Shown piece after piece: positions 1 through 64,000 of a DNA stretch of 64,000 nucleotides. The stretch is from positions 1,142,501-1,206,500 of the forward strand of contig CP003096.1 in assembly GCA_000233775.1 (NCBI GenBank), written 5' to 3'. Position 1 is the first letter of the stretch, and each line of letters starts with the position of its first letter. The notes beneath the pieces are model-generated. The model saw only the letters and a program-made list of their open reading frames with translations. It made no database searches and had not been told where the DNA came from. The position numbers and the translations under genes were made by a program. The DNA is from Thermovirga lienii DSM 17291. GTDB taxonomy: Bacteria > Synergistota > Synergistia > Synergistales > Thermovirgaceae.

Positions 1-180
1 TTCTATGTCGAAGTTTGCTTTCTCCCGTATTACCTTCATGGCGTCGTGAGGAATAACCCCTTTCTCGGCCCACACCTCACAAACGGCCATCTCCACCTCC
101 AACCAGGTCTTAAACTTGCTCTCATCAGACCACAGCTTGCTCATTTCTTTAGTTGAATATCGTTCTATCAAATTATTCAT
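1..180 (-). CDS. purB: Adenylosuccinate lyase, N-terminal fragment
   Basis: Only the first 60 codons are inside the window; the gene continues beyond base 1. Adenylosuccinate lyase (fumarase/aspartase superfamily, cytosolic) acts twice in purine synthesis, converting SAICAR to AICAR and adenylosuccinate to AMP with release of fumarate. The visible protein begins MNNLIERYSTKEMSKLW and continues with WLEVEMAVCEVWAEKG, the typical PurB opening. Its ATG overlaps the end of the DUF4416 gene by 8 bp, which suggests translational coupling. Catalytic residues are not in view. The rest of the purine genes in the window (purCSQLF) are about 58 kb away, so purB here is not part of that operon. Confidence 0.9.
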   Translation of the reverse strand, partial: MNNLIERYSTKEMSKLWSDESKFKTWLEVEMAVCEVWAEKGVIPHDAMKVIREKANFDIE

Positions 181-688
181 CCTCCTTAAGTGACCGTATT
201 TCTTGCAGCCAATCGTTTCTCACTGCCGACAAAAAATCATCGTACAGGCCACTTCTGAAATCAGGGAAGGTATAATCAAAGGGCACCCATCTTTTACCTC
301 TATATCTCAAAGTAACTTCAGCAAAAATACCATCTCTCAAATATATTCTATGAGCATGGTCTTTAGTAGAAGCCAAAACCAATCGTGCACCATTCACATA
401 GCCAGGATCTATATTAATCTTTCTGGTCTTGCCCGAAGCCCTTTCAATGCCACACGTGAAGAGTTTCCAATCAGCCAGGTTTTCTGCAGCCCAAAGGCCA
501 GTAAAGGAAAAAAACGCTTTGAACAAGCTAGGAGATATATCTTTATAATAATCCGTATATTCAAAAGGAATACCCCGCAACGTGCGCTCCACAGCGCCAA
601 ACTCTTTCTTTAAGCAAGATTTCGTCCATTCCAACCATTCGTCATCAGGATAGAGCACACCTACAACAAGCTTAACCAAATATGACAT
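173..688 (-). CDS. DUF4416 family protein
   Basis: A 171-residue protein of the DUF4416 family, whose function is not established. The family signature is visible at the N-terminus (YLVKLVVGVLYPDDEW) and in the middle (FEYTDYYKDISPSLFKAFFSF, followed by KINIDPGYVNGARLVLAST and YLRDGIFAEVTLRY). There is no signal peptide or membrane segment, so it is probably cytosolic. An in-frame upstream start at 748 would run into the end of ftsY and has no reason to be preferred; the ATG at 688 gives the conserved N-terminus. It lies between ftsY and purB in the same direction and overlaps the purB start, so co-transcription is likely. Function cannot be inferred from the sequence alone. Confidence 0.85.
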   Translation of the reverse strand: MSYLVKLVVGVLYPDDEWLEWTKSCLKKEFGAVERTLRGIPFEYTDYYKDISPSLFKAFFSFTGLWAAENLADWKLFTCGIERASGKTRKINIDPGYVNGARLVLASTKDHAHRIYLRDGIFAEVTLRYRGKRWVPFDYTFPDFRSGLYDDFLSAVRNDWLQEIRSLKEDE

Positions 689-719
689 ACTCAACTCACA
701 ACCTTTTATGTACCACAAT

Positions 720-1628
720 TTACTCCAAAAGACCGTTAATAAACTCATCCACCGAAAAAGGCACCAAGTCCTCAGAACCCTCTCCTAGACCTACATAGTA
801 TATGGGTATATTCAGTTGCTCAGCTATAGCCAGCAATATGCCTCCTTTCGCTGTGTTGTCATATTTAGTAAGAATAACCCCTGTCAAATCCAACGCTTCC
901 CCAAAAGTCTTGGCTTGTAAAAGCCCATTCTGGCCTGTTACTGCATCAAGCACCAACAAAACATTTTTTTCCCAACCAGGAGTTTCCTTATATGCAACCC
1001 TTATAACTTTACCAAGTTCATCCATCAGGTTTTTCTTGGTGTGTATCCTTCCTGCGGTATCTACTACCAAGAAATCGCCCCCGCCAGCATCAGCAGATTT
1101 GATTGCATCAAAAACAACTGAGGCGGGGTCGCTTCCGGGCTCTCTAGCTATGACTTTTATATTCAACCTTTCTCCCCAGGTCTTTAACTGCTCTGTTGCC
1201 GCTGCCCTGAATGTATCCGCAGCAACCAATATAGGGCGTTTGCCTCTTCCCTTGGCTAATCTAGCTAACTTTGCAGCAGTGGTAGTCTTACCAGTTCCAT
1301 TGACTCCAACCAAAACGACAAGGCTTTTATTCTCCGTAGCCAATAAATCCTTCCCCATGCCCTCAACTCTTCCCAACTTCTCTCTTAAGACTTCCTTCAA
1401 AATCTCTTTTACTTCTTCCTGTGTTTGAATTTTTTCCCTTTTTGTCCTATCTTTAACCTCCCTTACGAGGTCTTCTGAATAGTCGATACCCACATCTCCC
1501 TGAATCAAAAGTTCTTCCAACTCTTCCCAGAAAGAGTCGCTCAGAATTGTACCCTTGGAAATTAGGTTGGCAATACCTAGTTTGTTTTTAACTTTTGCCA
1601 GTTTTTCTTTTATAGTTCCTAAAACCAT
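720..1628 (-). CDS. ftsY: Signal recognition particle receptor FtsY
   Basis: FtsY is the membrane-associated GTPase that receives ribosome-SRP complexes and hands nascent membrane proteins to SecYEG. The 302-residue protein has the N helical domain (about residues 1-85) and the G domain: P-loop GVNGTGKTTTAAKLA (about 109-123), DTFRAAATEQL, the DTAGR motif followed by HTKKNLMDEL, and the guanine-specificity motif TKYDNTAKGG near residue 255. The last motif is slightly unusual, since TKLDGTAKGG is more common. The acidic A domain found in longer homologues is absent, as in many non-proteobacterial FtsY proteins. It follows ricT in the same direction and precedes the DUF4416 gene. Confidence 0.96.
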   Translation of the reverse strand: MVLGTIKEKLAKVKNKLGIANLISKGTILSDSFWEELEELLIQGDVGIDYSEDLVREVKDRTKREKIQTQEEVKEILKEVLREKLGRVEGMGKDLLATENKSLVVLVGVNGTGKTTTAAKLARLAKGRGKRPILVAADTFRAAATEQLKTWGERLNIKVIAREPGSDPASVVFDAIKSADAGGGDFLVVDTAGRIHTKKNLMDELGKVIRVAYKETPGWEKNVLLVLDAVTGQNGLLQAKTFGEALDLTGVILTKYDNTAKGGILLAIAEQLNIPIYYVGLGEGSEDLVPFSVDEFINGLLE

Positions 1629-1670
1629 CTATCTCTCACCTCAGTTTAGCCAGAGTAATACCCACGGCAA

Positions 1671-2924
1671 CTAGCCTTGTTCCCGTTGGGGTTTAGTTCT
1701 TTTCTTCTTGTTGTCTTTTATTTCTTTCTTTTGGCTACCCTCTCTTTTAGCGGCATTGGTTTTGTTTTTATTTTTTCTTTTTGACCTCTTACGCCTTCCT
1801 TCCCGCTTACCTTCCTTGGTGGTTTCATCAGAATCCTGCAACGTTTCTGCAACTGAGTTTTTTGTTTTATTTTCTTTATCCTGCATTTCCTCTGAAACTT
1901 TTTTACGTTCAATATCTTGGTTCTCGAGTTGTGCTACTTCCCCTGTGGTGACCTCTATCTCAAAATTATCATCCCAAGAAAACTCCGGTTCTTCTTCTAT
2001 TGGCTCTATTTCAATAAGAGGTTTGACTTGAAAATCAGACCACACCTCTCCCCTCTCAACACATTCTCTGAAGGCCTCAAATTTATCCACGGGCACCAAT
2101 ATTTCTCCCTTACCAGGCTCTATTATCTTCACACAATCAGAAGTTATATCCACGCCAGATATCACATACGTCGCATCAGGCCCCTTTATCTTTGATCCTG
2201 GATTGGGCAACCTTTCCCAAAGCTTGGAGTAGGTCTCCCGTTCATATGCGATGCAACACATCAATCGACCACATATTCCTGAAGTTTTCGCGGGATTCAG
2301 CGAAAGATTTTGTTCCTTGACCATGCGAATACATATAGGCTCAAAAGTATTCAACCAATAGCCACAACAACAAGGCCTTCCACATGGACCAAGACCTTTG
2401 ACAACCTTTGCTTCATCTCTTACACCTATTTGCCTTAACTCTATTCTAGTTTTGAACTTCCGAGCCAAGTCCTTGACAAATGCCCGAAAATCTACTCTTT
2501 GCTCAGAAGTGAAAAAGAAAAATAGTTTCTTGCGATCCAGCAAATACTCTGCTTCCACTAATTTCATAGGCAACTTATGTCCCTTAAGGATCTCTCTTGC
2601 ATCAAGCAGAACTTTTTCCTCTTCTTCCCTCTGCAAAGTGCTCTCAGATAGATCAAGAGCTTCAGCTTCCCGGACATAGATCAAATCTTGAAAAAGAGGC
2701 TCACTGCCCTTCAACTGGGGTGACTCATCCTGGGATACATTGCTAAATTTTTCCCTGTACCGTTCAACTTTGTCGGGACTTACTCCTCCTAGATTTAGCG
2801 CTAACTCAAGACCTCTAGCGCTCTCGACGACTATGTAAGTTCCTTTTTGTAGATTTCTATCTATATCTACAACTCCTAGAAATCTAGGTTTACCAAAGGA
2901 CACCAGATAAAAGCTCAAAATCAT
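1671..2924 (-). CDS. ricT: PSP1-domain protein, RicT/YaaT family
   Basis: A 417-residue PSP1 C-terminal domain protein. In Bacillus subtilis the homologue (RicT, YaaT) forms a complex with RicA and RicF that carries 4Fe-4S clusters and affects RNase Y-dependent mRNA processing and sporulation/competence signalling. Here the conserved core is clear: GPCGRPCCCGYWL, then SGICGRLMCCIAYE, giving a dense cysteine set around residues 175-230. After about residue 330 comes a low-complexity tail, very rich in Lys, Arg and Glu, with no counterpart in the core family. The start overlaps the end of holB by 35 bp, the same holB-ricT neighbourhood seen in Firmicutes. RicA and RicF are not in this window. 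Confidence 0.88.
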   Translation of the reverse strand: MILSFYLVSFGKPRFLGVVDIDRNLQKGTYIVVESARGLELALNLGGVSPDKVERYREKFSNVSQDESPQLKGSEPLFQDLIYVREAEALDLSESTLQREEEEKVLLDAREILKGHKLPMKLVEAEYLLDRKKLFFFFTSEQRVDFRAFVKDLARKFKTRIELRQIGVRDEAKVVKGLGPCGRPCCCGYWLNTFEPICIRMVKEQNLSLNPAKTSGICGRLMCCIAYERETYSKLWERLPNPGSKIKGPDATYVISGVDITSDCVKIIEPGKGEILVPVDKFEAFRECVERGEVWSDFQVKPLIEIEPIEEEPEFSWDDNFEIEVTTGEVAQLENQDIERKKVSEEMQDKENKTKNSVAETLQDSDETTKEGKREGRRKRSKRKNKNKTNAAKREGSQKKEIKDNKKKRTKPQREQG

Positions 2925-3681
2925 ACCCCTCCCACAACACCATATATATTAAATCCTCGAGCATTTCTTTGGACATATTGTACTTCTCTGACAACACTCT
3001 TGCCATCTCAATGTCGGCGGCCTTATCGAACCTACCTTCATCAACCAGGGTTGACACCCAACCGGACAAAACCAAAGCTACCTCACCAGTACTCATATTT
3101 GATGTAGATCTCAACCATTTCAAAAATTGATCTTTATTTTTAGGTATATCAGTCGATGATTTTAGCAAGGGAAGCTTGAAACGAAAAATGTGCAACCTGC
3201 TTTTAAGCGTGGGAAGCATTTTTTCTTCTTCCATCAAAAGGGCTACCAATCCATCTCCCGGGGTCTCCTCGGTAAGCTTCAACAGGCTGTTGGCCGCAGG
3301 AAGGGAAAGTTTGTCGCATCCTAAAAGAAAAGCAACCCTTCTGTTGGCGGCCACAGGGAAAAGGGATATCTCTTCCCATAGACTCATACACTCTTTGATC
3401 CCTGGAGGTTTGTCTGGAGAGCCGATAATTATTAAATCAGGATGACTCTCTCCAACCCACGCCTTGCAAGATTCACAATTATCTTCCCCTGTTTTGCTTT
3501 CACACAATAGAGACTTGCCTAACTCCACAGCAAGCTTCCTCTGCAAAGAACCTGGAAGTACACATGCAAAATTGGTATCTATCCCATTGCTTTTGATCTC
3601 CGCCACCAAGGAAGAAAAGGACTCTTGAAGAAAATTTTGTTCTTCCTCATTCTCATTAACAGCCAGATTTTTCTTCTGCAT
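2890..3681 (-). CDS. holB: DNA polymerase III delta-prime-like subunit
   Basis: A 263-residue clamp-loader subunit of the delta-prime type. It helps the DnaX complex open the beta clamp on DNA. The family pattern is visible: a Cys-containing zinc-like segment (CESCKAW followed by ESHPDLIII), ANRRVAFLLGCDKLSLPAANSLLKLTEETP, and LPTLKSRLHIFRF. The usual glycine-rich nucleotide loop at the N-terminus is replaced by VLPGSLQRKLA, so ATP binding is unlikely, as is usual for delta-prime subunits. It overlaps tmk upstream by 26 bp and ricT downstream by 35 bp. The tmk-holB-ricT order matches that of many Firmicutes. Confidence 0.85.
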   Translation of the reverse strand: MQKKNLAVNENEEEQNFLQESFSSLVAEIKSNGIDTNFACVLPGSLQRKLAVELGKSLLCESKTGEDNCESCKAWVGESHPDLIIIGSPDKPPGIKECMSLWEEISLFPVAANRRVAFLLGCDKLSLPAANSLLKLTEETPGDGLVALLMEEEKMLPTLKSRLHIFRFKLPLLKSSTDIPKNKDQFLKWLRSTSNMSTGEVALVLSGWVSTLVDEGRFDKAADIEMARVLSEKYNMSKEMLEDLIYMVLWEGYDFELLSGVLW

Positions 3682-4288
3682 ATTTCCTCAATTCCTCCGT
3701 TAGCTGCATACAGACTAACTTTTCATCCTTGTTAGCGTCTATTCGCTTTATCCTATTAGGATTTTCTCTCCAAAGGGTTTTATAGCCTTCAGCTATGCGC
3801 TCCAACAGATGCAAATCCTTTTCTATCCTATCCAAGTTTCCCCTTTTTGAAAGCCTCTTCACTGCCACATCGACAGAAACATCAAACCAGAAAGTCAAAT
3901 CAGGCTCTGGGAGCTTCGCGATATTTATGATTGTTCTTACATCCTTTTCTGGTAAACATCTTCCCCATACCTGATACGCCAGAGTGGAGTCATTGTACCT
4001 TTCAGAGACAACTATATTGCCCTCATTCAACGCAGGAGCTATTACCCGCTCTACGTGTTCACACCGATCTGAGATAAAGAGAAACAACTCTGCCCAGGGG
4101 TTTGAGAAATGGGTTTCAATTATAGTGTTCCTTAGGTATATCCCGCCAGGCCACCCCCCAGGCTCGTGTGTAAGCACAACATTTTTGTCTTTCCAGATGC
4201 CTTTTATTATCTCCGCTACCCGTTCAGCTTGGGAGCTTTTCCCTGATCCATCTATTCCTTCCAACGTTATAAACATGGCTAGTTGCAT
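3656..4288 (-). CDS. tmk: Thymidylate kinase
   Basis: Thymidylate kinase phosphorylates dTMP to dTDP with ATP, the step common to de novo and salvage dTTP synthesis. The protein (210 residues from this ATG, 206 from the next one) has the P-loop motif EGIDGSGKSSQAERV, the DR(X)-type motif as THEPGG, and the substrate segment SERYNDSTLAYQVWG. LID-like residues lie in the RIEKDLHLLERI region. Two in-frame ATGs are close together: AGGA lies 8 bases before the first, while AGGTGG is about 13 bases before the second, so the first is slightly better placed. It is the first gene after mlaD and overlaps holB. Confidence 0.95.
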   Translation of the reverse strand: MQLAMFITLEGIDGSGKSSQAERVAEIIKGIWKDKNVVLTHEPGGWPGGIYLRNTIIETHFSNPWAELFLFISDRCEHVERVIAPALNEGNIVVSERYNDSTLAYQVWGRCLPEKDVRTIINIAKLPEPDLTFWFDVSVDVAVKRLSKRGNLDRIEKDLHLLERIAEGYKTLWRENPNRIKRIDANKDEKLVCMQLTEELRKYAEEKSGC

Positions 4289-4317
4289 ACCACCTATCCT
4301 ACTATTATTTTCATTAC

Positions 4318-5607
4318 CTAAAACCTGTAGAACACTCCCAGCGAATCTCTTTCCTCCGAATCTATTTCCTGATGCTTATAGAACAATCCCCAATCCTCAT
4401 CTATAGAATACTTACCCTCAACGGAAAAACTGCCACCTTCTTCGTTCCACCAAGCAGCGCCTATAGACAAATCCCCCTTGGAAAAGTCTGGGTTATAGGA
4501 CAAACCAAAACCAAAGTAATCATTTATTGAGCCTGATATGAATTGCCAGTCTTTGTACTCATAACCCACGGCACCTGTAAATCCAGGATCATCACCTATG
4601 TTTGCCATTCCTACCAGCAATGAGTATGGAGAATCACCTTTCTTCAAATGGATATAGGCATCGAATATGGGATCCCTTCCATCTAAATCTCCATGTAAAT
4701 ATAGGTCGCCACCTAATTTTATCGATTCGATGAATGCAAGGGTTTTATCGGCTCTATCAGCTAGGTCTGATAGTTTCCTCAAGTTGAAGGCTTTGCCAGA
4801 CTCCCCCTCAAAGCCTTGGACGAACTTCCTTATGGAAATAGCCATTTCTTTGGCTTCCTCTGCAGCTTCTTTGATTTTTACTACTGTTTCTCTCAAGTCT
4901 TTGCCACCTTTTTTATCTTTGTCAAATTCGGAAATTATAAAATTCAACCGACTAGACAATTCCTCAGCGTTTCTGACAAGTTTTGTTATATTGCTCCTAT
5001 TTTCCTTCACAGTGGCTTCCATATTTGCTGATAGGTTTTCGAATGAATTGGCGGCTTCTTCCACAGCTCTAGCTGCATCGACAATTGCTGGTTTCGCTTC
5101 TTCGACGAAGTTCTCTAAATTGTCAGCCATTCCAGAAAGATTTTCTAAAAAGGCATTTACCTTTGAAAAAGTGTCTTTTATGCTACCAAGACCTTCCTCT
5201 ATGTCCCCAAGTATTTCGTCAAAGGAGGGGGGGAGCTCTCCTATTACTCTGGCTTTAGGCCCCAACAATTCTCTAGATGTTCCCCTTATTATTTTTACTC
5301 TGGGCTCACCCAAAAGACCTCCAGTATCTATGGTAAACTTGCTATCAACCGGCAATGATATCCCTTCTTTCAAACCTACCGTCACCAAAACTCCTTCCTC
5401 TAGAAGCTCCATAGAATTTACTCTACCCGATTCTATTCCAGAGACTAAAACTGGTGAACCTACGCTTAGACCCATTGCATCATGGAAAACTATGCCTAGT
5501 TCATAACCTTTTTCTTTAAAGCGCAAGCCTCCACTGAAGAATACCAAAAGGCCTAACAATATTATTGTTACCAGAGCAAATATTCCTATCTTAATTTCCC
5601 TATTCAT
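4318..5607 (-). CDS. mlaD: MCE-domain lipid transport protein (MlaD family) with long C-terminal region
   Basis: A 429-residue MlaD-type protein. It has one N-terminal membrane anchor (about residues 8-28, very hydrophobic) and one MCE domain (about 38-115, with GLSVGSPVLVSGIESGRV and DTGGLLGEPRVKI). MCE proteins form hexameric rings that carry phospholipids between inner and outer membranes. After the MCE domain comes a long helical region (about 130-290, many Ala/Glu/Lys). The last roughly 110 residues alternate polar and aromatic residues like beta strands and end in FYRF. Most MlaD proteins end soon after the MCE domain or in helices, so this tail is unusual. The ATG overlaps the mlaF stop by 4 bp. 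The nearby mlaE and mlaF encode the transporter core; MlaB, MlaC and MlaA are not seen. Confidence 0.88.
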   Translation of the reverse strand: MNREIKIGIFALVTIILLGLLVFFSGGLRFKEKGYELGIVFHDAMGLSVGSPVLVSGIESGRVNSMELLEEGVLVTVGLKEGISLPVDSKFTIDTGGLLGEPRVKIIRGTSRELLGPKARVIGELPPSFDEILGDIEEGLGSIKDTFSKVNAFLENLSGMADNLENFVEEAKPAIVDAARAVEEAANSFENLSANMEATVKENRSNITKLVRNAEELSSRLNFIISEFDKDKKGGKDLRETVVKIKEAAEEAKEMAISIRKFVQGFEGESGKAFNLRKLSDLADRADKTLAFIESIKLGGDLYLHGDLDGRDPIFDAYIHLKKGDSPYSLLVGMANIGDDPGFTGAVGYEYKDWQFISGSINDYFGFGLSYNPDFSKGDLSIGAAWWNEEGGSFSVEGKYSIDEDWGLFYKHQEIDSEERDSLGVFYRF

Positions 5608-6371
5608 GGCAGATCTCCCCCACGCACCGAAATGAGCCCCGCAGCGAAACGTTTTACCGCCGGATCATCCATCTTGTTCCATTCATCACAGGTGCCACGC
5701 CATACCACCCGCCCATCATCCATGAGAACCAATCTATCTGCAATGCCTAAAGCTGACACCATGTCATGGGTAACAACTAAAACAGCTACTTGAAATCTTC
5801 TGCACAGGGTTACGATCAGAGCATCTATATGTCTTGCAGTTAAGGGATCTAAGCCAGTTGTTGGTTCGTCAAGGAGTAAAACTTCAGGTTCGTGAACTAA
5901 AGCTCTAGCTATGGCAACTCTCTTTCTCATACCCCCTGAAAGTTCCGAAGGATACAGCTCCCTCACATCTTCTAGCTCCACATGGTCTAACATTTCTTTT
6001 ACTTTTTTTTCTATGAACGCTCTATCTTCTATACCTCTACAATACTTCAAGGGAAAGGCAATATTCTGACCGACTGTTAAAGAATCGAACAGAGCCCCAC
6101 CTTGAAAGACTACTCCCAATCTTTTCCTAAAATCGGCCAGATCCTTCTCCTCGGTTTCCGGCGTCACGTAAGAATCAAAAAGCTTCATCCTGCCCTTCTG
6201 TATCTTCTGTAAACCAGCTATAACCCTAAGAGTAGTAGTTTTGCCACAGCCCGATGGGCCCAATATGCACTTGACCTCTCCCATACTCAATGAAAGGTTG
6301 ATGCTTTTAAGGGCTTCCTTGCTGCCGAAAAAAACCGAGACTTCTTCAAGAGTAACAACCGGAGGACTCAA
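5604..6371 (-). CDS. mlaF: ABC transporter ATPase of the Mla lipid transport system
   Basis: ATPase subunit of the MCE/Mla phospholipid transporter. From the start chosen here the protein has 255 residues. Walker A is GPSGCGKTTTLRV, the Q-loop is VVFQGGALFDSLTV, the ABC signature is LSGGMRKRVAIARAL, Walker B is LLLDEPTTGLDP and the switch histidine is in VVTHDM. The start is a TTG at 6371 that overlaps the mlaE stop (TTGA), with GGAGG nine bases upstream. A longer reading frame to 6563 lies wholly inside mlaE and would add non-family sequence. The next gene (mlaD) overlaps by ATGA, so mlaE-mlaF-mlaD form one translationally coupled set. Confidence 0.93.
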   Translation of the reverse strand: MSPPVVTLEEVSVFFGSKEALKSINLSLSMGEVKCILGPSGCGKTTTLRVIAGLQKIQKGRMKLFDSYVTPETEEKDLADFRKRLGVVFQGGALFDSLTVGQNIAFPLKYCRGIEDRAFIEKKVKEMLDHVELEDVRELYPSELSGGMRKRVAIARALVHEPEVLLLDEPTTGLDPLTARHIDALIVTLCRRFQVAVLVVTHDMVSALGIADRLVLMDDGRVVWRGTCDEWNKMDDPAVKRFAAGLISVRGGDLP

Positions 6372-7147
6372 CTTGACATACCTCCAAACAAAAGGCTCGA
6401 AAGGATGTAGTTTGTGGCCAATATAAGCATATTGCTCCAAACAACAGCTCTTGTAGTAGCTACACCTACTCCTTTTGCTCCCTGCCCGGCTCTGAAGCCG
6501 TGGGTACATGCAGAGACGGCTATCAAAATCCCAAAAACAGCTGCTTTGATAATTCCCCCCCATATATCATAGGGATCAAGAAGTACCTCAAGAGATTTTC
6601 TGAAAATATGGGAATTGACCCCATGAGCCAGAACGTATAAAAAAGCCCCGCTTATACCAATAAAATCTGAGAAAATGGTCAAAGCTGGCAGCATTATAAA
6701 ACTTGCAAGCAGCCTAGGAGCACCTACAAAAACTATGTCGTCTAATCCGAAAGCTTTGAGGGCATCCAACTGCTCAGTCACTTTCATGGAGCTTATTTCG
6801 GCGGCCATCGATGCTCCTACCCTCCCGCTAACCACGAGTCCTGTCAGCACAGGAGAAAGCTCCCTGGTGATACTAAGGCCAATCACCCCTCCAATATAGC
6901 CTGTCGCTCCAAACCTAATGAACTGATCTATGGTCTGAACCGCCATAACCATTCCCGTAAACGCGCTTGTTATCGCTACCATGAACACAGAGCTTACACC
7001 TATGCGCTCCAACTGCTCTGAAAAATCCTGTAAGCTCCAGGTTTTCGACAACAAGCCGCTTGTAATCTTAAAAAAAATTACAAAAAATGCTCCCAGGTTT
7101 TCTACCACTAAGATAATCTCTCGTCCTAACCAGCTAATTATCCGCAA
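6368..7147 (-). CDS. mlaE: MlaE-family ABC transporter permease
   Basis: Permease of the MCE/Mla lipid transport system, located in the inner membrane and paired with MlaF and MlaD. About 259 residues from a TTG start at 7147, which has AGGAGG seven bases upstream; an upstream in-frame TTG at 7165 would place that ribosome-binding site inside the gene. The family pattern includes LERIGVSSVFMVAITSAFTG, FGATGYIGG, the ELSPVLTGLVVSGRVGASMAAE segment (cited here only as its core ELSPVLTGLVVSGRVGAS) and EQLDALKAFGLDD. Five or so hydrophobic segments are visible. It lies 33 bp downstream of the S55 peptidase gene and overlaps mlaF. Confidence 0.93.
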   Translation of the reverse strand: MRIISWLGREIILVVENLGAFFVIFFKITSGLLSKTWSLQDFSEQLERIGVSSVFMVAITSAFTGMVMAVQTIDQFIRFGATGYIGGVIGLSITRELSPVLTGLVVSGRVGASMAAEISSMKVTEQLDALKAFGLDDIVFVGAPRLLASFIMLPALTIFSDFIGISGAFLYVLAHGVNSHIFRKSLEVLLDPYDIWGGIIKAAVFGILIAVSACTHGFRAGQGAKGVGVATTRAVVWSNMLILATNYILSSLLFGGMSS

Positions 7148-7180
7148 AAGCTGGCCTCCTTCCAAAGCAAATCAGGAAAA

Positions 7181-8935
7181 TTATTTCTGCTTGTCAGCGA
7201 CCTTTATTAACTTCCTCAATAGGCCATCAACATAATAGTTCGACTTAAAAACTTTTAGCAGTCCCTTTTCCATTTTTTCCTTCTTTATCTCGCTCAAAAG
7301 TCTTTTATCTTCTTTCTCGGTTTTAGAGGACCACGGGGCCCTGTCGGGGGTCTCATATCTAAGCTCAACTATAACTTCGTTGTTAGCCTCAATTGAACTT
7401 ATCTCGCGCAAAAGCTCGTTCAAATTGGTGATAGCTCTCCATCCTTGCAGCAAAGACTCCTGAGACGGCTCGTCTATGCCTCCACCTCTTACTACCACCT
7501 CATAGGTCCCAGCAGCATCTTCTGGAACGTTCAACGTAAACTTCCTCTCGATCGCTTTACCCCTGTATGGACGCATTTTTACTTTCACTTCAAAGGTCTC
7601 TCCAGGTTTTAAATCCCTTTCAGGCACTATGAGATCCTCTATCAGAAGAATTCTAGGTTCCTGGGTCACCTCAACATCAAGATGCACACCAAAGGGATTT
7701 ATCTCGTAAAAAGGGTTCAGCATTATGGTCTTTGTTATGTCCACCGCTTCCGAAAACATATCCTTCGCCAGGTCTTTTCCTGAGTAGAACATGTTTGTCC
7801 TTTGCCATCCCTCAACTAGTGAGCCACCTTCTATCTTTAAATCAACCTTAGCGGTGCCTTCTCCTTTTCTTTCCCAAGTGTCATCCCATAATCCAATCAA
7901 AATGTTATCTATAAGTTCGCTTAACAAAAAGGGGTCGTTCACAAACTGAAACCTTTTTTTGACTATTTTGCCTGTATCTTTGTCCCGCATACTAAGAGAG
8001 AAATCAAACGCCGTAGGAATTTTGCCTATATATCCGCCAATGGCTTGCGGCCTGTCCTGAGTAACCACTCCTACAATCTCTGTCGGAGTCCCTATTTTAA
8101 AAGGAGCTTGTACGCTAGGTATTACATCGTGAATCCAAGCCTTAGCCAAAGGATAGTAAACTGCACCGCGATTTAAAAATGGGTGCGCAAAAGCCAGAAA
8201 ACGTCCATCCTTGGATAAAGCTGTGAGTGTGCCAGTAGCAGCGATAGAGACGTCTCCCCACGCCAAAAGGACACTAACAGCATCCCCAGGAGTTAGTTTT
8301 GCATTCATGTTAACGGGCAGTGAAGTAGCCTTAAAAGAGTGGGGCAACATAGAATAGCTGGTTCCAAGTTTTTCGCTTATTTCTCCAGCGCTACGATCAC
8401 TTACCCCATACATCATTATGGGAGTTTCCAGGTTCTTAATATCGCCGCTTTTCTTACCTTCAGTTTCACTGTTCTCAATTTTTATATTTATAGGTTCCCT
8501 CAATTTTATTTCTCTGTCCGGCCACTCCCAAACTGCAGCCATTTCAGATATAGGAGTCACAAGCCCTTTGTCATGTTCACTGAAATGCCAACCGTACCCT
8601 ATGGCACCGACGAGCTTCCCATCTATGAAAACAGGACTGCCACTCATCCCGGCTGCTATTCCACCTGTTTTTTCTATTACCGGACCGTAAGCTTGAATTA
8701 ATATTAATTGGTGGGGCAACTCGACCGATGGGACTACGCTCAAGACTTTAACAGGAAAAGTAACTACCTCCTGTCCCTTGACCACAGTGTAAGCAATTCC
8801 TTCCATGCCTGGTTTGATGTCATCAAGAGACATAACAGGTATAGTTGAATTAAATGTAGACTGCGCCATGGCGAAAGTACAGCAACAGAGGATAAAAATT
8901 ATAGAAAGTAAAAGTTTCAACTTAAATCTAAACAT
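7181..8935 (-). CDS. SpoIVB peptidase S55 domain protein, exported
   Basis: A 584-residue exported protein with an N-terminal SpoIVB-type S55 serine peptidase domain. A signal peptide is clear (basic start, hydrophobic residues 8-20, likely cleavage after AMA at about 24). The catalytic-serine motif GGIAAGMSGSPVF lies near residue 91-103 (candidate nucleophile Ser100), followed by LVGAIGYGWHFS. A second conserved piece, GRFLAFAHPFLNRG near residue 240-255, could supply the histidine. The C-terminal half (beta-rich, with a LKPGETFEVKVKMRPYRG segment) looks like a separate accessory domain. In sporulating Firmicutes SpoIVB is a signalling protease, but here the gene sits directly before mlaEFD, which points to an envelope role. 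Substrate unknown. Confidence 0.8.
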   Translation of the reverse strand: MFRFKLKLLLSIIFILCCCTFAMAQSTFNSTIPVMSLDDIKPGMEGIAYTVVKGQEVVTFPVKVLSVVPSVELPHQLILIQAYGPVIEKTGGIAAGMSGSPVFIDGKLVGAIGYGWHFSEHDKGLVTPISEMAAVWEWPDREIKLREPINIKIENSETEGKKSGDIKNLETPIMMYGVSDRSAGEISEKLGTSYSMLPHSFKATSLPVNMNAKLTPGDAVSVLLAWGDVSIAATGTLTALSKDGRFLAFAHPFLNRGAVYYPLAKAWIHDVIPSVQAPFKIGTPTEIVGVVTQDRPQAIGGYIGKIPTAFDFSLSMRDKDTGKIVKKRFQFVNDPFLLSELIDNILIGLWDDTWERKGEGTAKVDLKIEGGSLVEGWQRTNMFYSGKDLAKDMFSEAVDITKTIMLNPFYEINPFGVHLDVEVTQEPRILLIEDLIVPERDLKPGETFEVKVKMRPYRGKAIERKFTLNVPEDAAGTYEVVVRGGGIDEPSQESLLQGWRAITNLNELLREISSIEANNEVIVELRYETPDRAPWSSKTEKEDKRLLSEIKKEKMEKGLLKVFKSNYYVDGLLRKLIKVADKQK

Positions 8936-8950
8936 CCTTTGCCCCTCCAG

Positions 8951-10064
8951 TTATTTATCATTTGTTCTTTTCTTGCGCCGTTTCAGTTCAGCAAAAATGA
9001 AATCATCCAAGTCGCCGTCTATTACTGCCTGAATGTTACCTTTCTCTACCCCAGTACGATGGTCCTTAACCAAAGTGTAAGGATGAAAAACATAAGATCG
9101 TATCTGGCTTCCCCAACCTATCTCCTTCTTTTCCCCTTGAATTTGTTCAAGCTGCTCCTGCCTTTCCTGTTGCATTCGCTCATAAAGGCGACTTTTTAAT
9201 ATATTCATGGCCACCTGTTTATTCATGTGTTGAGATCTTTCATTTTGGCAGCTCACGACGATCCCCGTCGGTATGTGAGTAATTCTCACTGCCGAATCCG
9301 TCATGTTGACGTGCTGCCCCCCTGCACCACCAGCCCTGAAGGTATCTATCTTAAGTTCTTCAGGATTAATATTGATCTCCACGTCATCAGGAAGCTCAGG
9401 AGAGACATTGACAGACGCAAAGCTGGTGTGTCTCCTCTTTGCGGTATCAAAAGGTGAAATTCGAACAAGCCTGTGCACTCCCCTCTCGCACTTCAAAAAT
9501 CCATAGGCGAAGGGACCAAAAACTTGAAACGTAACAGACTTAATTCCCGCCTCCTCCCCCTGAGAAATTTCAAGCACTTTAGTCTTGAATCCCTTGTTCT
9601 CAGCCCATCTTAGATACATTCTGTAAAGAATCTCTGCCCAATCTTGGGAGTCTAGGCCTCCAGCCCCTGGGTGTATGCTTACTATCGCATTTGACTCGTC
9701 ATATTCTTCATCAAGAAGCAGCATTACTTGCTCTTCTTCTATTCTCTTCTTAAGTTTTTCAGCTCTTTCGTAAAATTCTTTTTCCAGAGCTTCGTCCTGC
9801 TCCATCGCCAATAGCTCAGCAATGGTTTCTATCTCTTTCAACTCATTTTCCATCTCTTGCCATTTGCTATAACGATCCTGGAGCAAAGCCAGTTTTTTTG
9901 TTAACTCTTGGGCATCATCCCTATCCCAAAAGCCCTGCTCTCCCGTCATTTCGGTGATTTGGTCTATTTTCTTCTTTAGTGAAGCTGGGTCAAAGGCTGT
10001 CCTGCAGCTCCGTCATCATGGAGCGCAGTTCCTCCAATACGGTAGATATGGGCAATAAGGTCAT
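8951..10064 (-). CDS. prfB: Peptide chain release factor 2, with programmed +1 frameshift
   Basis: RF2 releases finished proteins at UGA and UAA. The true gene starts at an ATG at 10064 with AGGAGG upstream. It reads 24 codons (beginning MTLLPISTVLEELRSMMTEL) up to CTT TGA at 9995-9990, and a +1 shift on CTTTGAC continues as DPASLKKKIDQITEMTGEQG. The joined protein is 370 residues, as expected for RF2. The stop-recognition motif is SPF (ISPFDTAKRRHTSF) and the hydrolysis motif is GGQ (AGGAGGQHVNMT). The in-frame TGA is read by RF2 itself, so low RF2 favours the shift and autoregulates. A reading frame starting at 9949 alone would miss about 38 residues. Confidence 0.97.
9989..10002 (-). other. 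prfB: RF2 programmed +1 frameshift site
   Basis: The minus strand reads AGGACAGCCTTTGACC. CTT is codon 24, TGA the in-frame stop and the following C completes the CUU UGA C slip site known from bacterial prfB genes. An AGGA lies a few bases upstream, in the position of the stimulatory internal Shine-Dalgarno sequence. The downstream frame gives uninterrupted RF2 sequence, which confirms the shift. Confidence 0.95.
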
Positions 10065-10091
10065 TCGAACTCCTCCTTAAACTGTTCTTTC

Positions 10092-10120
10092 ATTATATAA
10101 TGTGAATGCTTATTATCCAA
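10092..10120 (-). promoter_or_regulatory. Promoter of prfB
   Basis: Minus strand: -35 TTGGAT (10120-10115), 17-base spacer, -10 TATAAT (10097-10092). Transcription would begin about 20 bases before the ATG at 10064. It lies back to back with the birA promoter in the 127-bp divergent spacer. Confidence 0.75.
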
Positions 10121-10126
10121 AAAGCT

Positions 10127-10155
10127 TTGCTACGAGCGGATTACCATTATATCAT
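10127..10155 (+). promoter_or_regulatory. Candidate promoter of birA
   Basis: Plus strand: TTGCTA (10127-10132), 17-base spacer, TATCAT (10150-10155). This leaves a leader of about 30 bases before the birA ATG, with AGGAGG just upstream of the start. The hexamers match consensus 4 of 6 and 5 of 6. BirA proteins with a helix-turn-helix often bind near biotin genes; no BirA operator is recognisable here. Confidence 0.5.
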
Positions 10156-10191
10156 CACCATTGTACGAAAATTGGTTTAGGAGGCCTCTAA

Positions 10192-11199
10192 ATGCTGAAA
10201 ACAAATGATACAAAAAAAAAGGTGTTGAAGATTCTCATGGAAAAAGAAAAAAATCTGATCTCTGGCTCCGAACTGAGCTCCCTTTTGAACGTATCAAGAC
10301 AGACCATATGGAAAACTATAGAGTCTCTAAGAGAAGAGGGATTTTACATAGAATCCGTACCTCATCAAGGATACAGGCTTTTGGATAAAAACGAAGCAGA
10401 TCTCAGCCCAACATGGATAGAACTTGAGCTCGAAGACGTAGCGTGGGGCCATCCCATACTTTACTGGGAATCCCTAGACTCTACTCAGGAACCTGCCAAA
10501 TCTCTAGCCCGTCAAGGAGCCAGCGAAGGAGTCGTAGTGATATCTAGAGAACAAAAAGCAGGAAGAGGAAGGCTCGGTCGAACCTGGCTTTCCCCGGAAG
10601 AAGGAAGTATAAGCCTTTCGGTTTTAACCCGTCCAAACATTGACCCCAGCCTACTACAGCTTTTAAGCTTATCAACGGCAATTGCTGTGCACGATAGTCT
10701 AAAGGAATTATTCAACATAGATCTTGAGCTTAAATGGCCCAATGACGTATTGTTCAGGGGAGCTAAGCTTTGTGGAATATTGATTGAAGCCTCTAGTGAA
10801 CCTGGCAAGGTCCATTATGCCGTCATAGGTGTAGGAATAAACGCCAATTTAAGCCCCCAAATACTTAGATCCGTCGACAAACCCACTACTTCCCTTAAGG
10901 CTATACTAGGAAAGGATGTCCACAGGGGGAAAATCATAGCTACTCTTATTAGAAAACTCGAAAAAGAGGTCAAAAACTTGGAAAAAAACGAGGGTATCAC
11001 AGAATGCATACAAAAATACTCAAAACTTTGTTCGACCTTGGGGATGAAGGTTAAAGTTGAGCAAAATGACCAATTTACCGTAGGCACAGCAACAGGTATT
11101 TCTCCTTTGGGGAACCTCATTGTAAAAATGGAAGATGGATCTACCTCCACCTTCGCTGCTGCCGACATAACCCATTTAAAGATGTCAGAGGCTCAATAA
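10192..11199 (+). CDS. birA: Bifunctional biotin-protein ligase and biotin-dependent repressor
   Basis: BirA activates biotin to biotinyl-AMP and attaches it to a lysine on biotin-carrier proteins; with the N-terminal DNA-binding domain it can also repress biotin genes. The 335-residue protein has a winged-helix domain (about 8-65, with ISGSELSSLLNVSRQTIWKT around the recognition helix), the biotinyl-AMP loop GRGRLGRTW near residue 125, LKWPNDV, KLCGILIEA and VIGVGINAN in the catalytic core, and the small C-terminal domain (after about 275). It is transcribed away from prfB. Its 3' end faces the TroA-like gene with a 31-bp gap and no clear terminator. Confidence 0.95.
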   Translation: MLKTNDTKKKVLKILMEKEKNLISGSELSSLLNVSRQTIWKTIESLREEGFYIESVPHQGYRLLDKNEADLSPTWIELELEDVAWGHPILYWESLDSTQEPAKSLARQGASEGVVVISREQKAGRGRLGRTWLSPEEGSISLSVLTRPNIDPSLLQLLSLSTAIAVHDSLKELFNIDLELKWPNDVLFRGAKLCGILIEASSEPGKVHYAVIGVGINANLSPQILRSVDKPTTSLKAILGKDVHRGKIIATLIRKLEKEVKNLEKNEGITECIQKYSKLCSTLGMKVKVEQNDQFTVGTATGISPLGNLIVKMEDGSTSTFAAADITHLKMSEAQ

Positions 11200-11230
11200 A
11201 TAAAAGAAGGACAAAAACATGGCAACTTTA

Positions 11231-12088
11231 TCAAAAATTTGCTGAACGGTACGCATTCCATATCGATAAATTAAATTCATAAAGATAAACGAAAAAATCC
11301 TCCTCTTTGGTGGGATAGGCAAACTTCACCTTTAGTGGCACACCTTCAAGGGTTGGCAACAGATTTTTAGGCAGATTCGAACTGTAAACTACTACGCCTT
11401 TGTTGGACTTGATTTGCGAAATTATTTCATCAAATTCTTCTGGAGTAACGCCATCTATCTCGTGTTTAGCCTTAAAAATTTGTTTGCTCCTGCCACTGAC
11501 TGCCCTCAACCAACATCCCGAAAATCCTGTGAGGTCAAAAATTTCTACGTTCCAAAGAAGTTGCCTACCTACTCTGACAACGCTATCCAATCGTGTCTGA
11601 AACTCTGCCAATCTTCTCTGATAATACGGATAATGGCTAGGATCAATAGCAGATAGAGAGCGCATCACCCCCAGAGCGATGAAAGGTAACATCGATGGAT
11701 CCAAAAAATAACAGCTATTCTCTAGCTTTGAGGGCTTATTCTCATATATTGAAACCAACCTTTCATACTTAGGAGATATACCCAGTCTTTTGATTTCCTT
11801 CAGCTCTCTGTAAGGCACAAAGATATAGTCACCTTTGGAAACCTTTGACACTTTGACTAAATTCCCTTCGTCGTTCCAAAAATAAAACGGGTGGACGTTC
11901 CAGTACACCCCTCCTATAAACTTGACTATGACATATAGCCAAGGATCAGAAACCAATATATTGGTTTCCTGTTCCTTGGCAAAAACGTTTGAACGGAAAA
12001 AAATAATGCATAAACATAGAGCCATAAAAAAAACTTTTAGGGCTTTCTTGCTTTTTGGTTTGTGCCTCAAAAAAACGCTCACAAACAC
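11231..12088 (-). CDS. Orphan TroA/ZnuA-like exported protein without metal-ligand histidines
   Basis: A 285-residue protein with an N-terminal hydrophobic segment (about 18-34, ending NVFA) that looks like a signal peptide. Parts resemble metal-ABC solute-binding proteins of the ZnuA/TroA fold: ILVSDPWLYVIVKFIGG at the mature N-terminus, YFLDPSMLPFIALGVMRSL where ZnuA has the HVWLDP segment, and IDPSHYPYYQRRLAEFQTRL as the long connecting helix. The histidines that bind Zn or Mn in that family are not conserved at the expected places, and no ABC permease or ATPase is adjacent. The GTG start overlaps the pyrE stop (TAGTG), so it is the last gene of the pyr operon. Homology is distant and the function is unknown. 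Confidence 0.6.
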   Translation of the reverse strand: MFVSVFLRHKPKSKKALKVFFMALCLCIIFFRSNVFAKEQETNILVSDPWLYVIVKFIGGVYWNVHPFYFWNDEGNLVKVSKVSKGDYIFVPYRELKEIKRLGISPKYERLVSIYENKPSKLENSCYFLDPSMLPFIALGVMRSLSAIDPSHYPYYQRRLAEFQTRLDSVVRVGRQLLWNVEIFDLTGFSGCWLRAVSGRSKQIFKAKHEIDGVTPEEFDEIISQIKSNKGVVVYSSNLPKNLLPTLEGVPLKVKFAYPTKEEDFFVYLYEFNLSIWNAYRSANF

Positions 12089-12687
12089 TAAGATCTGCTC
12101 CCCGGCTTAACTAATGGTAAAGATGAATCCTTGCATAACGGACAGTCCTCTGGTGAATACACAGGAAAATCTACCTGCCATAACGAAATGGGACTTGGTA
12201 AACTTTGAAGCTTTCCAGAGCTTCTATCCACTATACAGGCCACACCTAATAAGTCTGCACTAGTTTTGGCATTTACGGCCTCAATAGTCTCAAGAGTCGA
12301 CTTTCCCGTTGTGATCACATCTTCAACCACTACGTACTTTCCTCCACTAGGTGGAGTAAACCTTCTCATCTTCATTATTCCGCCCTCCCTCTCGCAGAAG
12401 AGAAAGGGAACGTCTAAGGCCCTTGCAACCTCATGTCCTATTATGAGGCCTCCAAGGGCTGGTGAAACAACGAAATCAGGCTTTCCCAATTTTACTATTT
12501 TTTCAGCCAGGAGTTTACCTGCTATTTCGGCATTTTTAGGAAACCTTAGGAAAAGGGCACACTGTAAATAATAAGGGCTATGTAGACCTGAAGAGAGCAA
12601 AAAGTGACCTTCCAGTAGAGCTCCCGACTCTTTCATAAGTTGTTCTATGTACTTATAATCTAAAGGTTTGTTCTGCTCTTTACTCAT
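12088..12687 (-). CDS. pyrE: Orotate phosphoribosyltransferase
   Basis: PyrE joins orotate to PRPP to give OMP, the fifth step of UMP synthesis. The 199-residue protein has the type I PRTase signature VVVEDVITTGKST (PRPP-binding loop, acidic pair ED) and the pieces GALLEGHFLLSSGLHSPYY and SPALGGLIIGHEVARAL. It overlaps pyrF by 8 bp at the start, with GGAGG upstream inside pyrF, and its TAG stop overlaps the GTG of the next gene. It lies inside the pyr operon with all neighbours in the same pathway. Confidence 0.96.
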   Translation of the reverse strand: MSKEQNKPLDYKYIEQLMKESGALLEGHFLLSSGLHSPYYLQCALFLRFPKNAEIAGKLLAEKIVKLGKPDFVVSPALGGLIIGHEVARALDVPFLFCEREGGIMKMRRFTPPSGGKYVVVEDVITTGKSTLETIEAVNAKTSADLLGVACIVDRSSGKLQSLPSPISLWQVDFPVYSPEDCPLCKDSSLPLVKPGSRS

Positions 12688-13384
12688 TTTCCAAATCCTC
12701 CAATATATTATTTATAACCTCTTTGGGATCATGGGATAGCAAAATAGGCCTACCCACCACTATATAATCTGCTCCACTCCTTGCCGCTTCAGCGGGCGTT
12801 GCCACTCTCTTCTGATCATCTTTATTAACGAAATCCTTTGGACGAATTCCAGGAACTACTTTCAATAAATTCTCATATTCTTTTCCACTAAACAAATGCA
12901 GGTCTTTCGTCGAACAAACTATACCATCCATTTTTGCTGCAAGACAGGCTTTTGCTCTTGCTACAAGGCTTTCTTTAATGGAGCATCCAGGAGTTACTTC
13001 TTGCAACGTCGATTCATCCATGCTCGTAAGAACCGTTACACCAAACAAAAGAGGTTTTTCTTTGGAACCTCTCGCACGAAAAGCATCTTCCATCATTTTT
13101 ATTCCACCAGCAGCATGTAGCGTTAGAGCCCACAAACCCAATTCCGAAGCGGCTTCTACTGCTCCCTTCACCGTGTTAGGTATATCATGAAGTTTAACAT
13201 CTAAAAAGACATCCCAACCTTCCCCAATTACAAAGCTCAGAAAATCCTTTCCTCCTTTGATAAAAAGCTTGGGCCCTATTTTTATATACTTTAAATTACT
13301 GCAATTTTTGGTAAGAAACTCTCTCGCTTCCTCTGGAGAATCCAAATCCAATGCAAGGATGAGTTCAGTCTTTCTATCTCTCAA
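12680..13384 (-). CDS. pyrF: Orotidine 5'-phosphate decarboxylase
   Basis: PyrF decarboxylates OMP to UMP, the last step of the pathway. The 234-residue TIM-barrel protein shows the catalytic motif DVFLDVKLHDIPNTV (Asp-Lys-Asp set) near residue 56, TLHAAGGIKMMEDA and VVGRPILLS with the phosphate-binding loop. The start is TTG at 13384 with AGGGGG seven bases upstream. It belongs to the short-form family of OMP decarboxylases. It follows pyrD and overlaps pyrE. Confidence 0.96.
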   Translation of the reverse strand: MRDRKTELILALDLDSPEEAREFLTKNCSNLKYIKIGPKLFIKGGKDFLSFVIGEGWDVFLDVKLHDIPNTVKGAVEAASELGLWALTLHAAGGIKMMEDAFRARGSKEKPLLFGVTVLTSMDESTLQEVTPGCSIKESLVARAKACLAAKMDGIVCSTKDLHLFSGKEYENLLKVVPGIRPKDFVNKDDQKRVATPAEAARSGADYIVVGRPILLSHDPKEVINNILEDLENE

Positions 13385-13404
13385 AAAAATACCCCCTTAT
13401 CTCT

Positions 13405-14328
13405 TTATGCTTTTTGAGCTATCCCAACGATTTCTTCCAAGTCGTTTATTTGGTTTTCCGCCATGTAATTTTCTATTCCATCACAAATTTTTTTCACAAC
13501 TTCAAAATCCGAGAACAACGCAGTCCCAACCTGAAAAGCTGATGCTCCAGCCATTAACATAGCGAGCGCTCCCTCCGCATCAGCTACTCCTCCACACCCT
13601 ATGACTGGAATCTTCACAGCAGATGCTGCTTCCCAGACCAATCTGAGGGAAAGAGGCAATATAGCGGGCCCCGATAGCCCTGCGAAAATCCGTTCGAATA
13701 CAGGCTTTTTCCTTTTCACATCTATGGCCAGCCCTAACCATGTATTTGCCACCACTACAGCATCGGCACCACAACTTTCGGCTACTATGGCGCCATCGCA
13801 AATCTTTGGAACATTAGGAGATAATTTAACCCACATATCCCCCCGCCATAAGGCTCTCGCTCTCTTCAGTACCTTCTCCAAAGAGGCTAAGTTCAAAGCC
13901 CATGTCATACCCCCTCCAGATACATTAGGACAGGAAACATTGATTTCTACTGTGCCCGTAAAGCCAAAGGAAGTTAGAATGTCTAAAAGGTGATATAGTT
14001 CCTCCTCCCGATGAAAGGCCAAATTGAAAATTATGGGACATCCGCAATCTTTCAATTGGTCGAATTCATTTTTCAAAAAGGCCTCCAGCCCTGGGTTTTG
14101 TAAGCCTATACTATTCAAAAGACCACAATTGGTTTCCCATATTCTGATGCCCCTATTTCCTTCTTTCGGAGAAAGGGTCAAACCTTTTGTGCAAATTGCC
14201 CCAACGTTATCGACCACCCCTGATGGCCATCTCTCTGGTTCCATAGGCCATACTCCGGAAGCAATTATCGCAGGAGAGCGCAAGGTCAAACTTCCTATCT
14301 TCGCTTGTAGAAGCCTCTTAGAGCTCAT
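13405..14328 (-). CDS. pyrD: Dihydroorotate dehydrogenase B, catalytic subunit
   Basis: Class 1B dihydroorotate dehydrogenase oxidises dihydroorotate to orotate with FMN, passing electrons through PyrK to NAD. The 307-residue protein shows the opening LTLRSPAIIASGV, GAICTKGLTLSPKEGN, the catalytic-cysteine loop VEINVSCPNVSGGG, VKLSPNV, and the FMN-phosphate segment IPVIGCGGVADAEGALAMLMAGAS. It overlaps pyrK by 11 bp, and the pair works as one complex, which is why the pathway is not tied to quinones here. This fits an anaerobe. Confidence 0.96.
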   Translation of the reverse strand: MSSKRLLQAKIGSLTLRSPAIIASGVWPMEPERWPSGVVDNVGAICTKGLTLSPKEGNRGIRIWETNCGLLNSIGLQNPGLEAFLKNEFDQLKDCGCPIIFNLAFHREEELYHLLDILTSFGFTGTVEINVSCPNVSGGGMTWALNLASLEKVLKRARALWRGDMWVKLSPNVPKICDGAIVAESCGADAVVVANTWLGLAIDVKRKKPVFERIFAGLSGPAILPLSLRLVWEAASAVKIPVIGCGGVADAEGALAMLMAGASAFQVGTALFSDFEVVKKICDGIENYMAENQINDLEEIVGIAQKA

Positions 14329-15100
14329 CCCAGCTCACCTCCGACATTCTAAACACCGGACCATCAGCACACACCCTCCTGTTACCCAGGGTAGTTGGTA
14401 TAACACATCCCAAACAACCACCTATTCCACAGGCCATGCGGGCTTCCAAGCTAACGTAGACTTGATCTTCCCTGACTTTGTGTATCAGTGAACCCCCTAG
14501 AGCCTTTAACATACCAATAGGGCCACAAGCCCATACCTCATCATCTGTTCCAACACCTTCTTCGGTGAGGAACGTCAAGGGAGTTCCCGATCTTCCAATG
14601 CTTCCATCGTCAGAAAAAACTTCTAGGTTGGTATCGCTCATAAGCTCACTTTTACAGAAGTTTTCCCATTCTCCTCCAGGAACTCCTATAACCAATTTAG
14701 CAGGCACTATATCTTTATACCTTTTGTATGCAAAAAGCATGGGCGCTATACCCACTGAACCTCCTAAAAGTAAAAGCCTTTGCCCCGATGGTGCTGGAAA
14801 GGGTTTCCCACATGGTCCCCTCAATTTTACTTTAGCTCCTTCGATAGACGAATTTATAATTTTAGTACCCCTACCCACAACCTTTACAAGAAAATCCAGG
14901 GATCCATTTTCATGAACCGCAATGGGTGCAAACGGCCTGGAAAGGAGGGGGTCAAACCCCTCCCACGACTTCAGCAAGTAAAACTGGCCAGGCAAAGGTA
15001 TGCTAGAATCTTCTTCCGGCAAGACCCTAATCATGAATAACTCGTCGCTGAATTGAAACTTCTCAAGAACGATAGCTCCAAGATCTCTAGTCCCGTTCAT
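14318..15100 (-). CDS. pyrK: Dihydroorotate dehydrogenase B, electron transfer subunit
   Basis: PyrK carries FAD and a 2Fe-2S cluster and links PyrD to NAD. The 260-residue protein has the FAD-binding motif LLSRPFAPIAV, the NAD-binding glycine-rich piece LLLGGSVGIAPMLFA, EVWACGPIGMLKAL, and the C-terminal cluster motif MACGIGGCLGCV followed by RRVCADGPVF (four cysteines). The ATG at 15100 is preferred to an upstream TTG at 15106 because of ribosome-binding spacing. It sits between pyrC and pyrD, overlapping the latter. Confidence 0.95.
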   Translation of the reverse strand: MNGTRDLGAIVLEKFQFSDELFMIRVLPEEDSSIPLPGQFYLLKSWEGFDPLLSRPFAPIAVHENGSLDFLVKVVGRGTKIINSSIEGAKVKLRGPCGKPFPAPSGQRLLLLGGSVGIAPMLFAYKRYKDIVPAKLVIGVPGGEWENFCKSELMSDTNLEVFSDDGSIGRSGTPLTFLTEEGVGTDDEVWACGPIGMLKALGGSLIHKVREDQVYVSLEARMACGIGGCLGCVIPTTLGNRRVCADGPVFRMSEVSWDEL

Positions 15101-15102
15101 GG

Positions 15103-16425
15103 TCAATCCCCAGCTCCCATAAGCTCATTATCGCAAAACAAAACCTCTCCATCTCGCAAGGTCATCACAGGCCACCCCTTCAAAACACTCCCATTCCATG
15201 GCGTAAGACGGGCTTTGCTCTTCCATTTCTCAACTTCGACAACCTTTTCCTTATTTAGATCCAACACTGTTATATCTGCTGGGGCACCCTCTTTGATGGC
15301 GCCAAGATTTGACCACCTTTCTGGCAAAAGTCCAGCAGGTTTGCTCGTCCATAGGGTTAAAAGTTTCTCCAGCGGACAAATCTTTCGCTTCGACCATTCA
15401 TTCAGGACCGCTGCAACTGAACATTCCAAAGAAGCGATCCCAAAAGGAGCTTCTTGGAAGGGTAGATCCTTTTCGTCCATGTGGTAGGGTGCATGATCCG
15501 TAGCTATTGCATCTACGACCCCCTCTGATATGGCCTGCCATAAGGCTTCTACGTCTTCACAACTTCTCAAAGGGGGATTTACCTTGTAAGTAGCGTCAAA
15601 TCCACTTTTTACCACTGCCGTTTCATCCAAGGTAAGGTGATGAGGTGTAACATCACATGTAACCGGTAATCCTTTTTCTTTTGCCTTCTTTATCTCATCT
15701 ATACCCGCCTTTGTGCTTACGTGCGTGAGATGGATAGCAGCTTTTGTCTCTTCCGCCAGAGCTATACACTTTTTGATGTCAATTGCCTCAGAAGAAGCAG
15801 GATTCCCTTTGAGACCTGATACTGAGGAACACAAACCGTAGTTGACTTGGCCTCCTTTGGAGAGATCACCATCCTCGGGATGCTCCATTATCCTGACGCC
15901 AAGGTGGGTAGAGTACAAAAGGGCTTTCTGAAGCAAACTGCTGTCCTTCACAGGAGAACCATCGTCAGTAAAGAATACCGCTCCTTCCTCCGCCATCTTG
16001 CCCATTTCTGCCATGACTTTTCCTTCCCTACCTTTACTCACTGCCCCAGCGGGCAAAACCCTTGCGCCACCGCTTGATTTGCCTTTTTCTATTACATATC
16101 TAATTAAGAATGGGTTATCAATGGGAGGATCGGTATTAGGCATAGCCACGACAGTGGTGTAACCGCCGTTGGCTGCTGCTTTCGAACCTGACGATATATC
16201 CTCTCTCCATTCCTGCCCAGGGTCTCTAAAATGTCCATGAAGGTCTATAAAGCCTGGACAAACAAGTAATCCCTCTAGATCAACAATCTTCACATCACCC
16301 TGCAGGGAAGGTTTTTCCTTTGATATCTTGCTTACAACACCGTTTTCTATCAAAATGAATTTTTCATCATCAAGCATCCTTTTCCCGTCGAACACCTTGC
16401 AATTGGCTAGCAAGATTCTTTTCAT
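15103..16425 (-). CDS. pyrC: Dihydroorotase
   Basis: PyrC cyclises carbamoyl-aspartate to dihydroorotate. The 440-residue protein is a type I amidohydrolase: metal-binding DLHGHFRDPGQE near residue 57, AMPNTDPPID, the later histidines in EHPEDG and LTHVSTKAG, and the catalytic aspartate in IATDHAPYH. The ATG at 16425 overlaps the pyrB stop (TAATG); a longer frame would run into pyrB. In this class dihydroorotase can associate with aspartate transcarbamoylase, and the two genes are adjacent here. Confidence 0.96.
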   Translation of the reverse strand: MKRILLANCKVFDGKRMLDDEKFILIENGVVSKISKEKPSLQGDVKIVDLEGLLVCPGFIDLHGHFRDPGQEWREDISSGSKAAANGGYTTVVAMPNTDPPIDNPFLIRYVIEKGKSSGGARVLPAGAVSKGREGKVMAEMGKMAEEGAVFFTDDGSPVKDSSLLQKALLYSTHLGVRIMEHPEDGDLSKGGQVNYGLCSSVSGLKGNPASSEAIDIKKCIALAEETKAAIHLTHVSTKAGIDEIKKAKEKGLPVTCDVTPHHLTLDETAVVKSGFDATYKVNPPLRSCEDVEALWQAISEGVVDAIATDHAPYHMDEKDLPFQEAPFGIASLECSVAAVLNEWSKRKICPLEKLLTLWTSKPAGLLPERWSNLGAIKEGAPADITVLDLNKEKVVEVEKWKSKARLTPWNGSVLKGWPVMTLRDGEVLFCDNELMGAGD

Positions 16426-17351
16426 TACCTCGCACCTCCAAGACATAGATACAGTAGGGCCATCCTAACGGCTACGCCACTTCTCACCTGTTCAAGGATC
16501 ACACTCTGTGGGCCATCTGCCACAGCGCTATCTATCTCCACCCTACGGTTTATGGGACCTGGATGCATGACCAGAGCATCCTTTTCAGCCAAAGCTATCA
16601 GTTCCTCGTCTGCTCCAAAAAGTTTGAAATATTCATCCAAAGAGGGGAACAGCCCTTCTTCCTGTCTTTCTCTCTGTATCCTCAAGAGATAGACCATATT
16701 GGCCCCTCTGACAGCCTCTTTTGGATCACTCAAATATTTAACCCCATAGTATTCTAGTTCGGGTGGCATAAGAGTCTTTGGTCCAGAAACCACCACATCA
16801 CACCCCATTTTCTTAAATCCAATCATGTCGCTTCTGGCCACCCTACTGTGTACTATGTCGCCAACAATGGCTATCTTCATCCCTTCTAGCGAACTAAAAT
16901 GCTTCGACGCAGTGTAGATGTCCAAAAGAGCCTGGGTAGGATGAGCATGAGCACCATCACCTGCGTTGAAAACAGACGCATGCTTAAGCTTCCTTTGCAG
17001 ATATGATGCGGCACCTACAGCACCATGCCTTATGACTATGGCGTCTGCGCCCATGGATTCCAACGTCCACGCCGTGTCCCTTAGAGTCTCCCCCTTTGCT
17101 GTACTTGAACCTGAGGCGGACCAATTAACCACGTCTGCGCTGAGCATTTTCTCAGCCAATTCAAATGAAACTCTAGTCCTTGTAGAAGGCTCAAAAAACA
17201 AATTAACTATGAGTTTTCCTCTAAGAGCAGGAACTTTTTTAATAGGTCTGTCCAACAAATCCTCCATGTTTCTAGCTTGGTCTATTAGGTGAAGTATCTC
17301 TTCTTTCTCCCAACAATCAATGTCTATTAGATCTCTGTGTCTCCACTCCAT
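16425..17351 (-). CDS. pyrB: Aspartate carbamoyltransferase catalytic subunit
   Basis: PyrB condenses carbamoyl phosphate and aspartate, the committed step of pyrimidine synthesis. The 308-residue protein has the carbamoyl-phosphate loop FFEPSTRTRVSFELA, SSTAKGETLRDT, the IRHGAVGA segment, and HAHPTQALLDIYT, plus MHPGPINRRVEID. No regulatory subunit (pyrI) lies in the operon, so feedback control is probably by PyrR at the RNA level. carAB genes are also missing from the window. It starts 3 bp after pyrR. Confidence 0.97.
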   Translation of the reverse strand: MEWRHRDLIDIDCWEKEEILHLIDQARNMEDLLDRPIKKVPALRGKLIVNLFFEPSTRTRVSFELAEKMLSADVVNWSASGSSTAKGETLRDTAWTLESMGADAIVIRHGAVGAASYLQRKLKHASVFNAGDGAHAHPTQALLDIYTASKHFSSLEGMKIAIVGDIVHSRVARSDMIGFKKMGCDVVVSGPKTLMPPELEYYGVKYLSDPKEAVRGANMVYLLRIQRERQEEGLFPSLDEYFKLFGADEELIALAEKDALVMHPGPINRRVEIDSAVADGPQSVILEQVRSGVAVRMALLYLCLGGAR

Positions 17352-17354
17352 AAT

Positions 17355-17897
17355 TTATTCCCCCCGTTCGCAGATAACTACCTCATCTACACCGTCCAGC
17401 TCTTCCACCCGCACTTCCACTATCTCGTTCTTTGAGGTGGGAATATTTTTTCCTACGTAGTCGGGGTGTATCGGCAACTCCCTATGCCCTCTATCGATGA
17501 GGACACAAAGCTGAACAGATGCTGGCCTACCTAGGTCCATCAAGGCATCTAGTGCAGCGCGAACAGTTCTACCCGTGTATAAGACATCATCCACCAAAAT
17601 AACGTTTTTCCCAGTTATATCCACTGGGATACCTGTACTATGAACCACAGGTTGATCATGTAAAAGCGAGAGGTCATCCCTATACAGAGTAATATCAAGG
17701 ACTCCTGTTACAACCTTTTCCTGCTCTAATTCTGCAATATACTGCTTCAGTCTACTTGCAAGGTGGTTTCCCCTTCGCTGTATTCCTACCAGCAGGCTAT
17801 TACTCATACCCTTGTTTTTCTCCAATATCTCTAACGCCAGCCTTTTCAGAACTCTCTCCATTTCCTCTTTGCTCATAATTTTCGCCTTTTCCTTCAT
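17355..17897 (-). CDS. pyrR: Pyrimidine operon regulator PyrR with PRTase fold
   Basis: PyrR binds pyr mRNA leaders in the presence of UMP/UTP and switches transcription attenuation; many also have weak uracil phosphoribosyltransferase activity. The 180-residue protein has the PRPP loop [18 protein letters not shown] near residue 95 and the RNA-binding-side basic pieces [17 protein letters not shown] and [16 protein letters not shown]. It is the first structural gene of the pyr operon, directly behind an intrinsic terminator, the arrangement in which PyrR controls its own operon. ATG at 17897 with AGGAGG upstream; overlaps the leader ORF by 4 bp. Confidence 0.96.
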
Positions 17898-18016
17898 TCA
17901 GCACACCTCCTGTAATAAAAAGCGGGAAACAGAACGCTAATAAGCGCTGTTTCCCGCTCTAAAATACTTTCCCTTATTGCAATGGCCATAATTGGTCTTT
18001 TGCCTGCAACCAGCAT
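17894..18016 (-). CDS. Possible 40-residue pyr leader peptide spanning the terminator
   Basis: An ATG at 18016, preceded by GAGGGGG with six bases between, opens a 40-codon frame that reads straight through the intrinsic terminator (17915-17958) and ends in a TGA overlapping the pyrR start (ATGA). The peptide begins [17 protein letters not shown] and contains no special residue run. A leader ORF crossing an attenuator is the layout of the enterobacterial pyrBI leader (PyrL), where coupled translation prevents the terminator from forming. The ribosome-binding site lies in the 3' arm of a hairpin (18017-18055). Whether the frame is translated is not known; it could be chance, since a 120-base open frame is not rare. 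Confidence 0.45.
17915..17958 (-). terminator. Intrinsic terminator/attenuator before pyrR
   Basis: Minus strand: a perfect 12-bp stem, AGCGGGAAACAG with CTGTTTCCCGCT (outer arms 17958-17947 and 17932-17921), an inner CGCT/AGCG extension, and TTTT directly after. It lies 17 bases before the pyrR ribosome-binding site and inside the leader, so it can only serve as an attenuator of pyrR-B-C-K-D-F-E. Confidence 0.9.
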
Positions 18017-18055
18017 GGTAGACCCCCTCGCGATATTCACGAAGGAGATTCTACC
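18017..18055 (-). promoter_or_regulatory. Leader hairpin hiding the leader-ORF ribosome-binding site; PyrR-site candidate
   Basis: On the minus strand GGTAGA (18055-18050) pairs perfectly with TCTACC (18022-18017). Inside, after a 2-base AT bulge on the 5' side, CTCCTTCGTG (18047-18038) pairs with CGCGAGGGGG (18032-18023) over ten positions, three or four as G-U, around the loop AATAT. A lower stem, 5' bulge and upper stem are the general shape of PyrR-binding loops. The match to the known PyrR loop consensus is only partial (CGCGAGG). The 3' arm contains the GAGGGGG of the leader ORF. If transcription starts at the candidate promoter below, the 5' arm would be mostly missing. Confidence 0.5.
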
Positions 18056-18076
18056 AGAAAAACAATTTTTATGCAA
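18048..18076 (-). promoter_or_regulatory. Candidate pyr operon promoter
   Basis: Minus strand: TTGCAT (18076-18071), 17-base spacer, TAGAAT (18053-18048), overlapping the last codons of rnc. The -10 is 5 of 6, the -35 only 3 of 6. It overlaps the 5' arm of the leader hairpin, so this promoter and that hairpin as an RNA structure exclude one another unless transcription comes from further upstream. Confidence 0.45.
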
Positions 18077-18752
18077 GCGGTTGCATATTCTTTAAGGCAT
18101 CTTCTGCCGCCTTCCTTTTGGCTTCCTTTATGCTTCTGCCCTGCCCTTGCCCAATTACTTCTCCGTTCAGTAATATCCTTACCCAGTGCAGAGGTCTATG
18201 AGGTGGCCCCTCCGTCTTTACAAGTTCGTAGATCATTTCACCTTTATCCAAGAGGACCTTCTTTAACTCTAAGTTGGCATCATATATTCTTTGCTCCAAC
18301 TCTGTTTTTTTCTTTTCGCAGTATTGCCTAACGATTTTGTGAGCTGTCTCGTATCCACCATCTAGAAAATATGCGCCAATTAAGGCCTCCATGGCATCCG
18401 AAAGGACCGAATAATTGTTCCGCCCTCCCTCTTTCTCCAATCCCTTACCTATACACAAGAACTTATCTAATCCAATTTCCAAGGCCCATTCAGCCAAAGC
18501 TTTCTCGCAAACTAGGGCCGCTTTCTTGTGAGACATCTGTCCCTCATCGTCGGAGGGAAAAGTTTCATATAGAAAAGAGGACACCACCAATCCGATAACG
18601 GCATCTCCCAAAAATTCCAGCCGCTCATTAGATACATCAAGGCCCTTTTCGTTAGTGTAGGACATATGACATAGGGCCTCTTCGAAAAGGGCCCTATCTT
18701 TGAGTGGATATCCAAAAAACGACTCTATTTTTTTAAGATCATCGCTTCTCAT
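18069..18752 (-). CDS. rnc: Ribonuclease III
   Basis: RNase III cuts double-stranded RNA and processes rRNA precursors. The 227-residue protein has the catalytic signature NERLEFLGDAVIGLVVS near residue 42, the second acidic cluster SDAMEALIGAYFLDGG near residue 117, and a C-terminal double-stranded-RNA-binding domain (about 155-225, with GQGQGRSIKEAKRKAAEDAL). It is the last gene of the fapR-plsX-fab operon, the same place it has in Firmicutes. The pyr operon leader begins right behind it. Confidence 0.96.
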   Translation of the reverse strand: MRSDDLKKIESFFGYPLKDRALFEEALCHMSYTNEKGLDVSNERLEFLGDAVIGLVVSSFLYETFPSDDEGQMSHKKAALVCEKALAEWALEIGLDKFLCIGKGLEKEGGRNNYSVLSDAMEALIGAYFLDGGYETAHKIVRQYCEKKKTELEQRIYDANLELKKVLLDKGEMIYELVKTEGPPHRPLHWVRILLNGEVIGQGQGRSIKEAKRKAAEDALKNMQPLA

Positions 18753-18782
18753 CGTTTCTCTTTTCTTGAGTATCTCGACAAA

Positions 18783-20027
18783 CTATCCTTTGTATCCCTC
18801 CACAGCCAAGACAGCGTTATGTCCACCGAAGCCAAAGCTGTTCACCAGTAGCTTGTCTACAGATTTCTCTAGAGGTGCACCGTGGGCCACCACATTAACA
18901 GCAGAACATGCAGGATCTATATTGACACAATTTACCGTAGGATGCACTATCCCCTCAACAATGGACTGAAGAGCCGCTATGAGTTCCAGGGCACCAGCAG
19001 CGCCAAGGCAGTGACCTATCATGGATTTCGTCGAATTGACCAAAATATTTTTGGCATGGTCACCAAAAGCGTTAACTATCGCCTGGGTCTCCATCTTATC
19101 GTTCAAAGGCGTGGAGGTACCATGAGCATTTATGAGCTCCACCTCTTCTTTCTTCCAACCTGCCATCTCTACCGCTTGAGACATGGCTCTTGCGGGGGTT
19201 ATAGCCTCGGGATCCGGTGCCGTTATGTGGTAGGCATCGCAATTTGAACCGAAGCCCTTTACCTCAGCGTAAATCTTGGCTCCCCTCTTCAGTGCGTGCT
19301 CCAATTCTTCAAAGATAAGAATGCCAGCTCCCTCACCCATCACAAAACCGTCTCTGTCAATATCGAAAGGTCTAGATGCCCTAGCTGGGTCATCATTTCT
19401 AGTGGAGAAGGCTTTCATTGCACTGAATCCTGCCACTGCTACAGGGGTTATTGCTGCCTCGGAGCCGCCTGCCATGATAATATCAGCTTCGCCCCTTCTG
19501 ATAGCATGGAAGGCCTCGCCCATTGTATGAGTCGCAGTAGCACAAGCTGTTACTACACATATATTTGGCCCCTTGGCTTTATATCGCATTGCCACATAAG
19601 CAGCAGGCATATTACTCAACATCATGGGTACGCAGAAGGGACTAACTCGCGAGGGTCCCTTTTGCAACAGAACCTTTATTCCTTCGTAATTAGTCGATAT
19701 ACCACCTTCGCCACTACCTATATAAACACCAACCCTATAGGGATCCTCTTGCGAAAAGTCTAAAGAAGCATCCTGCACAGCCAAATCTGCTGCAGCTACG
19801 GCAAACTGAATCACCCTATCCGCACGCCGAGCTTCTTTACGATCCATCCAATCTTCGGGCTTAAAATCTTTTACTTCCGCAGCTATTCGAACATCATAAT
19901 CAGAAGGATCAAATAGGGTAATCTCTCCTACTCCATTGCGCCCCTCCTTAAGGGCATCCCAATAGTTTCTCACACCTGTAGCTATAGGGCTTACCACACC
20001 TACGCCAGTGATCACGACTCTCTTCAC
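18783..20027 (-). CDS. fabF: Beta-ketoacyl-ACP synthase II
   Basis: FabF condenses malonyl-ACP with a growing acyl-ACP in fatty-acid elongation. The 414-residue thiolase-fold protein has the Cys-His-His triad: nucleophile in VVTACATATHTMGEA near residue 163, HGTSTPLND near 302, and KSMIGHCLGAAGALE near 338. The GTG at 20027 has AGGAG nine bases upstream. Between it and acpP lie two hairpins (20050-20097). It is the only condensing enzyme here other than FabH. Confidence 0.97.
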   Translation of the reverse strand: MKRVVITGVGVVSPIATGVRNYWDALKEGRNGVGEITLFDPSDYDVRIAAEVKDFKPEDWMDRKEARRADRVIQFAVAAADLAVQDASLDFSQEDPYRVGVYIGSGEGGISTNYEGIKVLLQKGPSRVSPFCVPMMLSNMPAAYVAMRYKAKGPNICVVTACATATHTMGEAFHAIRRGEADIIMAGGSEAAITPVAVAGFSAMKAFSTRNDDPARASRPFDIDRDGFVMGEGAGILIFEELEHALKRGAKIYAEVKGFGSNCDAYHITAPDPEAITPARAMSQAVEMAGWKKEEVELINAHGTSTPLNDKMETQAIVNAFGDHAKNILVNSTKSMIGHCLGAAGALELIAALQSIVEGIVHPTVNCVNIDPACSAVNVVAHGAPLEKSVDKLLVNSFGFGGHNAVLAVEGYKG

Positions 20028-20049
20028 GCCGATTCACTCCTTTATCTTC

Positions 20050-20097
20050 CCGGGAGCTCAACTCCCAGGTAAGGCACAGGGATATTCCCTGTGCCTT
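20050..20097 (-). repeat. Tandem hairpins between acpP and fabF
   Basis: A perfect 12-bp inverted repeat with a 3-base loop (20071-20082 with 20086-20097, AAGGCACAGGGA type) is followed on the minus strand by a 7-bp hairpin (20050-20056 with 20062-20068). The T-run expected of a terminator is on the plus strand, not in the operon direction. An mRNA-stabilising or processing structure that lets acpP be made at a higher level than fabF is more likely than a strong terminator. Confidence 0.7.
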
Positions 20098-20113
20098 TTA
20101 TTATTTGAGGATA

Positions 20114-20365
20114 CTACTCATCTACACCTAGTTTGTTTTTAATGTATTCCATTGCATCGCCAACGGTCGTAAGCTTTTCAGCATCCTCATCGGGTATTTC
20201 TATATCAAACTCCTCTTCGATTCCCATTATCAACTCGACGATGTCAAGAGAATCTGCACCGAGATCCTCCACAAAGGATGCTTCGGGTTTTATTTGATCC
20301 TCTACGACATCCAACCTGTCCATAACAATTTCCTTCAAACGAGCTGTGATCTCTTCCATTCTCAT
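20114..20365 (-). CDS. acpP: Acyl carrier protein
   Basis: The 83-residue, very acidic acyl carrier protein carries growing acyl chains on a phosphopantetheine arm. The attachment motif is [12 protein letters not shown] (serine near residue 39). The ATG at 20365 is chosen because GGAGGTGA lies seven bases upstream; the frame extends further to 20386, but that extension encodes the ribosome-binding site itself. It follows fabG, and the hairpins behind it probably raise its level relative to fabF. Confidence 0.95.
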
Positions 20366-20395
20366 TTCCTCTTCACCTCCTTCCAAAGAACTTAT

Positions 20396-21142
20396 CTATG
20401 CCATAGTCATTCCACCATCGACTGCTATAACTTGACCGGTGATGTAAGAAGCTCCATCGCTACACAAAAAGCGAACCAGGTTCGCCACATCCTCAGGCGT
20501 TCCAAATCTTCCTGCTGGTATTTGCGCCATCATACCATTCTTTATATCCTCTGGCAGCACTGCAGTCATATCCGTCTCTATAAATCCGGGGGCAATAGCG
20601 TTAACAGTTATCCCCCTGCTAGCTAACTCTCTTGCCGAACTTTTCGTGAAACCAATTATCCCAGCCTTGGCAGCAGCATAGTTAGCTTGTCCCTTGTTAC
20701 CTATCAAGCCAATAACAGATGAAATGTTGACTATCCTGCCCCATTTAGCTTTGATCATTGGCCTGAGAGCCCGTCTTGTCGCGAAGAAAACCGAATAAAG
20801 ATCCGCCTTTATAACGTCATCCCATTCCTCGTCCTTCATTCGCATGAGCAAATTATCTTTTGTTATGCCCGCGTTATTAACTAGGACCTGAACTGTTCCC
20901 AGGTTTTTTTCGATGTTCGAAAACATCTCATCGACATCACCTTGGTCAGAGACATCGGCTTTCACAGCCAAAGCCTCCACTCCTTTTTCCTTCAAAAGAT
21001 CCACAACCTCTTCAGCGTATTTGCTGCTACTTCTATAATTGACTGCCACCTTGAAACCTTCTTCACCCAGAGCCAAAGCAATGGCTCTCCCTATACCTCT
21101 GCTCGCTCCAGTTACCAATGCTACTTTCTTTTGTTCTTTCAT
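20396..21142 (-). CDS. fabG: 3-oxoacyl-ACP reductase
   Basis: FabG reduces beta-ketoacyl-ACP with NADPH. The 248-residue short-chain dehydrogenase has the cofactor motif VTGASRGIGRAIALALG, NNAGIT, the catalytic Ser-Tyr-Lys set in NISSVIGLIGNKGQANYAAAKAG, and the end motif YITGQVIAVDGGMTMA, which is typical of FabG. It begins 2 bp before the end of fabD and is followed 9 bp later by the acpP region. Confidence 0.97.
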   Translation of the reverse strand: MKEQKKVALVTGASRGIGRAIALALGEEGFKVAVNYRSSSKYAEEVVDLLKEKGVEALAVKADVSDQGDVDEMFSNIEKNLGTVQVLVNNAGITKDNLLMRMKDEEWDDVIKADLYSVFFATRRALRPMIKAKWGRIVNISSVIGLIGNKGQANYAAAKAGIIGFTKSSARELASRGITVNAIAPGFIETDMTAVLPEDIKNGMMAQIPAGRFGTPEDVANLVRFLCSDGASYITGQVIAVDGGMTMA

Positions 21143-21144
21143 GA

Positions 21145-22092
21145 TTATTCCTCCAAGGAAATAAATTCCTTTAATGTCTCCACTTCCTTCGGGCTGCTAA
21201 CGGCAATAGTCTTTGCGCCTTTCAGGGTTCTTTTTACTAGGCCGCTTAAAACAGCTCCAGCCCCAATCTCAACGAAAGCAGTGATACCCATTTCTGCCAT
21301 CTTTTCCACAGAAACGCTCCATAAGACCGGCATGTAGGTTTGATGATATAGGGAATTTTGTATTTCCTCTACGTCATGTTCAATTTCCCCAGACACATTT
21401 GCTATTAGAGGCCATCTGGGAGTAGACCATTCGTATTTTTCAAATTCTTTCTTTAATTTTTCCGCCACGGGTTTCATGAGAGAACAATGAAAAGGAGCGC
21501 TCACCTTTAGGGGAACTGCCCGTCTGGCCCCTTTCTCTTTAGCTATCTCCACCGCCTTATCAACAGCTTCTTTCTCACCAGATATGACAATCTGTCCTGG
21601 GGCATTGTAATTAGCTGGCTCACATACTCCAAAAGAAGAGGCTTCCTCGCAAATATTGCTTATCACTTCCTTATCTAAGCCCAGTATGGCTGCCATGGCA
21701 CCTCTGCCCAATGGCACAGCATCCTGCATCAGCTTACCTCTAACATGAACTAATTTTACGCCGTCTTCTAATGACAAGGTACCTGCCGCTACAAGTGCAG
21801 TATATTCCCCTAGACTGTGTCCGGCAACGCACTTAGGCTCAAACTCAAAGCCCAATTCTCGCCTCATGGTTTCAAATATAGCTATGCTAACGGTCATTAT
21901 TGCCGGCTGAGCGTTCTCGGTCTTCTTTAACTCCTCCTCAGGTCCCTCTAGTATTATTTCACTAAGCTTATATCCCAAAGCGTCGTCTGCTATCTCGAAT
22001 ATTTCTCTAGCGACAGCAAAATTATCCAAGAATTCCCTACCCATCCCTACTTCTTGAGAACCTTGTCCTGGAAAAATGAGACTATACGCCAT
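21145..22092 (-). CDS. fabD: Malonyl-CoA:ACP transacylase
   Basis: FabD moves malonyl groups from CoA to ACP. The 315-residue protein opens with SLIFPGQGSQEVGMG, has the catalytic serine in AGHSLGEYTALVAAG near residue 92, the arginine in VHVRGKLMQDA, and the histidine in VSAPFHCSLMKP near residue 200. It lies between fabK and fabG in the operon. Confidence 0.97.
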   Translation of the reverse strand: MAYSLIFPGQGSQEVGMGREFLDNFAVAREIFEIADDALGYKLSEIILEGPEEELKKTENAQPAIMTVSIAIFETMRRELGFEFEPKCVAGHSLGEYTALVAAGTLSLEDGVKLVHVRGKLMQDAVPLGRGAMAAILGLDKEVISNICEEASSFGVCEPANYNAPGQIVISGEKEAVDKAVEIAKEKGARRAVPLKVSAPFHCSLMKPVAEKLKKEFEKYEWSTPRWPLIANVSGEIEHDVEEIQNSLYHQTYMPVLWSVSVEKMAEMGITAFVEIGAGAVLSGLVKRTLKGAKTIAVSSPKEVETLKEFISLEE

Positions 22093-22110
22093 ACCAATTC
22101 ACCTCTATTT

Positions 22111-23061
22111 TTACTCAAAAAGACTATCTTTAACGTGGCTCAGGACCGCTTCAGCACCACTCAATAGCTCTTCTATTATCTCTTTGGCCGTCTTAATTTC
22201 GCTAACCAGCGCTGCGGACTGACCCGCCATAACGGAACCCCACTCCGTGTCACCTTCCACTACTGCGGCCCTCAATCGCCCTGCTCCTAGCTTTTCCAAT
22301 TCTTCTATCGAAGCGTTTATCCTTTCCATTTCCTCGAATCGCTTCGTCAATTTGTTGCGAATGCATCTGACTGGATGTCCAGTAGGTCTACCAGTCACAA
22401 CAGTATCCCTATCCTTCGCACTTAAGATCTCCTTCTTATAGTTTTCGTGCGCATTGGATTCTGCACATGCTGCAAAACGGGTCCCTATCTGGACTCCTTC
22501 TGCTCCTAACGCGAAGGCAGCCACGAACCCCCGGGAATCTGCAATTCCACCTGCAGCTATGACTGGTATTTTCACAGAATCTGCGATCACAGGAACCAGA
22601 ACCATCGTAGTAATATCCCCTATATGCCCGCCGGCCTCCATACCCTCAGCTATAACAGCATCTGCACCCTGGCGCTCCACCCTTCTTGCGTGAGCTGAGG
22701 AGGCGATCACAGGTATCACTTTTATGCCCAAAGGTTTAAGTCGATCTATTACCTTGCCAGGGCTCCCGGCCCCAGTAGTAACTACAGGCACCTTATTCTC
22801 AGCAACGACCTCTATAGCATCGTCAGCCGTAGAAGACATGAGCATTATGTTTACTCCAAAGGGCTTATCGGTTTTCTCTCTTACCTTTTTTATCTCTTTA
22901 TCCAACAATTCCGGAGGCATATTACCTGCAGCTATTACTCCAAGTCCTCCGGCGTTGCTCACTGCAGCTGCCAAATCAGCATCGGCTACCCACGCCATTC
23001 CTCCTTGAACTATCGGGTATTTGGTGCCTAGAATTTTTACAACTCGATTTTTTTCGAACAT
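22111..23061 (-). CDS. fabK: Enoyl-ACP reductase II (FMN-dependent)
   Basis: FabK is the flavin-dependent enoyl-ACP reductase that completes each elongation round; it replaces FabI, which is absent here. The 316-residue protein has the 2-nitropropane-dioxygenase-like fold: YPIVQGGMAWVAD, NAGGLGVIAAGNM, FGVNIML, IAEGMEAGGHIG and IPVIAAGGIADSRG, ending with the FMN-binding GVQIGTRFA. The ATG at 23061 is used because GAGGTGG lies six bases before it; a GTG at 23076 overlapping the fabH stop is in frame but poorly placed. Confidence 0.95.
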   Translation of the reverse strand: MFEKNRVVKILGTKYPIVQGGMAWVADADLAAAVSNAGGLGVIAAGNMPPELLDKEIKKVREKTDKPFGVNIMLMSSTADDAIEVVAENKVPVVTTGAGSPGKVIDRLKPLGIKVIPVIASSAHARRVERQGADAVIAEGMEAGGHIGDITTMVLVPVIADSVKIPVIAAGGIADSRGFVAAFALGAEGVQIGTRFAACAESNAHENYKKEILSAKDRDTVVTGRPTGHPVRCIRNKLTKRFEEMERINASIEELEKLGAGRLRAAVVEGDTEWGSVMAGQSAALVSEIKTAKEIIEELLSGAEAVLSHVKDSLFE

Positions 23062-23072
23062 TGTCAACCACC

Positions 23073-24065
23073 TCACAGGCTGAAGATCACCGCTCCGTAC
23101 GTCATTCCAGCTCCAAAACTCGTCATGAGGATTGTATCACCTTTCTTGATCCGCCCATCCTTAAGGGCATCATGAAAGGCAATAAAAACTGACGCAGCAG
23201 AGGTGTTGCCATATTTATCCAGATTGATAATGGCTTTCTCATGGGGCTGCTTTGACCTCCTCAAAACCCCCTCTATTATTCTCATATTCGCTTGATGGAA
23301 AATCCACCAATCTATATCCTCTGGCGTAAGGTTTGCTTTATCACAAACTTCATCTAGAAAAGAAGGCAAGACTCTATTTACGAACTTAAACACTTCGTTT
23401 CCCTTCATCTGGACAAAATGTTCTCTGTTATCTACGGTTTCATGGGATGCCGGCTTCTCAACTAATCCACCTGGCAGCTTGATCAAGTCGGCCTTGCTCC
23501 CGTCGGCTCTAAGCTCCGAGGCCAACAGACAACCGCCTCCCTCGCCGCCGGATACTACCACCGCACCAGCACCGTCACCGAAAAGAACGCAAGTATTGCG
23601 GTCAGTCCAGTCTATAAGTTTCGAAAGAACCTCTGCTCCGATCACCAAAACGTTCTTCCACATACCACTACCAACCCCGGCAAAGGCCATGCTCAATGCA
23701 TAAACACACCCTGTACAGCCAGACTGGACATCACAGGCCCCAGCATGCCTCGCGCCCAAAAGAGCTTGGACCTTGGGAGCAACTCCAGGAAAAAGAGTAT
23801 CAGGAGAATTGGTGGCCACAATTATCATATCTATCTCCTCAGCGCTTATTCCTGCGTCTTTTATTGCTTCAAGAGCAGCTTTGTAAGCTAAATCGCTGGT
23901 CAGCTCGCCTTCAGAGATCCTTCTCTCTTTTATGCCTGTTCTGGTAGTAATCCATTCATCCGTGGTATCAACAATCTTTTCCAGTTCCAAGTTTGTTAAG
24001 ACCTTGCTTGGGACATATTTGCCGGTCCCCAAAATTTTAATAGGCATCTTCAAAGCGCTTGACAA
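23073..24065 (-). CDS. fabH: 3-oxoacyl-ACP synthase III
   Basis: FabH starts fatty-acid synthesis by joining acetyl-CoA and malonyl-ACP. The 330-residue protein has the RTGIKERRI piece, the catalytic cysteine in DVQSGCTGCVYALSMA near residue 116, histidine in WWIFHQANMRII near residue 255 and asparagine in LDKYGNTSAASV. TTG at 24065 has AGGGGG eight bases upstream and gives seven residues more than the ATG at 24047. It follows plsX almost directly. Confidence 0.96.
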   Translation of the reverse strand: MSSALKMPIKILGTGKYVPSKVLTNLELEKIVDTTDEWITTRTGIKERRISEGELTSDLAYKAALEAIKDAGISAEEIDMIIVATNSPDTLFPGVAPKVQALLGARHAGACDVQSGCTGCVYALSMAFAGVGSGMWKNVLVIGAEVLSKLIDWTDRNTCVLFGDGAGAVVVSGGEGGGCLLASELRADGSKADLIKLPGGLVEKPASHETVDNREHFVQMKGNEVFKFVNRVLPSFLDEVCDKANLTPEDIDWWIFHQANMRIIEGVLRRSKQPHEKAIINLDKYGNTSAASVFIAFHDALKDGRIKKGDTILMTSFGAGMTYGAVIFSL

Positions 24066-24066
24066 T

Positions 24067-25065
24067 TTATATACCCCCTTCAGAGAGCTCCTCCACTATC
24101 TTCTCCACGCCCTTCTTGATCACGAAGTTTCTTGCCACACCAATGGCACTTTTCACAGCTTCGGACTTAGAGCGACCGTGGGCCTTTATGACTGCACCGT
24201 TCACGCCAAGTAGTGGAGTGCCTCCAGTTCTCTCATAATTAAATCTAACCCATAAATCCTTCAACATAGGTATCATAAAAGTCATTCCTACTTTAGACCA
24301 AAACCGTTTCTCAAGCTCCTCTTTAAAGAGAGAGTAAATAGCGCTCCCTGTTCCCTCTATGAACTTGAGAAGAACATTACCTGTAAATCCCTCACAAACA
24401 ACCACGTCGGCATTACCAATGGGGATATCGTGCCCCTCCACGTTACCGACGAAATTTACAGGCGCATTTTTGATCAATTTGCGTGCTTCCTGTATCAGTT
24501 CGTCCCCTTTAATTTCCTCTTCTCCGTTAGACAAAAGAGCAACAGAAGGTTCTGCAACCCCTTGAATGGTCCTCATGTACACATCACCCATCAAGGCGAA
24601 CTGGTAAAGGTTTATTGGTTTACACCTTACGGTGGCCCCTACATCTATAAGCATTGTGACCCTATTCAAGGCAGGTAACGGAACGCCCAATCCTGGCCTG
24701 TCGATGCCCTTGATGCGCCCTACTATCAAAACACCTCCTGCCACTATGGCCCCTGTATTGCCAGCAGACACACAACCGCAGGCTTCTTTTGATTTGACCA
24801 TTTGCATCGCCACATGGAGGCTGGAGTTTTTCCGTTTCCTTATTGACAGGGCAGGGGCCTCATCCATACCGATCACTTCTTCAGCAGGAATTATATGGAG
24901 CTTTCTCCCCACAAGCCCTGAATTATCTACATGAGGCAGTATGGCCTCTGGAATCCCAACCAATGCCAACTCCAAATCTTCATATTCGCTACAAGCTTTT
25001 ATAGCTCCTTTGCATATTTCTTCAGGAGCATGGTCTCCTCCCATCGCGTCTACCGCTATCAACAC
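24067..25065 (-). CDS. plsX: Phosphate acyltransferase PlsX
   Basis: PlsX makes acyl-phosphate from acyl-ACP, the first step of the PlsX-PlsY route to phosphatidic acid. The 332-residue protein shows AVDAMGGDHAPEEICKGA at the start, CVSAGNTGAIVAGGVLIVGR, LIDVGATVRCKP, VVCEGFTGNVLLKFIEG and GGTPLLGVNGAVIKAHG. The start is a GTG at 25065, with AGGAG nine bases before it inside fapR. Its product feeds acyltransferases such as PlsY; the second acyltransferase plsC is elsewhere in the window. Confidence 0.96.
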   Translation of the reverse strand: MLIAVDAMGGDHAPEEICKGAIKACSEYEDLELALVGIPEAILPHVDNSGLVGRKLHIIPAEEVIGMDEAPALSIRKRKNSSLHVAMQMVKSKEACGCVSAGNTGAIVAGGVLIVGRIKGIDRPGLGVPLPALNRVTMLIDVGATVRCKPINLYQFALMGDVYMRTIQGVAEPSVALLSNGEEEIKGDELIQEARKLIKNAPVNFVGNVEGHDIPIGNADVVVCEGFTGNVLLKFIEGTGSAIYSLFKEELEKRFWSKVGMTFMIPMLKDLWVRFNYERTGGTPLLGVNGAVIKAHGRSKSEAVKSAIGVARNFVIKKGVEKIVEELSEGGI

Positions 25066-25067
25066 CT

Positions 25068-25676
25068 CTACCCGCTCCTTCTCTCAGACGTCAAATCCGA
25101 TCTATTACCATCCTTGCTTACCACCGTTATAAACCGCCCCACAAATATCTCCCTTTCTCCAACCCTTGTTCGCACACTAACGATATATTTATTTCCCTTT
25201 TTAGTCCCCACTTTGGCTCGCGCGACCAATCTCTCACCTACTCGTGCAGGTTGCTTGTATTTAATTCGAGCAGCACCTGTGAAGACCATGTTTTCATCTA
25301 TAGCTGCTATGGCTAAAGAAGTGGCCTGCGCATAGATATAATGATCTGAAACCCACTCAGTATGCCTGAAGGCCATTTCATTGGTCGTCACCAAGGTAGA
25401 TACTGCAAAATTATTGGGCTCCAGCTCAACAAGATCACCAATCACTTCTTCTTCCCTCAAGGACTTGAGCTTGGATACAGCGTTTTGGGCCATCATCTTG
25501 ATTCTTTCTCTTACTTCAGGGATTCCAAGCAAAGCCCTGTCAAGCCTTATAGTACTTATACTAACTCCCAAAAGCTTGGCCAACTCTTCATCTGTAAGCA
25601 TGGGGTCCGCCTTTAATTCGGCTTTTATCCTCTCATGTCTTGCTTCTCTGCTCATCCGCTTATGTTTTTTCCCCAT
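25068..25676 (-). CDS. fapR: Transcription factor FapR, fatty-acid regulator
   Basis: FapR represses fatty-acid and phospholipid genes until malonyl-CoA or malonyl-ACP binds it. The 202-residue protein has an N-terminal helix-turn-helix (about 25-55, with LTDEELAKLLGVSISTIRLD) joined by a linker helix to a hot-dog fold ligand domain (about 90-190, with KYKQPARVGERLVARA). It heads the fapR-plsX-fabH-fabK-fabD-fabG-acpP-fabF-rnc operon, and a good candidate FapR site overlaps its leader (25695-25711), so it should repress itself and the whole operon. Confidence 0.95.
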   Translation of the reverse strand: MGKKHKRMSREARHERIKAELKADPMLTDEELAKLLGVSISTIRLDRALLGIPEVRERIKMMAQNAVSKLKSLREEEVIGDLVELEPNNFAVSTLVTTNEMAFRHTEWVSDHYIYAQATSLAIAAIDENMVFTGAARIKYKQPARVGERLVARAKVGTKKGNKYIVSVRTRVGEREIFVGRFITVVSKDGNRSDLTSERRSG

Positions 25677-25694
25677 AACTTCATTCCCCGTTTG

Positions 25695-25711
25695 TTAATA
25701 CCAGGTTTTAT
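25695..25711 (-). promoter_or_regulatory. Candidate FapR operator
   Basis: The minus strand reads ATAAAACCTGGTATTAA, which matches 13 of 17 positions of the Bacillus FapR consensus TTAGTACCTRGTCTTAA as I recall it. It lies just downstream of the start point expected from the promoter at 25734-25762, where a bound repressor would block transcription, and upstream of the fapR ATG at 25676. Confidence 0.65.
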
Positions 25712-25733
25712 TACCTGCTGTTATTACGAGGTG

Positions 25734-25762
25734 AGTATAACTTAAGGTCCAATTTTGGTCAA
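25734..25762 (-). promoter_or_regulatory. Promoter of the fapR-plsX-fab operon
   Basis: Minus strand: -35 TTGACC (25762-25757), 17-base spacer, -10 TATACT (25739-25734), each 5 of 6 to consensus. The -35 box overlaps the last two bases of the hairpin that ends the upstream rpmF transcript. Confidence 0.8.
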
Positions 25763-25800
25763 TAGCAGAGGAGGGGCCACAAGGCCCCTCCTCTGCTATT
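25761..25800. terminator. Strong hairpin between rpmF and fapR
   Basis: A perfect 18-bp inverted repeat with loop ACAA (25761-25778 with 25783-25800), rich in G and C in the middle. It ends the ackA-yceD-rpmF transcript on the minus strand, though the following bases (ATTGACC) have few T residues. The plus-strand side has a better T-run but no gene to end. Confidence 0.7.
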
Positions 25801-25810
25801 TATTCGTGAT

Positions 25811-26017
25811 TTACTCGCCAGTTTCTTCGCTTTCTTCTTTTACCTTCGCGACCTTACGTCCCTTGTAATATCCACATTCTGGACATGCTCTATGGGTCTG
25901 GACCACCTCTCCACACTGAGCACACACTCCTACTGCCGGAGCTTTCAAAGCACCAAGCCATTGAGCCTTCCTTTTATGGGTTCTTGCATGTGAAGTTTTC
26001 CTTTTAGGTACGGCCAT
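25811..26017 (-). CDS. rpmF: 50S ribosomal protein L32
   Basis: Ribosomal protein L32, a small zinc-ribbon protein of the large subunit. The 68-residue protein starts AVPKRKTSHARTHKRKA and carries the zinc motif CAQCGEVVQTHRACPECG with four cysteines, so this is the zinc-binding (C+) form. It follows the YceD-family gene, the yceD-rpmF pairing common in bacteria. A strong hairpin follows it. Confidence 0.97.
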   Translation of the reverse strand: MAVPKRKTSHARTHKRKAQWLGALKAPAVGVCAQCGEVVQTHRACPECGYYKGRKVAKVKEESEETGE

Positions 26018-26038
26018 GTTCTTCCCCCCTTCCCTGAA

Positions 26039-26605
26039 TTATTCTTCTATCTCTTTCCACAATCTTGAAAGAGGAGACAGCCTAGGGTCAACTTGGTTTT
26101 TAAAGCAATCGCAGCGTCCATAATTCAAGTTCTTCCCACAGTAGGGGCACAAGCCTTTACACTCTTCCTTACAGAGGACCTTCTCCGGCAGAGCCATTAT
26201 GACGCATTCCCACACTTGATCCCCCAAATCCAGTAGCCCCAAATCTCCTTCTAGAACAACCACATGATCATCCGCTTCAGCGGCAATCTTCTCCTCTTTC
26301 GAGTCACACGGAGTATAAAAATACCTGAAATTCTGCTCCAAATCAAGTACCACAGTTTCTAAACATCTAGAACATGGAGCTTTACACCGGGCTGAGATTC
26401 TCACATCGGCGATAATCTGGTTCCTGTCCCGCTGAATTTCAGCAAAAACTTCGATATCCCCTAGAAACTCGAAATCTATGCCGTCGTATATTATCGTTCC
26501 TTCAAAGAGCGCTCGCCAATCAAAGTTATACAACTTCCCGTTTTCAAGCTGTGCCGAGTGAACCACAAAGCTCCAGTCTTTAGGCTTTTCCTCGATAATG
26601 GACAA
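26039..26605 (-). CDS. YceD/DUF177 family protein
   Basis: A 188-residue member of the YceD (DUF177) family, which is almost always next to rpmF; members have been linked to 23S rRNA metabolism, but a molecular role is not settled. Visible features are ISARCKAPCSRCLETVV and the C-terminal cysteine set CKEECKGLCPYCGKNLN followed by RCDC, which may bind a metal. The start is TTG at 26605 with GGGGG seven bases upstream. It lies between ackA and rpmF, all in one direction. Confidence 0.88.
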   Translation of the reverse strand: MSIIEEKPKDWSFVVHSAQLENGKLYNFDWRALFEGTIIYDGIDFEFLGDIEVFAEIQRDRNQIIADVRISARCKAPCSRCLETVVLDLEQNFRYFYTPCDSKEEKIAAEADDHVVVLEGDLGLLDLGDQVWECVIMALPEKVLCKEECKGLCPYCGKNLNYGRCDCFKNQVDPRLSPLSRLWKEIEE

Positions 26606-26629
26606 TATGTTCCCCCTCTTTATGAACCT

Positions 26630-27823
26630 TTATTTTGTGAGCTCCAAAGTGTCCTTGGCTATCACAAGCTCTTCATTAGTGGGGACCACCATAGCCACGA
26701 CCTTGGAATCTTCCGTAGAAATTATTACTTCCTTACCTCTTGACTTGTTCTTCTCGTAATCGACCTTGATCCCAAGGAAGCTTAATTCCTCCAGGACTTT
26801 CTCCCTTACTAAAGAACTATTCTCACCTATTCCTGCAGTGAAGACTATGGCGTCCAATCCGTTCATCGCGGCAGCATAGGCCCCTATATGCTTCCTGATG
26901 CCATAGCAAAGCATGTCCAAAGCCAACTTGGCCCTTTCGTTTCCACCCTCTGCGGCTTCTTCTACATCCCTCATATCGCTACTGATGCCGGAGATCCCCA
27001 GTATACCGCTCTCTTTGTGGAGAATATGACTCATAAGCTTTGTGTCCAAATTTTCTTTCTCCATCAAGTACAAGACAACGGTGGGATCAATTTCGCCACA
27101 ACGAGTCCCCATTATAACTCCAGGAACCGTACCAAACCCCAAACTTGTATCTACTGACTTACCACCATCTACGGCGGTTATGGAGCTGCCGTTACCGAGA
27201 TGGCATGTGACTATCTTGAGGTCTTCCACAGGTTTTCCAAGAATTTCTGCCGCACGGTAGGCTACATAGTAATGGCTTGTTCCATGAAAACCGTACCTTC
27301 TGGTCTTATACTCCTCATAATAATGGTATGGAACCCCGTACATATAAGCATGTTTTGGCATCGTTTGATGAAAGGCCGTATCAAAAACTGCAACCTGAGG
27401 AGTTTCGGGTAATAGTTCCATCATGGCTTTTATGCCCATTAAATTAGCAGGGTTGTGCAGCGGTGCCAGTGGAACGCACTCTTCTATGGCTTCTAGCACT
27501 TCCTTGTTAACCACAACCGAGCTCGAAAATTTCTCTCCTCCGTGAACAACACGATGACCTACGGCATGCAATTCATCGAGACTACCAAGAGCCCCATGAT
27601 CTTTGTCTAAAAGGGCATCTAACGTCGCCTTTATGCCCACTTTGTGATCTGGTATAGGCATATTTTTGATAACCGTGTCCTGACCAGTCTTGGTGTGCTT
27701 TATTCTAGAACCTTCAATACCTATCCTCTCTACAAGTCCTTTAGCCAAAACCGACTCATCAGTCATATCAAAAAGTTGATACTTGAGCGAAGAACTACCA
27801 CAATTAATAACAAGAACCTTCAT
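26630..27823 (-). CDS. ackA: Acetate kinase
   Basis: Acetate kinase transfers phosphate between acetyl phosphate and ADP, giving ATP and acetate in fermentation. The 397-residue ASKHA-fold protein opens with VINCGSSSLKYQLFD, has HRVVHGGEKF, FDTAFHQTMP, RYGFHGTSHYYV, the ATP-site CHLGNGSSITAVDGG and FTAGIGENSSLVR. With PorCDAB in this window it would complete pyruvate to acetate if a phosphotransacetylase exists elsewhere; pta is not adjacent. The start has AAGGAGG upstream, and it diverges from tmcAL. Confidence 0.97.
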   Translation of the reverse strand: MKVLVINCGSSSLKYQLFDMTDESVLAKGLVERIGIEGSRIKHTKTGQDTVIKNMPIPDHKVGIKATLDALLDKDHGALGSLDELHAVGHRVVHGGEKFSSSVVVNKEVLEAIEECVPLAPLHNPANLMGIKAMMELLPETPQVAVFDTAFHQTMPKHAYMYGVPYHYYEEYKTRRYGFHGTSHYYVAYRAAEILGKPVEDLKIVTCHLGNGSSITAVDGGKSVDTSLGFGTVPGVIMGTRCGEIDPTVVLYLMEKENLDTKLMSHILHKESGILGISGISSDMRDVEEAAEGGNERAKLALDMLCYGIRKHIGAYAAAMNGLDAIVFTAGIGENSSLVREKVLEELSFLGIKVDYEKNKSRGKEVIISTEDSKVVAMVVPTNEELVIAKDTLELTK

Positions 27824-27913
27824 GATACCATCCTCCTTAAAAAATAAGTGCTAATATAGTATAAACTTTAGATTGCTCCTGCAGCCACTCCAACAAGTAG
27901 AAAGGAGTAACTC

Positions 27914-29125
27914 ATGGATAATAACACTATTTTGGGCATAATAGCAGAATACAACCCTCTTCATAATGGTCATTTATACCATATTCAAGAAGCCATGCGC
28001 CAATCTTCTGCAAACGCATTAATAATAGCTCTTTCCTCCCATTTTGTACAAAGGGGAGAACCTTCTTTTATAGATAAATGGAGTCGGGCTGAGGCTGCTT
28101 TGAAGGCAGGAGCAGATCTTGTCATAGAGATTCCATCTGCTTTCTCCTGCCAAAATGCCGGCATATTTGCATCTTCAGGCGTGGACGTTCTGTGGAAAAC
28201 AGGCTTGGTCACCCACATATCCTTCGGCATGGAAGATCCTCAAATTGACTTGAGAAAGCTAGCAGAAATTTTATTAGAAGAACCGCAACCTTTCAAAGTT
28301 GCCCTCCGGAAGAAATTAAATGAAGGATTTTCCTTCGTGGAATCCATGGCAGAAGCCTTCGAAAAAACCTTACCAGGCTCCTACCATGCCGTAAGAAACC
28401 CAAACAATATATTGGCCCTAAACTATATGAAGCACATTTTAGAAAAGAAATATCCTTTGGTGGTCTTGCCCATACAGAGAAAAGGAGAACATTATCACAG
28501 TAGAAAAACAACGCCACTCGCAAGCGCATCTGCAATAAGGGCTTCCCTATATAGAGGGGAAAAACATATATTGAAAATGCTTCCCAACTTTAGCTCGGAC
28601 ATAATATCCAGAGAACTAGAAAAAGGTAGATGCTTCAATACCTACGAACACTACTGGAGAATTCTGCGAGCTGTAATTGTAAGAACCTCACCAAAAGAAT
28701 TGCTAGATTTTTCAGACATATCAGAGGGAGCAGAAAACCTTATATATCAAGCCGCCAGACAGGCAAGAAGCTTTGAGGGAATGGTACAAATATGCACCAG
28801 CAAAAGGTATCCCAAAAGTAGGATACAAAGACAGCTGGCCCATGTACTTCTAGGGTTCAAACGAGAAGAATACATGAAAACACAAAAGAATGGTGTACCC
28901 TATCTTCGAGTCCTTGGGATGAATGAGAAAGGCAAGGCTCTACTGCGTAAAATGCGCCACACAGCCACCTTGCCCGTAGTCTTTAGGCCAAGACATTTCG
29001 AGGACGACTATTCCAAATTCGTAGCAGACTTCGAGCACACATCTTCCGAACTATGGGAGACCTGCATCCCCAAACAAGGAAACCTCAAAGAAAAAGACTG
29101 CCCTCCCGTCATACTCCCTGAATGA
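27914..29125 (+). CDS. tmcAL: tRNA(Met) cytidine acetate ligase TmcAL
   Basis: TmcAL makes N4-acetylcytidine at the wobble base (C34) of elongator tRNA-Met, using acetate and ATP. The 403-residue protein shows the nucleotidyltransferase-type loop GIIAEYNPLHNGHLYHI, SSHFVQRGEPSFIDKWSRAE and RNPNNILALNY, all characteristic of the YlbM/TmcAL family. It diverges from ackA, whose product is acetate, which is a suggestive but unproved link. Its 3' end overlaps coaD by 17 bp, with no terminator visible. Confidence 0.92.
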   Translation: MDNNTILGIIAEYNPLHNGHLYHIQEAMRQSSANALIIALSSHFVQRGEPSFIDKWSRAEAALKAGADLVIEIPSAFSCQNAGIFASSGVDVLWKTGLVTHISFGMEDPQIDLRKLAEILLEEPQPFKVALRKKLNEGFSFVESMAEAFEKTLPGSYHAVRNPNNILALNYMKHILEKKYPLVVLPIQRKGEHYHSRKTTPLASASAIRASLYRGEKHILKMLPNFSSDIISRELEKGRCFNTYEHYWRILRAVIVRTSPKELLDFSDISEGAENLIYQAARQARSFEGMVQICTSKRYPKSRIQRQLAHVLLGFKREEYMKTQKNGVPYLRVLGMNEKGKALLRKMRHTATLPVVFRPRHFEDDYSKFVADFEHTSSELWETCIPKQGNLKEKDCPPVILPE

Positions 29126-29612
29126 CATCCTTCGGGGGGAATCTCTCTCTTAACCGTCTAAACACTCCAGGGGGAACCATATCCTTTATGGAGCCCCCAA
29201 AGTGAAATACCTCTTTTACCACCCTGCTCGATAAATAAGAATATTTCGCGTCCGTTACTATAAAGAACGTCTCTATTTCGGGAGCAAGCTGCCTGTTCAT
29301 CAGGGCTAGCTGAAACTCATACTCAAAATCTGAGAGTGCCCTGAGCCCTCTAATAATTACGCGGCTCCTTTCCGCTCTCATAAAATCTACAAGCAAACCA
29401 TCGAATGATTTTACCTTGACGTTGGGTAAATGGCTCAATGCCTCTCGAGTCATAGACTCTCTTTCTTCTATGCTGAACGTATACTTTTTGTTTTTATTTA
29501 TCAATACCCCTACGACCAATTCATCAAAAATTGCTGCCGCCCTTTCGGCAATGTAAATATGGCCGTTCGTTATGGGATCAAAAGATCCCGGATACATAGC
29601 CTTGATGGTCAT
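29109..29612 (-). CDS. coaD: Phosphopantetheine adenylyltransferase
   Basis: CoaD joins ATP and phosphopantetheine to dephospho-CoA, the fourth step of CoA synthesis. The 167-residue protein opens with YPGSFDPITNGHIYI (the nucleotidyltransferase HxGH-type motif), then NKNKKYTFSIEERESM, IRGLRALSDFEYEFQLA and YSYLSSRVVKEV. The ATG at 29612 overlaps the rsmD stop (ATGA); a longer frame to 29651 lies inside rsmD. The pairing rsmD-coaD is common. Confidence 0.96.
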   Translation of the reverse strand: MTIKAMYPGSFDPITNGHIYIAERAAAIFDELVVGVLINKNKKYTFSIEERESMTREALSHLPNVKVKSFDGLLVDFMRAERSRVIIRGLRALSDFEYEFQLALMNRQLAPEIETFFIVTDAKYSYLSSRVVKEVFHFGGSIKDMVPPGVFRRLRERFPPKDVIQGV

Positions 29613-30133
29613 TGGCCCATCACCCCGTTCTTTCTGTAAAAAGATATACAAGTCTCCCCATACTGTCTCGTGCTTGCCAAAGCAAGGTACTGGTTTGATG
29701 GAGGAATATCCTCTCTACAAGAATGCTCTAGCACTAAAACTCCTTCACTTTTTAACAGCTTGCTCAGAAGGAAAGCTAGCTCCCCAACTAAGAGCTTTGG
29801 CCAGCCCTTACCATACGGGGGGTCAGCGAAAATAATGTCGAATACCTCACCTTCCTTAGCAAGCTTTTGAAGGGCTCTTCTAACGTCCATACCAATGATA
29901 TCAACATTCAAGTTTCTTTGGGTATGCAAATCTTCTCTGAGTTTCCTTAAAGCAAATTTGTGATTTTCAACTAAACAGACTCTCTCTGCTCCACGCCTAA
30001 GGGCCTCCTTGGAGACACGTCCAGTACCTGCAAACAAATCCAGAAAAGCAGCGCCCCAAACAGAGGAGCCCATTATATTGAACATTCCCTGTATAACCTT
30101 TTCAGATGTTGGCCTTACATTCATATTCTTCAT
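29609..30133 (-). CDS. rsmD: 16S rRNA (guanine966-N2)-methyltransferase RsmD, short at the N-terminus
   Basis: RsmD methylates G966 of 16S rRNA. The 174-residue protein has the conserved RPTSEKVIQGMFNI, the SAM motif LDLFAGTGRVSKEALRRGA and the catalytic DPPY in IIFADPPYGKG. The usual N-terminal segment with RVIGG and GRxL, about 20 residues in other RsmD proteins, is missing: the reading frame upstream of the ATG is closed by a TGA only eight codons away. This is a short variant or has lost its first strand; the catalytic part looks intact. Confidence 0.88.
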   Translation of the reverse strand: MKNMNVRPTSEKVIQGMFNIMGSSVWGAAFLDLFAGTGRVSKEALRRGAERVCLVENHKFALRKLREDLHTQRNLNVDIIGMDVRRALQKLAKEGEVFDIIFADPPYGKGWPKLLVGELAFLLSKLLKSEGVLVLEHSCREDIPPSNQYLALASTRQYGETCISFYRKNGVMGQ

Positions 30134-30226
30134 AATACGCGCCCAAAGTTCTCTTCAGTCATTTTCTTCCAACTAAACATATCAAACCTGATTCCGTGTC
30201 CAATCTCTTTAGACCATTTTCAACGA

Positions 30227-31156
30227 TTAGCCACCATTTTCCTCCAAGAACCTGCGAAGATGCTCCAAAGCACCTTTTACCGCTGGAGTTGCAAAAGCTT
30301 TAACCGCTGGATCGACCTTTATGAGCCAATCCTCTTTTCTCGGTACGAGCCGAAAGTAAATTTGCTGGTGAAAATCCTCGTCACTTACAACAACCTCCAG
30401 CAAAAGGATACGATTCTCGCTTTCATAACAATCACCGAAGCACCACCGAGAAGCATCTCTAGCTCCTTTTACTCCCCTTATTTTATCGAAACTCTCTCGA
30501 GTAAGATTATCCAGCTTGACTATGGCGTGCACATCATTACCCTCCTCTGTCATTCTAATTAACGTGTCTTTTTTAGTTTTCACAAAACGCAACGTATGTA
30601 TAACCTTACCTTCTTCCTTCCACTTTCTCTCATATTTGGTAGATATTTCTCTCGGTTCATTCAAATTATGACACAAACAGTCAAAAGTACTGTAGTTAGA
30701 AAAGATATCCTCAATCTCTAAGGCATAGTTTTCATCGTCGGTCACGACCTCAAAAACTCCACCCGTCTTTAAAACTGATGCTAAAACCTTTGGAAAACCT
30801 CCAGACGTAACCCTTCTTTTTTCATGTTTTGTCTTAGGCCACGGGCACGGAAAATTCATATATATATGATCTATGCTTTCGTCGGGGAAACACTCCCTCA
30901 ACAAAAACTTGGCATCCCCTAACATCAAAAAGACTCTTTGTTCATAACCAACCAGTCTTTTTGACGCTTTCTGTATGCATTTCTTGGAAACCTCTATACC
31001 AAAACATACAGAGTCCTGATATTTTTTTGCCAGAAAAGCCAAAAACTCGCCGTTGCCGAAACCAATTTCCACTATTGTTTTCTTGGCTTGATTATTTTCC
31101 AATATATTTGGAACATCACAATACGGATCTAAAAGAACAAAGTTACCTAACAACAT
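30227..31156 (-). CDS. trmB: tRNA (guanine46-N7)-methyltransferase TrmB with C-terminal extension
   Basis: TrmB makes m7G46 in tRNA. The N-terminal 200 residues carry the family motifs: EIGFGNGEFLAFLAKKY (SAM binding), FGIEVSKKCIQKA, MNFPCPWPKTKHEKRRV and VTDDENYA. About 100 further residues follow (after about 205) that typical TrmB proteins do not have, similar in placement to the extensions known in Thermotoga and Aquifex relatives. The start at ATG 31156 has GGGAGG upstream; an in-frame ATG at 31180 is less well placed. It diverges from the por operon. Confidence 0.9.
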   Translation of the reverse strand: MLLGNFVLLDPYCDVPNILENNQAKKTIVEIGFGNGEFLAFLAKKYQDSVCFGIEVSKKCIQKASKRLVGYEQRVFLMLGDAKFLLRECFPDESIDHIYMNFPCPWPKTKHEKRRVTSGGFPKVLASVLKTGGVFEVVTDDENYALEIEDIFSNYSTFDCLCHNLNEPREISTKYERKWKEEGKVIHTLRFVKTKKDTLIRMTEEGNDVHAIVKLDNLTRESFDKIRGVKGARDASRWCFGDCYESENRILLLEVVVSDEDFHQQIYFRLVPRKEDWLIKVDPAVKAFATPAVKGALEHLRRFLEENGG

Positions 31157-31230
31157 AAATACACTTCCTCCCTTACTCATTCCGCTTTGGTTTCCCCGAG
31201 GCGCACCGAATAAGACCCGCCATAAATAAC

Positions 31231-31258
31231 TTGACTAATACAGCTTTCTCCATACAAT
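31231..31258 (+). promoter_or_regulatory. Candidate promoter of porCDAB
   Basis: Plus strand: TTGACT (31231-31236), 16-base spacer, TACAAT (31253-31258), both 5 of 6. It leaves a leader of about 165 bases before the first por gene; I see no riboswitch in it. Confidence 0.6.
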
Positions 31259-31428
31259 ATACATTATAGCGAATCAGAAGTTTCATTCTTATATACATCA
31301 TTGCATGCACTTAAACTACGAAGGAGTTCATTGCATTCTCTGCCACATTATACATGCTAGGGACTTTCTAAGCAGCAAAAGCGAAAACTGTGGGTATATT
31401 GCAGAAAACCCAAGGAGGCGATATGTAG

Positions 31429-32001
31429 ATGTCAAAGGTTTTAGAAATAAGATGGCACGGTAGAGGCGGCCAAGGAGCAAAGACTGGCTCTGCCCTTCTG
31501 TCGGAAGTGCTGTTTGAGGCGGGCAAATACACCCAGGCCTTCCCCGAGTATGGAGCAGAGCGCCAAGGCGCACCAATGAAAGCGTATAACCGCATATCTG
31601 ACGAAAAAATACGTGTCAGATCAGGGGTACTCAATCCTGACATAGTGGTAGTTATCGACCCCACATTGCTTGATGCATCAAACCCCACTGAAGGTGCAAA
31701 GGAAGATACTGTTTACGTAGTAAACACCCCCAAAAAACCCGAAGAAATAAAGCAAAAGCTTAAATTATCCGAAAAAAGCAAAGTCCTTACCGTTGATGCC
31801 ACCAAGATCACCTTGGAAGAATTCGGGCAAAACAGACCAAACGCACCGATACTTGGAGCGTTGGCCAGGCTCTTTGAAGAAATACCCATCGATATGTTCC
31901 TGAACCATTTCAAACACAAAATGGCCAAACTACCAGAGAAGGTCCTCGAGGCTAATTTGAGAGCCATAAAAAGAGGTTACGAGGAGGTGCAAATAGGATG
32001 A
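31429..32001 (+). CDS. porC: Pyruvate:ferredoxin oxidoreductase, gamma subunit
   Basis: Gamma subunit of the four-subunit pyruvate:ferredoxin oxidoreductase. It binds CoA-end structure and pairs with alpha in the heterotetramer. The 190-residue protein opens LEIRWHGRGGQGAKTGSALL and has the segment AFPEYGAERQGAPMKAY, both typical. AGGAGG lies 10 bases upstream. Overlaps porD by 4 bp. The set PorC-D-A-B is the archaeal/thermophile type rather than the single-chain enzyme. Confidence 0.93.
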   Translation: MSKVLEIRWHGRGGQGAKTGSALLSEVLFEAGKYTQAFPEYGAERQGAPMKAYNRISDEKIRVRSGVLNPDIVVVIDPTLLDASNPTEGAKEDTVYVVNTPKKPEEIKQKLKLSEKSKVLTVDATKITLEEFGQNRPNAPILGALARLFEEIPIDMFLNHFKHKMAKLPEKVLEANLRAIKRGYEEVQIG

Positions 32002-32285
32002 AACTCAAAGGATGGAAAGATCTGCCTCCAGCAACAGTAGTCCCGGCCGCTACAGCTGAGCAGGTTGAAACAGGGCAATGGAGGAGCATTCGGCCCGTAT
32101 GGGATGAAAGCAAGTGCATACACTGCCTCCAATGCTGGATCCAATGCCCTGACAGGTCGATAAAAGCAAACGAAGAAGGAAAAGTTACTGGCGTAGACTA
32201 TTTCTACTGTAAGGGCTGCGGAGTCTGTGCAAAGGTCTGCCCCAAGGACGCCATCGAGATGCGTCCCGAATCAGACTTTATATAA
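31998..32285 (+). CDS. porD: Pyruvate:ferredoxin oxidoreductase, delta subunit (2x 4Fe-4S)
   Basis: Delta subunit carries two 4Fe-4S clusters that pass electrons from the thiamine-diphosphate centre to ferredoxin. The 95-residue protein has CIHCLQCWIQCPDRSI and, after a short spacer, CKGCGVCAKVCPKDAI, two complete cluster motifs. It overlaps the end of porC (ATGA) and precedes porA by 28 bases. Confidence 0.95.
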   Translation: MKLKGWKDLPPATVVPAATAEQVETGQWRSIRPVWDESKCIHCLQCWIQCPDRSIKANEEGKVTGVDYFYCKGCGVCAKVCPKDAIEMRPESDFI

Positions 32286-32313
32286 CGCAGCACAGAAAGG
32301 AAGTGAGTAAAAG

Positions 32314-33480
32314 ATGGCACGTAAAGATATAACAAGTGGCAACTGGGCTGCAGCGGAGGCCATGAGACAAATAAACCCCGATGTCGTAGCCGCTTATCCA
32401 ATTACACCATCCACAGATATACCCATGAAGTTCTCTGAGTTTGTAGCTGATGGCTTGGTGGACACCAATCTTGTAACTGTTGAAAGTGAACACTCAGCCA
32501 TAAGCGCATGCTTGGCGGCTTCCATTTCAGGCGCAAGAGTAATGACCGCATCCAGCGCCAACGGCGTAGCACTAATGCATGAAATATTCCCAATTGCTGC
32601 TTCTTATAGAGCACCTATAGTCTTTGCATTAGTGAACAGAAGCATTGGGGCCCCCATAAACATCCACTGCGATCACAGCGACAGTATGGCTGAAAGAGAC
32701 ATGGGCTGGATACATCTCTACTGCGAGGATGCCCAGGAAGTTTATGACTCATTGATAATGGGTGTAAGAATTGCAGAGCACAAAGACGTACTTCTTCCCG
32801 TTTTCGTCTGCCAGGATGGATTCATAACAAGCCACTGCTTTGAGCCCATTGAGTTTCTTGAGGATGAAGAGGTTAAAAACTTCATCGGGGAAAGAGATCC
32901 TTTGTTCCCATTGCTTGACGTAGACAACCCTGTAGCCTACGGTTCTTTGGCCCTGACAGATTATTATTTCGAAATCAAGCGCCAGCAAATCGAAGCAATG
33001 AAAAACGTAAGAAAGGTATATGAAGAAGTATCAGAGGAGTTCTTCAAACTTACTGGACGGAAATACCCGGTCATAGAAGCATACAAGACGGAAGACGCGG
33101 AGTATGTAGCGGTCATAATGTCCTCCGCAACAGGCGCCGTAAAAGAAGCTGTCGACAAATTGAGGGCAGAAGGCCACAAGGTGGGGTGCTTGAGGGTCAG
33201 AATGTTCAGGCCTTTCCCGTGGCAGGATATAGCAGAAACCTTAAAAGGAAAGAAAGGCATAGCAGTTTTAGACCGGGCTGTGAGCATAGGAGCTGGCGCA
33301 CCTCTGTTTACTGAAGTAAAAGGAGCCCTGTACGACAGTGGAACGCTAGTTCCCACCAACAGCTACGTTTATGGCCTAGGTGGAAGAGATTTCTTCGTCC
33401 ATGATGCCGAAAAGGCGTTTATGGACATGATCAACGGCGATTTTAGCCCAGAGGAACGCTACCTCGGACTGAGGGAATAA
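32314..33480 (+). CDS. porA: Pyruvate:ferredoxin oxidoreductase, alpha subunit
   Basis: Alpha subunit of pyruvate:ferredoxin oxidoreductase. The 388-residue protein shows NPDVVAAYPITPSTDIP, VESEHSAISACLAASISGA, ASSANGVALMHEI, and the POR-type piece GAPINIHCDHSDSM. The piece RPFPWQDIAETL marks the C-terminal domain. These match pyruvate rather than branched-chain or 2-oxoglutarate versions as far as I can judge by eye. AAGGAAG precedes the ATG. Confidence 0.94.
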   Translation: MARKDITSGNWAAAEAMRQINPDVVAAYPITPSTDIPMKFSEFVADGLVDTNLVTVESEHSAISACLAASISGARVMTASSANGVALMHEIFPIAASYRAPIVFALVNRSIGAPINIHCDHSDSMAERDMGWIHLYCEDAQEVYDSLIMGVRIAEHKDVLLPVFVCQDGFITSHCFEPIEFLEDEEVKNFIGERDPLFPLLDVDNPVAYGSLALTDYYFEIKRQQIEAMKNVRKVYEEVSEEFFKLTGRKYPVIEAYKTEDAEYVAVIMSSATGAVKEAVDKLRAEGHKVGCLRVRMFRPFPWQDIAETLKGKKGIAVLDRAVSIGAGAPLFTEVKGALYDSGTLVPTNSYVYGLGGRDFFVHDAEKAFMDMINGDFSPEERYLGLRE

Positions 33481-33498
33481 TCAGGAGGTGCTACAGCT

Positions 33499-34440
33499 AT
33501 GGCTGTTAGACTAAAAGATTTCACTACCAAAGATACACCTATGACAAGGGGGCACAGAATGTGCCCTGGATGTGGAGCACCAACAGCAGTTCGCCAAGGC
33601 CTTTTGGCGGTAGATAAGCCGGTTGTTATTACCTGCGCCACGGGATGTTTGGAAGTCTCCACTACTATTTATCCATACAACGCTTGGAATGCTCCCTTCC
33701 TACATTGTGCTTTTGAGAACGCAGGCGCCAACATTTCTGGCATAGAGGCCGCTTATGTTGCATTGAAGAAAAAAGGCAAAATAAACAAGGATATAAAGTT
33801 TGTAGCATTTGGCGGAGACGGTGGAACTTACGATATTGGTCTTCAGGCTTTGTCTGGAGCAGCTGAGCGAGGACATGACTTCACCTATATTTGCTACAAC
33901 AACCAGGCCTACATGAACACGGGAGCACAAAGAAGCAGCGCTACTCCAACAGGTGCTAGCTCCACCACTGCACCTGCAGGAAAGAAAATACCTGGCAAGG
34001 TACAACGCGCTAAGGATTTAACCGATATAATGGCTGCACATCATATTCCCTACGTAGCACAAACGACGTTGCACAACCCTCAAGATGTGATCGAAAAAGT
34101 CAAAAAAGCTATAGAAACTCCTGGACCATCTTTCGTGAACATATTGGTTCCCTGCGTCCTCTTCTGGAGGATAGAGCCAGCCATGCAGAGAGATATTTGC
34201 AAACTAGCAGCCGACACGAGGATATGGCCAATCTATGAGGTAATAAACGGAGAGTGGAAGCTATCATACAAGCCAAGAAGCTTTGTCCCCGTTGAGGAGT
34301 TCCTAAAGCCACAAGGAAGGTTCAGGCACCTGTTCAAGGGAGATGCATGGAAGCCTGTAGTGGAACAGCTTCAACAGGAAGTAGAAGAAAAATGGGCGTA
34401 CGTTCTGGAGCGCTGCAAAGAAACTTGGGAACCCAAATAG
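33499..34440 (+). CDS. porB: Pyruvate:ferredoxin oxidoreductase, beta subunit (thiamine diphosphate)
   Basis: Beta subunit holds thiamine diphosphate and one cluster. The 313-residue protein shows the cysteine pair MCPGCGAPTAVRQGL with the later ATGCLEVS, the diphosphate/Mg motif FGGDGGTYDIGLQALSGA followed by the N in CYNNQAYMNTGAQRS, and the PC near NILVPC. It is the last gene of the operon; a tRNA with its own promoter follows. Confidence 0.95.
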   Translation: MAVRLKDFTTKDTPMTRGHRMCPGCGAPTAVRQGLLAVDKPVVITCATGCLEVSTTIYPYNAWNAPFLHCAFENAGANISGIEAAYVALKKKGKINKDIKFVAFGGDGGTYDIGLQALSGAAERGHDFTYICYNNQAYMNTGAQRSSATPTGASSTTAPAGKKIPGKVQRAKDLTDIMAAHHIPYVAQTTLHNPQDVIEKVKKAIETPGPSFVNILVPCVLFWRIEPAMQRDICKLAADTRIWPIYEVINGEWKLSYKPRSFVPVEEFLKPQGRFRHLFKGDAWKPVVEQLQQEVEEKWAYVLERCKETWEPK

Positions 34441-34481
34441 GCATAAAAAGAAATCAAACGAAGATATTTTAAAGATAACTC

Positions 34482-34510
34482 TTGACCAACACCAAAAACA
34501 AGGATACAAT
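34482..34510 (+). promoter_or_regulatory. Promoter of tRNA-Pro
   Basis: Plus strand: TTGACC (34482-34487), 17-base spacer, TACAAT (34505-34510), each 5 of 6. The start would be about 5 bases before the tRNA, which fits a dedicated tRNA promoter. Confidence 0.8.
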
Positions 34511-34522
34511 ACTCGTCGCTGA

Positions 34523-34600
34523 CGGGACGTAGCGCAGTCTGGTAAGCGCACTTGACTGGGGGTCAAGGGGTCGGAGGTTCAAATCCTCTCGTCCCGACCA
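34523..34600 (+). tRNA. tRNA-Pro(GGG)
   Basis: Acceptor CGGGACG pairs with CGTCCCG, followed by A and an encoded CCA. The anticodon arm is CTTGA-CTGGGGG-TCAAG, giving anticodon GGG (proline). The T arm is GGAGG-TTCAAAT-CCTCT. All arms fold. An intrinsic terminator follows at 34607. Confidence 0.95.
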
Positions 34601-34606
34601 GAGACC

Positions 34607-34639
34607 AAAGCGGGAGATATTATATTTCTCCCGCTTTTT
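34607..34639 (+). terminator. Terminator after tRNA-Pro
   Basis: An 11-bp stem AAAGCGGGAGA with TCTCCCGCTTT (34607-34617 and 34627-34637) followed by TT. The rsmA gene begins 45 bases later. Confidence 0.85.
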
Positions 34640-34684
34640 GTTTATGAACAAAAAACCTAAAGACTAAGAAACGGGAGACCACAG

Positions 34685-35512
34685 GTGAAAGAGAGAGTAT
34701 GGAATCATAAGGCGAACACTAATATAGGACAAAACTTTCTAATCGATAAAAATATAGTACAAACTATATGTGAAGCATCCAACATAACATCAATGGACTC
34801 TATATTAGAGATTGGACCTGGAAAGGGCATTCTTACCACTGCACTTATACAATCTCCGGCAAAAAAGGTATATGCCATTGAGCTGGATGAAAGGCTTAAA
34901 GACATCTTATTACCCCTTGAAGAAAACAACGAGAAGCTCCAAATCTTCTGGAAAGACGCGTTAAAGTTCAATTACCGAGACATAGAACATCTAAGGCCTT
35001 ATCCTAACAAACTTATAGCTAACATTCCTTATCACATTACTACCCCTCTTATCTGGAAGCTATTAGAAGATGCTGCTCCTATGGGATTGAACTTCATGAT
35101 CCTTATGATACAAAAAGAGGTAGCAGAAAGATTGGCAGCAAGCGCTAATAGTAAAGATCGGTGTCCTCTAGGCATAACGCTAGAAAAAATGGGGCAGGTG
35201 TGCATACTGAAAAGGGTATCCCCAAATGTATTTCGCCCTAAACCTAAAGTGGATTCCGCAATAATAAAAATAGAGCTCATTGAACAGGATTTCCTAGCCC
35301 AAAATCCCACATGGAAAAAATTGCTGAAAGCCGCTTTCCATAAGAGACGAAAGACTCTGCTAAACAACTTAGTTTCAAGTAATCTTCTAACGAAAGAAAC
35401 TGCATCCGCCATGATAGAAGAACTTGGAATGAAGCCTACAGTAAGAGCCGAAGAACTTTCGATTCAACAGTGGACGTCCTTGCACGAAAGAGCACGGAGA
35501 TATTACCCTTGA
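34685..35512 (+). CDS. rsmA: 16S rRNA dimethyladenosine transferase
   Basis: RsmA (KsgA) dimethylates A1518 and A1519 near the 3' end of 16S rRNA. The 275-residue protein shows GQNFLIDKNIVQTI, the SAM motif EIGPGKGILTTALIQ, ELDERL and the catalytic NIPYHITTPLIWKLL motif (NLPY type). The start is GTG at 34685 with GGGAG seven bases before; no ATG is in a better place. The last 25 bases form the left arm and part of the loop of a terminator hairpin. Confidence 0.95.
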   Translation: MKERVWNHKANTNIGQNFLIDKNIVQTICEASNITSMDSILEIGPGKGILTTALIQSPAKKVYAIELDERLKDILLPLEENNEKLQIFWKDALKFNYRDIEHLRPYPNKLIANIPYHITTPLIWKLLEDAAPMGLNFMILMIQKEVAERLAASANSKDRCPLGITLEKMGQVCILKRVSPNVFRPKPKVDSAIIKIELIEQDFLAQNPTWKKLLKAAFHKRRKTLLNNLVSSNLLTKETASAMIEELGMKPTVRAEELSIQQWTSLHERARRYYP

Positions 35513-35530
35513 TTCTATCTCCGTGCTCTT
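35488..35530. terminator. Hairpin overlapping the rsmA stop, bidirectional
   Basis: A perfect 15-bp inverted repeat (35488-35502 with 35516-35530, AAGAGCACGGAGATA type) lies across the rsmA stop codon. It separates rsmA (plus) from hup (minus). It has little T on the plus strand, so it may work better as an mRNA end-protecting structure. Confidence 0.6.
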
Positions 35531-35556
35531 ATAAAGGTTGAACCTTATAGGCTTTT

Positions 35557-35576
35557 AAAAAATGCGCTTATGCGCC
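35557..35576 (-). terminator. Possible terminator of hup
   Basis: Minus strand: GGGCGCATAAGCGCATTTTTT, a short GC stem (GCGC pairs) followed by six T. It is weak (4 bp plus one or two more) but stands 11 bases after the hup stop in the right direction. Confidence 0.45.
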
Positions 35577-35586
35577 CATATAAATG

Positions 35587-35862
35587 CTATTGAACCTTAT
35601 CCTTGAGAGCCTTTCCAGGCCTGAAAGCTGGAACCTTCTTACTTGGAATCTCAATGACCTTCGATGGGTCCTGGGGATTGCGCCCTGTCCTGGCTGCCCT
35701 GGTTCTAACCTCGAAGGTCCCAAATCCTACTAGCTGAACCTTATCTCCCTTGGCAAGAGCCTCTCCTATGGTTTCAAAAATTGTGTTCACCGCTTCCGCA
35801 GCCTGCTTTTTAGTGATTCCTGCGCTTTTTGCCACCGCACTTACCAGTTCCGTTTTTGTCAC
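35587..35862 (-). CDS. hup: HU-family DNA-binding protein
   Basis: HU bends and packs DNA in the nucleoid. The 91-residue protein opens TKTELVSAVAKSAGITKKQA and has GFGTFEVRTRAARTGRNPQDP, the HU signature with the DNA-binding beta arm. Only one HU gene is in the window. The start is GTG at 35862 with GGGGAG nine bases upstream. A candidate promoter lies in the der-hup spacer (35912-35940). Confidence 0.96.
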   Translation of the reverse strand: MTKTELVSAVAKSAGITKKQAAEAVNTIFETIGEALAKGDKVQLVGFGTFEVRTRAARTGRNPQDPSKVIEIPSKKVPAFRPGKALKDKVQ

Positions 35863-35911
35863 TCTTAGCCACTCCCCTCAATTTTGAATAAGAGCTTTTA
35901 ACTAGTATTTA

Positions 35912-35940
35912 TTATTAACATCACAGCTTGATTACGTCAA
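35912..35940 (-). promoter_or_regulatory. Candidate promoter of hup
   Basis: Minus strand: TTGACG (35940-35935), 17-base spacer, TAATAA (35917-35912); AATAAT one base further on also fits. It lies in the 92-bp gap between der and hup. Confidence 0.6.
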
Positions 35941-35954
35941 GCATACAGGAGGTT

Positions 35955-37268
35955 TTATCCTTTATTCCATGCGATTCTTATAGGTGTTCCTTCAAAATCA
36001 TCCATCTTTCTTAAAATACGAACTATATATCTAGTAAACGATTGATTAACTATAGTCGGATCGTTTACAAAAAAGCAAAATTTTGGAGGATTTATTCCTA
36101 TTTGCTTACACTTGCGAATTTCTAACCTCTTCCCCTTTGAGCTGCTCGGCAATCGTTCAAAGGCCAAAACGTCGTGAAGTAAGGCAAACAACTTGTCATC
36201 ACTGAGGGTTCTTCCCCTATTCTCTTTCACCTTCAAAACTAAATCAGGTAGCTTGGATATACCTCTTCCTGTCTTTACAGATGTAAACAGTATAGGAGCG
36301 AAATCACAAAATGCCATCTCTTCTCGGATTTTCTTTATAACCCTGTCACCTATTTTATGGTCCTTGGGCATTTTATCCCACTTATTGACGACCAGGATGA
36401 GTCCTTTACCCCTCTCAATTACATGATTGGCTATTTTTTTATCTTGGTCCGTACAGATGGCTGAATCTTCCATCATTATCACAGCCACATCACATCTATC
36501 AACAGCTTGAAACGTGCGAACCGTCGAATAAAACTCCACTCTACTGTCCACTCTTGATTTACGTCGCAATCCCGCTGTATCTATGATCCTAAAGCTTACA
36601 CCATTTATTTCGACAAGGGTGTCTATAGAGTCCCTGGTCGTACCAGGTATATCGCTGACTAATGATCTTTTTTCCTTGCACAAATAGTTCAAGAGGCTTG
36701 ACTTTCCCACATTTGGCCTACCTACAAGTGCCAAGCTTATTACATCGTCGTTTGCTTCTTTTTCTTGCTGATCTGCTTCATCAGGCAAGAAGTCCCATAT
36801 TTTGTCCATTAGCTCATCTATGTTCCTTCCGTGTTCGGCGCTAACTCCTATGACGTGATCAAATCCAAGAGCATAGAGTTCATTTAGCCTGTCCTCGTGG
36901 ACCGTGTCGTCAACCTTATTACCAACAACTATTATTGGCTTCCTCGTCTTGCGCATTTGAAGAGCTATTTCTTCGTCAAGAGGGGTAACACCTGCTTTGG
37001 TATCTAGAACCAACAACAACACATCGCTCTCTTCTACAGCGCACTTGACCTGCTCATATATGGAGCTATCAAAGTCTGCATCCTGCCCGGATACGCCACC
37101 AGTATCCACTACATAGAATTTTTTACCCTTCCACTCTGTTTCGGAATAAATCCTGTCTCTTGTAACCCCCGGTTGGTCATCAACTATTGCATGTCTCCGC
37201 CCAATTATGCGATTGAACAATGAAGATTTACCTACATTAGGTCTCCCCACTATTGTCACGATCGCCAT
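35955..37268 (-). CDS. der: Ribosome biogenesis GTPase Der (EngA)
   Basis: Der is a tandem GTPase needed for 50S assembly. The 437-residue protein has two full G domains: GRPNVGKSSLFNRI, DDQPGVTRDR, DTGGVSG, NKVDD in the first (about 1-165) and GRPNVGKSSLLNYL, DIPGTTRDS, DTAGLRRKS, NKWDK in the second (about 180-350), followed by the KH-like C-terminal domain. Hup follows, and priA lies upstream in the same direction. Confidence 0.97.
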   Translation of the reverse strand: MAIVTIVGRPNVGKSSLFNRIIGRRHAIVDDQPGVTRDRIYSETEWKGKKFYVVDTGGVSGQDADFDSSIYEQVKCAVEESDVLLLVLDTKAGVTPLDEEIALQMRKTRKPIIVVGNKVDDTVHEDRLNELYALGFDHVIGVSAEHGRNIDELMDKIWDFLPDEADQQEKEANDDVISLALVGRPNVGKSSLLNYLCKEKRSLVSDIPGTTRDSIDTLVEINGVSFRIIDTAGLRRKSRVDSRVEFYSTVRTFQAVDRCDVAVIMMEDSAICTDQDKKIANHVIERGKGLILVVNKWDKMPKDHKIGDRVIKKIREEMAFCDFAPILFTSVKTGRGISKLPDLVLKVKENRGRTLSDDKLFALLHDVLAFERLPSSSKGKRLEIRKCKQIGINPPKFCFFVNDPTIVNQSFTRYIVRILRKMDDFEGTPIRIAWNKG

Positions 37269-37287
37269 TTACATCACCTGCTCTCTT

Positions 37288-39108
37288 TCAATCCATCCAT
37301 ACTCTTATTTTAGGATAACCTTTATAAGATCTTGAAACATGAAAGAAAGGAATCCAAGCCTCTCTTAGCTGTTCCAATTGATATTCCTTCTTAGCTTTTA
37401 TCCAAAACTTGCCCGTATCTGGCTCCGGATCCATGTACTCAATACCCAGCCTTATGGCTTCATTTAGCATCTTTGCCTTCGTTTCGGGTTTGCCATCTAC
37501 CTCCAAAAGGTAGATCCACGGAGGAAGTTCAAGATCTTTTCTTTCCTGCAACTCATTTTTCCAAAAAATGTTCCAACCTGCTTTCAGGCCCTTTTGCCAA
37601 CCTCTACCTGGCTGTTTGCTTTGTAAAATTACCGTCCTTTCTTCAGCATGCTTCCCACACCAAAGGGAATCCCATAGCATTTTTATCGCTCTAAATCGAG
37701 CATCGTATAAAGGCCTTGCGTTCTCTATGTCGACATCAAGCCAACACACCAATTGAACAGGAATTTCATCACATACTTCTAATGCTTTTCTAGAACCAAC
37801 TACTATTCCACCCTCTTTTTTGAGAGTAGATACTATCTTCTTTAAGGAAGACCTTTCCCTTTCAATTCCTCCATGCCAGAAGTGTATTTTATCAGAACTG
37901 CCCAAAAGAGATTTAGCAATATCCAAAGCGGCCTCGGCACCAGGCTTATCTCCGATGAGCATAGGTGCTCCACACCTGGGGCAAATTGTGGGTTTGTCTT
38001 GGGCTTCCTTGCAAAAAGGACATATCAAAGCTGACTTAGACTCTTCCCACCTCAATGGGGCACCACATTTTTTACACATAGGTTTGTGGTCACACTCGGA
38101 ACATACAACAGCATTAGCATAACCCAATCTATCAAGGATCCATAAGGCCGCGCCTGCTTTATTAGTTACTTCTTGGGTTTTTTTCAGTATTAAGTCGCTA
38201 ATAGCCAAGGGGAATGCAACACCTTTTACACCAAACTTCCGCGCTGCCTTCGTATCCACCATAATAAGCCTCTTGTCTGGCCTCTCATGGCACTCAGGTT
38301 CCGCCAATTTAAACACTCTAGAAGAAGGAAAGTTTCCACCTAGAATCAACTCGGCACCAGCCATCTGTGAGCGTATTCCTGCAAAAGTCCTTACGTGTAG
38401 ATATGGATACCTTGCATTCATGTAGACGGGGTTACTTTCATCGTCAACTATGATCCTTCCGAGGTTTGGGAAGGGCAAAAACACAGCAACCCCAGTTCCT
38501 ACTGCAAATTTGATCTCTCCTTGTCTAATTTGCTCCCATTTTTCCCATTTTTTCTTTGCATTACCTGGTAACCATAAGGTTCCCCTCTCCCTAAGCTTTC
38601 CTTCTAGGCTCTCCCAGAAAATTTCAGCCTTCCGTCTTTCGGGGAATATTATTATAGACGAAAGGCCATCTTGCAGCAGAGTTTGCTTATAAAACTGCAT
38701 CCTTCTTTCATCAGGAACAATATAAGAGAAATTTAGACTTCTCCTTTTGGAGAAGTCTTTTCTGAAATCAACCTCTTTGACAGCCGTTCCTTTCAAGAAC
38801 TGGGTTGGAAAGGCAACCTTAAACAACTCACCTGGTCCACAATAGAAAAATCTGGCAGCCTTGCCTATAGAATCTAGAAGCTCTTCTGGTATAGATGGTA
38901 CGCTATCGACAACGCTTGCTATTTCTTTGATTTCAATTCTTTCTGAGTCAAATTTTTGTGCTTTTGCCTCCCATACTATACCTACCCTATGGCCTTTACC
39001 CAAAGGGACTATCACCCTTTGTCCCTTTCTTATTCCGGCTTTACCCTTGTACGTAAGAGGATGCCACCAGGGAGAGGGAAGAAAGACATCGCAAAAAACT
39101 TCCATCAT
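37288..39108 (-). CDS. priA: PriA-like primosomal protein N' with degenerate helicase motifs
   Basis: PriA restarts stalled replication forks. The 606-residue protein keeps the PriA layout: 3'-DNA-binding domain at the start (about 1-100, IPVQQ-derived start, PLGKGHRVGIVWEAK), the two four-cysteine zinc sites in the middle (CSECDHKPMCKKCG near 335 and CPFCKEAQDKPTICPRC near 360), and the C-terminal domain with ELQERKDLELPPWIYLLEVDG. The helicase motifs are missing: no Walker A (GxGKT) around residue 150, DEEH replaced by VDDES near 221, no motif V (GTQM) and no QVAGRAGR motif VI. This resembles actinobacterial PriA proteins that lack ATPase. ATG at 39108 overlaps the coaBC stop. Confidence 0.85.
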   Translation of the reverse strand: MMEVFCDVFLPSPWWHPLTYKGKAGIRKGQRVIVPLGKGHRVGIVWEAKAQKFDSERIEIKEIASVVDSVPSIPEELLDSIGKAARFFYCGPGELFKVAFPTQFLKGTAVKEVDFRKDFSKRRSLNFSYIVPDERRMQFYKQTLLQDGLSSIIIFPERRKAEIFWESLEGKLRERGTLWLPGNAKKKWEKWEQIRQGEIKFAVGTGVAVFLPFPNLGRIIVDDESNPVYMNARYPYLHVRTFAGIRSQMAGAELILGGNFPSSRVFKLAEPECHERPDKRLIMVDTKAARKFGVKGVAFPLAISDLILKKTQEVTNKAGAALWILDRLGYANAVVCSECDHKPMCKKCGAPLRWEESKSALICPFCKEAQDKPTICPRCGAPMLIGDKPGAEAALDIAKSLLGSSDKIHFWHGGIERERSSLKKIVSTLKKEGGIVVGSRKALEVCDEIPVQLVCWLDVDIENARPLYDARFRAIKMLWDSLWCGKHAEERTVILQSKQPGRGWQKGLKAGWNIFWKNELQERKDLELPPWIYLLEVDGKPETKAKMLNEAIRLGIEYMDPEPDTGKFWIKAKKEYQLEQLREAWIPFFHVSRSYKGYPKIRVWMD

Positions 39109-40331
39109 TTGCTGCACAGGAATCTCTCGTATATGACATCCCATATCTTCTCTGCCACAATGCTTTTAGAAGTTGATATTTCCAATAAAGTCTCATCTGG
39201 TGTCAGTAAGGTTACACTGTTGGTATCGGACGCAAATCCAGCGTTGGGCGCTGTAATATCGTTAAGCACTATCATATCTAAATTCTTGTTTTTCAGCTTT
39301 TTCCTGGCATTTTCGATGGGTTCGTTAGTTTCAGCTGCAAAACCTACAATTATCTGCCCCTTTTTCTTTCTCTTACCTAGCTCCGCTGCTATATCCCTAT
39401 TTGATATCAACTCAATAGAAAGAGTCTCTTTGCCTTCTCGCTTGATTTTTTGCAGCTGCTTCTCTTTAACTCGGTAATCACCAACTGCTGCCGCCTTAAC
39501 GATAATATCTGCTTCTTCCGCCCTAGCCAGCGTAGCTTCACACATTTCTTCGGCAGATACCACAGGTACTACATCTACACCATGAGGATAAGGTTCCGCT
39601 ACTGGACCACATATTACGGTTACATCTGCACCCCTATACCAGGCCTCCCTGGCGATTGCAAATCCCATCTTGCCCGAGCTGGGGTTTCCTATGTACCTCA
39701 CTGGATCAATGTATTCATAAGTCGGTCCTGCCGTTACTAGCACCTTCTTACCAAGTAGATTTTTCACAGGGCACGCCGCTTTCAATATTTCGTCTACTAT
39801 CACACCTATGGAAGGCAACCTTCCCTTGCCCTCATACCCACAAGCAAGTCTGCCCTTTTCTGGTTCTACCACTACGTAACCTAAATCTTTACATATCTCA
39901 ACATTTTTTTGTGTAGCTTTGTTGTCCCACATATTACTGTTCATTGAAGGAAAAACAACTACCGGGGATTGGGAGGCAAGAACTGTCGCAGATACAAGAC
40001 TCGAAGCGTCTCCATAAGCAAGTTTGTGTAACATTGAAGCAGAACAAGGAGCAATGGCTATAACATCCGCAGCACCTGAAAGGGTTATATGAGGTATCTC
40101 CCAACCCCTTTCATCAGAGAGAAAATCTTTCTCCAGGAACACTTTGTTCCCGGAGAGGACGGAAAACGTAAGAGGGGCCACAAAGCTCTCTGCTCCTTCT
40201 GTCATCATGACATGTACCTTCCACTCTTTTTTTACAAATTCTCTGACTATATCCGCAGCTTTATAAGCTGCAATTGCTCCCGTAATTCCTAAAATCAAGG
40301 TCTTTTTCTCTTTCCACGAAGCTACCTCCAT
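39105..40331 (-). CDS. coaBC: Phosphopantothenoylcysteine decarboxylase/synthase CoaBC
   Basis: CoaBC makes 4'-phosphopantetheine from phosphopantothenate in two steps. The 408-residue bifunctional protein has the FMN-binding CoaC half (about 1-185: LGITGAIAAYKAADIVR, the active histidine in WEIPHITLS, SMNSNMW with the asparagine, and GRLACGYEGKGRLPS) and the CTP-dependent CoaB half (about 190-405: KVLVTAGPTYEYIDPVRYIGN, AAAVGDYRVKE with the lysine cluster, and FAAET). ATG with AGGGG upstream. Confidence 0.95.
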   Translation of the reverse strand: MEVASWKEKKTLILGITGAIAAYKAADIVREFVKKEWKVHVMMTEGAESFVAPLTFSVLSGNKVFLEKDFLSDERGWEIPHITLSGAADVIAIAPCSASMLHKLAYGDASSLVSATVLASQSPVVVFPSMNSNMWDNKATQKNVEICKDLGYVVVEPEKGRLACGYEGKGRLPSIGVIVDEILKAACPVKNLLGKKVLVTAGPTYEYIDPVRYIGNPSSGKMGFAIAREAWYRGADVTVICGPVAEPYPHGVDVVPVVSAEEMCEATLARAEEADIIVKAAAVGDYRVKEKQLQKIKREGKETLSIELISNRDIAAELGKRKKKGQIIVGFAAETNEPIENARKKLKNKNLDMIVLNDITAPNAGFASDTNSVTLLTPDETLLEISTSKSIVAEKIWDVIYERFLCSK

Positions 40332-40390
40332 TGGCTGCCCCTCCTCTCCCTGTCTGTTGATACCTACAAATTTATTTAAGCTCCGCCCTT

Positions 40391-40594
40391 TTAGTCTCTC
40401 TTTGAGGCAGGAAGGATATAATCTAGCTTACCCTTAACGAACTCATCCAAAGCTGCCAATACGGGGTTGGCCCATCCAGCTTCAAACAACCTGGCTCCCT
40501 TGTCTTCACTTATCTGCCTCGCTCTTTTGGCTACAACCATCGCTGCCAAATATTTGTTCATTTCCTTATTTTCGCTTTCACCTCGAGACATCAT
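40391..40594 (-). CDS. rpoZ: RNA polymerase omega subunit
   Basis: Omega helps assemble RNA polymerase. The 67-residue protein has the omega pattern YLAAMVVAKRARQISE, the piece in the family's conserved helix, and ends LDEFVKGKLDYILP. Gene order gmk-rpoZ-coaBC is shared by many bacteria and supports the call. Two ATGs lie in a row at the start, either of which could be used. Confidence 0.88.
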   Translation of the reverse strand: MMSRGESENKEMNKYLAAMVVAKRARQISEDKGARLFEAGWANPVLAALDEFVKGKLDYILPASKRD

Positions 40595-40619
40595 AGTCTG
40601 ACTTTCCCCCTCTTTATGA

Positions 40620-41201
40620 TTAATTCTTTCGCATTTTATTTTTTACGTTTTCAAATATTTTTTCCAGCTCTTCTACTGCCTTCTTTAGGTCATCATTAAC
40701 GACTATGAAATCGTATTTCTTTGACTCCAGAATCTCTTTTTTTGCATTTTTGATCCTTTCTTCTAACTCTCTGTCATTTTCAGTTCCCCTGCGGTCTAGA
40801 CGTTTAATCAACTCCTCCTCACTTGGAGGCATGATGAAAATGAGAACCGCTTCGGGCATCTTGTTCTTAACTTGAAGGGCCCCTTGAACATCGATTTCCA
40901 GCACTATATCATGCCCTTCATCCAATAGCTTGCGCACATCAGACTCCAAGGTTCCGTAGTAATTACCGTGAACTTTGGCCCACTCCAAAAACTTATTTTC
41001 CTTTACATAGTTCATAAAGGTTTCCATATCTATGAATCTATAATCTACTCCGTCCCGCTCACCTTCTCGAGGTTGTCTTGTAGTACAAGAAACCGAATAT
41101 GTCAATCCCTCCATGCGTTTAAAAAGCTCTTTGCGCAAAGTCCCTTTGCCAACTCCACTGGGACCAGAAATGACGAAAAGGACGCCTCTTTTATTCTCCA
41201 T
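40620..41201 (-). CDS. gmk: Guanylate kinase
   Basis: Gmk phosphorylates GMP to GDP. The 193-residue protein has the P-loop [16 protein letters not shown], the GMP-binding STTR-type pieces [31 protein letters not shown] and VLEIDVQGA. The ATG at 41201 has AGGAGAAGGGAAGGA in front and is inside the end of remA; an in-frame upstream TTG at 41222 is not needed. Confidence 0.97.
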
Positions 41202-41451
41202 CTTCCTTCCCTTCTCCTTCAAAGCGCATAGTTATCGTTTCAGGTTGGAGCGCTGACAAAACAACGTGATTGCTGTCGGTTATTATGATCGCTCGCGTTT
41301 TTCTGCCCTCTGTGGCATCTATCAGTCTTCCTTGAGATCTAGCCTCGTCCTTCAATCTTCTTATAGGGGCAGAATTGGGGTGAATTATCGAAACGATCCT
41401 ATCTGCAACTACCATGTTTCCAAAACCTATGTGTAGCAATTTATTCTTCAA
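41191..41451 (-). CDS. remA: DUF370/RemA-family regulatory protein
   Basis: RemA (DUF370) binds DNA and controls biofilm matrix genes in Bacillus subtilis; in most other bacteria its role is not known. The 86-residue protein shows [20 protein letters not shown] and [24 protein letters not shown], both typical. The start is TTG at 41451 with GGAG nine bases upstream. It stands between yicC and gmk, its usual place. Confidence 0.92.
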
Positions 41452-41457
41452 GGCTCA

Positions 41458-42348
41458 TCACTCCACGTTCTGAATTTGTTCCCGCATACTCTCTATGGAA
41501 GCCTTAGCTTCGACTATTTCCCATCTTATATCCGAGTCACTTGCTTTTGAACCAATGGTATTAATTTCTCTATTGATCTCCTGGAGCAGAAAGTCTATTT
41601 TTTTGCCAGACACAAAGGCCTTTTCATATAAAAGTTCCCTTAATTTCTTCATATGACTATCCAACCGATCCAGCTCCTCAGAGATATCCCACTTGTCACT
41701 CAAGATGACTATCTCCTGGATTATTCTAGATTCGTCCGCCTCCACCCCCTGCTGAGCCAAAATAGTTTCAATCCTTTCTCTGAAGTCAGCAAGAGCTTTC
41801 TCTTTTACAAAATCCCACGTTCTGGCTATATTAACCAGCCTCTTCTCCAACTCTTGCACATATTTCAACACATCCCCTAAAAGATGGGAGCCTTCGACTT
41901 CCCGCATTTCATTCCAATTTACAAGGGCTGATTCGACCTGCCCAGTTAGTGCTTTAGCCACATCCTCAAATATTGTTTCTTTATTCTGTAAAGGGGGTTC
42001 CAAAACCCCAGGAAGCGTCAAAAGATGCTCTAGTCTTATATCACATCCCAAGGAGAACGTTTCGGATATTTCCTCTAGGTCCCTTATGTATCCTTCAAGG
42101 ACATTTTTATTGATGGTTGGAACACTGTACTGTGCAGACCAGCGAACATCTAGTCTAACAGTTATTTTGCCTCTGCTTGAATTGGCTTTCACGATGGAGA
42201 TTATCTGAGGTTCCAACCTCGCCAATTCTTTAGGTAGCCTAACAGATATTTCACTGTATCTATGATTGACACTGGAAACTTCGACTACTACAGTCCCCCA
42301 ATCATAAACCACCTCAGATCTTCCAAAGCCTGTCATGCTGCGAAACAA
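41458..42348 (-). CDS. yicC: YicC/YloC-family endoribonuclease
   Basis: YicC-family proteins are hexameric endoribonucleases. The 296-residue protein has the family opening FRSMTGFGRSEVV, SSVNHRYSEISVRLP, the central EARRIIQE-like piece VEADESRIIQEIVILSDKWDISEEL and the end GKKIDFLLQEINREINTIGSKASD. The start is the TTG at 42348, which has AGGGG nine bases upstream; an upstream TTG at 42378 would add residues with no family match. Confidence 0.92.
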   Translation of the reverse strand: MFRSMTGFGRSEVVYDWGTVVVEVSSVNHRYSEISVRLPKELARLEPQIISIVKANSSRGKITVRLDVRWSAQYSVPTINKNVLEGYIRDLEEISETFSLGCDIRLEHLLTLPGVLEPPLQNKETIFEDVAKALTGQVESALVNWNEMREVEGSHLLGDVLKYVQELEKRLVNIARTWDFVKEKALADFRERIETILAQQGVEADESRIIQEIVILSDKWDISEELDRLDSHMKKLRELLYEKAFVSGKKIDFLLQEINREINTIGSKASDSDIRWEIVEAKASIESMREQIQNVE

Positions 42349-42388
42349 AAAAATCGCCCCTTCCGTAGCCGAATCCAAAAAATAGGAT

Positions 42389-43039
42389 CTAGCAAGTTTC
42401 TATTTCTTCCTTGAGAACTAAAAGCCTCCTAGCAAGCTCTTCGGTGATCATCTTTCTTAGCTCTTTAGCAGAAGCTGTTTTGTCCTTGAAATCCTCAAGA
42501 TGTATGGCTTCTCCAAAATTGACGACTATCTTGCACGGCTTGTACATTTTGGCGTGTTTAGGCAGAGCGTTGAAACTTCCATGAACCCATACTGGGATAA
42601 TAGGGGCATCCGTTTTAATAGACAGCATGGCTACCCCTTCCTCTAAGGGTTGCAGCTTTCCATCCAAAGATCGACTGCCTTCGGGAAAAACTAGCACGTT
42701 CTCTCCAGACTCCAAAAGACCTATCAACTGCTTTAGGGCCGAAGCTGCCCCTTGAGCATCTTCTCTCTTCGCTGGAATCGCACCTAGCCATCTAATCAGG
42801 GTACCAAGAATGGGGACCTTAAATAAGCTAGATTTAGCCAAATAACGCAGCTTCTTGGGGTAAGAACACCCTACGACAACAGGATCCAAGTTGCTGCAAT
42901 GGTTAGCAGCAACGATGACAGGGCCCTCGGTTGCAAGGGCTCGTTTCAAACCTATCACAGTCAACCTGTTATATAAGGAAAGGACACCTCTGCAAAAAAT
43001 CCATGCTGTCCAATACAAAAACTTATCGCCAAAACTCAT
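42389..43039 (-). CDS. plsC: 1-acyl-sn-glycerol-3-phosphate acyltransferase
   Basis: PlsC adds the second acyl chain to lysophosphatidic acid. The 216-residue protein has the catalytic NHCSNLDP (HX4D), the FPEGSRSLDG motif and a start segment with a hydrophobic stretch for membrane contact. ATG at 43039 overlaps the cmk stop (ATGA). It pairs with plsX of the fapR operon in making phosphatidic acid. Confidence 0.92.
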   Translation of the reverse strand: MSFGDKFLYWTAWIFCRGVLSLYNRLTVIGLKRALATEGPVIVAANHCSNLDPVVVGCSYPKKLRYLAKSSLFKVPILGTLIRWLGAIPAKREDAQGAASALKQLIGLLESGENVLVFPEGSRSLDGKLQPLEEGVAMLSIKTDAPIIPVWVHGSFNALPKHAKMYKPCKIVVNFGEAIHLEDFKDKTASAKELRKMITEELARRLLVLKEEIETC

Positions 43040-43731
43040 CTGCAATCTCCTCTGGATTTAATAACATTTTCCGCTAACTCTACAACTCTTTCTGCTATTT
43101 GATCGGCAGTCAGATCCGTGCTATCTATTACAAACGCCCCATCAGGCACACGGAGGGGCGAATGTTTCCTTTTACTGTCCTCCTCATCCCTTTTCTTGAG
43201 CTGGACTTCTACTTCCTCTAAAGATAGGTCTCTCCCACTAGCTTTTATGTCGTTCCAGCGCCTTTTAGCCCTTTCCTTCAACTCCGCATTAAGGTAGATT
43301 TTGAGGATCGCCTCCGGGAAAACAACTGTTCCCATATCTCTGCCATCAGCAACTATGTTGCCTAACGATCCTAGTTTTCTCTGAATTTCCAACAGTTTCT
43401 CCCTCACCATACTCAGTTTTGCATAAGATGAGACTATCGTCTCTATTTCGACTGTCCTTATCTCTGCCGAAACGTCTCGCCCATCCAGGTATATTCTTTC
43501 CTTCTCAAAGTGTATATCCACGTTGGATAAAGCAGTTCTCATCTCGTCTGACTCAACTGGAGGAACTTTCTTGTCCCTAAGATACAAGGCGATAGCACGA
43601 TATAAAGCTCCAGTATCCAAGTACTCATATCCTAAGGTATGAGCCACTTTCTTTGCTACAGTACTCTTTCCCGCTCCAGCTGGCCCGTCAATGGTTATAA
43701 TCACAAATTTCCCCTCTTTTTCATTGCACAT
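43036..43731 (-). CDS. cmk: Cytidylate kinase
   Basis: Cmk phosphorylates CMP and dCMP. The protein shows the P-loop TIDGPAGAGKSTVAKKVA, YLDTGALYRAIA, GRDMGTVVFP and RRWNDIKASGRDLSLEEV. About 231 residues from ATG 43731. An upstream GTG at 43764 within the rluB gene is possible but has a poor ribosome-binding site. cmk is followed by plsC, an order common in Firmicutes and relatives. Confidence 0.95.
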   Translation of the reverse strand: MCNEKEGKFVIITIDGPAGAGKSTVAKKVAHTLGYEYLDTGALYRAIALYLRDKKVPPVESDEMRTALSNVDIHFEKERIYLDGRDVSAEIRTVEIETIVSSYAKLSMVREKLLEIQRKLGSLGNIVADGRDMGTVVFPEAILKIYLNAELKERAKRRWNDIKASGRDLSLEEVEVQLKKRDEEDSKRKHSPLRVPDGAFVIDSTDLTADQIAERVVELAENVIKSRGDCR

Positions 43732-43750
43732 TCTCTCAGACCCTATCCTC

Positions 43751-44488
43751 CTATACAAATCCACCTGATCTTATAAGATACATCAGGTCCTTTAACGTAA
43801 CTTCCTTGTAAGCCCCGGGAGAAAGCTCTTTCAGGATCATTTTACCTATGGCTCTTCTTATAAGCCTAATGACTTTAAGTTTAGCTTCCAAAGCCATGAC
43901 CCTAATTTCTCTTTTTCTGCCCTCTCCCAAACGTATTTTAACCCAACGACCATACGGAGGCCTTTCCAATATGGTCACATCGATTGGAGCTACATGAAGG
44001 CCCTCCACTGTGGCACCTCTTTTCAACCTCATGATATCTGAGTCGCGCAGAGGCCTATCCATCAAAACTTCATATGTTTTGACTATTCTACTACTAGGGT
44101 GTGTTAAATTGAAGGACAATTCCCCATCATTCGTCAAAATTAAAAGTCCCTCTGACATCTTATCCAGCCTTCCCACTGGAAATAGCCCTAAATCATTATA
44201 CTTACCAGGCAAAAGAGAAAAAATAGTTGCATTATGTCTATCCTTAACCGCGCACACATACCCAGGAGGTTTATGGAAGACAAGGTACACAAAGTTTAAA
44301 GGCCTTACTCTATTTCCATCGACTTCAACACAATCATCACTAGCAACCTTTACATGAAACGATTGCGCCAATTTGCCGTTTATCTTTACTCGCCCTGTCC
44401 TTATGAGCTCTTCAACACTTCGCCTTGATCCCAATCCGCAAAGGGCAAGATAACGGTTCAATCGAAGTTTATTGGCTTCCATGTCCAT
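43751..44488 (-). CDS. rluB: Pseudouridine synthase of the RluB/RsuA family
   Basis: Makes pseudouridine in ribosomal RNA; the RluB/RsuA split cannot be made with certainty here, but the scpB-rluB-cmk order favours RluB. The 245-residue protein has an N-terminal S4 domain (LRLNRYLALCGLGSRRSVEELI), the catalytic aspartate motif PVGRLDKMSEGLLILTNDGEL and the RLGEGRKREIRVM segment. The ATG at 44488 is inside the end of scpB. Confidence 0.9.
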   Translation of the reverse strand: MDMEANKLRLNRYLALCGLGSRRSVEELIRTGRVKINGKLAQSFHVKVASDDCVEVDGNRVRPLNFVYLVFHKPPGYVCAVKDRHNATIFSLLPGKYNDLGLFPVGRLDKMSEGLLILTNDGELSFNLTHPSSRIVKTYEVLMDRPLRDSDIMRLKRGATVEGLHVAPIDVTILERPPYGRWVKIRLGEGRKREIRVMALEAKLKVIRLIRRAIGKMILKELSPGAYKEVTLKDLMYLIRSGGFV

Positions 44489-45053
44489 GTTTCTCTGTTC
44501 CCTCATTCTGTCCTTCATTGTCTTCGCTGGAATACATCTCCTGAATCTCATCTAGAGTAGGCAGGTCGCTTATGGCGCTTAAGCCAAATATTTCCAAGAA
44601 CTTGTCAGTTGTTCTATACAAAAGAGGAGTGCCTGTGCCTTTCTTCCTTCCAGCAACCCTTATCAGCCCATTACTGAGTAAGGTTTCCAATACCTTATCA
44701 CATCTTACTCCTCTTATTTCCTCTATTTCTGCCCTTGTGACAGGTTGACTGAAAGCCACTACAGCCAGCGTCTCCATGGCCGCCTTGCTAAGTTTAAGTC
44801 GACTATGAGTCTCCTTGTTGGAAAGGGCCTCTACTACTTCGGATAAATTTGGAGCCGTGAATATCTTCCAACCTCCCGACACTTTGCGAAGCCTCAAGCC
44901 ATGAAACTTTTCATAATGGTCTGCAAGTTCCAAAATAGATTCCTTTATGGACTTTTGAGATACTCCTATAACTTCCGCCAATTTCTCTTCTGACAAGGGC
45001 TCAAAAGACACGAAGAGCAAAACTTCAATCGATTGGGCCACAATAGAAAGCAC
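44469..45053 (-). CDS. scpB: Segregation and condensation protein ScpB
   Basis: ScpB is the winged-helix kleisin partner of the SMC complex that compacts the chromosome. The 194-residue protein shows SIEVLLFVSFEPLSEEKLAEVI and the second winged helix TLAVVAFSQPVTRAEIEEIRGV, followed by DKVLETLLSNGLI and the RTTDKFLEIFGL motif. GTG start at 45053 with GGAGGG six bases upstream; overlaps scpA by 29 bp. Confidence 0.95.
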   Translation of the reverse strand: MLSIVAQSIEVLLFVSFEPLSEEKLAEVIGVSQKSIKESILELADHYEKFHGLRLRKVSGGWKIFTAPNLSEVVEALSNKETHSRLKLSKAAMETLAVVAFSQPVTRAEIEEIRGVRCDKVLETLLSNGLIRVAGRKKGTGTPLLYRTTDKFLEIFGLSAISDLPTLDEIQEMYSSEDNEGQNEGTEKHGHGSQ

Positions 45054-45819
45054 CGGGCTCCCTCCATATTATCAAGGTATCAAAGTGTCGTTCTTGGCTG
45101 ATTTTTATCAACCCTAACCTGCACATCTCTAGTAACGCAAGCAACGTAATTATCACTTCTGCCTTACCTTTAGATTTTTCCACCAGCTCACCAAGTTCGG
45201 TTTTATGCCTCACCTTTAGTATTTCTTTTAACTCCTTGATTTTTCTTTCCACCTGCACCTCTTCTGGTACAGTTTCAAAAACAATAGGAGCGCTCAAGAT
45301 AACGTTCTTATCTTTCTGTCGTTGACGGCTTATTCTATCTCTGTAAAGTCTGAACCACAAAACAGAAAGGGCATAAAGGTCTCCGACCAAGTATATCATC
45401 GGATCGTCGTTCAAGGGCTTGTCAAAAAACGGTCTACCATAGCACCTATCCTCTATCTCCTTTAGCTCCCACAAATATCTAGCAGCCAGTCTGTAAGGCT
45501 TGTACTGCCGCAAAACGTCATCCAGCTCGATGTCTTCTAGCTTTTCCTCTTGTTCTGTTGTCTCTTCTTGGGTTTTCTTATCAGGGAATAAAGCTCTTAT
45601 TTTCATTAAAAGTATTTTGGAAACAAGAATGAAAATCTGCGCCACTTTGCCCAAAGGTACATCCTTAATCTCCACAAGATACCTAGCGTAGATATCGATA
45701 AGATCACTGACTCTAATAGAGGAAGCTTGTATTTGTCTGTTCTCAACCAGGTGACAAAGAAGATCAAGGGGACCTGCAAAGTCCCCTATCTCAACTTGTA
45801 ATATGTCTCTGCTGGACAA
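45025..45819 (-). CDS. scpA: Segregation and condensation protein ScpA
   Basis: ScpA is the kleisin that bridges the SMC heads. The 264-residue protein shows the opening FAGPLDLLCHLVENRQI, ISDLIDIYARYLVEI-like DLIDIYARYL, and the C-terminal winged-helix segment ALLEMCRLGLIKISQERHF. The start is TTG at 45819 with GGAG nine bases upstream. It lies after trpS and overlaps scpB. Confidence 0.95.
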   Translation of the reverse strand: MSSRDILQVEIGDFAGPLDLLCHLVENRQIQASSIRVSDLIDIYARYLVEIKDVPLGKVAQIFILVSKILLMKIRALFPDKKTQEETTEQEEKLEDIELDDVLRQYKPYRLAARYLWELKEIEDRCYGRPFFDKPLNDDPMIYLVGDLYALSVLWFRLYRDRISRQRQKDKNVILSAPIVFETVPEEVQVERKIKELKEILKVRHKTELGELVEKSKGKAEVIITLLALLEMCRLGLIKISQERHFDTLIIWREPGAFYCGPID

Positions 45820-45843
45820 GTTGGCCCACTCCGATGTTTTTTA

Positions 45844-46836
45844 TTATCTTTCCACAAAACCTATCGCTTCTACCACTTCGCTCATAGTCTTGGCCGCCAC
45901 TTCTTTCGCGACCTTGGCACCCTCACGCAAAATATCTGTTACCTCATCGCCATGTGTTTCGTAATAGGCCCTCCTTTGTTGAATTGGCTCGAGCAAAGTC
46001 ATGACATGGCCATAGAGGGACTTTTTGCACTCTACACAGCCTATGCCCGCTGTACGGCAACCTTCCGCGAGGCTTTCTTTTTCCGCAGCATTTTTGTTAA
46101 ATACTTTGTGTAGATCCCAAACCGGGCACTTGGCAGGATCTCCTGGGTCTTTTCTTCTCTCCCTTGCCGGGTCGGTCATCATGGTTCGAAGTTTCTCCCA
46201 TATGACCTCCGGCTCATCAGCTATATCTATGGAATTTCCGTAAGATTTGCTCATTTTTCTCCCATCTGTTCCAGGGACTTTTGGGGTCTCTGTGAACAAA
46301 CCTTCCGGTTCAGGGAAAATATCCCCATAGAAGTTATTGAACCTCCTAGCTATTTCCCTGGTAAGCTCCAAGTGTGCAGTCTGGTCTTCTCCAACCGGAA
46401 CCGCTTCTCCTTTGTACAGCAATATATCAGCTGCCATCAATACAGGGTAGCCCAAAAAGGCATAGGTGCTCAGATCCTTGTTTTGGATGTTCAGTATTTG
46501 ATCTTTATACGTGGGGTTCCTCTCCAACCATCCCAAAGGTGTAACCATGGACAGTGCCAAATGTAACTCCGTATGATATGGCACATGAGATTGAATAAAA
46601 ATTGTAGCCTTTTCGGGATCCAGTCCGGCTGCAAGCCAATCCAGGAAAACCTCTTTGCAATTGGATTTTATTTTTGAACTATCTGCATAATCTGACATCA
46701 AGGCATGCCAGTCCACTATACAGTAAAAACATTCATTATCATCCTGCAACTTGACCCAATTGGTCAATGCTCCAGCCAAATGCCCAAGGTGCAATCTGCC
46801 TGTAGGTCTCATACCGCTGAATATTCTCTTACCCAT
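45844..46836 (-). CDS. trpS: Tryptophanyl-tRNA synthetase
   Basis: Charges tRNA-Trp. The 330-residue class Ic synthetase has the HIGH-type motif RPTGRLHLGHLAGAL near residue 10, the tryptophan-site piece GEDQTAHLELTREIA and the KMSKS motif (GRKMSKSYGNSI near residue 190). ATG at 46836 has AGAGGTG before it; a GTG three codons upstream is less likely. Confidence 0.96.
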   Translation of the reverse strand: MGKRIFSGMRPTGRLHLGHLAGALTNWVKLQDDNECFYCIVDWHALMSDYADSSKIKSNCKEVFLDWLAAGLDPEKATIFIQSHVPYHTELHLALSMVTPLGWLERNPTYKDQILNIQNKDLSTYAFLGYPVLMAADILLYKGEAVPVGEDQTAHLELTREIARRFNNFYGDIFPEPEGLFTETPKVPGTDGRKMSKSYGNSIDIADEPEVIWEKLRTMMTDPARERRKDPGDPAKCPVWDLHKVFNKNAAEKESLAEGCRTAGIGCVECKKSLYGHVMTLLEPIQQRRAYYETHGDEVTDILREGAKVAKEVAAKTMSEVVEAIGFVER

Positions 46837-46889
46837 CTTTTTCACCTCTTAATATTATTGAGCATTATTATGAACGTGTTTACGTGCCT

Positions 46890-47684
46890 TTATATCAGTT
46901 TGCACTCTTCAAAGGAACCTGATATCAATACCACATCTAATCCCATGGTTCCTTTTATTTTTTCCGCAAGAGCCTCCATAGTCAAGTCCTCCATCTGTGC
47001 GTGACTTACCTCTATCAAGGATAAGCCAGCCTCCAGGGCCTCTTGTACTTGATGATGTTTCAGCTCAGCTGTAACAAAAACACAAGCTCCAGCTTTAAGG
47101 GCCTCTTTCCACAAATCTCCGCCAGAACCTTCACATAAAGCCACCGTCGTCACTTTTGATGTACGTCCATAGTACTTGACCCAAGAGAATTTACCCTTTC
47201 TTTTAACATCTTCTGCAAAAGCCTCCAAATCCAAGGGAACTTCCAGTCTACCCAACACACCATCCCAAGATGGAGCTGGCAAGCCATGCCTTGCCAGCGA
47301 GATGGGCTCCACTTTTACAAGTCCTAATTTGGAAGCCAAAAATTTATTTCCACCCTCAGGCGAAACGTCCCAGTTAGTGTGAGCTGCTATCACATTAATG
47401 CCAGTTTTCATAACCTTATCTATGATCTTACCCACATGAGATGAAAGGTCTATTTGCTTGATTGGATTAAATAATAAAGGGTGATGGGTAACTATACAAT
47501 CGCATCTTTTCTCTACCGCTATTTCCAAACTTTTCATGTTAAGGTCCAGAGATACTGCTATTTTTTCAACCTTCTGCTCTGGAGAACCTATTATGAGGCC
47601 ACAGTTGTCCCAATCATAGGCATAAACGAAAGGAGAAAAAGAATCTATGGCTTTCAGTACTTCTCCTATAGTTATGGAACTCAT
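46890..47684 (-). CDS. Nif3-like dinuclear metal-centre protein
   Basis: A 264-residue member of the NIF3/YqfO family of hexameric proteins with a two-metal site; a GTP cyclohydrolase-like or metal-related role has been suggested for relatives, but none is established. Visible: YDWDNCGLIIGSPEQKV, the metal ligands in CDCIVTHHPLLF and HTNWDV, and the C-terminal EVSHAQMEDLTMEALAEK. Start has GAGGAGG upstream. It lies between the tRNA-Met and trpS. Confidence 0.9.
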   Translation of the reverse strand: MSSITIGEVLKAIDSFSPFVYAYDWDNCGLIIGSPEQKVEKIAVSLDLNMKSLEIAVEKRCDCIVTHHPLLFNPIKQIDLSSHVGKIIDKVMKTGINVIAAHTNWDVSPEGGNKFLASKLGLVKVEPISLARHGLPAPSWDGVLGRLEVPLDLEAFAEDVKRKGKFSWVKYYGRTSKVTTVALCEGSGGDLWKEALKAGACVFVTAELKHHQVQEALEAGLSLIEVSHAQMEDLTMEALAEKIKGTMGLDVVLISGSFEECKLI

Positions 47685-47706
47685 ACTCTTACACCTCCTC
47701 TAATAA

Positions 47707-47735
47707 CTGAAGCCACCCTCAGGGGGTGGCTTCAG
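47707..47735 (-). terminator. Hairpin after tRNA-Met
   Basis: A 12-bp stem CTGAAGCCACCC with GGGTGGCTTCAG (47707-47718 and 47724-47735). On the minus strand it is followed by TTATTA, a weak T-tract. It separates the tRNA from the nif3-like gene and could end or process the tRNA transcript. Confidence 0.6.
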
Positions 47736-47748
47736 CAACTCTCTATAG

Positions 47749-47824
47749 TGGTGGGCCCACCTGGACTCGAACCAGGAACCTTCCGGTTATGAGCCGGTGG
47801 CTCTGCCAATTGAGCTATGGGCCC
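47749..47824 (-). tRNA. tRNA with CAU anticodon, probably elongator tRNA-Met
   Basis: Minus strand: acceptor GGGCCCA with TGGGCCC, encoded CCA, D arm GCTCAATTGGCAGAGC, anticodon loop CTCATAA (anticodon CAU), T arm CCTGG-TTCGAGT-CCAGG. A fully paired first base pair (G1-C72) rules out the initiator type. The other CAU tRNA, tRNA-Ile2 (lysidine), cannot be excluded by eye. TmcAL in this window would modify C34 of the elongator. It starts 10 bases after the ferredoxin stop. Confidence 0.88.
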
Positions 47825-47834
47825 TCCTTAGCTA

Positions 47835-48017
47835 TTATTCGCTAACCTCAATGCAGCTGACCGGACAACTATCTGCAGCCTCTTGCGCACATTCCGCTCC
47901 TTCTGGTCGTATAACTTTTGCCTTACCAGCATCTTCGTTCAGCTCGAAGACCTCAGGGCATATCTGAGCGCAAACTCCGCATCCAATACACTCTTCCTCG
48001 TTTAGGTGAACTTTCAC
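47835..48017 (-). CDS. Small 4Fe-4S ferredoxin
   Basis: A 60-residue ferredoxin, MKVHLNEEECIGCGVC at the start, with the CxxCxxC of IGCGVCAQIC and the distant cysteine in SCPVSCIEV, which gives one 4Fe-4S cluster and an additional Cys pair that could form a disulfide. It is a candidate electron acceptor for PorCDAB. The start is GTG at 48017 with GGAGGAGG upstream; a longer frame from 48074 begins on the -35 box of the promoter and cannot be right. Confidence 0.93.
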   Translation of the reverse strand: MKVHLNEEECIGCGVCAQICPEVFELNEDAGKAKVIRPEGAECAQEAADSCPVSCIEVSE

Positions 48018-48045
48018 GGAGTCGGTCACCTCCTCCCGAGGGGCA

Positions 48046-48074
48046 ATTCTAGCGCACGTTAGGCTTTTAGTCAA
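48046..48074 (-). promoter_or_regulatory. Promoter of the ferredoxin-tRNA unit
   Basis: Minus strand: TTGACT (48074-48069), 17-base spacer, TAGAAT (48051-48046). It lies right after the purR stop and about 22 bases before the GTG start. It would give a messenger with the ferredoxin, the tRNA and possibly more. Confidence 0.8.
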
Positions 48075-48078
48075 ACCC

Positions 48079-48882
48079 CTATATTGATTTTTCTACAGAA
48101 ATTTTTACGGCTCCGTCGCTTTCTTTTTCCATTCGCAGCAGAGCTTTGTAATTATCGACCGCTTTCTCTGCTGGTTCGGAAGAAACCATAAACACTCCAA
48201 CGCCCACAGGAGTGGCTCCAAACTCCTTCGCTACAGCCATCATACCTGAGACGGTGCTTCCACCTCGCATGAAATCATCTATTATCAATACTCGACTTCC
48301 CCTAGGCAGGTTTCGAGTTCCCATGAACATAGTTCTTATCTCTCCTCTTGCAGCTTGATAGTGTACGGAAACTGCAGGACCATCACTTGCTCTGTTCCTA
48401 AATCTACACACAGCCAGTGGAAGACCCAAATGGAAGGCTGTAAAAATAGCAAGAGGTATCCCTTTAACCTCGGAAGTCATCACTATATCAGCCTCAGACT
48501 CAGAGAAATCAGAGGCAAGTATATGTCCCAATCTGGAAGCATATTTGGGGTTAAAAAGAACATCGCTATAGTAAACCAAGGATCCAGGAAGAAGTCTCCC
48601 CTGATCTTCCAACAAATTAGCTATTTCTTCCAACCATTCGTATCTTATATCTTGACGCAAGGAAGGCTTAAGAAAGGCTCCTCCGCCTCTTCCCTTGCTC
48701 ACATTCACCCTGCCTATGCCTTCTTTTTCCAGAGAGGCATCTATCATGGAAATATCGTCGCTTATCACTGTCTTAGATACACCAAATTGTCTTGCCATGT
48801 TCGTCAACGAAACAGAATCGCTTGGGTTCAACAGAAATCCTGTTACGATTCTTATCAATCGCTCTATTCTCTCCGCTTTCAT
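48079..48882 (-). CDS. purR: Purine operon repressor PurR (PRTase-type)
   Basis: Gram-positive-type PurR: an N-terminal winged-helix domain joined to a type I PRTase fold; it represses purine genes and is released by PRPP. The 267-residue protein shows MARQFGVSKTVISDDISMID (DNA-binding part) and the PRPP loop VLIIDDFMRGGSTVSGMM near residue 195. ATG at 48882 has GGAG upstream, overlapping ispE. I see no PurBox ahead of purC in this window, so its targets here are unclear. Confidence 0.93.
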   Translation of the reverse strand: MKAERIERLIRIVTGFLLNPSDSVSLTNMARQFGVSKTVISDDISMIDASLEKEGIGRVNVSKGRGGGAFLKPSLRQDIRYEWLEEIANLLEDQGRLLPGSLVYYSDVLFNPKYASRLGHILASDFSESEADIVMTSEVKGIPLAIFTAFHLGLPLAVCRFRNRASDGPAVSVHYQAARGEIRTMFMGTRNLPRGSRVLIIDDFMRGGSTVSGMMAVAKEFGATPVGVGVFMVSSEPAEKAVDNYKALLRMEKESDGAVKISVEKSI

Positions 48883-48887
48883 CCGCC

Positions 48888-49748
48888 TCACTCCATTACT
48901 ATAATTGTCCCAATCTCATCGAACCCCTCGAGCTCTTCCGCAGACAAAAATGCGCTAGAAGGTTCTTTGAACAGGGCAAAACAACTGCTACCGCTGCCAC
49001 TTATCCCCCAAGCAAGAGCTCCGTATCTCTCAAAGCACTCAAAAAACAATTTATAACCAAAATGGGCTTTAATAAGCATACTACTAAAATCATTTGGCAA
49101 AAGTCCTATTTTTTCACCCAAATTCAAGGCGCTCACCACATCCAATGCCTCCATACAGGCTTCTTCTTCCCTGCGTCCCTCATATTCAACTAATTCATCT
49201 ATCAGCCTAAACGCCTCTTTAGTAGAACAGCTCCAACGAGGAACCAATATCAACTTAGCAAAAGTGTATTTAAAGTTGACATTTTCTACTATCACTTTTT
49301 CACCTATACCACCCACAATGGCACAATTATACCCACTCGCTAAAAAAGGCACATCTGCACCTATAGCTGTTTTTTCTTCAACTTTAGCCTTTTTGCCAGT
49401 TATACCCTCTATCCAGGATATGAGAGCTGCAGCGTTACCGCTTCCTGAACCTAGCCCCGCTCCTGGAGGAGTTGTCTTCCACAGCTTTATTTCAACGTTG
49501 GGTATGTTCCACCCCTTACCTCTGAATTCCCGCAAGACTTTCACAAGTATATTTTCATCATCAATTATCGTTGCTCCATAAGTTTCTACGCTATCACGCC
49601 TATCCCCCTGGGGTTTCTTCATTATGGTCATTTTTTCCCAATATGGCAGCCTGAGAAAGCAACTGCATAGGTTATGATAGCCATCCAACCTTCTGCTCAA
49701 GATCCTCAGGGTCAAATTCAACTTGGCAGGGCTAAACACAGTTAACAC
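48888..49748 (-). CDS. ispE: 4-diphosphocytidyl-2-C-methyl-D-erythritol kinase
   Basis: IspE phosphorylates CDP-ME in the MEP pathway to isoprenoids. The 286-residue GHMP kinase opens SPAKLNLTLRILSRRLDGYH, has the glycine-rich loop TTPPGAGLGSGSGNAAALI, DVPFLASGYNCAI and the final ISGSGSSCFALF. The start is GTG at 49748 with GGAGGTG upstream. A terminator hairpin lies directly in front of it (49761-49788), so transcription from veg would be reduced. Confidence 0.95.
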   Translation of the reverse strand: MLTVFSPAKLNLTLRILSRRLDGYHNLCSCFLRLPYWEKMTIMKKPQGDRRDSVETYGATIIDDENILVKVLREFRGKGWNIPNVEIKLWKTTPPGAGLGSGSGNAAALISWIEGITGKKAKVEEKTAIGADVPFLASGYNCAIVGGIGEKVIVENVNFKYTFAKLILVPRWSCSTKEAFRLIDELVEYEGRREEEACMEALDVVSALNLGEKIGLLPNDFSSMLIKAHFGYKLFFECFERYGALAWGISGSGSSCFALFKEPSSAFLSAEELEGFDEIGTIIVME

Positions 49749-49760
49749 CCTAACACCTCC

Positions 49761-49788
49761 AAAAGAAAACCCCGGCTGAATGCCGGGG
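49761..49788 (-). terminator. Intrinsic terminator between veg and ispE
   Basis: Minus strand: 7-bp GC stem GCCCCGG with CCGGGGT on arms 49788-49782 and 49776-49770, tail TTTTCTTTT. It ends veg mRNA just ahead of the ispE ribosome-binding site; some readthrough may feed ispE. Confidence 0.85.
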
Positions 49789-49808
49789 CAACAATGGATG
49801 CACAACCT

Positions 49809-50060
49809 CTAAAACTGCATTAACTGCTTCTTTTCTGGCAATATTTCCAATTCAACTTCTTTAGTAAGCAACTCTGCATAGCTAAATGACACAGTACCGT
49901 GTTGTGATTCCACATATAGGGTAAAAACGTGAGGATACGCCTCGGTTATCACACCCATCTTCTCCTCTGTCTTTCTTCTCCCTTTGAGCGCTTTATAGCG
50001 CACCTTGTGTCCTTTGTACAACTTGACCTTGTTTCTTATCGCTGAAAGACTCGGGCTCAT
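49809..50060 (-). CDS. veg: Veg family protein
   Basis: Veg (DUF1021) is a small protein of unclear molecular role, linked to biofilm formation in Bacillus. The 83-residue protein carries the family pattern IRNKVKLYKGHKVRYKALKGRRKTEEK and GVITEAYPHVFTLYV (shown in part). The ATG at 50060 has GGAG eight bases upstream; a GTG three codons earlier is less likely. It has its own promoter and terminator, and veg-ispE is also the Bacillus order. Confidence 0.88.
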   Translation of the reverse strand: MSPSLSAIRNKVKLYKGHKVRYKALKGRRKTEEKMGVITEAYPHVFTLYVESQHGTVSFSYAELLTKEVELEILPEKKQLMQF

Positions 50061-50093
50061 ATTAGTCACTCCATAAACCGCAAATTTATAAGA

Positions 50094-50122
50094 ATTTTAC
50101 CATATTATTCGTTAAATTGCAA
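50094..50122 (-). promoter_or_regulatory. Promoter of veg
   Basis: Minus strand: TTGCAA (50122-50117), 17-base spacer, TAAAAT (50099-50094). The start point would be about 30 bases before the veg ATG. Confidence 0.7.
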
Positions 50123-50146
50123 CCATTCCCACCCTTTTTAATTAAA

Positions 50147-52084
50147 TTATGGTAAATCTCTTCTTTTCAATATTCTTTTATCTTGAACTCTCCTCGTTAT
50201 ACCTAATGAATCCAAAAGCTCCAATAAAGGTAGTATATATTTTCTGCTGCTTCCTGTAGCATCTCTTACAGACCCAACTGTGATATCTCCTAGACCATCA
50301 AGAAGATTTATGACTTTCCTCAATGTGTTGACGTCAACGACATATCCCCCAGATGCTATGAATATTTTATTGGTATCCTTCAGCATACTGAGCGCCCTAT
50401 CTACTTGACTGTCTTTAAAAATCTTTTTTATTTCCTCTATAGTCGCCATGTTGACGCCCTGCTTCGCGCAAAACTCCATTATTTGAGCCCCAAGTTCGTT
50501 TATTTTGCCTTCTTTTACAGGTTCAAAATCAACAATGCTTACCTTCCCAGAGGTCTCTTTTAAGATTCCCTCTTCTATGAGCTTATCTGTAATTTTCCTC
50601 GCAGCCCTAAGAGGGAACCTTAAGCTTGTTCTCTGAAAGAGCAGTTCGTACGGCAAACCATTACTCTCTGGCTCCATCTCGTGGTATTCTTTCAATATTC
50701 TCACAATCTCATCTTTTAAGCCTTCATAAACCTCAATATCTAAAACTTCTATATCAGGTGCGTCCAGGGCAATCAAGCGCTTTTCCTTCGCTAACACATC
50801 TATCAGATTCTTAGTGTAGTCATGTTTTTGCTGCAGTTTTATGGACAAATTCCTTACTGTACTCCATTTATTCTTTTTCAAGTGAAGCAGAAGAAGCTCA
50901 GAAGGCAAGGTGCATGAATCAATCTTTGACATAAAATGGATATATTCACTCCTGCCTTTTTTACCCCTAGGCTTTTCACCATAAGGGTATAAGACCTTTC
51001 CTCCACCTATCGTCCTAAGGGGGCTGTAAAATCGAATAATAAATGGCTGTCTTTCTGTAGCTACTATTTCCTCTTCCGTTAGAAGTTGGGCATAGCATCT
51101 TTCTCCAGGCGACAAGCTGGTTCTATCTAAAAATGAAACCCTGGCAATTACATCCGACGTGCCCGTATGAAGTCTCACCCTTTGCCAGTGTCGCAAGGGG
51201 GTTTTATTCGAAGGTAAAAGCTCAAGGCTTACATCAAGACACCGGGTAGGCAAAAATATTTCCTTTTCGCATAGCACATCGCCACGGCTCAAGTCATCAA
51301 CGGAGACGCCTGAAAGCCCTATGGCAACCCTTTGTCCTGCTATTGCCTTAGGAACCGATCTTTCATGGACTTGTATGGACTTTACCAAAGCTTCTCTCCC
51401 TAATGGCAGGACTTCCAGTTGCGTATTTTTATCTACTGTTCCTCGATAAGCAGTACCGGTGACAACGGTACCAACACCTTTTATTTGAAAAGCTCTATCT
51501 ATGGGCAAGAAAAAAGCGCCCTCTGTACTTTTGGGTTTCACCCGATCTAACAAAGCCTGGATCTCCTTTAACAGAGCATCAAGCCCCTTACCAGAGATCG
51601 CGGAAACGCACAAAATAGGCTTACCTTCCAAAAAAGTTCCCCTTATTTCGTCTTTGATCTCTTCCAACGCTAACTCCAAGAGCTCTTCATCCACCAAGTC
51701 AGATTTAGTTACTACAACTATTCCTTCCTTTACCCCAAGAAGCTGCAGTATCTCAAGGTGTTCCTTTGTTTGAGCCTTAACTCCTTCATCGGCGGCAACT
51801 ACAAAAATGACAGCATCAATTCCAGCAGCCCCTGCAACCATTTGCCTTATAAACTTTTCATGACCAGGAACATCAACGACACTTACAGTTCTGCCATCTG
51901 GTAACACTAAAGGAGCGAATCCAAGCTCAATGGTTATACCTCGTTTCTTCTCTTCCGCTAATCTATCGCAATCCACCCCCGTAAGGGCCTTTATGAGAGT
52001 GGTTTTACCATGATCTATATGCCCCGCTGTACCGAGTATTATCGGGAATTCAAAAACTTTATTTCTGCCTTCAGGAACGCTCAT
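50147..52084 (-). CDS. selB: Selenocysteine-specific elongation factor SelB
   Basis: SelB brings selenocysteyl-tRNA to UGA codons marked by a SECIS hairpin. The 645-residue protein has an EF-Tu-like GTPase (TAGHIDHGKTTLIKAL, EEKKRGITIELGF, VDVPGHEKFIRQMVAGAAGID, VTKSDL) and domain II (SIQVHERSVPKAIAGQRVAIGL), followed by the C-terminal winged helices that bind SECIS RNA (about 400-645). Overlaps selA by 14 bp; ATG has GGAGG six bases upstream. It implies selenoproteins elsewhere in the genome; selC and selD are not in the window. Confidence 0.96.
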   Translation of the reverse strand: MSVPEGRNKVFEFPIILGTAGHIDHGKTTLIKALTGVDCDRLAEEKKRGITIELGFAPLVLPDGRTVSVVDVPGHEKFIRQMVAGAAGIDAVIFVVAADEGVKAQTKEHLEILQLLGVKEGIVVVTKSDLVDEELLELALEEIKDEIRGTFLEGKPILCVSAISGKGLDALLKEIQALLDRVKPKSTEGAFFLPIDRAFQIKGVGTVVTGTAYRGTVDKNTQLEVLPLGREALVKSIQVHERSVPKAIAGQRVAIGLSGVSVDDLSRGDVLCEKEIFLPTRCLDVSLELLPSNKTPLRHWQRVRLHTGTSDVIARVSFLDRTSLSPGERCYAQLLTEEEIVATERQPFIIRFYSPLRTIGGGKVLYPYGEKPRGKKGRSEYIHFMSKIDSCTLPSELLLLHLKKNKWSTVRNLSIKLQQKHDYTKNLIDVLAKEKRLIALDAPDIEVLDIEVYEGLKDEIVRILKEYHEMEPESNGLPYELLFQRTSLRFPLRAARKITDKLIEEGILKETSGKVSIVDFEPVKEGKINELGAQIMEFCAKQGVNMATIEEIKKIFKDSQVDRALSMLKDTNKIFIASGGYVVDVNTLRKVINLLDGLGDITVGSVRDATGSSRKYILPLLELLDSLGITRRVQDKRILKRRDLP

Positions 52085-53471
52085 GGGCTACCTCCTTTAA
52101 ACAATCAATAAGAAGTCCCTCTTCATTCCTCAGTATAGTACGAACGTGCAAAAGTACGAAACCACCCGCTGTCGTGGCAATAACAGGAGGCTTTTTCTTT
52201 CGCAACAGCTCCACCAATTCGCTATCTTTTATCTTGTTGGATTTTATACTGAGCGCATACCCTTTTAGCGTGTCCGCAGGGTAGGCGCCGCCACCTACTA
52301 CGTCCTCAACCTCCACAACTTCTATATCAAAAAAGTCACCTGCAGCTCTTTTGAGCATCCTTTTCAACCTTAGAGCTTTTTTCTTGAGGGTATCGGCATC
52401 GGCACATAGCATAGCTATAGTGGGAATTTCATGGGCTCTGCCTTCTAAATATATCCTCAATGTAGCTTCCAGTGCCGCGAGGGTCATTTTATCAATTCTG
52501 AGAGCCCTATGAAGAGGATGTCTTTTTATTTTATCTATTAGCGGTTTTCTACCCACTATGCATCCCGCCTGAGGTCCTCCCAAAAGTTTATCTCCCGAAA
52601 AGGTTACAACATCCACGTTGGAGCGCACACAATTTGCCACAGTGGGTTCACCCTTCAGACCGCAGACACTCAAATCCACCAACACACCGCTTCCAAGGTC
52701 CTCCATAAACACGAGGTCATTTTCCTTTGCTACTTCCGCAAGCTCTTCTCTTGAGGGCACACTTTGGAATCCAATTATACGAAAATTAGAAGGATGGACC
52801 TTTAGAAGCATTTTCGTTCTTTCCGTTATTGCTTCCCTGTAATCCTTGATATGGGTCTTATTGGTGGTACCAACCTCTACCATTTCGACTCCAGATTGGG
52901 CCATTATCTCAGGAATTCTGAAAGAACCGCCAATTTCCACCAGTTCTCCTCTTGATATTATGGCTTGGCCACCTTGGGCAAGAGCCGAAAGACAAAGAAG
53001 CACCGCACCTGCGTTATTGTTAACTACAACTGCCCCATCGGCTCCAGTTAATTGGCACAGCAACCACTCCACATGGTCCAGCCTCTGACCCCTTTCCCCT
53101 TTTTCAAGATCATACTCCAGGTTACTATAACCTCTTGCGACCTCAGAGACCGCCTTTATGACCTCTTCCGAAAGACATGACCTGCCCAAGTTAGTATGTA
53201 CAACAACTCCGGTGGCGTTTATGACCCTTCTCAAACTATTTCTTTTATATCTTTCAAGCCTCTTTATAACCTCTTTCTCAAGCTCTGGTACGTTAATCCC
53301 TTTCTTGGTTCCTTTAAGAATTTCTTTACGGTATTCGCCTATCACGTCAGCGAAAACAGATTTTACCGTATTTCTTCCCAATTTCTCCTCATATGGAGCA
53401 ACCCACGACCTTGCAAGGAGTTCATCCATTGAAGGTATCTCTCTGAGAAGTTTGTTTATTTCAGGCTTCAT
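52071..53471 (-). CDS. selA: L-seryl-tRNA(Sec) selenium transferase
   Basis: SelA converts seryl-tRNA(Sec) to selenocysteyl-tRNA(Sec) using selenophosphate. The 466-residue pyridoxal-phosphate protein shows NATGVVVHTNLGRSCLSEE, NNNAGAVLLCLSALAQG, EDLGSGVLVDLS and the lysine motif VTFSGDKLLGGPQAG. The gene sits 30 bp from the IS insertion; AGGAGG stands eight bases before the ATG. The original upstream region now lies behind the IS, next to yedF. Confidence 0.96.
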   Translation of the reverse strand: MKPEINKLLREIPSMDELLARSWVAPYEEKLGRNTVKSVFADVIGEYRKEILKGTKKGINVPELEKEVIKRLERYKRNSLRRVINATGVVVHTNLGRSCLSEEVIKAVSEVARGYSNLEYDLEKGERGQRLDHVEWLLCQLTGADGAVVVNNNAGAVLLCLSALAQGGQAIISRGELVEIGGSFRIPEIMAQSGVEMVEVGTTNKTHIKDYREAITERTKMLLKVHPSNFRIIGFQSVPSREELAEVAKENDLVFMEDLGSGVLVDLSVCGLKGEPTVANCVRSNVDVVTFSGDKLLGGPQAGCIVGRKPLIDKIKRHPLHRALRIDKMTLAALEATLRIYLEGRAHEIPTIAMLCADADTLKKKALRLKRMLKRAAGDFFDIEVVEVEDVVGGGAYPADTLKGYALSIKSNKIKDSELVELLRKKKPPVIATTAGGFVLLHVRTILRNEEGLLIDCLKEVAHERS

Positions 53472-53500
53472 ATCTACATCCTCCTAACTAAATTACCTCT

Positions 53501-53508
53501 TGTGACCA
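53501..53508 (+). repeat. Target-site duplication, left copy (TGTGACCA)
   Basis: The same 8 bases occur at 54904-54911, immediately at the other end of the IS. Duplications of 8 or 9 bases are usual for IS256-family elements. Confidence 0.85.
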
Positions 53509-53565
53509 AGTAGTGTCCATTATGATGGTGTAAAATTGATGGCTTGAAGCAGGAGAGCCACCCCT

Positions 53566-53582
53566 CCCTCTGGTAGATAAGA
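53566..53582 (+). repeat. Subterminal inverted repeat of the IS (left copy)
   Basis: CCCTCTGGTAGATAAGA matches the complement of 54860-54876 (CCCTCTGGCAGATAAGA) at 16 of 17 bases. It probably belongs to the transposase-binding ends. Confidence 0.75.
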
Positions 53583-53617
53583 AGTAGCTTAATCTTAATC
53601 ATCAGGAGGGAGAAAAG

Positions 53618-54849
53618 ATGGCTCACTACCAGGTTACCGTAGACTGTGATCTCTTGCAAGGATTATTTATTCGGGATGATGGATTGGCTCGGTTGGTGGA
53701 GAACATCGTGAATCAGATACTCGATGCTCAGGCTACCGAACAACTCAGGGCCAAGCCATACGAACGTACCGAAGAGCGGCAGGGGTACCGCAACGGGTAT
53801 CGGGATAAGCTGCTCAAGTCTCGCGTAGGAGAACTTACGCTTATGGTTCCCCGTCTCCGGAGCGGGCACTTCTCCACGGAGCTTTTCGAGCGGTACCAGC
53901 GGAGCGAGCAGGCGCTCTTGCTGGCCATGGTCGAGATGGTCGTGAACGGCGTATCCACCAGGAAGGTAAGGGCGGTTGTTGATGAACTATGCGGCACGGA
54001 GTTCTCCAAATCCACCGTATCCAGCCTGTGCAAAAGACTGGACGACATCGTAAAGGAGTGGAACGAGCGAGATTTGAGCAGCCAGGAATACCCATTTCTC
54101 CTGGTAGATGCCATTGTCATCCGGGTGCGTAAAGGCGGCCGGGTACGGCTTTCAAGCGTACTTCTCGCTACAGGGATCAACCGGGAGGGATACCGGGAGA
54201 TTTTAGGGCTTATGCTCGGGGATAGCGAATCAGAGGCTGCTTGGTTGGAGTTTTCGGCCGGCTCAAGGAGCGCGGTCTCAAGGGAGTGGACTTGGTTGTT
54301 TGGGATGATCACAAGGGCTTGATCAATGCGATAGAAACCCACTTTCAAGGAGCGACATGGCAGCGGTGCCAGACCCACTTTATCCGGAACATCCTGGACG
54401 CCTGTCCTAAGAGCCTCCAGGGCGACCTGCACGGGCGACTGCGGTTGATCTTCGACGCGCCGGATATGGAGACGGCCAGGCGGTTGCTGAACGAAACGAT
54501 AGAGGCCTTTGGCGCCCGGGCGCCAAAGGCGGTAGAGCGACTTGAAGCTGGTTTCGAGGACGCAATGGCGGTGATGGCACTACCAGGGCGCTACCGGAAG
54601 CGGCTGCGCACCACCAATGGAGTCGAGCGGCTCAACCAGGAGATCCGCCGGCGGGAGCGGGTGATCCGAATCTTCCCTAACGAGGAGTCGGCTGTGAGAC
54701 TGATCGGAGCAGTGCTTGTAGAGATCGACGAGGTGTGGACCACAGGAAAGCGCTACTTTGATATGGCAGAGTATTGGGAGTGGAAGGCTAACACAGAAAA
54801 ACAGCAGAAGGAGGTGAATAATGCCGATACCCAGGTAAATGTAGCTTAA
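53618..54849 (+). pseudogene. IS256-family transposase, frameshifted
   Basis: Two overlapping frames (53618-54322 and 54241-54849) together encode one transposase of about 410 residues, the normal size for the family. First part: QGYRNGYRDKLLKSRVGELTL, LVEMVVNGVSTRKV-like AMVEMVVNGVSTRKVRAVV and the first catalytic Asp in FLLVDAIVIRVR. Second part: the second Asp in VVWDDHKGL, and the Glu in RTTNGVERLNQEIRRR. The expected join is at the T-run 54251-54254, where one T appears to be missing (WLEF then FGRLKERGL). A programmed -1 slip is unlikely because the family uses one frame. Confidence 0.85.
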
Positions 54850-54903
54850 AACGGGGTGATCTTATCTGCCAGAGGGAATTTACACACAAATTTGGACTTG
54901 ACC

Positions 54904-54911
54904 TGTGACCA
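54904..54911 (+). repeat. Target-site duplication, right copy (TGTGACCA)
   Basis: Copy of 53501-53508. Removing the IS and one copy gives the sequence before insertion, in which selA and yedF were about 140 bp apart. Confidence 0.85.
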
Positions 54912-55009
54912 TTTCGATTTAATCAATCTGCGTCTTGTCACTTATACTATAATAAGTTTCCTCAAAAGCTATGTTTTATTATAAACTTTTTACGAAGGAG
55001 GCCGTAAAA

Positions 55010-55612
55010 ATGAATATAATAGACGCAAGAAACAAGCCCTGCCCTAAACCAGTCATGATGGTAAAAAAAGCAGTGGAAGCAGGACATCATCCCATTCAAG
55101 TAATTCTCAACAGCGAAATTTCAGCCACGAACGTAAAGCGATTCATGGAAACGCAAGGTTTCAATATCATGGAGGAAAATAAAACCAACGAAGAGATAAC
55201 GCTCACATTTACCAAAGACACCGACACCAAGCAAAGCTCTGCCCATGATGAGGTTCAAATAGAACTTTCAACTAAAGACACAGCCCTTCTCATAACCACA
55301 GCTCATCTAGGTAAAAACGATACCGACCTAGGAGAGGTTTTAATGAAGGGATTCTTGGGCACCATTGCAGAAATGACCACCCCTCCAAAGGTTATAGCAC
55401 TTATGAACGAAGGGGTTCTGTTGGCATTGCCTGAATCCAGCACTTCCGAAAGCCTATCACAAATTGAAGATAAGGGCTGCCGCATCTTAGTATGCGGCAC
55501 ATGCACAAACCATTTTGGAGTCACAGAAAAAATCAAAGTGGGAACCATTTCCAACATGTACGAAATCACGGAACAAATATTGGAGGCCCAAAAAACCATC
55601 ACCATATCTTAA
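55010..55612 (+). CDS. yedF: Selenium-metabolism protein YedF, sulfurtransferase-like
   Basis: YedF joins a TusA-like N-terminal domain to a DsrE-like domain and is usually found in selenium gene clusters; its exact role is not known. The 200-residue protein has NKPCPKPVMMVKKAVE (CPxP motif, residues about 9-24) and, in the C-terminal half, VCGTCTNHFGV. AGGAGG stands eight bases before ATG 55010. It diverges from selA, and the IS lies between them, so it is likely part of the same selenium locus. Confidence 0.92.
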   Translation: MNIIDARNKPCPKPVMMVKKAVEAGHHPIQVILNSEISATNVKRFMETQGFNIMEENKTNEEITLTFTKDTDTKQSSAHDEVQIELSTKDTALLITTAHLGKNDTDLGEVLMKGFLGTIAEMTTPPKVIALMNEGVLLALPESSTSESLSQIEDKGCRILVCGTCTNHFGVTEKIKVGTISNMYEITEQILEAQKTITIS

Positions 55613-55619
55613 ACTGAAA

Positions 55620-56750
55620 CTAGGAAACAAGCTTCTCCCAAATCGCATTTCCGACTCTCATACCTCGCCGCGTAAGCACAAGCTTATGCGGCTTTTTTTT
55701 CAACAAATGCTCCGGGACGTCCTCAAGCCTAAGAAGAACTTCTTGAGCCTTTTCTTTGCCGAACTCCTCAATCAGGTCTATTTCATCTATCCCCCATCTA
55801 GTCCTAAGTCCCAGCATAGCAGCCTCCAATGCCCCATGAAGGCCAATCAGTCTCTCGGACCATTCTTTAATGCTTCTTCCCTCTTTAAGTCTTGATACAT
55901 AATCTTTCAAAGAGGAAACGTTCTTGTATCTTCTTCCCCTTATAAACCCCCAAGCTCCCGGCCCAATGCCGATGCAGTCCCTTCTGTACCAATAACCCAA
56001 ATTATGACTACATTCAAAGCCTCTTAGCGCAAAACTGGCAATTTCGTACTGATAAAGACCTTTTTTTTCTAAATAATATTGAGCCCACCTATAGAAGGGA
56101 TACCCTGAAGGGATGCTTTGGGGAGGAGATTTTCCCCATTGGGTGCCCTCCTCCAATGTGAGTTGGTAACAGGAGACATGATGTACTCCAAGTCTTAAAG
56201 CCGTCTCTAGGTTTGCATGCCACCTCCTTATAGTCTGCCCCGGCAAACCAAAGAGGAGATCACAGCTGACATGAAACCCCTTTACAAGCGCCAACTCCAA
56301 GGATTTCATTCCTTCAAGCGCACCATGGGGACGACCTAAAATGAGAAGGTCTTGTTTATCGAAACTTTGACAGCCTATGCTGACTCGGGTTATTCTCCAT
56401 TCTTTCCAGAAAGTCAACAAGTCTTCGTTTAAAGACCCAGGGTTTGCTTCTACGGTGGCCTCCTCCAAAAAATCCAGGTTAAAATTGCGCTCTAGTATGT
56501 TTTTCAGCCTTTCCCATTCACCCACGGAGAGCAAGGAAGGGGTTCCGCCACCAATATAAAGAGTCCTTATAGGGCGCTTGCAAGTTCTCCAGTTAGACCA
56601 CTTCGAAGCTTCCAACTCCACAGCATCAAGGTAAACTCCAACAAGCTCGCGGTTGCTCATTGGAACACTGTAAAAAGCACAATAAGGGCACTTCCTAATG
56701 CAAAAGGGAACGTGAAGGTACAATGAAATGCCCTCTGAGAACTTCCTCAA
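55620..56750 (-). CDS. hemW: HemW-like radical SAM protein
   Basis: A 376-residue radical SAM protein of the HemW/coproporphyrinogen III oxidase-like family; HemW is thought to be a heme chaperone. The cluster motif is [10 protein letters not shown] (CxxxCxxC), the SAM piece is [13 protein letters not shown], and [18 protein letters not shown] and [11 protein letters not shown] follow. The C-terminal HemN-C region is present. A TTG start at 56750 overlaps the lepA stop (TTGA). lepA-hemW is a common order. Confidence 0.9.
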
Positions 56751-58564
56751 CTTTGCTTTTCTTCCTCCGTCTTCAGGAATGCAAGGAAGGCCTCCTGAGG
56801 AATGGATACTTTACCTATCTGTTTCATTTTCTTCTTGCCTTCCTTCTGCTTTTCCAATAGCTTCCTCTTCCTGGTCACATCGCCCCCATAACATTTAGCC
56901 AAGACATCCTTCCGCAAGGGTTTTATGTTCATTCTAACGATAACACGCTTGCCTATAGCAGCCTGTATGGGCACTTCGAAAAGCTGCCGAGGTATGATGT
57001 CTTTCAGTTTCTTAACTGCGGCATGCCCTCTGTGGTAAGCTTCGTCCTTGTGACAGATAAAGGAAAAAGCATCAACCACTTCTCCTCCTATGAGTATGTC
57101 CACCTTGACCAGGTCGGAAGCTTTATATCCTACATGCTCATAGTCAATTGAAGCAAAACCCCTGGTTAAGGATTTTATCTTATCGTGAAAATCTATTATA
57201 AATTCCGCCAGAGGCAATTCATAAACAAGCCGCACTCTCTCAGGGGTTATGTAATCCATACTTATATAGTTGCCCCTTTTATCTTGACAAAGCTGCATCA
57301 CCTTGCCAACGAATTCGTTAGGAACGAACACCGTCACCTTTATGTATGGTTCCCTTATCTCCTCTATATCACCTATCTCTGGAAAATCAGAAGGCTTATG
57401 AGTTACCACTAAAGTGCCGTCTTTCTTTGTGACCTGATATACAACATTGGGCAAAGTGGCCACTAGATCTATCCCAAACTCCCTGCTCAACCTTTCCTTT
57501 GCGATATCCATATGAAGAAGTCCCAAAAAACCGCACCGGAAACCAAAACCCAAAGCAGCAGAGGTTTCCGGTTCGAAAACAATGGCTGAATCGTTCAGCT
57601 GCAGCTTTTCCAAGGCGTCCCTTAGATTTGGGTAATCATCCCTCTCCATGGGATAGAAACCGCAATATACCACTGGCTTAACGTTTTGATAGCCAGGAAG
57701 AGGTTTCTCCGCAGGCCTTTCAGCACTGGTGATGGTATCACCTACTCTAGCCTCGGACACCGATTTGATGTTTGCTATGATATAGCCCACGGCGCCAGGT
57801 CCAAGCTGTTCCACGGGAGACATGTCTGGCTTGAATACCCCCAACTCCTCAACTTGATAATTTCTACCGGTCGCCATGAAAGTGACGTTTTGTCCTTTAT
57901 TTATCACACCGTCAACGACCCTTATGGAGCATATTACCCCTCGATAGTTATTGTAAATGGAGTCAAAGATCAACGCACGAAGAGGTGCTTTTGGATCCCC
58001 TTTTGGGCTTGGTATCTTTTCGATAATGGCATTCAACACCTCTTTGATGCCTTTTCCTTCCTTAGCGCTGACTAGACAGGCATCACTTGCATCAATGCCC
58101 ACTATATCTTCTATCTCCTTTTTCACTTCCTCTGGCCTTGCCGATGGTAAATCTATTTTGTTTATCACCGGAATAATTTCGAGCCCCTGATCTACCGCCA
58201 TGTAAGCATTCGCTACAGTTTGGGCCTCAACTCCTTGTGCTGCATCCACGACAAGCAATGCTCCCTCACAAGCAGCAAGAGAACGGGAAACTTCGTAGGT
58301 AAAATCTACGTGCCCTGGCGTATCAATCAGGTTCAATATGTATTCTTGTCCATCATCCGCTCTATACTTCATTTGGACTGGGACCAGCTTTATGGTTATA
58401 CCCCTTTCCCTCTCCAGCTCAAGGGTATCCAAAACTTGCTCTCGCATGTTTCTAGCATCTATAGTCATAGTTGCTTCCAAGAGTCTGTCAGCAAGGGTAG
58501 ACTTGCCGTGATCTACGTGAGCAATTATGCAAAAATTTCTAATGTTGGCCATATTCCAATCCAT
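56747..58564 (-). CDS. lepA: Elongation factor 4 (LepA)
   Basis: LepA is a ribosome-bound GTPase that can move tRNAs backward and helps 30S maturation. The 605-residue protein shows [58 protein letters not shown] and the LepA C-terminal domain with [25 protein letters not shown] at 58564 has AGAGGTG upstream; a longer frame to 58600 is not supported. Confidence 0.97.
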
Positions 58565-58763
58565 AAAAGCACCTCTCATTTTCTTCTTGTTGTAAGGCAT
58601 CGTAAGTCAACAGACATATATTATATACCGCCTAAACCAGGGACGACAATTTTATATCATACAACACAAAACTGAAGAATTTTATCAAAACCCAAATATA
58701 TCGCAACGCCCTCCTGTCGCATTTATTATAACCACTCTTCACGCTTTATAGTCAGCTATATAG

Positions 58764-58792
58764 TTGACAATAATAACGATAAGTCTAATAAT
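58764..58792 (+). promoter_or_regulatory. Promoter of the purCSQLF operon
   Basis: Plus strand: TTGACA (58764-58769, perfect), 17-base spacer, AATAAT (58787-58792, 5 of 6). The start point would be about 30 bases before purC. I see no guanine riboswitch and no PurBox between it and lepA. Confidence 0.75.
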
Positions 58793-58829
58793 GTTAGGTG
58801 TAATTTCGATTTTAGGGAGGTATACACCA

Positions 58830-59549
58830 ATGGAGAAATTGGAACCTATCTATGAAGGCAAGGCAAAGAAGCTATTTGAGACCGACGACCCCGATATCCT
58901 GCTACTTGAATATAAAAACACGCTGACAGCTTTCAATGCTCTTAAAAAAACCACCATGGAGGGAAAAGGAGCTCTAAACAACAAGATAAGCTCTTATATC
59001 TTGCAGTATCTCGCATCCAGGGGCGTACCTAATCACTTTGTAAAAATGGTAGATGAAGTAAGGCAACTAGTCAGGAAGGTAGAAATAATACCTCTTGAGG
59101 TCGTAGTAAGAAACATAACCACCGGTTCGATTTGCAAGCGGCTAGGCGTTCCCGAAGGAATCAACCTTAACCCACCTCTAGTGGAGTTCTACCTCAAAAA
59201 CGATGAATTAGGGGATCCGATAGTCACAGAGGATCAGGCTATATCCTTTGGCTGGGCCTCAGAGGAAGAGATACAAAAAATAAAAAACATGGCTCTTCAG
59301 GTCAACCAATTATTAAAGGACCTTTTCAAACCTCTGGGGATAACATTGGTGGACTTCAAACTCGAATTTGGAAAAACCAAGGATGGAGAGATCATACTGG
59401 CAGATGAAATTTCTCCAGATACTTGCAGGTTTTGGGATAGCTCCAGTGGAGATCGTCTTGACAAAGATAGGTTCAGAAAGGACTTGGGCAACGTACTAGA
59501 GGCATATCAAGAAATATGGAGACGCCTATCCGCTAAGGGGGAAGAATAA
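58830..59549 (+). CDS. purC: SAICAR synthetase
   Basis: PurC joins CAIR and aspartate with ATP. The 239-residue protein shows LEPIYEGKAKKLFETD at the start, NAL KKTTMEGKGALNNKIS, VEIIPLEVVVRNITTGS and LVDFKLEFGKTKDGEIILADEISPDTCRFW (in parts). ATG 58830 with GGGAGG upstream. The frame runs further back to 58764, but there it begins on the -35 box of the promoter, so that longer start is not used. First gene of the operon. Confidence 0.97.
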   Translation: MEKLEPIYEGKAKKLFETDDPDILLLEYKNTLTAFNALKKTTMEGKGALNNKISSYILQYLASRGVPNHFVKMVDEVRQLVRKVEIIPLEVVVRNITTGSICKRLGVPEGINLNPPLVEFYLKNDELGDPIVTEDQAISFGWASEEEIQKIKNMALQVNQLLKDLFKPLGITLVDFKLEFGKTKDGEIILADEISPDTCRFWDSSSGDRLDKDRFRKDLGNVLEAYQEIWRRLSAKGEE

Positions 59550-59803
59550 TGTTGTATCATATAAAAGTACTCGTATATCTAAAAGATGGGGTTTTGGATA
59601 CCCAAGGTAAAGCTGTATTGGGTACGCTGCATAGGATGAATTACACAGAGTTAAAGGATATAAGAATCGGCAAGTACCTTCAACTTTGGATAGAAGCACC
59701 AGATAAAGAAACAGCCAAAAAGAGAGTCGTAGAAATGTGTTCGGATCTTCTAGTAAACGATCTCATTGAAGACTACTCGATAGAGGTAGATGATATATCA
59801 TGA
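59549..59803 (+). CDS. purS: Phosphoribosylformylglycinamidine synthase subunit PurS
   Basis: PurS is the small subunit that links PurQ and PurL in the three-part enzyme. The 84-residue protein shows IKVLVYLKDGVLDTQGKAV, YTELKDIRIGKYLQLWI and a C-terminal helix. The ATG overlaps the purC stop (TAATG), and the stop overlaps the purQ ATG (ATGA), so translation is coupled. Confidence 0.96.
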   Translation: MLYHIKVLVYLKDGVLDTQGKAVLGTLHRMNYTELKDIRIGKYLQLWIEAPDKETAKKRVVEMCSDLLVNDLIEDYSIEVDDIS

Positions 59804-60507
59804 GAGCTTATGTGGTAGTTTTCCCCGGAAGCAATTGCGACAGAGACGTGGTCCATTCTTTAGCTACAAGGCTGAAAACTCCAGTCCTTACGTTATGGTA
59901 CGAAGAAAACCACTTACCTAGTGACGCTGATCTAGTAGTACTGCCAGGAGGGTTTTCATATGGGGACTACCTGCGCTGTGGAGCCATGGCAGCCACAGCA
60001 CCGATCCTACAAGGAATCAAAAATTATGCAGAAAACGGTGGACTAGTGCTGGGCATATGTAACGGATTTCAAATTCTCACAGAGGCGAGGTTGTTGCCAG
60101 GGGCTTTGCTTGCAAACAAAAACCTGAAATTTATATGCCGCCAATGCACCGTAAGGGTTGAAAGAACAGATACCCCTTTCACATCAAATTTACAAATAGG
60201 ACAAGTATTAAAGATGCCGATAGCCCATCACGAAGGCCTATACTTCCTTCCGCCTGAGGACTTGAAGCGCGTACTTGCCAACAGACAGGTGGTATTCCGT
60301 TATTGCAGCAATGACGGCACAGTCGATGAAGAAAACAACCCCAATGGATCAATAGAGAACATTGCTGGAGTTGTAAACGAAAGAGGAAATGTTCTAGGGT
60401 TAATGCCCCATCCAGAACGCGCTTCTGAAAAAATTTTAGGATCAGAAGATGGCGGACTTATATGGGACTCTGTAGCTTTATGGCTCGCAAAAAGGGGGCG
60501 CCGTTAA
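59800..60507 (+). CDS. purQ: Phosphoribosylformylglycinamidine synthase subunit PurQ
   Basis: PurQ is the glutaminase that supplies ammonia to PurL. The 235-residue class I amidotransferase shows VVFPGSNCDRDVVHS, the catalytic cysteine in GLVLGICNGFQILTEARLL near residue 85, and the final GLMPHPERASE with His and Glu. It ends right where purL begins. Confidence 0.97.
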   Translation: MRAYVVVFPGSNCDRDVVHSLATRLKTPVLTLWYEENHLPSDADLVVLPGGFSYGDYLRCGAMAATAPILQGIKNYAENGGLVLGICNGFQILTEARLLPGALLANKNLKFICRQCTVRVERTDTPFTSNLQIGQVLKMPIAHHEGLYFLPPEDLKRVLANRQVVFRYCSNDGTVDEENNPNGSIENIAGVVNERGNVLGLMPHPERASEKILGSEDGGLIWDSVALWLAKRGRR

Positions 60508-62661
60508 ATGAACTACAAAACAGTAGGCCTAAGGAAGGAAGAATATCTAGCAATAAAGAAAATGCTAGGCAGAGAACCCAACGAATCGGAACTTAGGATA
60601 CTTGGCGTTATGTGGTCAGAACATTGCAGCTACAAATCCACACGTTCGATCCTGAAAATGTTCAATTCAGAAGGCAAACATGTCATCCAAGGTCCAGGAG
60701 AAAATGCCGGAATAGTCGATATAGGTGGCGGGTGGGCCGCAGCATTCAAAGTAGAAAGCCACAATCACCCTTCCGCCGTTGAGCCATATCAAGGCGCAGC
60801 AACTGGGGTGGGTGGAATCATACGAGACATATTGGCAGTAGGCGCTTGGCCTACAGCTTGCCTTGATGGATTGTTCTTCGGGAAGACACCTAACAACTCC
60901 ACTCTATCCCTTATAGAGGGAGTTGTCGCCGGCATAGGCGGTTATGGCAACGCTGTAGGAGTCCCAACCGTCGGGGGCAAAACCTTTTTCGACGACAGCT
61001 ATGAAGGAAAACCTCTGGTCAATGCCATGTGCGTCGGAACAGTACACCAAGAAAGCGTCATAACTTCAAGAACTGCAAAAGTAGGCCAATGGGTCGTGCT
61101 CTTAGGTTCTAGGACAGGACGAGATGGCATCGCCGGAGCAGCCTTTGCCTCCACGGAATTGGCTGAAGATACTAAATCCAGTAAGCCCCAAGTTCAAATA
61201 GGAGACCCATTTGTGGAAAAACTTCTAATAGAGTGCTGCCACGAACTACTTAAGGATAAACTAATAGCCTCGATGCAGGACATGGGTGCGGCTGGCATAA
61301 CCTCATCAGCCAGTGAAATAGCTGCAAAAAGTGGGACTGGCATACACATATATGCAGAGAAAGTACCTACACGAGAGGCAAACATGACTCCTTGGGAGAT
61401 AGCACTATCAGAATCTCAAGAGAGAATGTTGTTGATAATTGAACCAGACAACTTCGACAAAGTCAAAAAATGCGCCGAAAAATGGCTTTTGGAGTGTGCT
61501 CTCATAGGAGAAATAACAAGTGACAAACGCTTCAGAATAACGAACCATGGAGAGACAGTAGTGGATCTGCCTGCAGAAATGGTTGGAGGCGGTTGCCCGG
61601 TCATTGACTGGCCCTCTCAAAAACCAGCTTATTTAGAGAACATCAAGGTTGAGAAAAAATATGAAGTGCCACAAGAGCGCTTTAAGGAGCTCTTTTTGTC
61701 CGTTCTTACGGACCCCAACGTGAGAGACAAATCATGGATATACGAACAATACGACCATATGGTGCAGACAAATACAGTAGCAGGACCAGGGAATCCAGTT
61801 AGCGTCATACGGATTAAAGAAAACGGGACATTTCTGGCTTTGTCAATGGATTGCGACCCTTGGAGCTGCTGGCTTGACCCGTACAATGGAGGAGCTGAAA
61901 GCTTCCTCAAAGCCGCTCGTCCTTTGTGGGCTTGCGGAGCAGAAGTCTTGGGTATGACAGACTGCTTAAATTACCCTTCCCCAGAATCACCAGAAAATTA
62001 TTGGGTATTAAAGGAATCAGTAAGAGGACTCGCTCAAGCTGCAAAGGACTTGGAATGCCCTGTCGTCTCTGGAAACGTAAGTCTATACAATGAATCACCA
62101 GGGAAAAAAATCCTCCCCTCCCCTCTCGTTGGCATAGTAGGACTCCTAAGGGATCTTGACACCTTCCTCCCCTCTGGAAGAATGGAAGCAAAAGACATTT
62201 TATTCCTGGTGGGTCCTGAGAAAGGTTCCTTAGCAGGAAGCCTCTTCCAAAGGATTATGGACGGAACCATACAGGGTAAACCTACCCCATATGATGCCGA
62301 CCTAGAAAGAAAATTCAAAGAAAGGGCCATCAAAACTTCCAAAGAAAAATGCTGCTCATCTGTAAGAGTCATAGGAAGCGGTGGCCTTGCAATCTCCATT
62401 GCCAAGGAATGCATCTTTGCTCAGAAAGGAGCTAGGATAAATATAGCCCCCGAGCTGCTCAAAAGACCTGAATTTTTGTTCGGCGAAGGAAGACCAAGAG
62501 CAATATACTCTGTCAAACCCAGCATGGTAAGCCTCTTTGAAAGCATATGGAGGGATTTTGGCTTATTAAAGATCGGTACTGTCATTGAGGATCATACATT
62601 GGATATATCTGGGCTTGCCAACTTTACCCTACAGGAAATATTAGGGTGCTGGAGAGGATGA
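60508..62661 (+). CDS. purL: Phosphoribosylformylglycinamidine synthase subunit PurL
   Basis: PurL makes FGAM from FGAR, ATP and ammonia. The 717-residue protein is the short form that needs PurQ and PurS. It shows SEHCSYKSTRSIL, VIQGPGENAGIVDIGG, KVESHNHPSAVEPYQGAATGVGGI, LGSRTGRDGIAGAAFAS and the second half starting near VAGPGNPVSVIRI. SD GGGGG precedes ATG. The next gene, purF, begins 8 bases after it. Confidence 0.97.
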   Translation: MNYKTVGLRKEEYLAIKKMLGREPNESELRILGVMWSEHCSYKSTRSILKMFNSEGKHVIQGPGENAGIVDIGGGWAAAFKVESHNHPSAVEPYQGAATGVGGIIRDILAVGAWPTACLDGLFFGKTPNNSTLSLIEGVVAGIGGYGNAVGVPTVGGKTFFDDSYEGKPLVNAMCVGTVHQESVITSRTAKVGQWVVLLGSRTGRDGIAGAAFASTELAEDTKSSKPQVQIGDPFVEKLLIECCHELLKDKLIASMQDMGAAGITSSASEIAAKSGTGIHIYAEKVPTREANMTPWEIALSESQERMLLIIEPDNFDKVKKCAEKWLLECALIGEITSDKRFRITNHGETVVDLPAEMVGGGCPVIDWPSQKPAYLENIKVEKKYEVPQERFKELFLSVLTDPNVRDKSWIYEQYDHMVQTNTVAGPGNPVSVIRIKENGTFLALSMDCDPWSCWLDPYNGGAESFLKAARPLWACGAEVLGMTDCLNYPSPESPENYWVLKESVRGLAQAAKDLECPVVSGNVSLYNESPGKKILPSPLVGIVGLLRDLDTFLPSGRMEAKDILFLVGPEKGSLAGSLFQRIMDGTIQGKPTPYDADLERKFKERAIKTSKEKCCSSVRVIGSGGLAISIAKECIFAQKGARINIAPELLKRPEFLFGEGRPRAIYSVKPSMVSLFESIWRDFGLLKIGTVIEDHTLDISGLANFTLQEILGCWRG

Positions 62662-62668
62662 TATAACG

Positions 62669-64000
62669 ATGTGCGGAGTGTTTGGAGCTTTCTCAAAGAA
62701 CGGCCAATCCGTGCTTGAGGACGTTTATTTAGGCCTATACGCCCTTCAGCATAGGGGACAAGAATCCTCCGGAATGGCCTGGATTGCAAAAAACAGCGCA
62801 GGTTGTGAGCTCAGGGTCACAAAGGGAATGGGCCTTGTACATCTTGCTTTGGACCAGAAGGAACTGTCATCCTCCCATTCCAACTGTGCCATAGGGCACA
62901 CTAGGTACTCTACAGCGGGGGGATCCTTTCTATCCAACGCTCAACCCATAACTGCCAACTACTCTCGGGGCTCCGTGGCTATAGCTCACAACGGCAACAT
63001 AACCAACGCCACAGGCATTAGAAGGTATTTGGAAAATCGCGGAGCCATTTTCCAATCTACGAGCGACACCGAGACCATCCTTCATTTAATGGCCCATCAA
63101 TCACATAAACCTCCTCTCGATGCCCTTATCAGTGCTCTAAAAACCCTTAAAGGAGCCTACAGTCTGGCTGTGATCATAAACAACCGCCTGGTAGCAGCTA
63201 GAGACCCATGGGGATTCAGACCACTCGTTTTAGGCAGAAGAGGAGAAACCACTTACATAGCATCGGAAAGCTGCGCGCTTGATATTGTCGGAGCCACATT
63301 GGTAAGGGACATAAAACCTGGAGAAGTGGTAGTAATAGATGAAGATGGAGAAAAAAGCCTACTCATCCCCAAAGAAACAGAACGCAAGTTTACTTGTGCC
63401 TTTGAGTACGTCTACTTCGCAAGACCAGACAGCTTTCTCGACGGAAAATCAGTATATGACGTCAGGAAAAAACTTGGGCAAAAACTAGCACAATCGGCTC
63501 CATGTCCAGAGGCAGACATGGTAACTGGGATGCCTGACAGTGGCACCATCTCCGCCATGGGATATGCCGAGGAATCGGGCCTGCGCTACGAAAAAGCCAT
63601 AGTAAGGAACCGGTATGTCGGAAGAACGTTCATAGAACCCACCCAAAGGGTAAGAGAGCTTGGGGTAAGAATAAAGCTGAACCCCATAGGGGAAATCATG
63701 AAGGACAAAAAGATTGTAATAGTCGATGACTCGATCGTCAGAGGAACCACCGTACAACGAGTCATCGCAATGGTGCGAGAAAGCGGTGCCAAAGAAGTAC
63801 ATATAAGAATAGCATCTCCTCCTGTAAAGTTTCCCTGTTATTATGGGATCGACACTCCAACCTCCGAGGAGTTGGCTGCAGCACGAATGAACATAGAAGA
63901 ACTATGCAAAGAGATAGGGGCTGATTCTTTAAGCTACATATCAGTATCGGAGATGTTGGATGCCATTGGATTACCTCACCACAACGTCTGCACTGCCTGT
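62669..64000 (+). CDS. purF: Amidophosphoribosyltransferase, C-terminal end outside the window
   Basis: PurF makes phosphoribosylamine from PRPP and glutamine, the first committed purine step. The 444 residues in the window start MCGVFGAF; Cys2 is the glutaminase nucleophile after Met removal. Then come YALQHRGQESSGMAWIA, GHTRYSTAGGS, AIAHNGNITN, the SDTETI motif and, in the PRTase half, VTGMPDSGTISAMGYA, RNRYVGRTFIEP and IVIVDDSIVRGTTVQR. No propeptide is present ahead of Cys. The frame is open to the edge; about 10-30 residues are missing. Confidence 0.97.
   Translation, partial: MCGVFGAFSKNGQSVLEDVYLGLYALQHRGQESSGMAWIAKNSAGCELRVTKGMGLVHLALDQKELSSSHSNCAIGHTRYSTAGGSFLSNAQPITANYSRGSVAIAHNGNITNATGIRRYLENRGAIFQSTSDTETILHLMAHQSHKPPLDALISALKTLKGAYSLAVIINNRLVAARDPWGFRPLVLGRRGETTYIASESCALDIVGATLVRDIKPGEVVVIDEDGEKSLLIPKETERKFTCAFEYVYFARPDSFLDGKSVYDVRKKLGQKLAQSAPCPEADMVTGMPDSGTISAMGYAEESGLRYEKAIVRNRYVGRTFIEPTQRVRELGVRIKLNPIGEIMKDKKIVIVDDSIVRGTTVQRVIAMVRESGAKEVHIRIASPPVKFPCYYGIDTPTSEELAAARMNIEELCKEIGADSLSYISVSEMLDAIGLPHHNVCTAC

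Follow-up and report, generated by a model that had tools for sequence, protein, structure and literature searches.

A predicted PriA pseudohelicase in Thermovirga lienii and its relatives across the Synergistota

Actinobacterial PriA (PRK14873) is reported to lack helicase motifs, and the Corynebacterium genome among our controls gave neither a PriA_C match nor a TIGR00595 match at 1e-45. PriA pseudohelicases have been published for Deinococcus-Thermus, where the protein of Deinococcus radiodurans carries Arg in place of the Walker A Lys, neither hydrolyses ATP nor unwinds DNA, and binds forks and DnaB (PMC4504706). Because of this precedent, the kind of protein described here is already known. 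In Escherichia coli, an ATPase-inactive K230A PriA is reported to load DnaB in vitro, and the PriA ATPase to be dispensable for PriA-PriB restart in vivo (PMC10175261).

The sequence analyzed here, hereafter referred to as the window, is a 64,000-nucleotide stretch of the genome of Thermovirga lienii DSM 17291, a member of the Synergistota (GenBank assembly GCA_000233775.1, contig CP003096.1, positions 1,142,501 to 1,206,500 of the forward strand). It contains an orthologue of priA by descent, in the usual operon position (Table 1), whose real start is probably the ATG at 39108, yielding a 606 aa form that overlaps the coaBC stop codon as ATGA. The initial annotation had identified the product as a PriA homologue, and this is borne out by the TIGR00595 model (E 1.5e-42, 146 bits), by a 3'-DNA-binding domain (3'BD; E 2e-15) and by a profile built from 50 relatives, which retrieves solved PDB PriA chains at E about 1e-93. 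The curated TIGR00595 cut-off (230) is not reached, and the PRK05580 model (168 bits) scores higher than the PRK14873 models (at most 100 bits), none of them attaining its cut-off. The 3'BD is the sole PriA domain that Pfam finds in the window protein, together with weak zinc ribbons; on E. coli PriA it finds 3'BD, winged helix, DEAD, Helicase_C, zinc ribbon and PriA_C. The closest named relative, at 66% identity, is a protein from a Thermovirga metagenome-assembled genome, whose last 600 aa are the same as in the protein of a same-genus genome in our set (G180).

The Thermovirga genome (2.0 Mb, 99.96% complete) holds one PriA homologue. A TIGR00595 search at E<=10 found no second PriA in it, and none with intact PriA motifs, the other matches being frames of 1044, 699 and 686 aa; the 699-aa frame passes the RecG cut-off, and the other two we take to be Mfd and UvrB. 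Upstream of priA the gene order is yicC-remA-gmk-[rpoZ position]-coaBC-priA. Bacillus shares the order gmk-rpoZ-coaBC-priA, and the Pusillibacter neighborhood resembles the Thermovirga locus except for coaBC. Across the phylum, coaBC lies immediately upstream of priA in 91 of 95 loci, three of the remaining four having fewer than 450 upstream bases. Elsewhere in the window, adjacent to der, are a tRNA-Pro (34523-34600, +), a ksgA-type rRNA adenine dimethylase gene (34685-35512, +) and a small HU-like open reading frame named by eye (35587-35862, -).

Table 1. Features of the priA locus of T. lienii, in window coordinates.
Feature	Coordinates	Strand	Remarks
priA-like gene, predicted pseudohelicase	37288..39144	-	longest ORF, 618 aa from ATG 39144
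Shortened C-terminal domain	37291..37506	-	no PriA_C match
Former motif VI, WDSLWCG	37654..37674	-	E. coli QVAGRAG; order-wide W-E-S-x-W-R-G
Former motif V, GSRKALEVCDE	37765..37797	-
Cysteine-rich region (CRR)	37972..38103	-	eight zinc-type cysteines, all in 96/96 rows
Former motif III, GGNFPSS	38320..38340	-	E. coli GSATPAL
Former motif II, VDDES	38434..38448	-	E. coli DEEH
Former Walker A site, YIVPDERRMQFY	38689..38724	-	Arg148 at catalytic Lys column; Arg in 96/96 rows
3'-DNA-binding domain, PF17764	38806..39090	-	E 2e-15, over cut-off; Asp17 equivalent is Thr
coaBC	39105..40331	-	directly upstream, overlaps priA; Flavoprotein and DFP matches
67-aa ORF in rpoZ position	40391..40594	-	name from position only
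gmk, guanylate kinase	40620..41222	-
remA-like gene	41191..41451	-
yicC-like endoribonuclease gene	41458..42378	-

The helicase motifs were assessed on an alignment of 96 rows (95 distinct) from 94 of the 173 genomes in which PriA was matched, hand-picked across genera, plus E. coli PriA; two of the rows are a named duplicate and the additional copy of genome G101. The two PriA-like copies of the latter (L063 and L100) lie on different contigs and both lack Walker A, and since its estimated contamination is 9%, two strains are likely present in that assembly. At the Walker A position the window protein reads YIVPDERRMQ versus GVTGSGKTEV, and across the alignment G-K occurs in no row and the Lys230 column is invariably Arg. 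The QxxGRxGR signature of motif VI is likewise absent from the window protein and from all 96 rows, and is replaced in most Synergistales by W-E-S-x-W-R-G; the column of the first motif VI Arg retains Arg in 83 rows and holds Cys in the window protein. Both losses had been claimed in the initial annotation and are upheld here. Its statement that the DEEH box and motif V are gone holds for the DEEH His, found in none of the 96 rows, but these motifs are remodelled rather than gone: in most rows motif II reads [DE][DE]E with S, A, G, N or C as the next residue, one Glu of the motif being present in 95, and the G-T/S of motif V persists. Motif III has changed from GSATP to GGxxPS in most rows. 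We also considered a displaced P-loop and rejected it, as the pattern [AG]xxxxGK[ST] occurs in place in no row and off-site in only three (L059, L062 and L095), that of L095 lying upstream of the chosen start. The recurrence of the same pattern throughout the alignment indicates that motif loss is not due to chance, and we infer that Synergistota PriA has lost the normal way of binding and hydrolyzing ATP.

The eight zinc-type cysteines (348, 351, 357, 360, 375, 378, 388 and 391 in 618-aa numbering) are kept, as the initial annotation had stated; the zinc-region model PF18319 has no match in the window protein and matches sequences L039, L040 and L043. Asp17, described as crucial for recognizing the 3' end (PMC4129139), has been retained in none of the 96 rows, 92 of which have Thr or Ser in its place. 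The winged-helix segment (E. coli 114-176 by Pfam) is deleted in the window protein; the initial annotation mentions neither this deletion nor the change at Asp17. In the Synergistota rows, the stretch from E. coli column 116 to column 216 is down to 4-26 residues, versus 99, which takes away the beginning of lobe 1 along with the winged helix; this loss was read from the alignment, the winged-helix model PF21213 being narrow enough to miss Bacillus and Rhizobium PriA as well.

The C-terminal part, initially taken to be intact, is not. The C-terminal domain of the window protein is about 20 residues short (E. coli columns 675-697) and has no match to PriA_C (PF18074), which scores 66-83 bits on E. 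coli, Bacillus and Rhizobium PriA; only the junction with lobe 2 (ELxERxxLxLPP) is preserved. At E<=0.01, PriA_C matches 3 of 185 Synergistota genomes and 9 of 14 controls, among them Thermotoga and both Deinococcota. The Arg that contacts the SSB tail, residue 697 in Klebsiella PriA (PMC4129139), is likely lost as well, although its column lies beside an alignment gap and is not secure. The initial annotation was thus largely right, in its motor motifs and zinc cysteines, and wrong about the C-terminus. The window protein shares with canonical PriA (E. coli, Bacillus) the 3'BD, two RecA-like lobes, the eight-Cys zinc region and the overall fold, but is devoid of Walker A, the DEEH His, motif VI, the winged helix, a complete C-terminal domain and Asp17.

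An AlphaFold2 model of the window protein (pLDDT 92.7, pTM 0.90) was compared with solved structures, and the superposition on PriA suggested at the outset returned a PriA fold: the highest-ranking PDB chain is E. coli PriA bound to a fork (8fak_H; TMq 0.81, 579 residues at 3.2 Å), with other PriA chains at 0.59-0.68. By VIA-align Z score, the winged-helix-deletion crystal form 6dcr_B (31.6, 7.0 Å rmsd) ranks above 8fak (28.5). The model of L039, from an outlying family, matches 8fak at TMq 0.82 and other PriA structures at 0.65-0.74, and by VIA superposes on 4nl4 at 3.1 Å over 532 residues and on 8fak at 4.4 Å over 582; because it fits several PriA structures about equally, the likeness to the fork-bound form is clear for the window protein alone. 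In 8fak, the zinc region is described as pivoted, with the pore opened around lagging-strand ssDNA and the PriB dock exposed (PMC10175261). The predicted structure suggests that the window protein may be a platform already in loading shape.

PriA homologues were identified in 173 of 185 Synergistota genomes, and in 114 of the 115 with at least 90% completeness and at most 5% contamination. The TIGR00595 cut-off is reached in four of the 185, all from two outlying families, and in L039-L043, sequences from outlying families, Walker A is missing too. In a 52-row tree, a well-supported branch (100/99) sets five canonical PriA sequences apart, which fits, without proving on five outgroups, a single motor loss predating the last ancestor shared by the sampled Synergistota, followed by further erosion in the Synergistales. 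Pooled pN/pS over seven close pairs is 0.19 for the 3'BD, 0.15 for lobe 1, 0.18 from lobe 1 to the CRR, 0.17 for the CRR, 0.11 for lobe 2 and 0.28 for the C-terminal domain, revealing purifying selection under which the dead lobes have been kept, lobe 2 most strongly.

As the genome encodes no second PriA, restart by a motor-less PriA and its partners is the natural reading. We consider it likely that the product of this priA orthologue is a pseudohelicase scaffold that recognizes forks and helps to reload DnaB, most likely together with DciA. Having retained the PriA architecture of 3'BD, two RecA-like lobes, zinc region and shortened C-terminal domain and lost the normal ATP cycle, the protein would bind abandoned forks or D-loops via the 3'BD, the dead lobes and the zinc region, and enclose the lagging-strand ssDNA; the zinc region and lobe 2 would then offer a docking surface for DnaB reloading, most likely with DciA, and a duplex lagging arm would be cleared by other helicases, namely RadA, RecG or a UvrD-type enzyme. 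The Thermovirga genome encodes RecG and RadA scoring over their curated cut-offs, as well as UvrD-family genes. With both the winged helix and Asp17 gone, the mode of fork recognition must differ from that of E. coli, and given the probable loss of the SSB-tail Arg as well, neither fork recognition nor SSB contact can be assumed. The initial proposal that restart here relies on structure recognition and loading partners instead of unwinding is therefore supported as regards a motor-less PriA with partners, by the single PriA and by the published precedents (PMC10175261, PMC4504706); structure recognition, for its part, is not simply preserved, given the loss of the winged helix that docks the parental duplex and of Asp17 in the 3'-end pocket.

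Candidate loaders were surveyed in the same genomes. DciA is found in 159 of the 185 Synergistota genomes and DnaD in one, the lone DnaD-domain (PF07261) match lying in a 322-aa frame that possibly belongs to a mobile element (G155:C131:16090-16302, L111). A DnaD-type loader is absent from the Thermovirga genome and was rejected. IstB/DnaC-family matches there number seven, all weak; the strongest falls in a 446-aa frame close to the start of the contig, probably DnaA, and another is a short match within a 324-aa frame. With DnaD absent and no DnaC or DnaI standing out, DciA is the most likely partner, to judge by co-occurrence. At E<=0.001 it has no match in 26 of the 185 genomes, some of them near-complete (e.g. 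G060, G069, G123), which may use another loader or encode a DciA too diverged to be detected. Controls, Caulobacter and Thermotoga among them, have DciA just as well, so it is not specific to the Synergistota type of PriA.

An alternative is that the PriA fold has been repurposed outside restart, for instance as a structural DNA-binding or regulatory protein, with restart proceeding by another route. Features linked with E. coli restart (the winged helix, Asp17, the helicase motifs) have indeed been lost, and lobe 2 has acquired a new order-specific signature, W-E-S-x-W-R-G, where motif VI stood. The gene is nevertheless single-copy, near-universal in good genomes and in its usual operon position, all eight cysteines persist, the top-ranking structure is that of fork-bound PriA, and no other PriA is available as a replacement; we regard repurposing as unlikely. 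Nor do we give much credence to the protein acting as a switch that still binds nucleotide, or hydrolyzes it slowly, with Arg148 substituting for Lys. The invariance of this Arg, the near-invariant motif II Glu and the retained length of the Walker A loop would accord with such a role, but the P-loop glycines are gone, motif VI is replaced, the pattern scan found no P-loop in place in any row, and in E. coli K230R is reported to abolish ATPase and helicase activity (PMC4504706). That the gene is decaying and functionless, as its low profile scores and several lost motifs might imply, is scarcely credible, being already contradicted by pN/pS values of 0.11-0.28 in every region, open reading frames and near-universal presence. 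A role in defense was also considered and rejected, there being no PADLOC match.

The motor-less scaffold favored here invites comparison with the Deinococcus-Thermus proteins. These likewise have Arg for the Walker A Lys, a degraded motif II and no PriB or DnaT (PMC4504706). For the D. radiodurans protein, the lack of ATPase and unwinding has been measured and the binding of forks and DnaB demonstrated (PMC4504706). When compared by description and domain matches, the Synergistota proteins differ in having motif VI replaced and the winged-helix segment gone; the PriA_C cut-off is exceeded in the two Deinococcota controls, and 182 of the 185 Synergistota genomes have no match. Deinococcota, Thermotogota and Synergistota form the kingdom Thermotogati (NCBI taxonomy), and this shared kingdom, together with Arg at the same position in Deinococcota and Synergistota, makes one ancient motor loss a testable possibility. 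Speculatively, the motor might have been lost once, by the Walker A Lys to Arg change, in a common ancestor of these two phyla. In the Synergistota, PriA would then have shed its winged helix, its 3'-end Asp and its canonical C-terminal domain and become a loading platform that is rigid, works without ATP and already has the shape of fork-bound PriA; a salt bridge from Arg148, at the old Walker A site, to Glu236, at that of motif II, might hold it in this form. We hold this full scenario to be doubtful. PriA was not found in viral contig searches, and a tblastn search of plasmids and phages gave PriA matches below 60% identity, with no Deinococcus or Thermus record among the matches listed.

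Full-text searching, which covered the matching literature in part, found no published account of a PriA pseudohelicase in Synergistota. As far as these searches reach, the presence of such a PriA throughout the Synergistota and its more advanced erosion there are new. That no aligned PriA keeps its motor, yet the gene is near-universal and under selection, would constitute natural evidence that the conserved job of PriA is recognition and helicase reloading. The Synergistota protein would also provide a compact PriA, free of both motor and winged helix, with which restart by DciA-type loading could be reconstituted, and it cautions against transferring the annotation "ATP-dependent helicase PriA".
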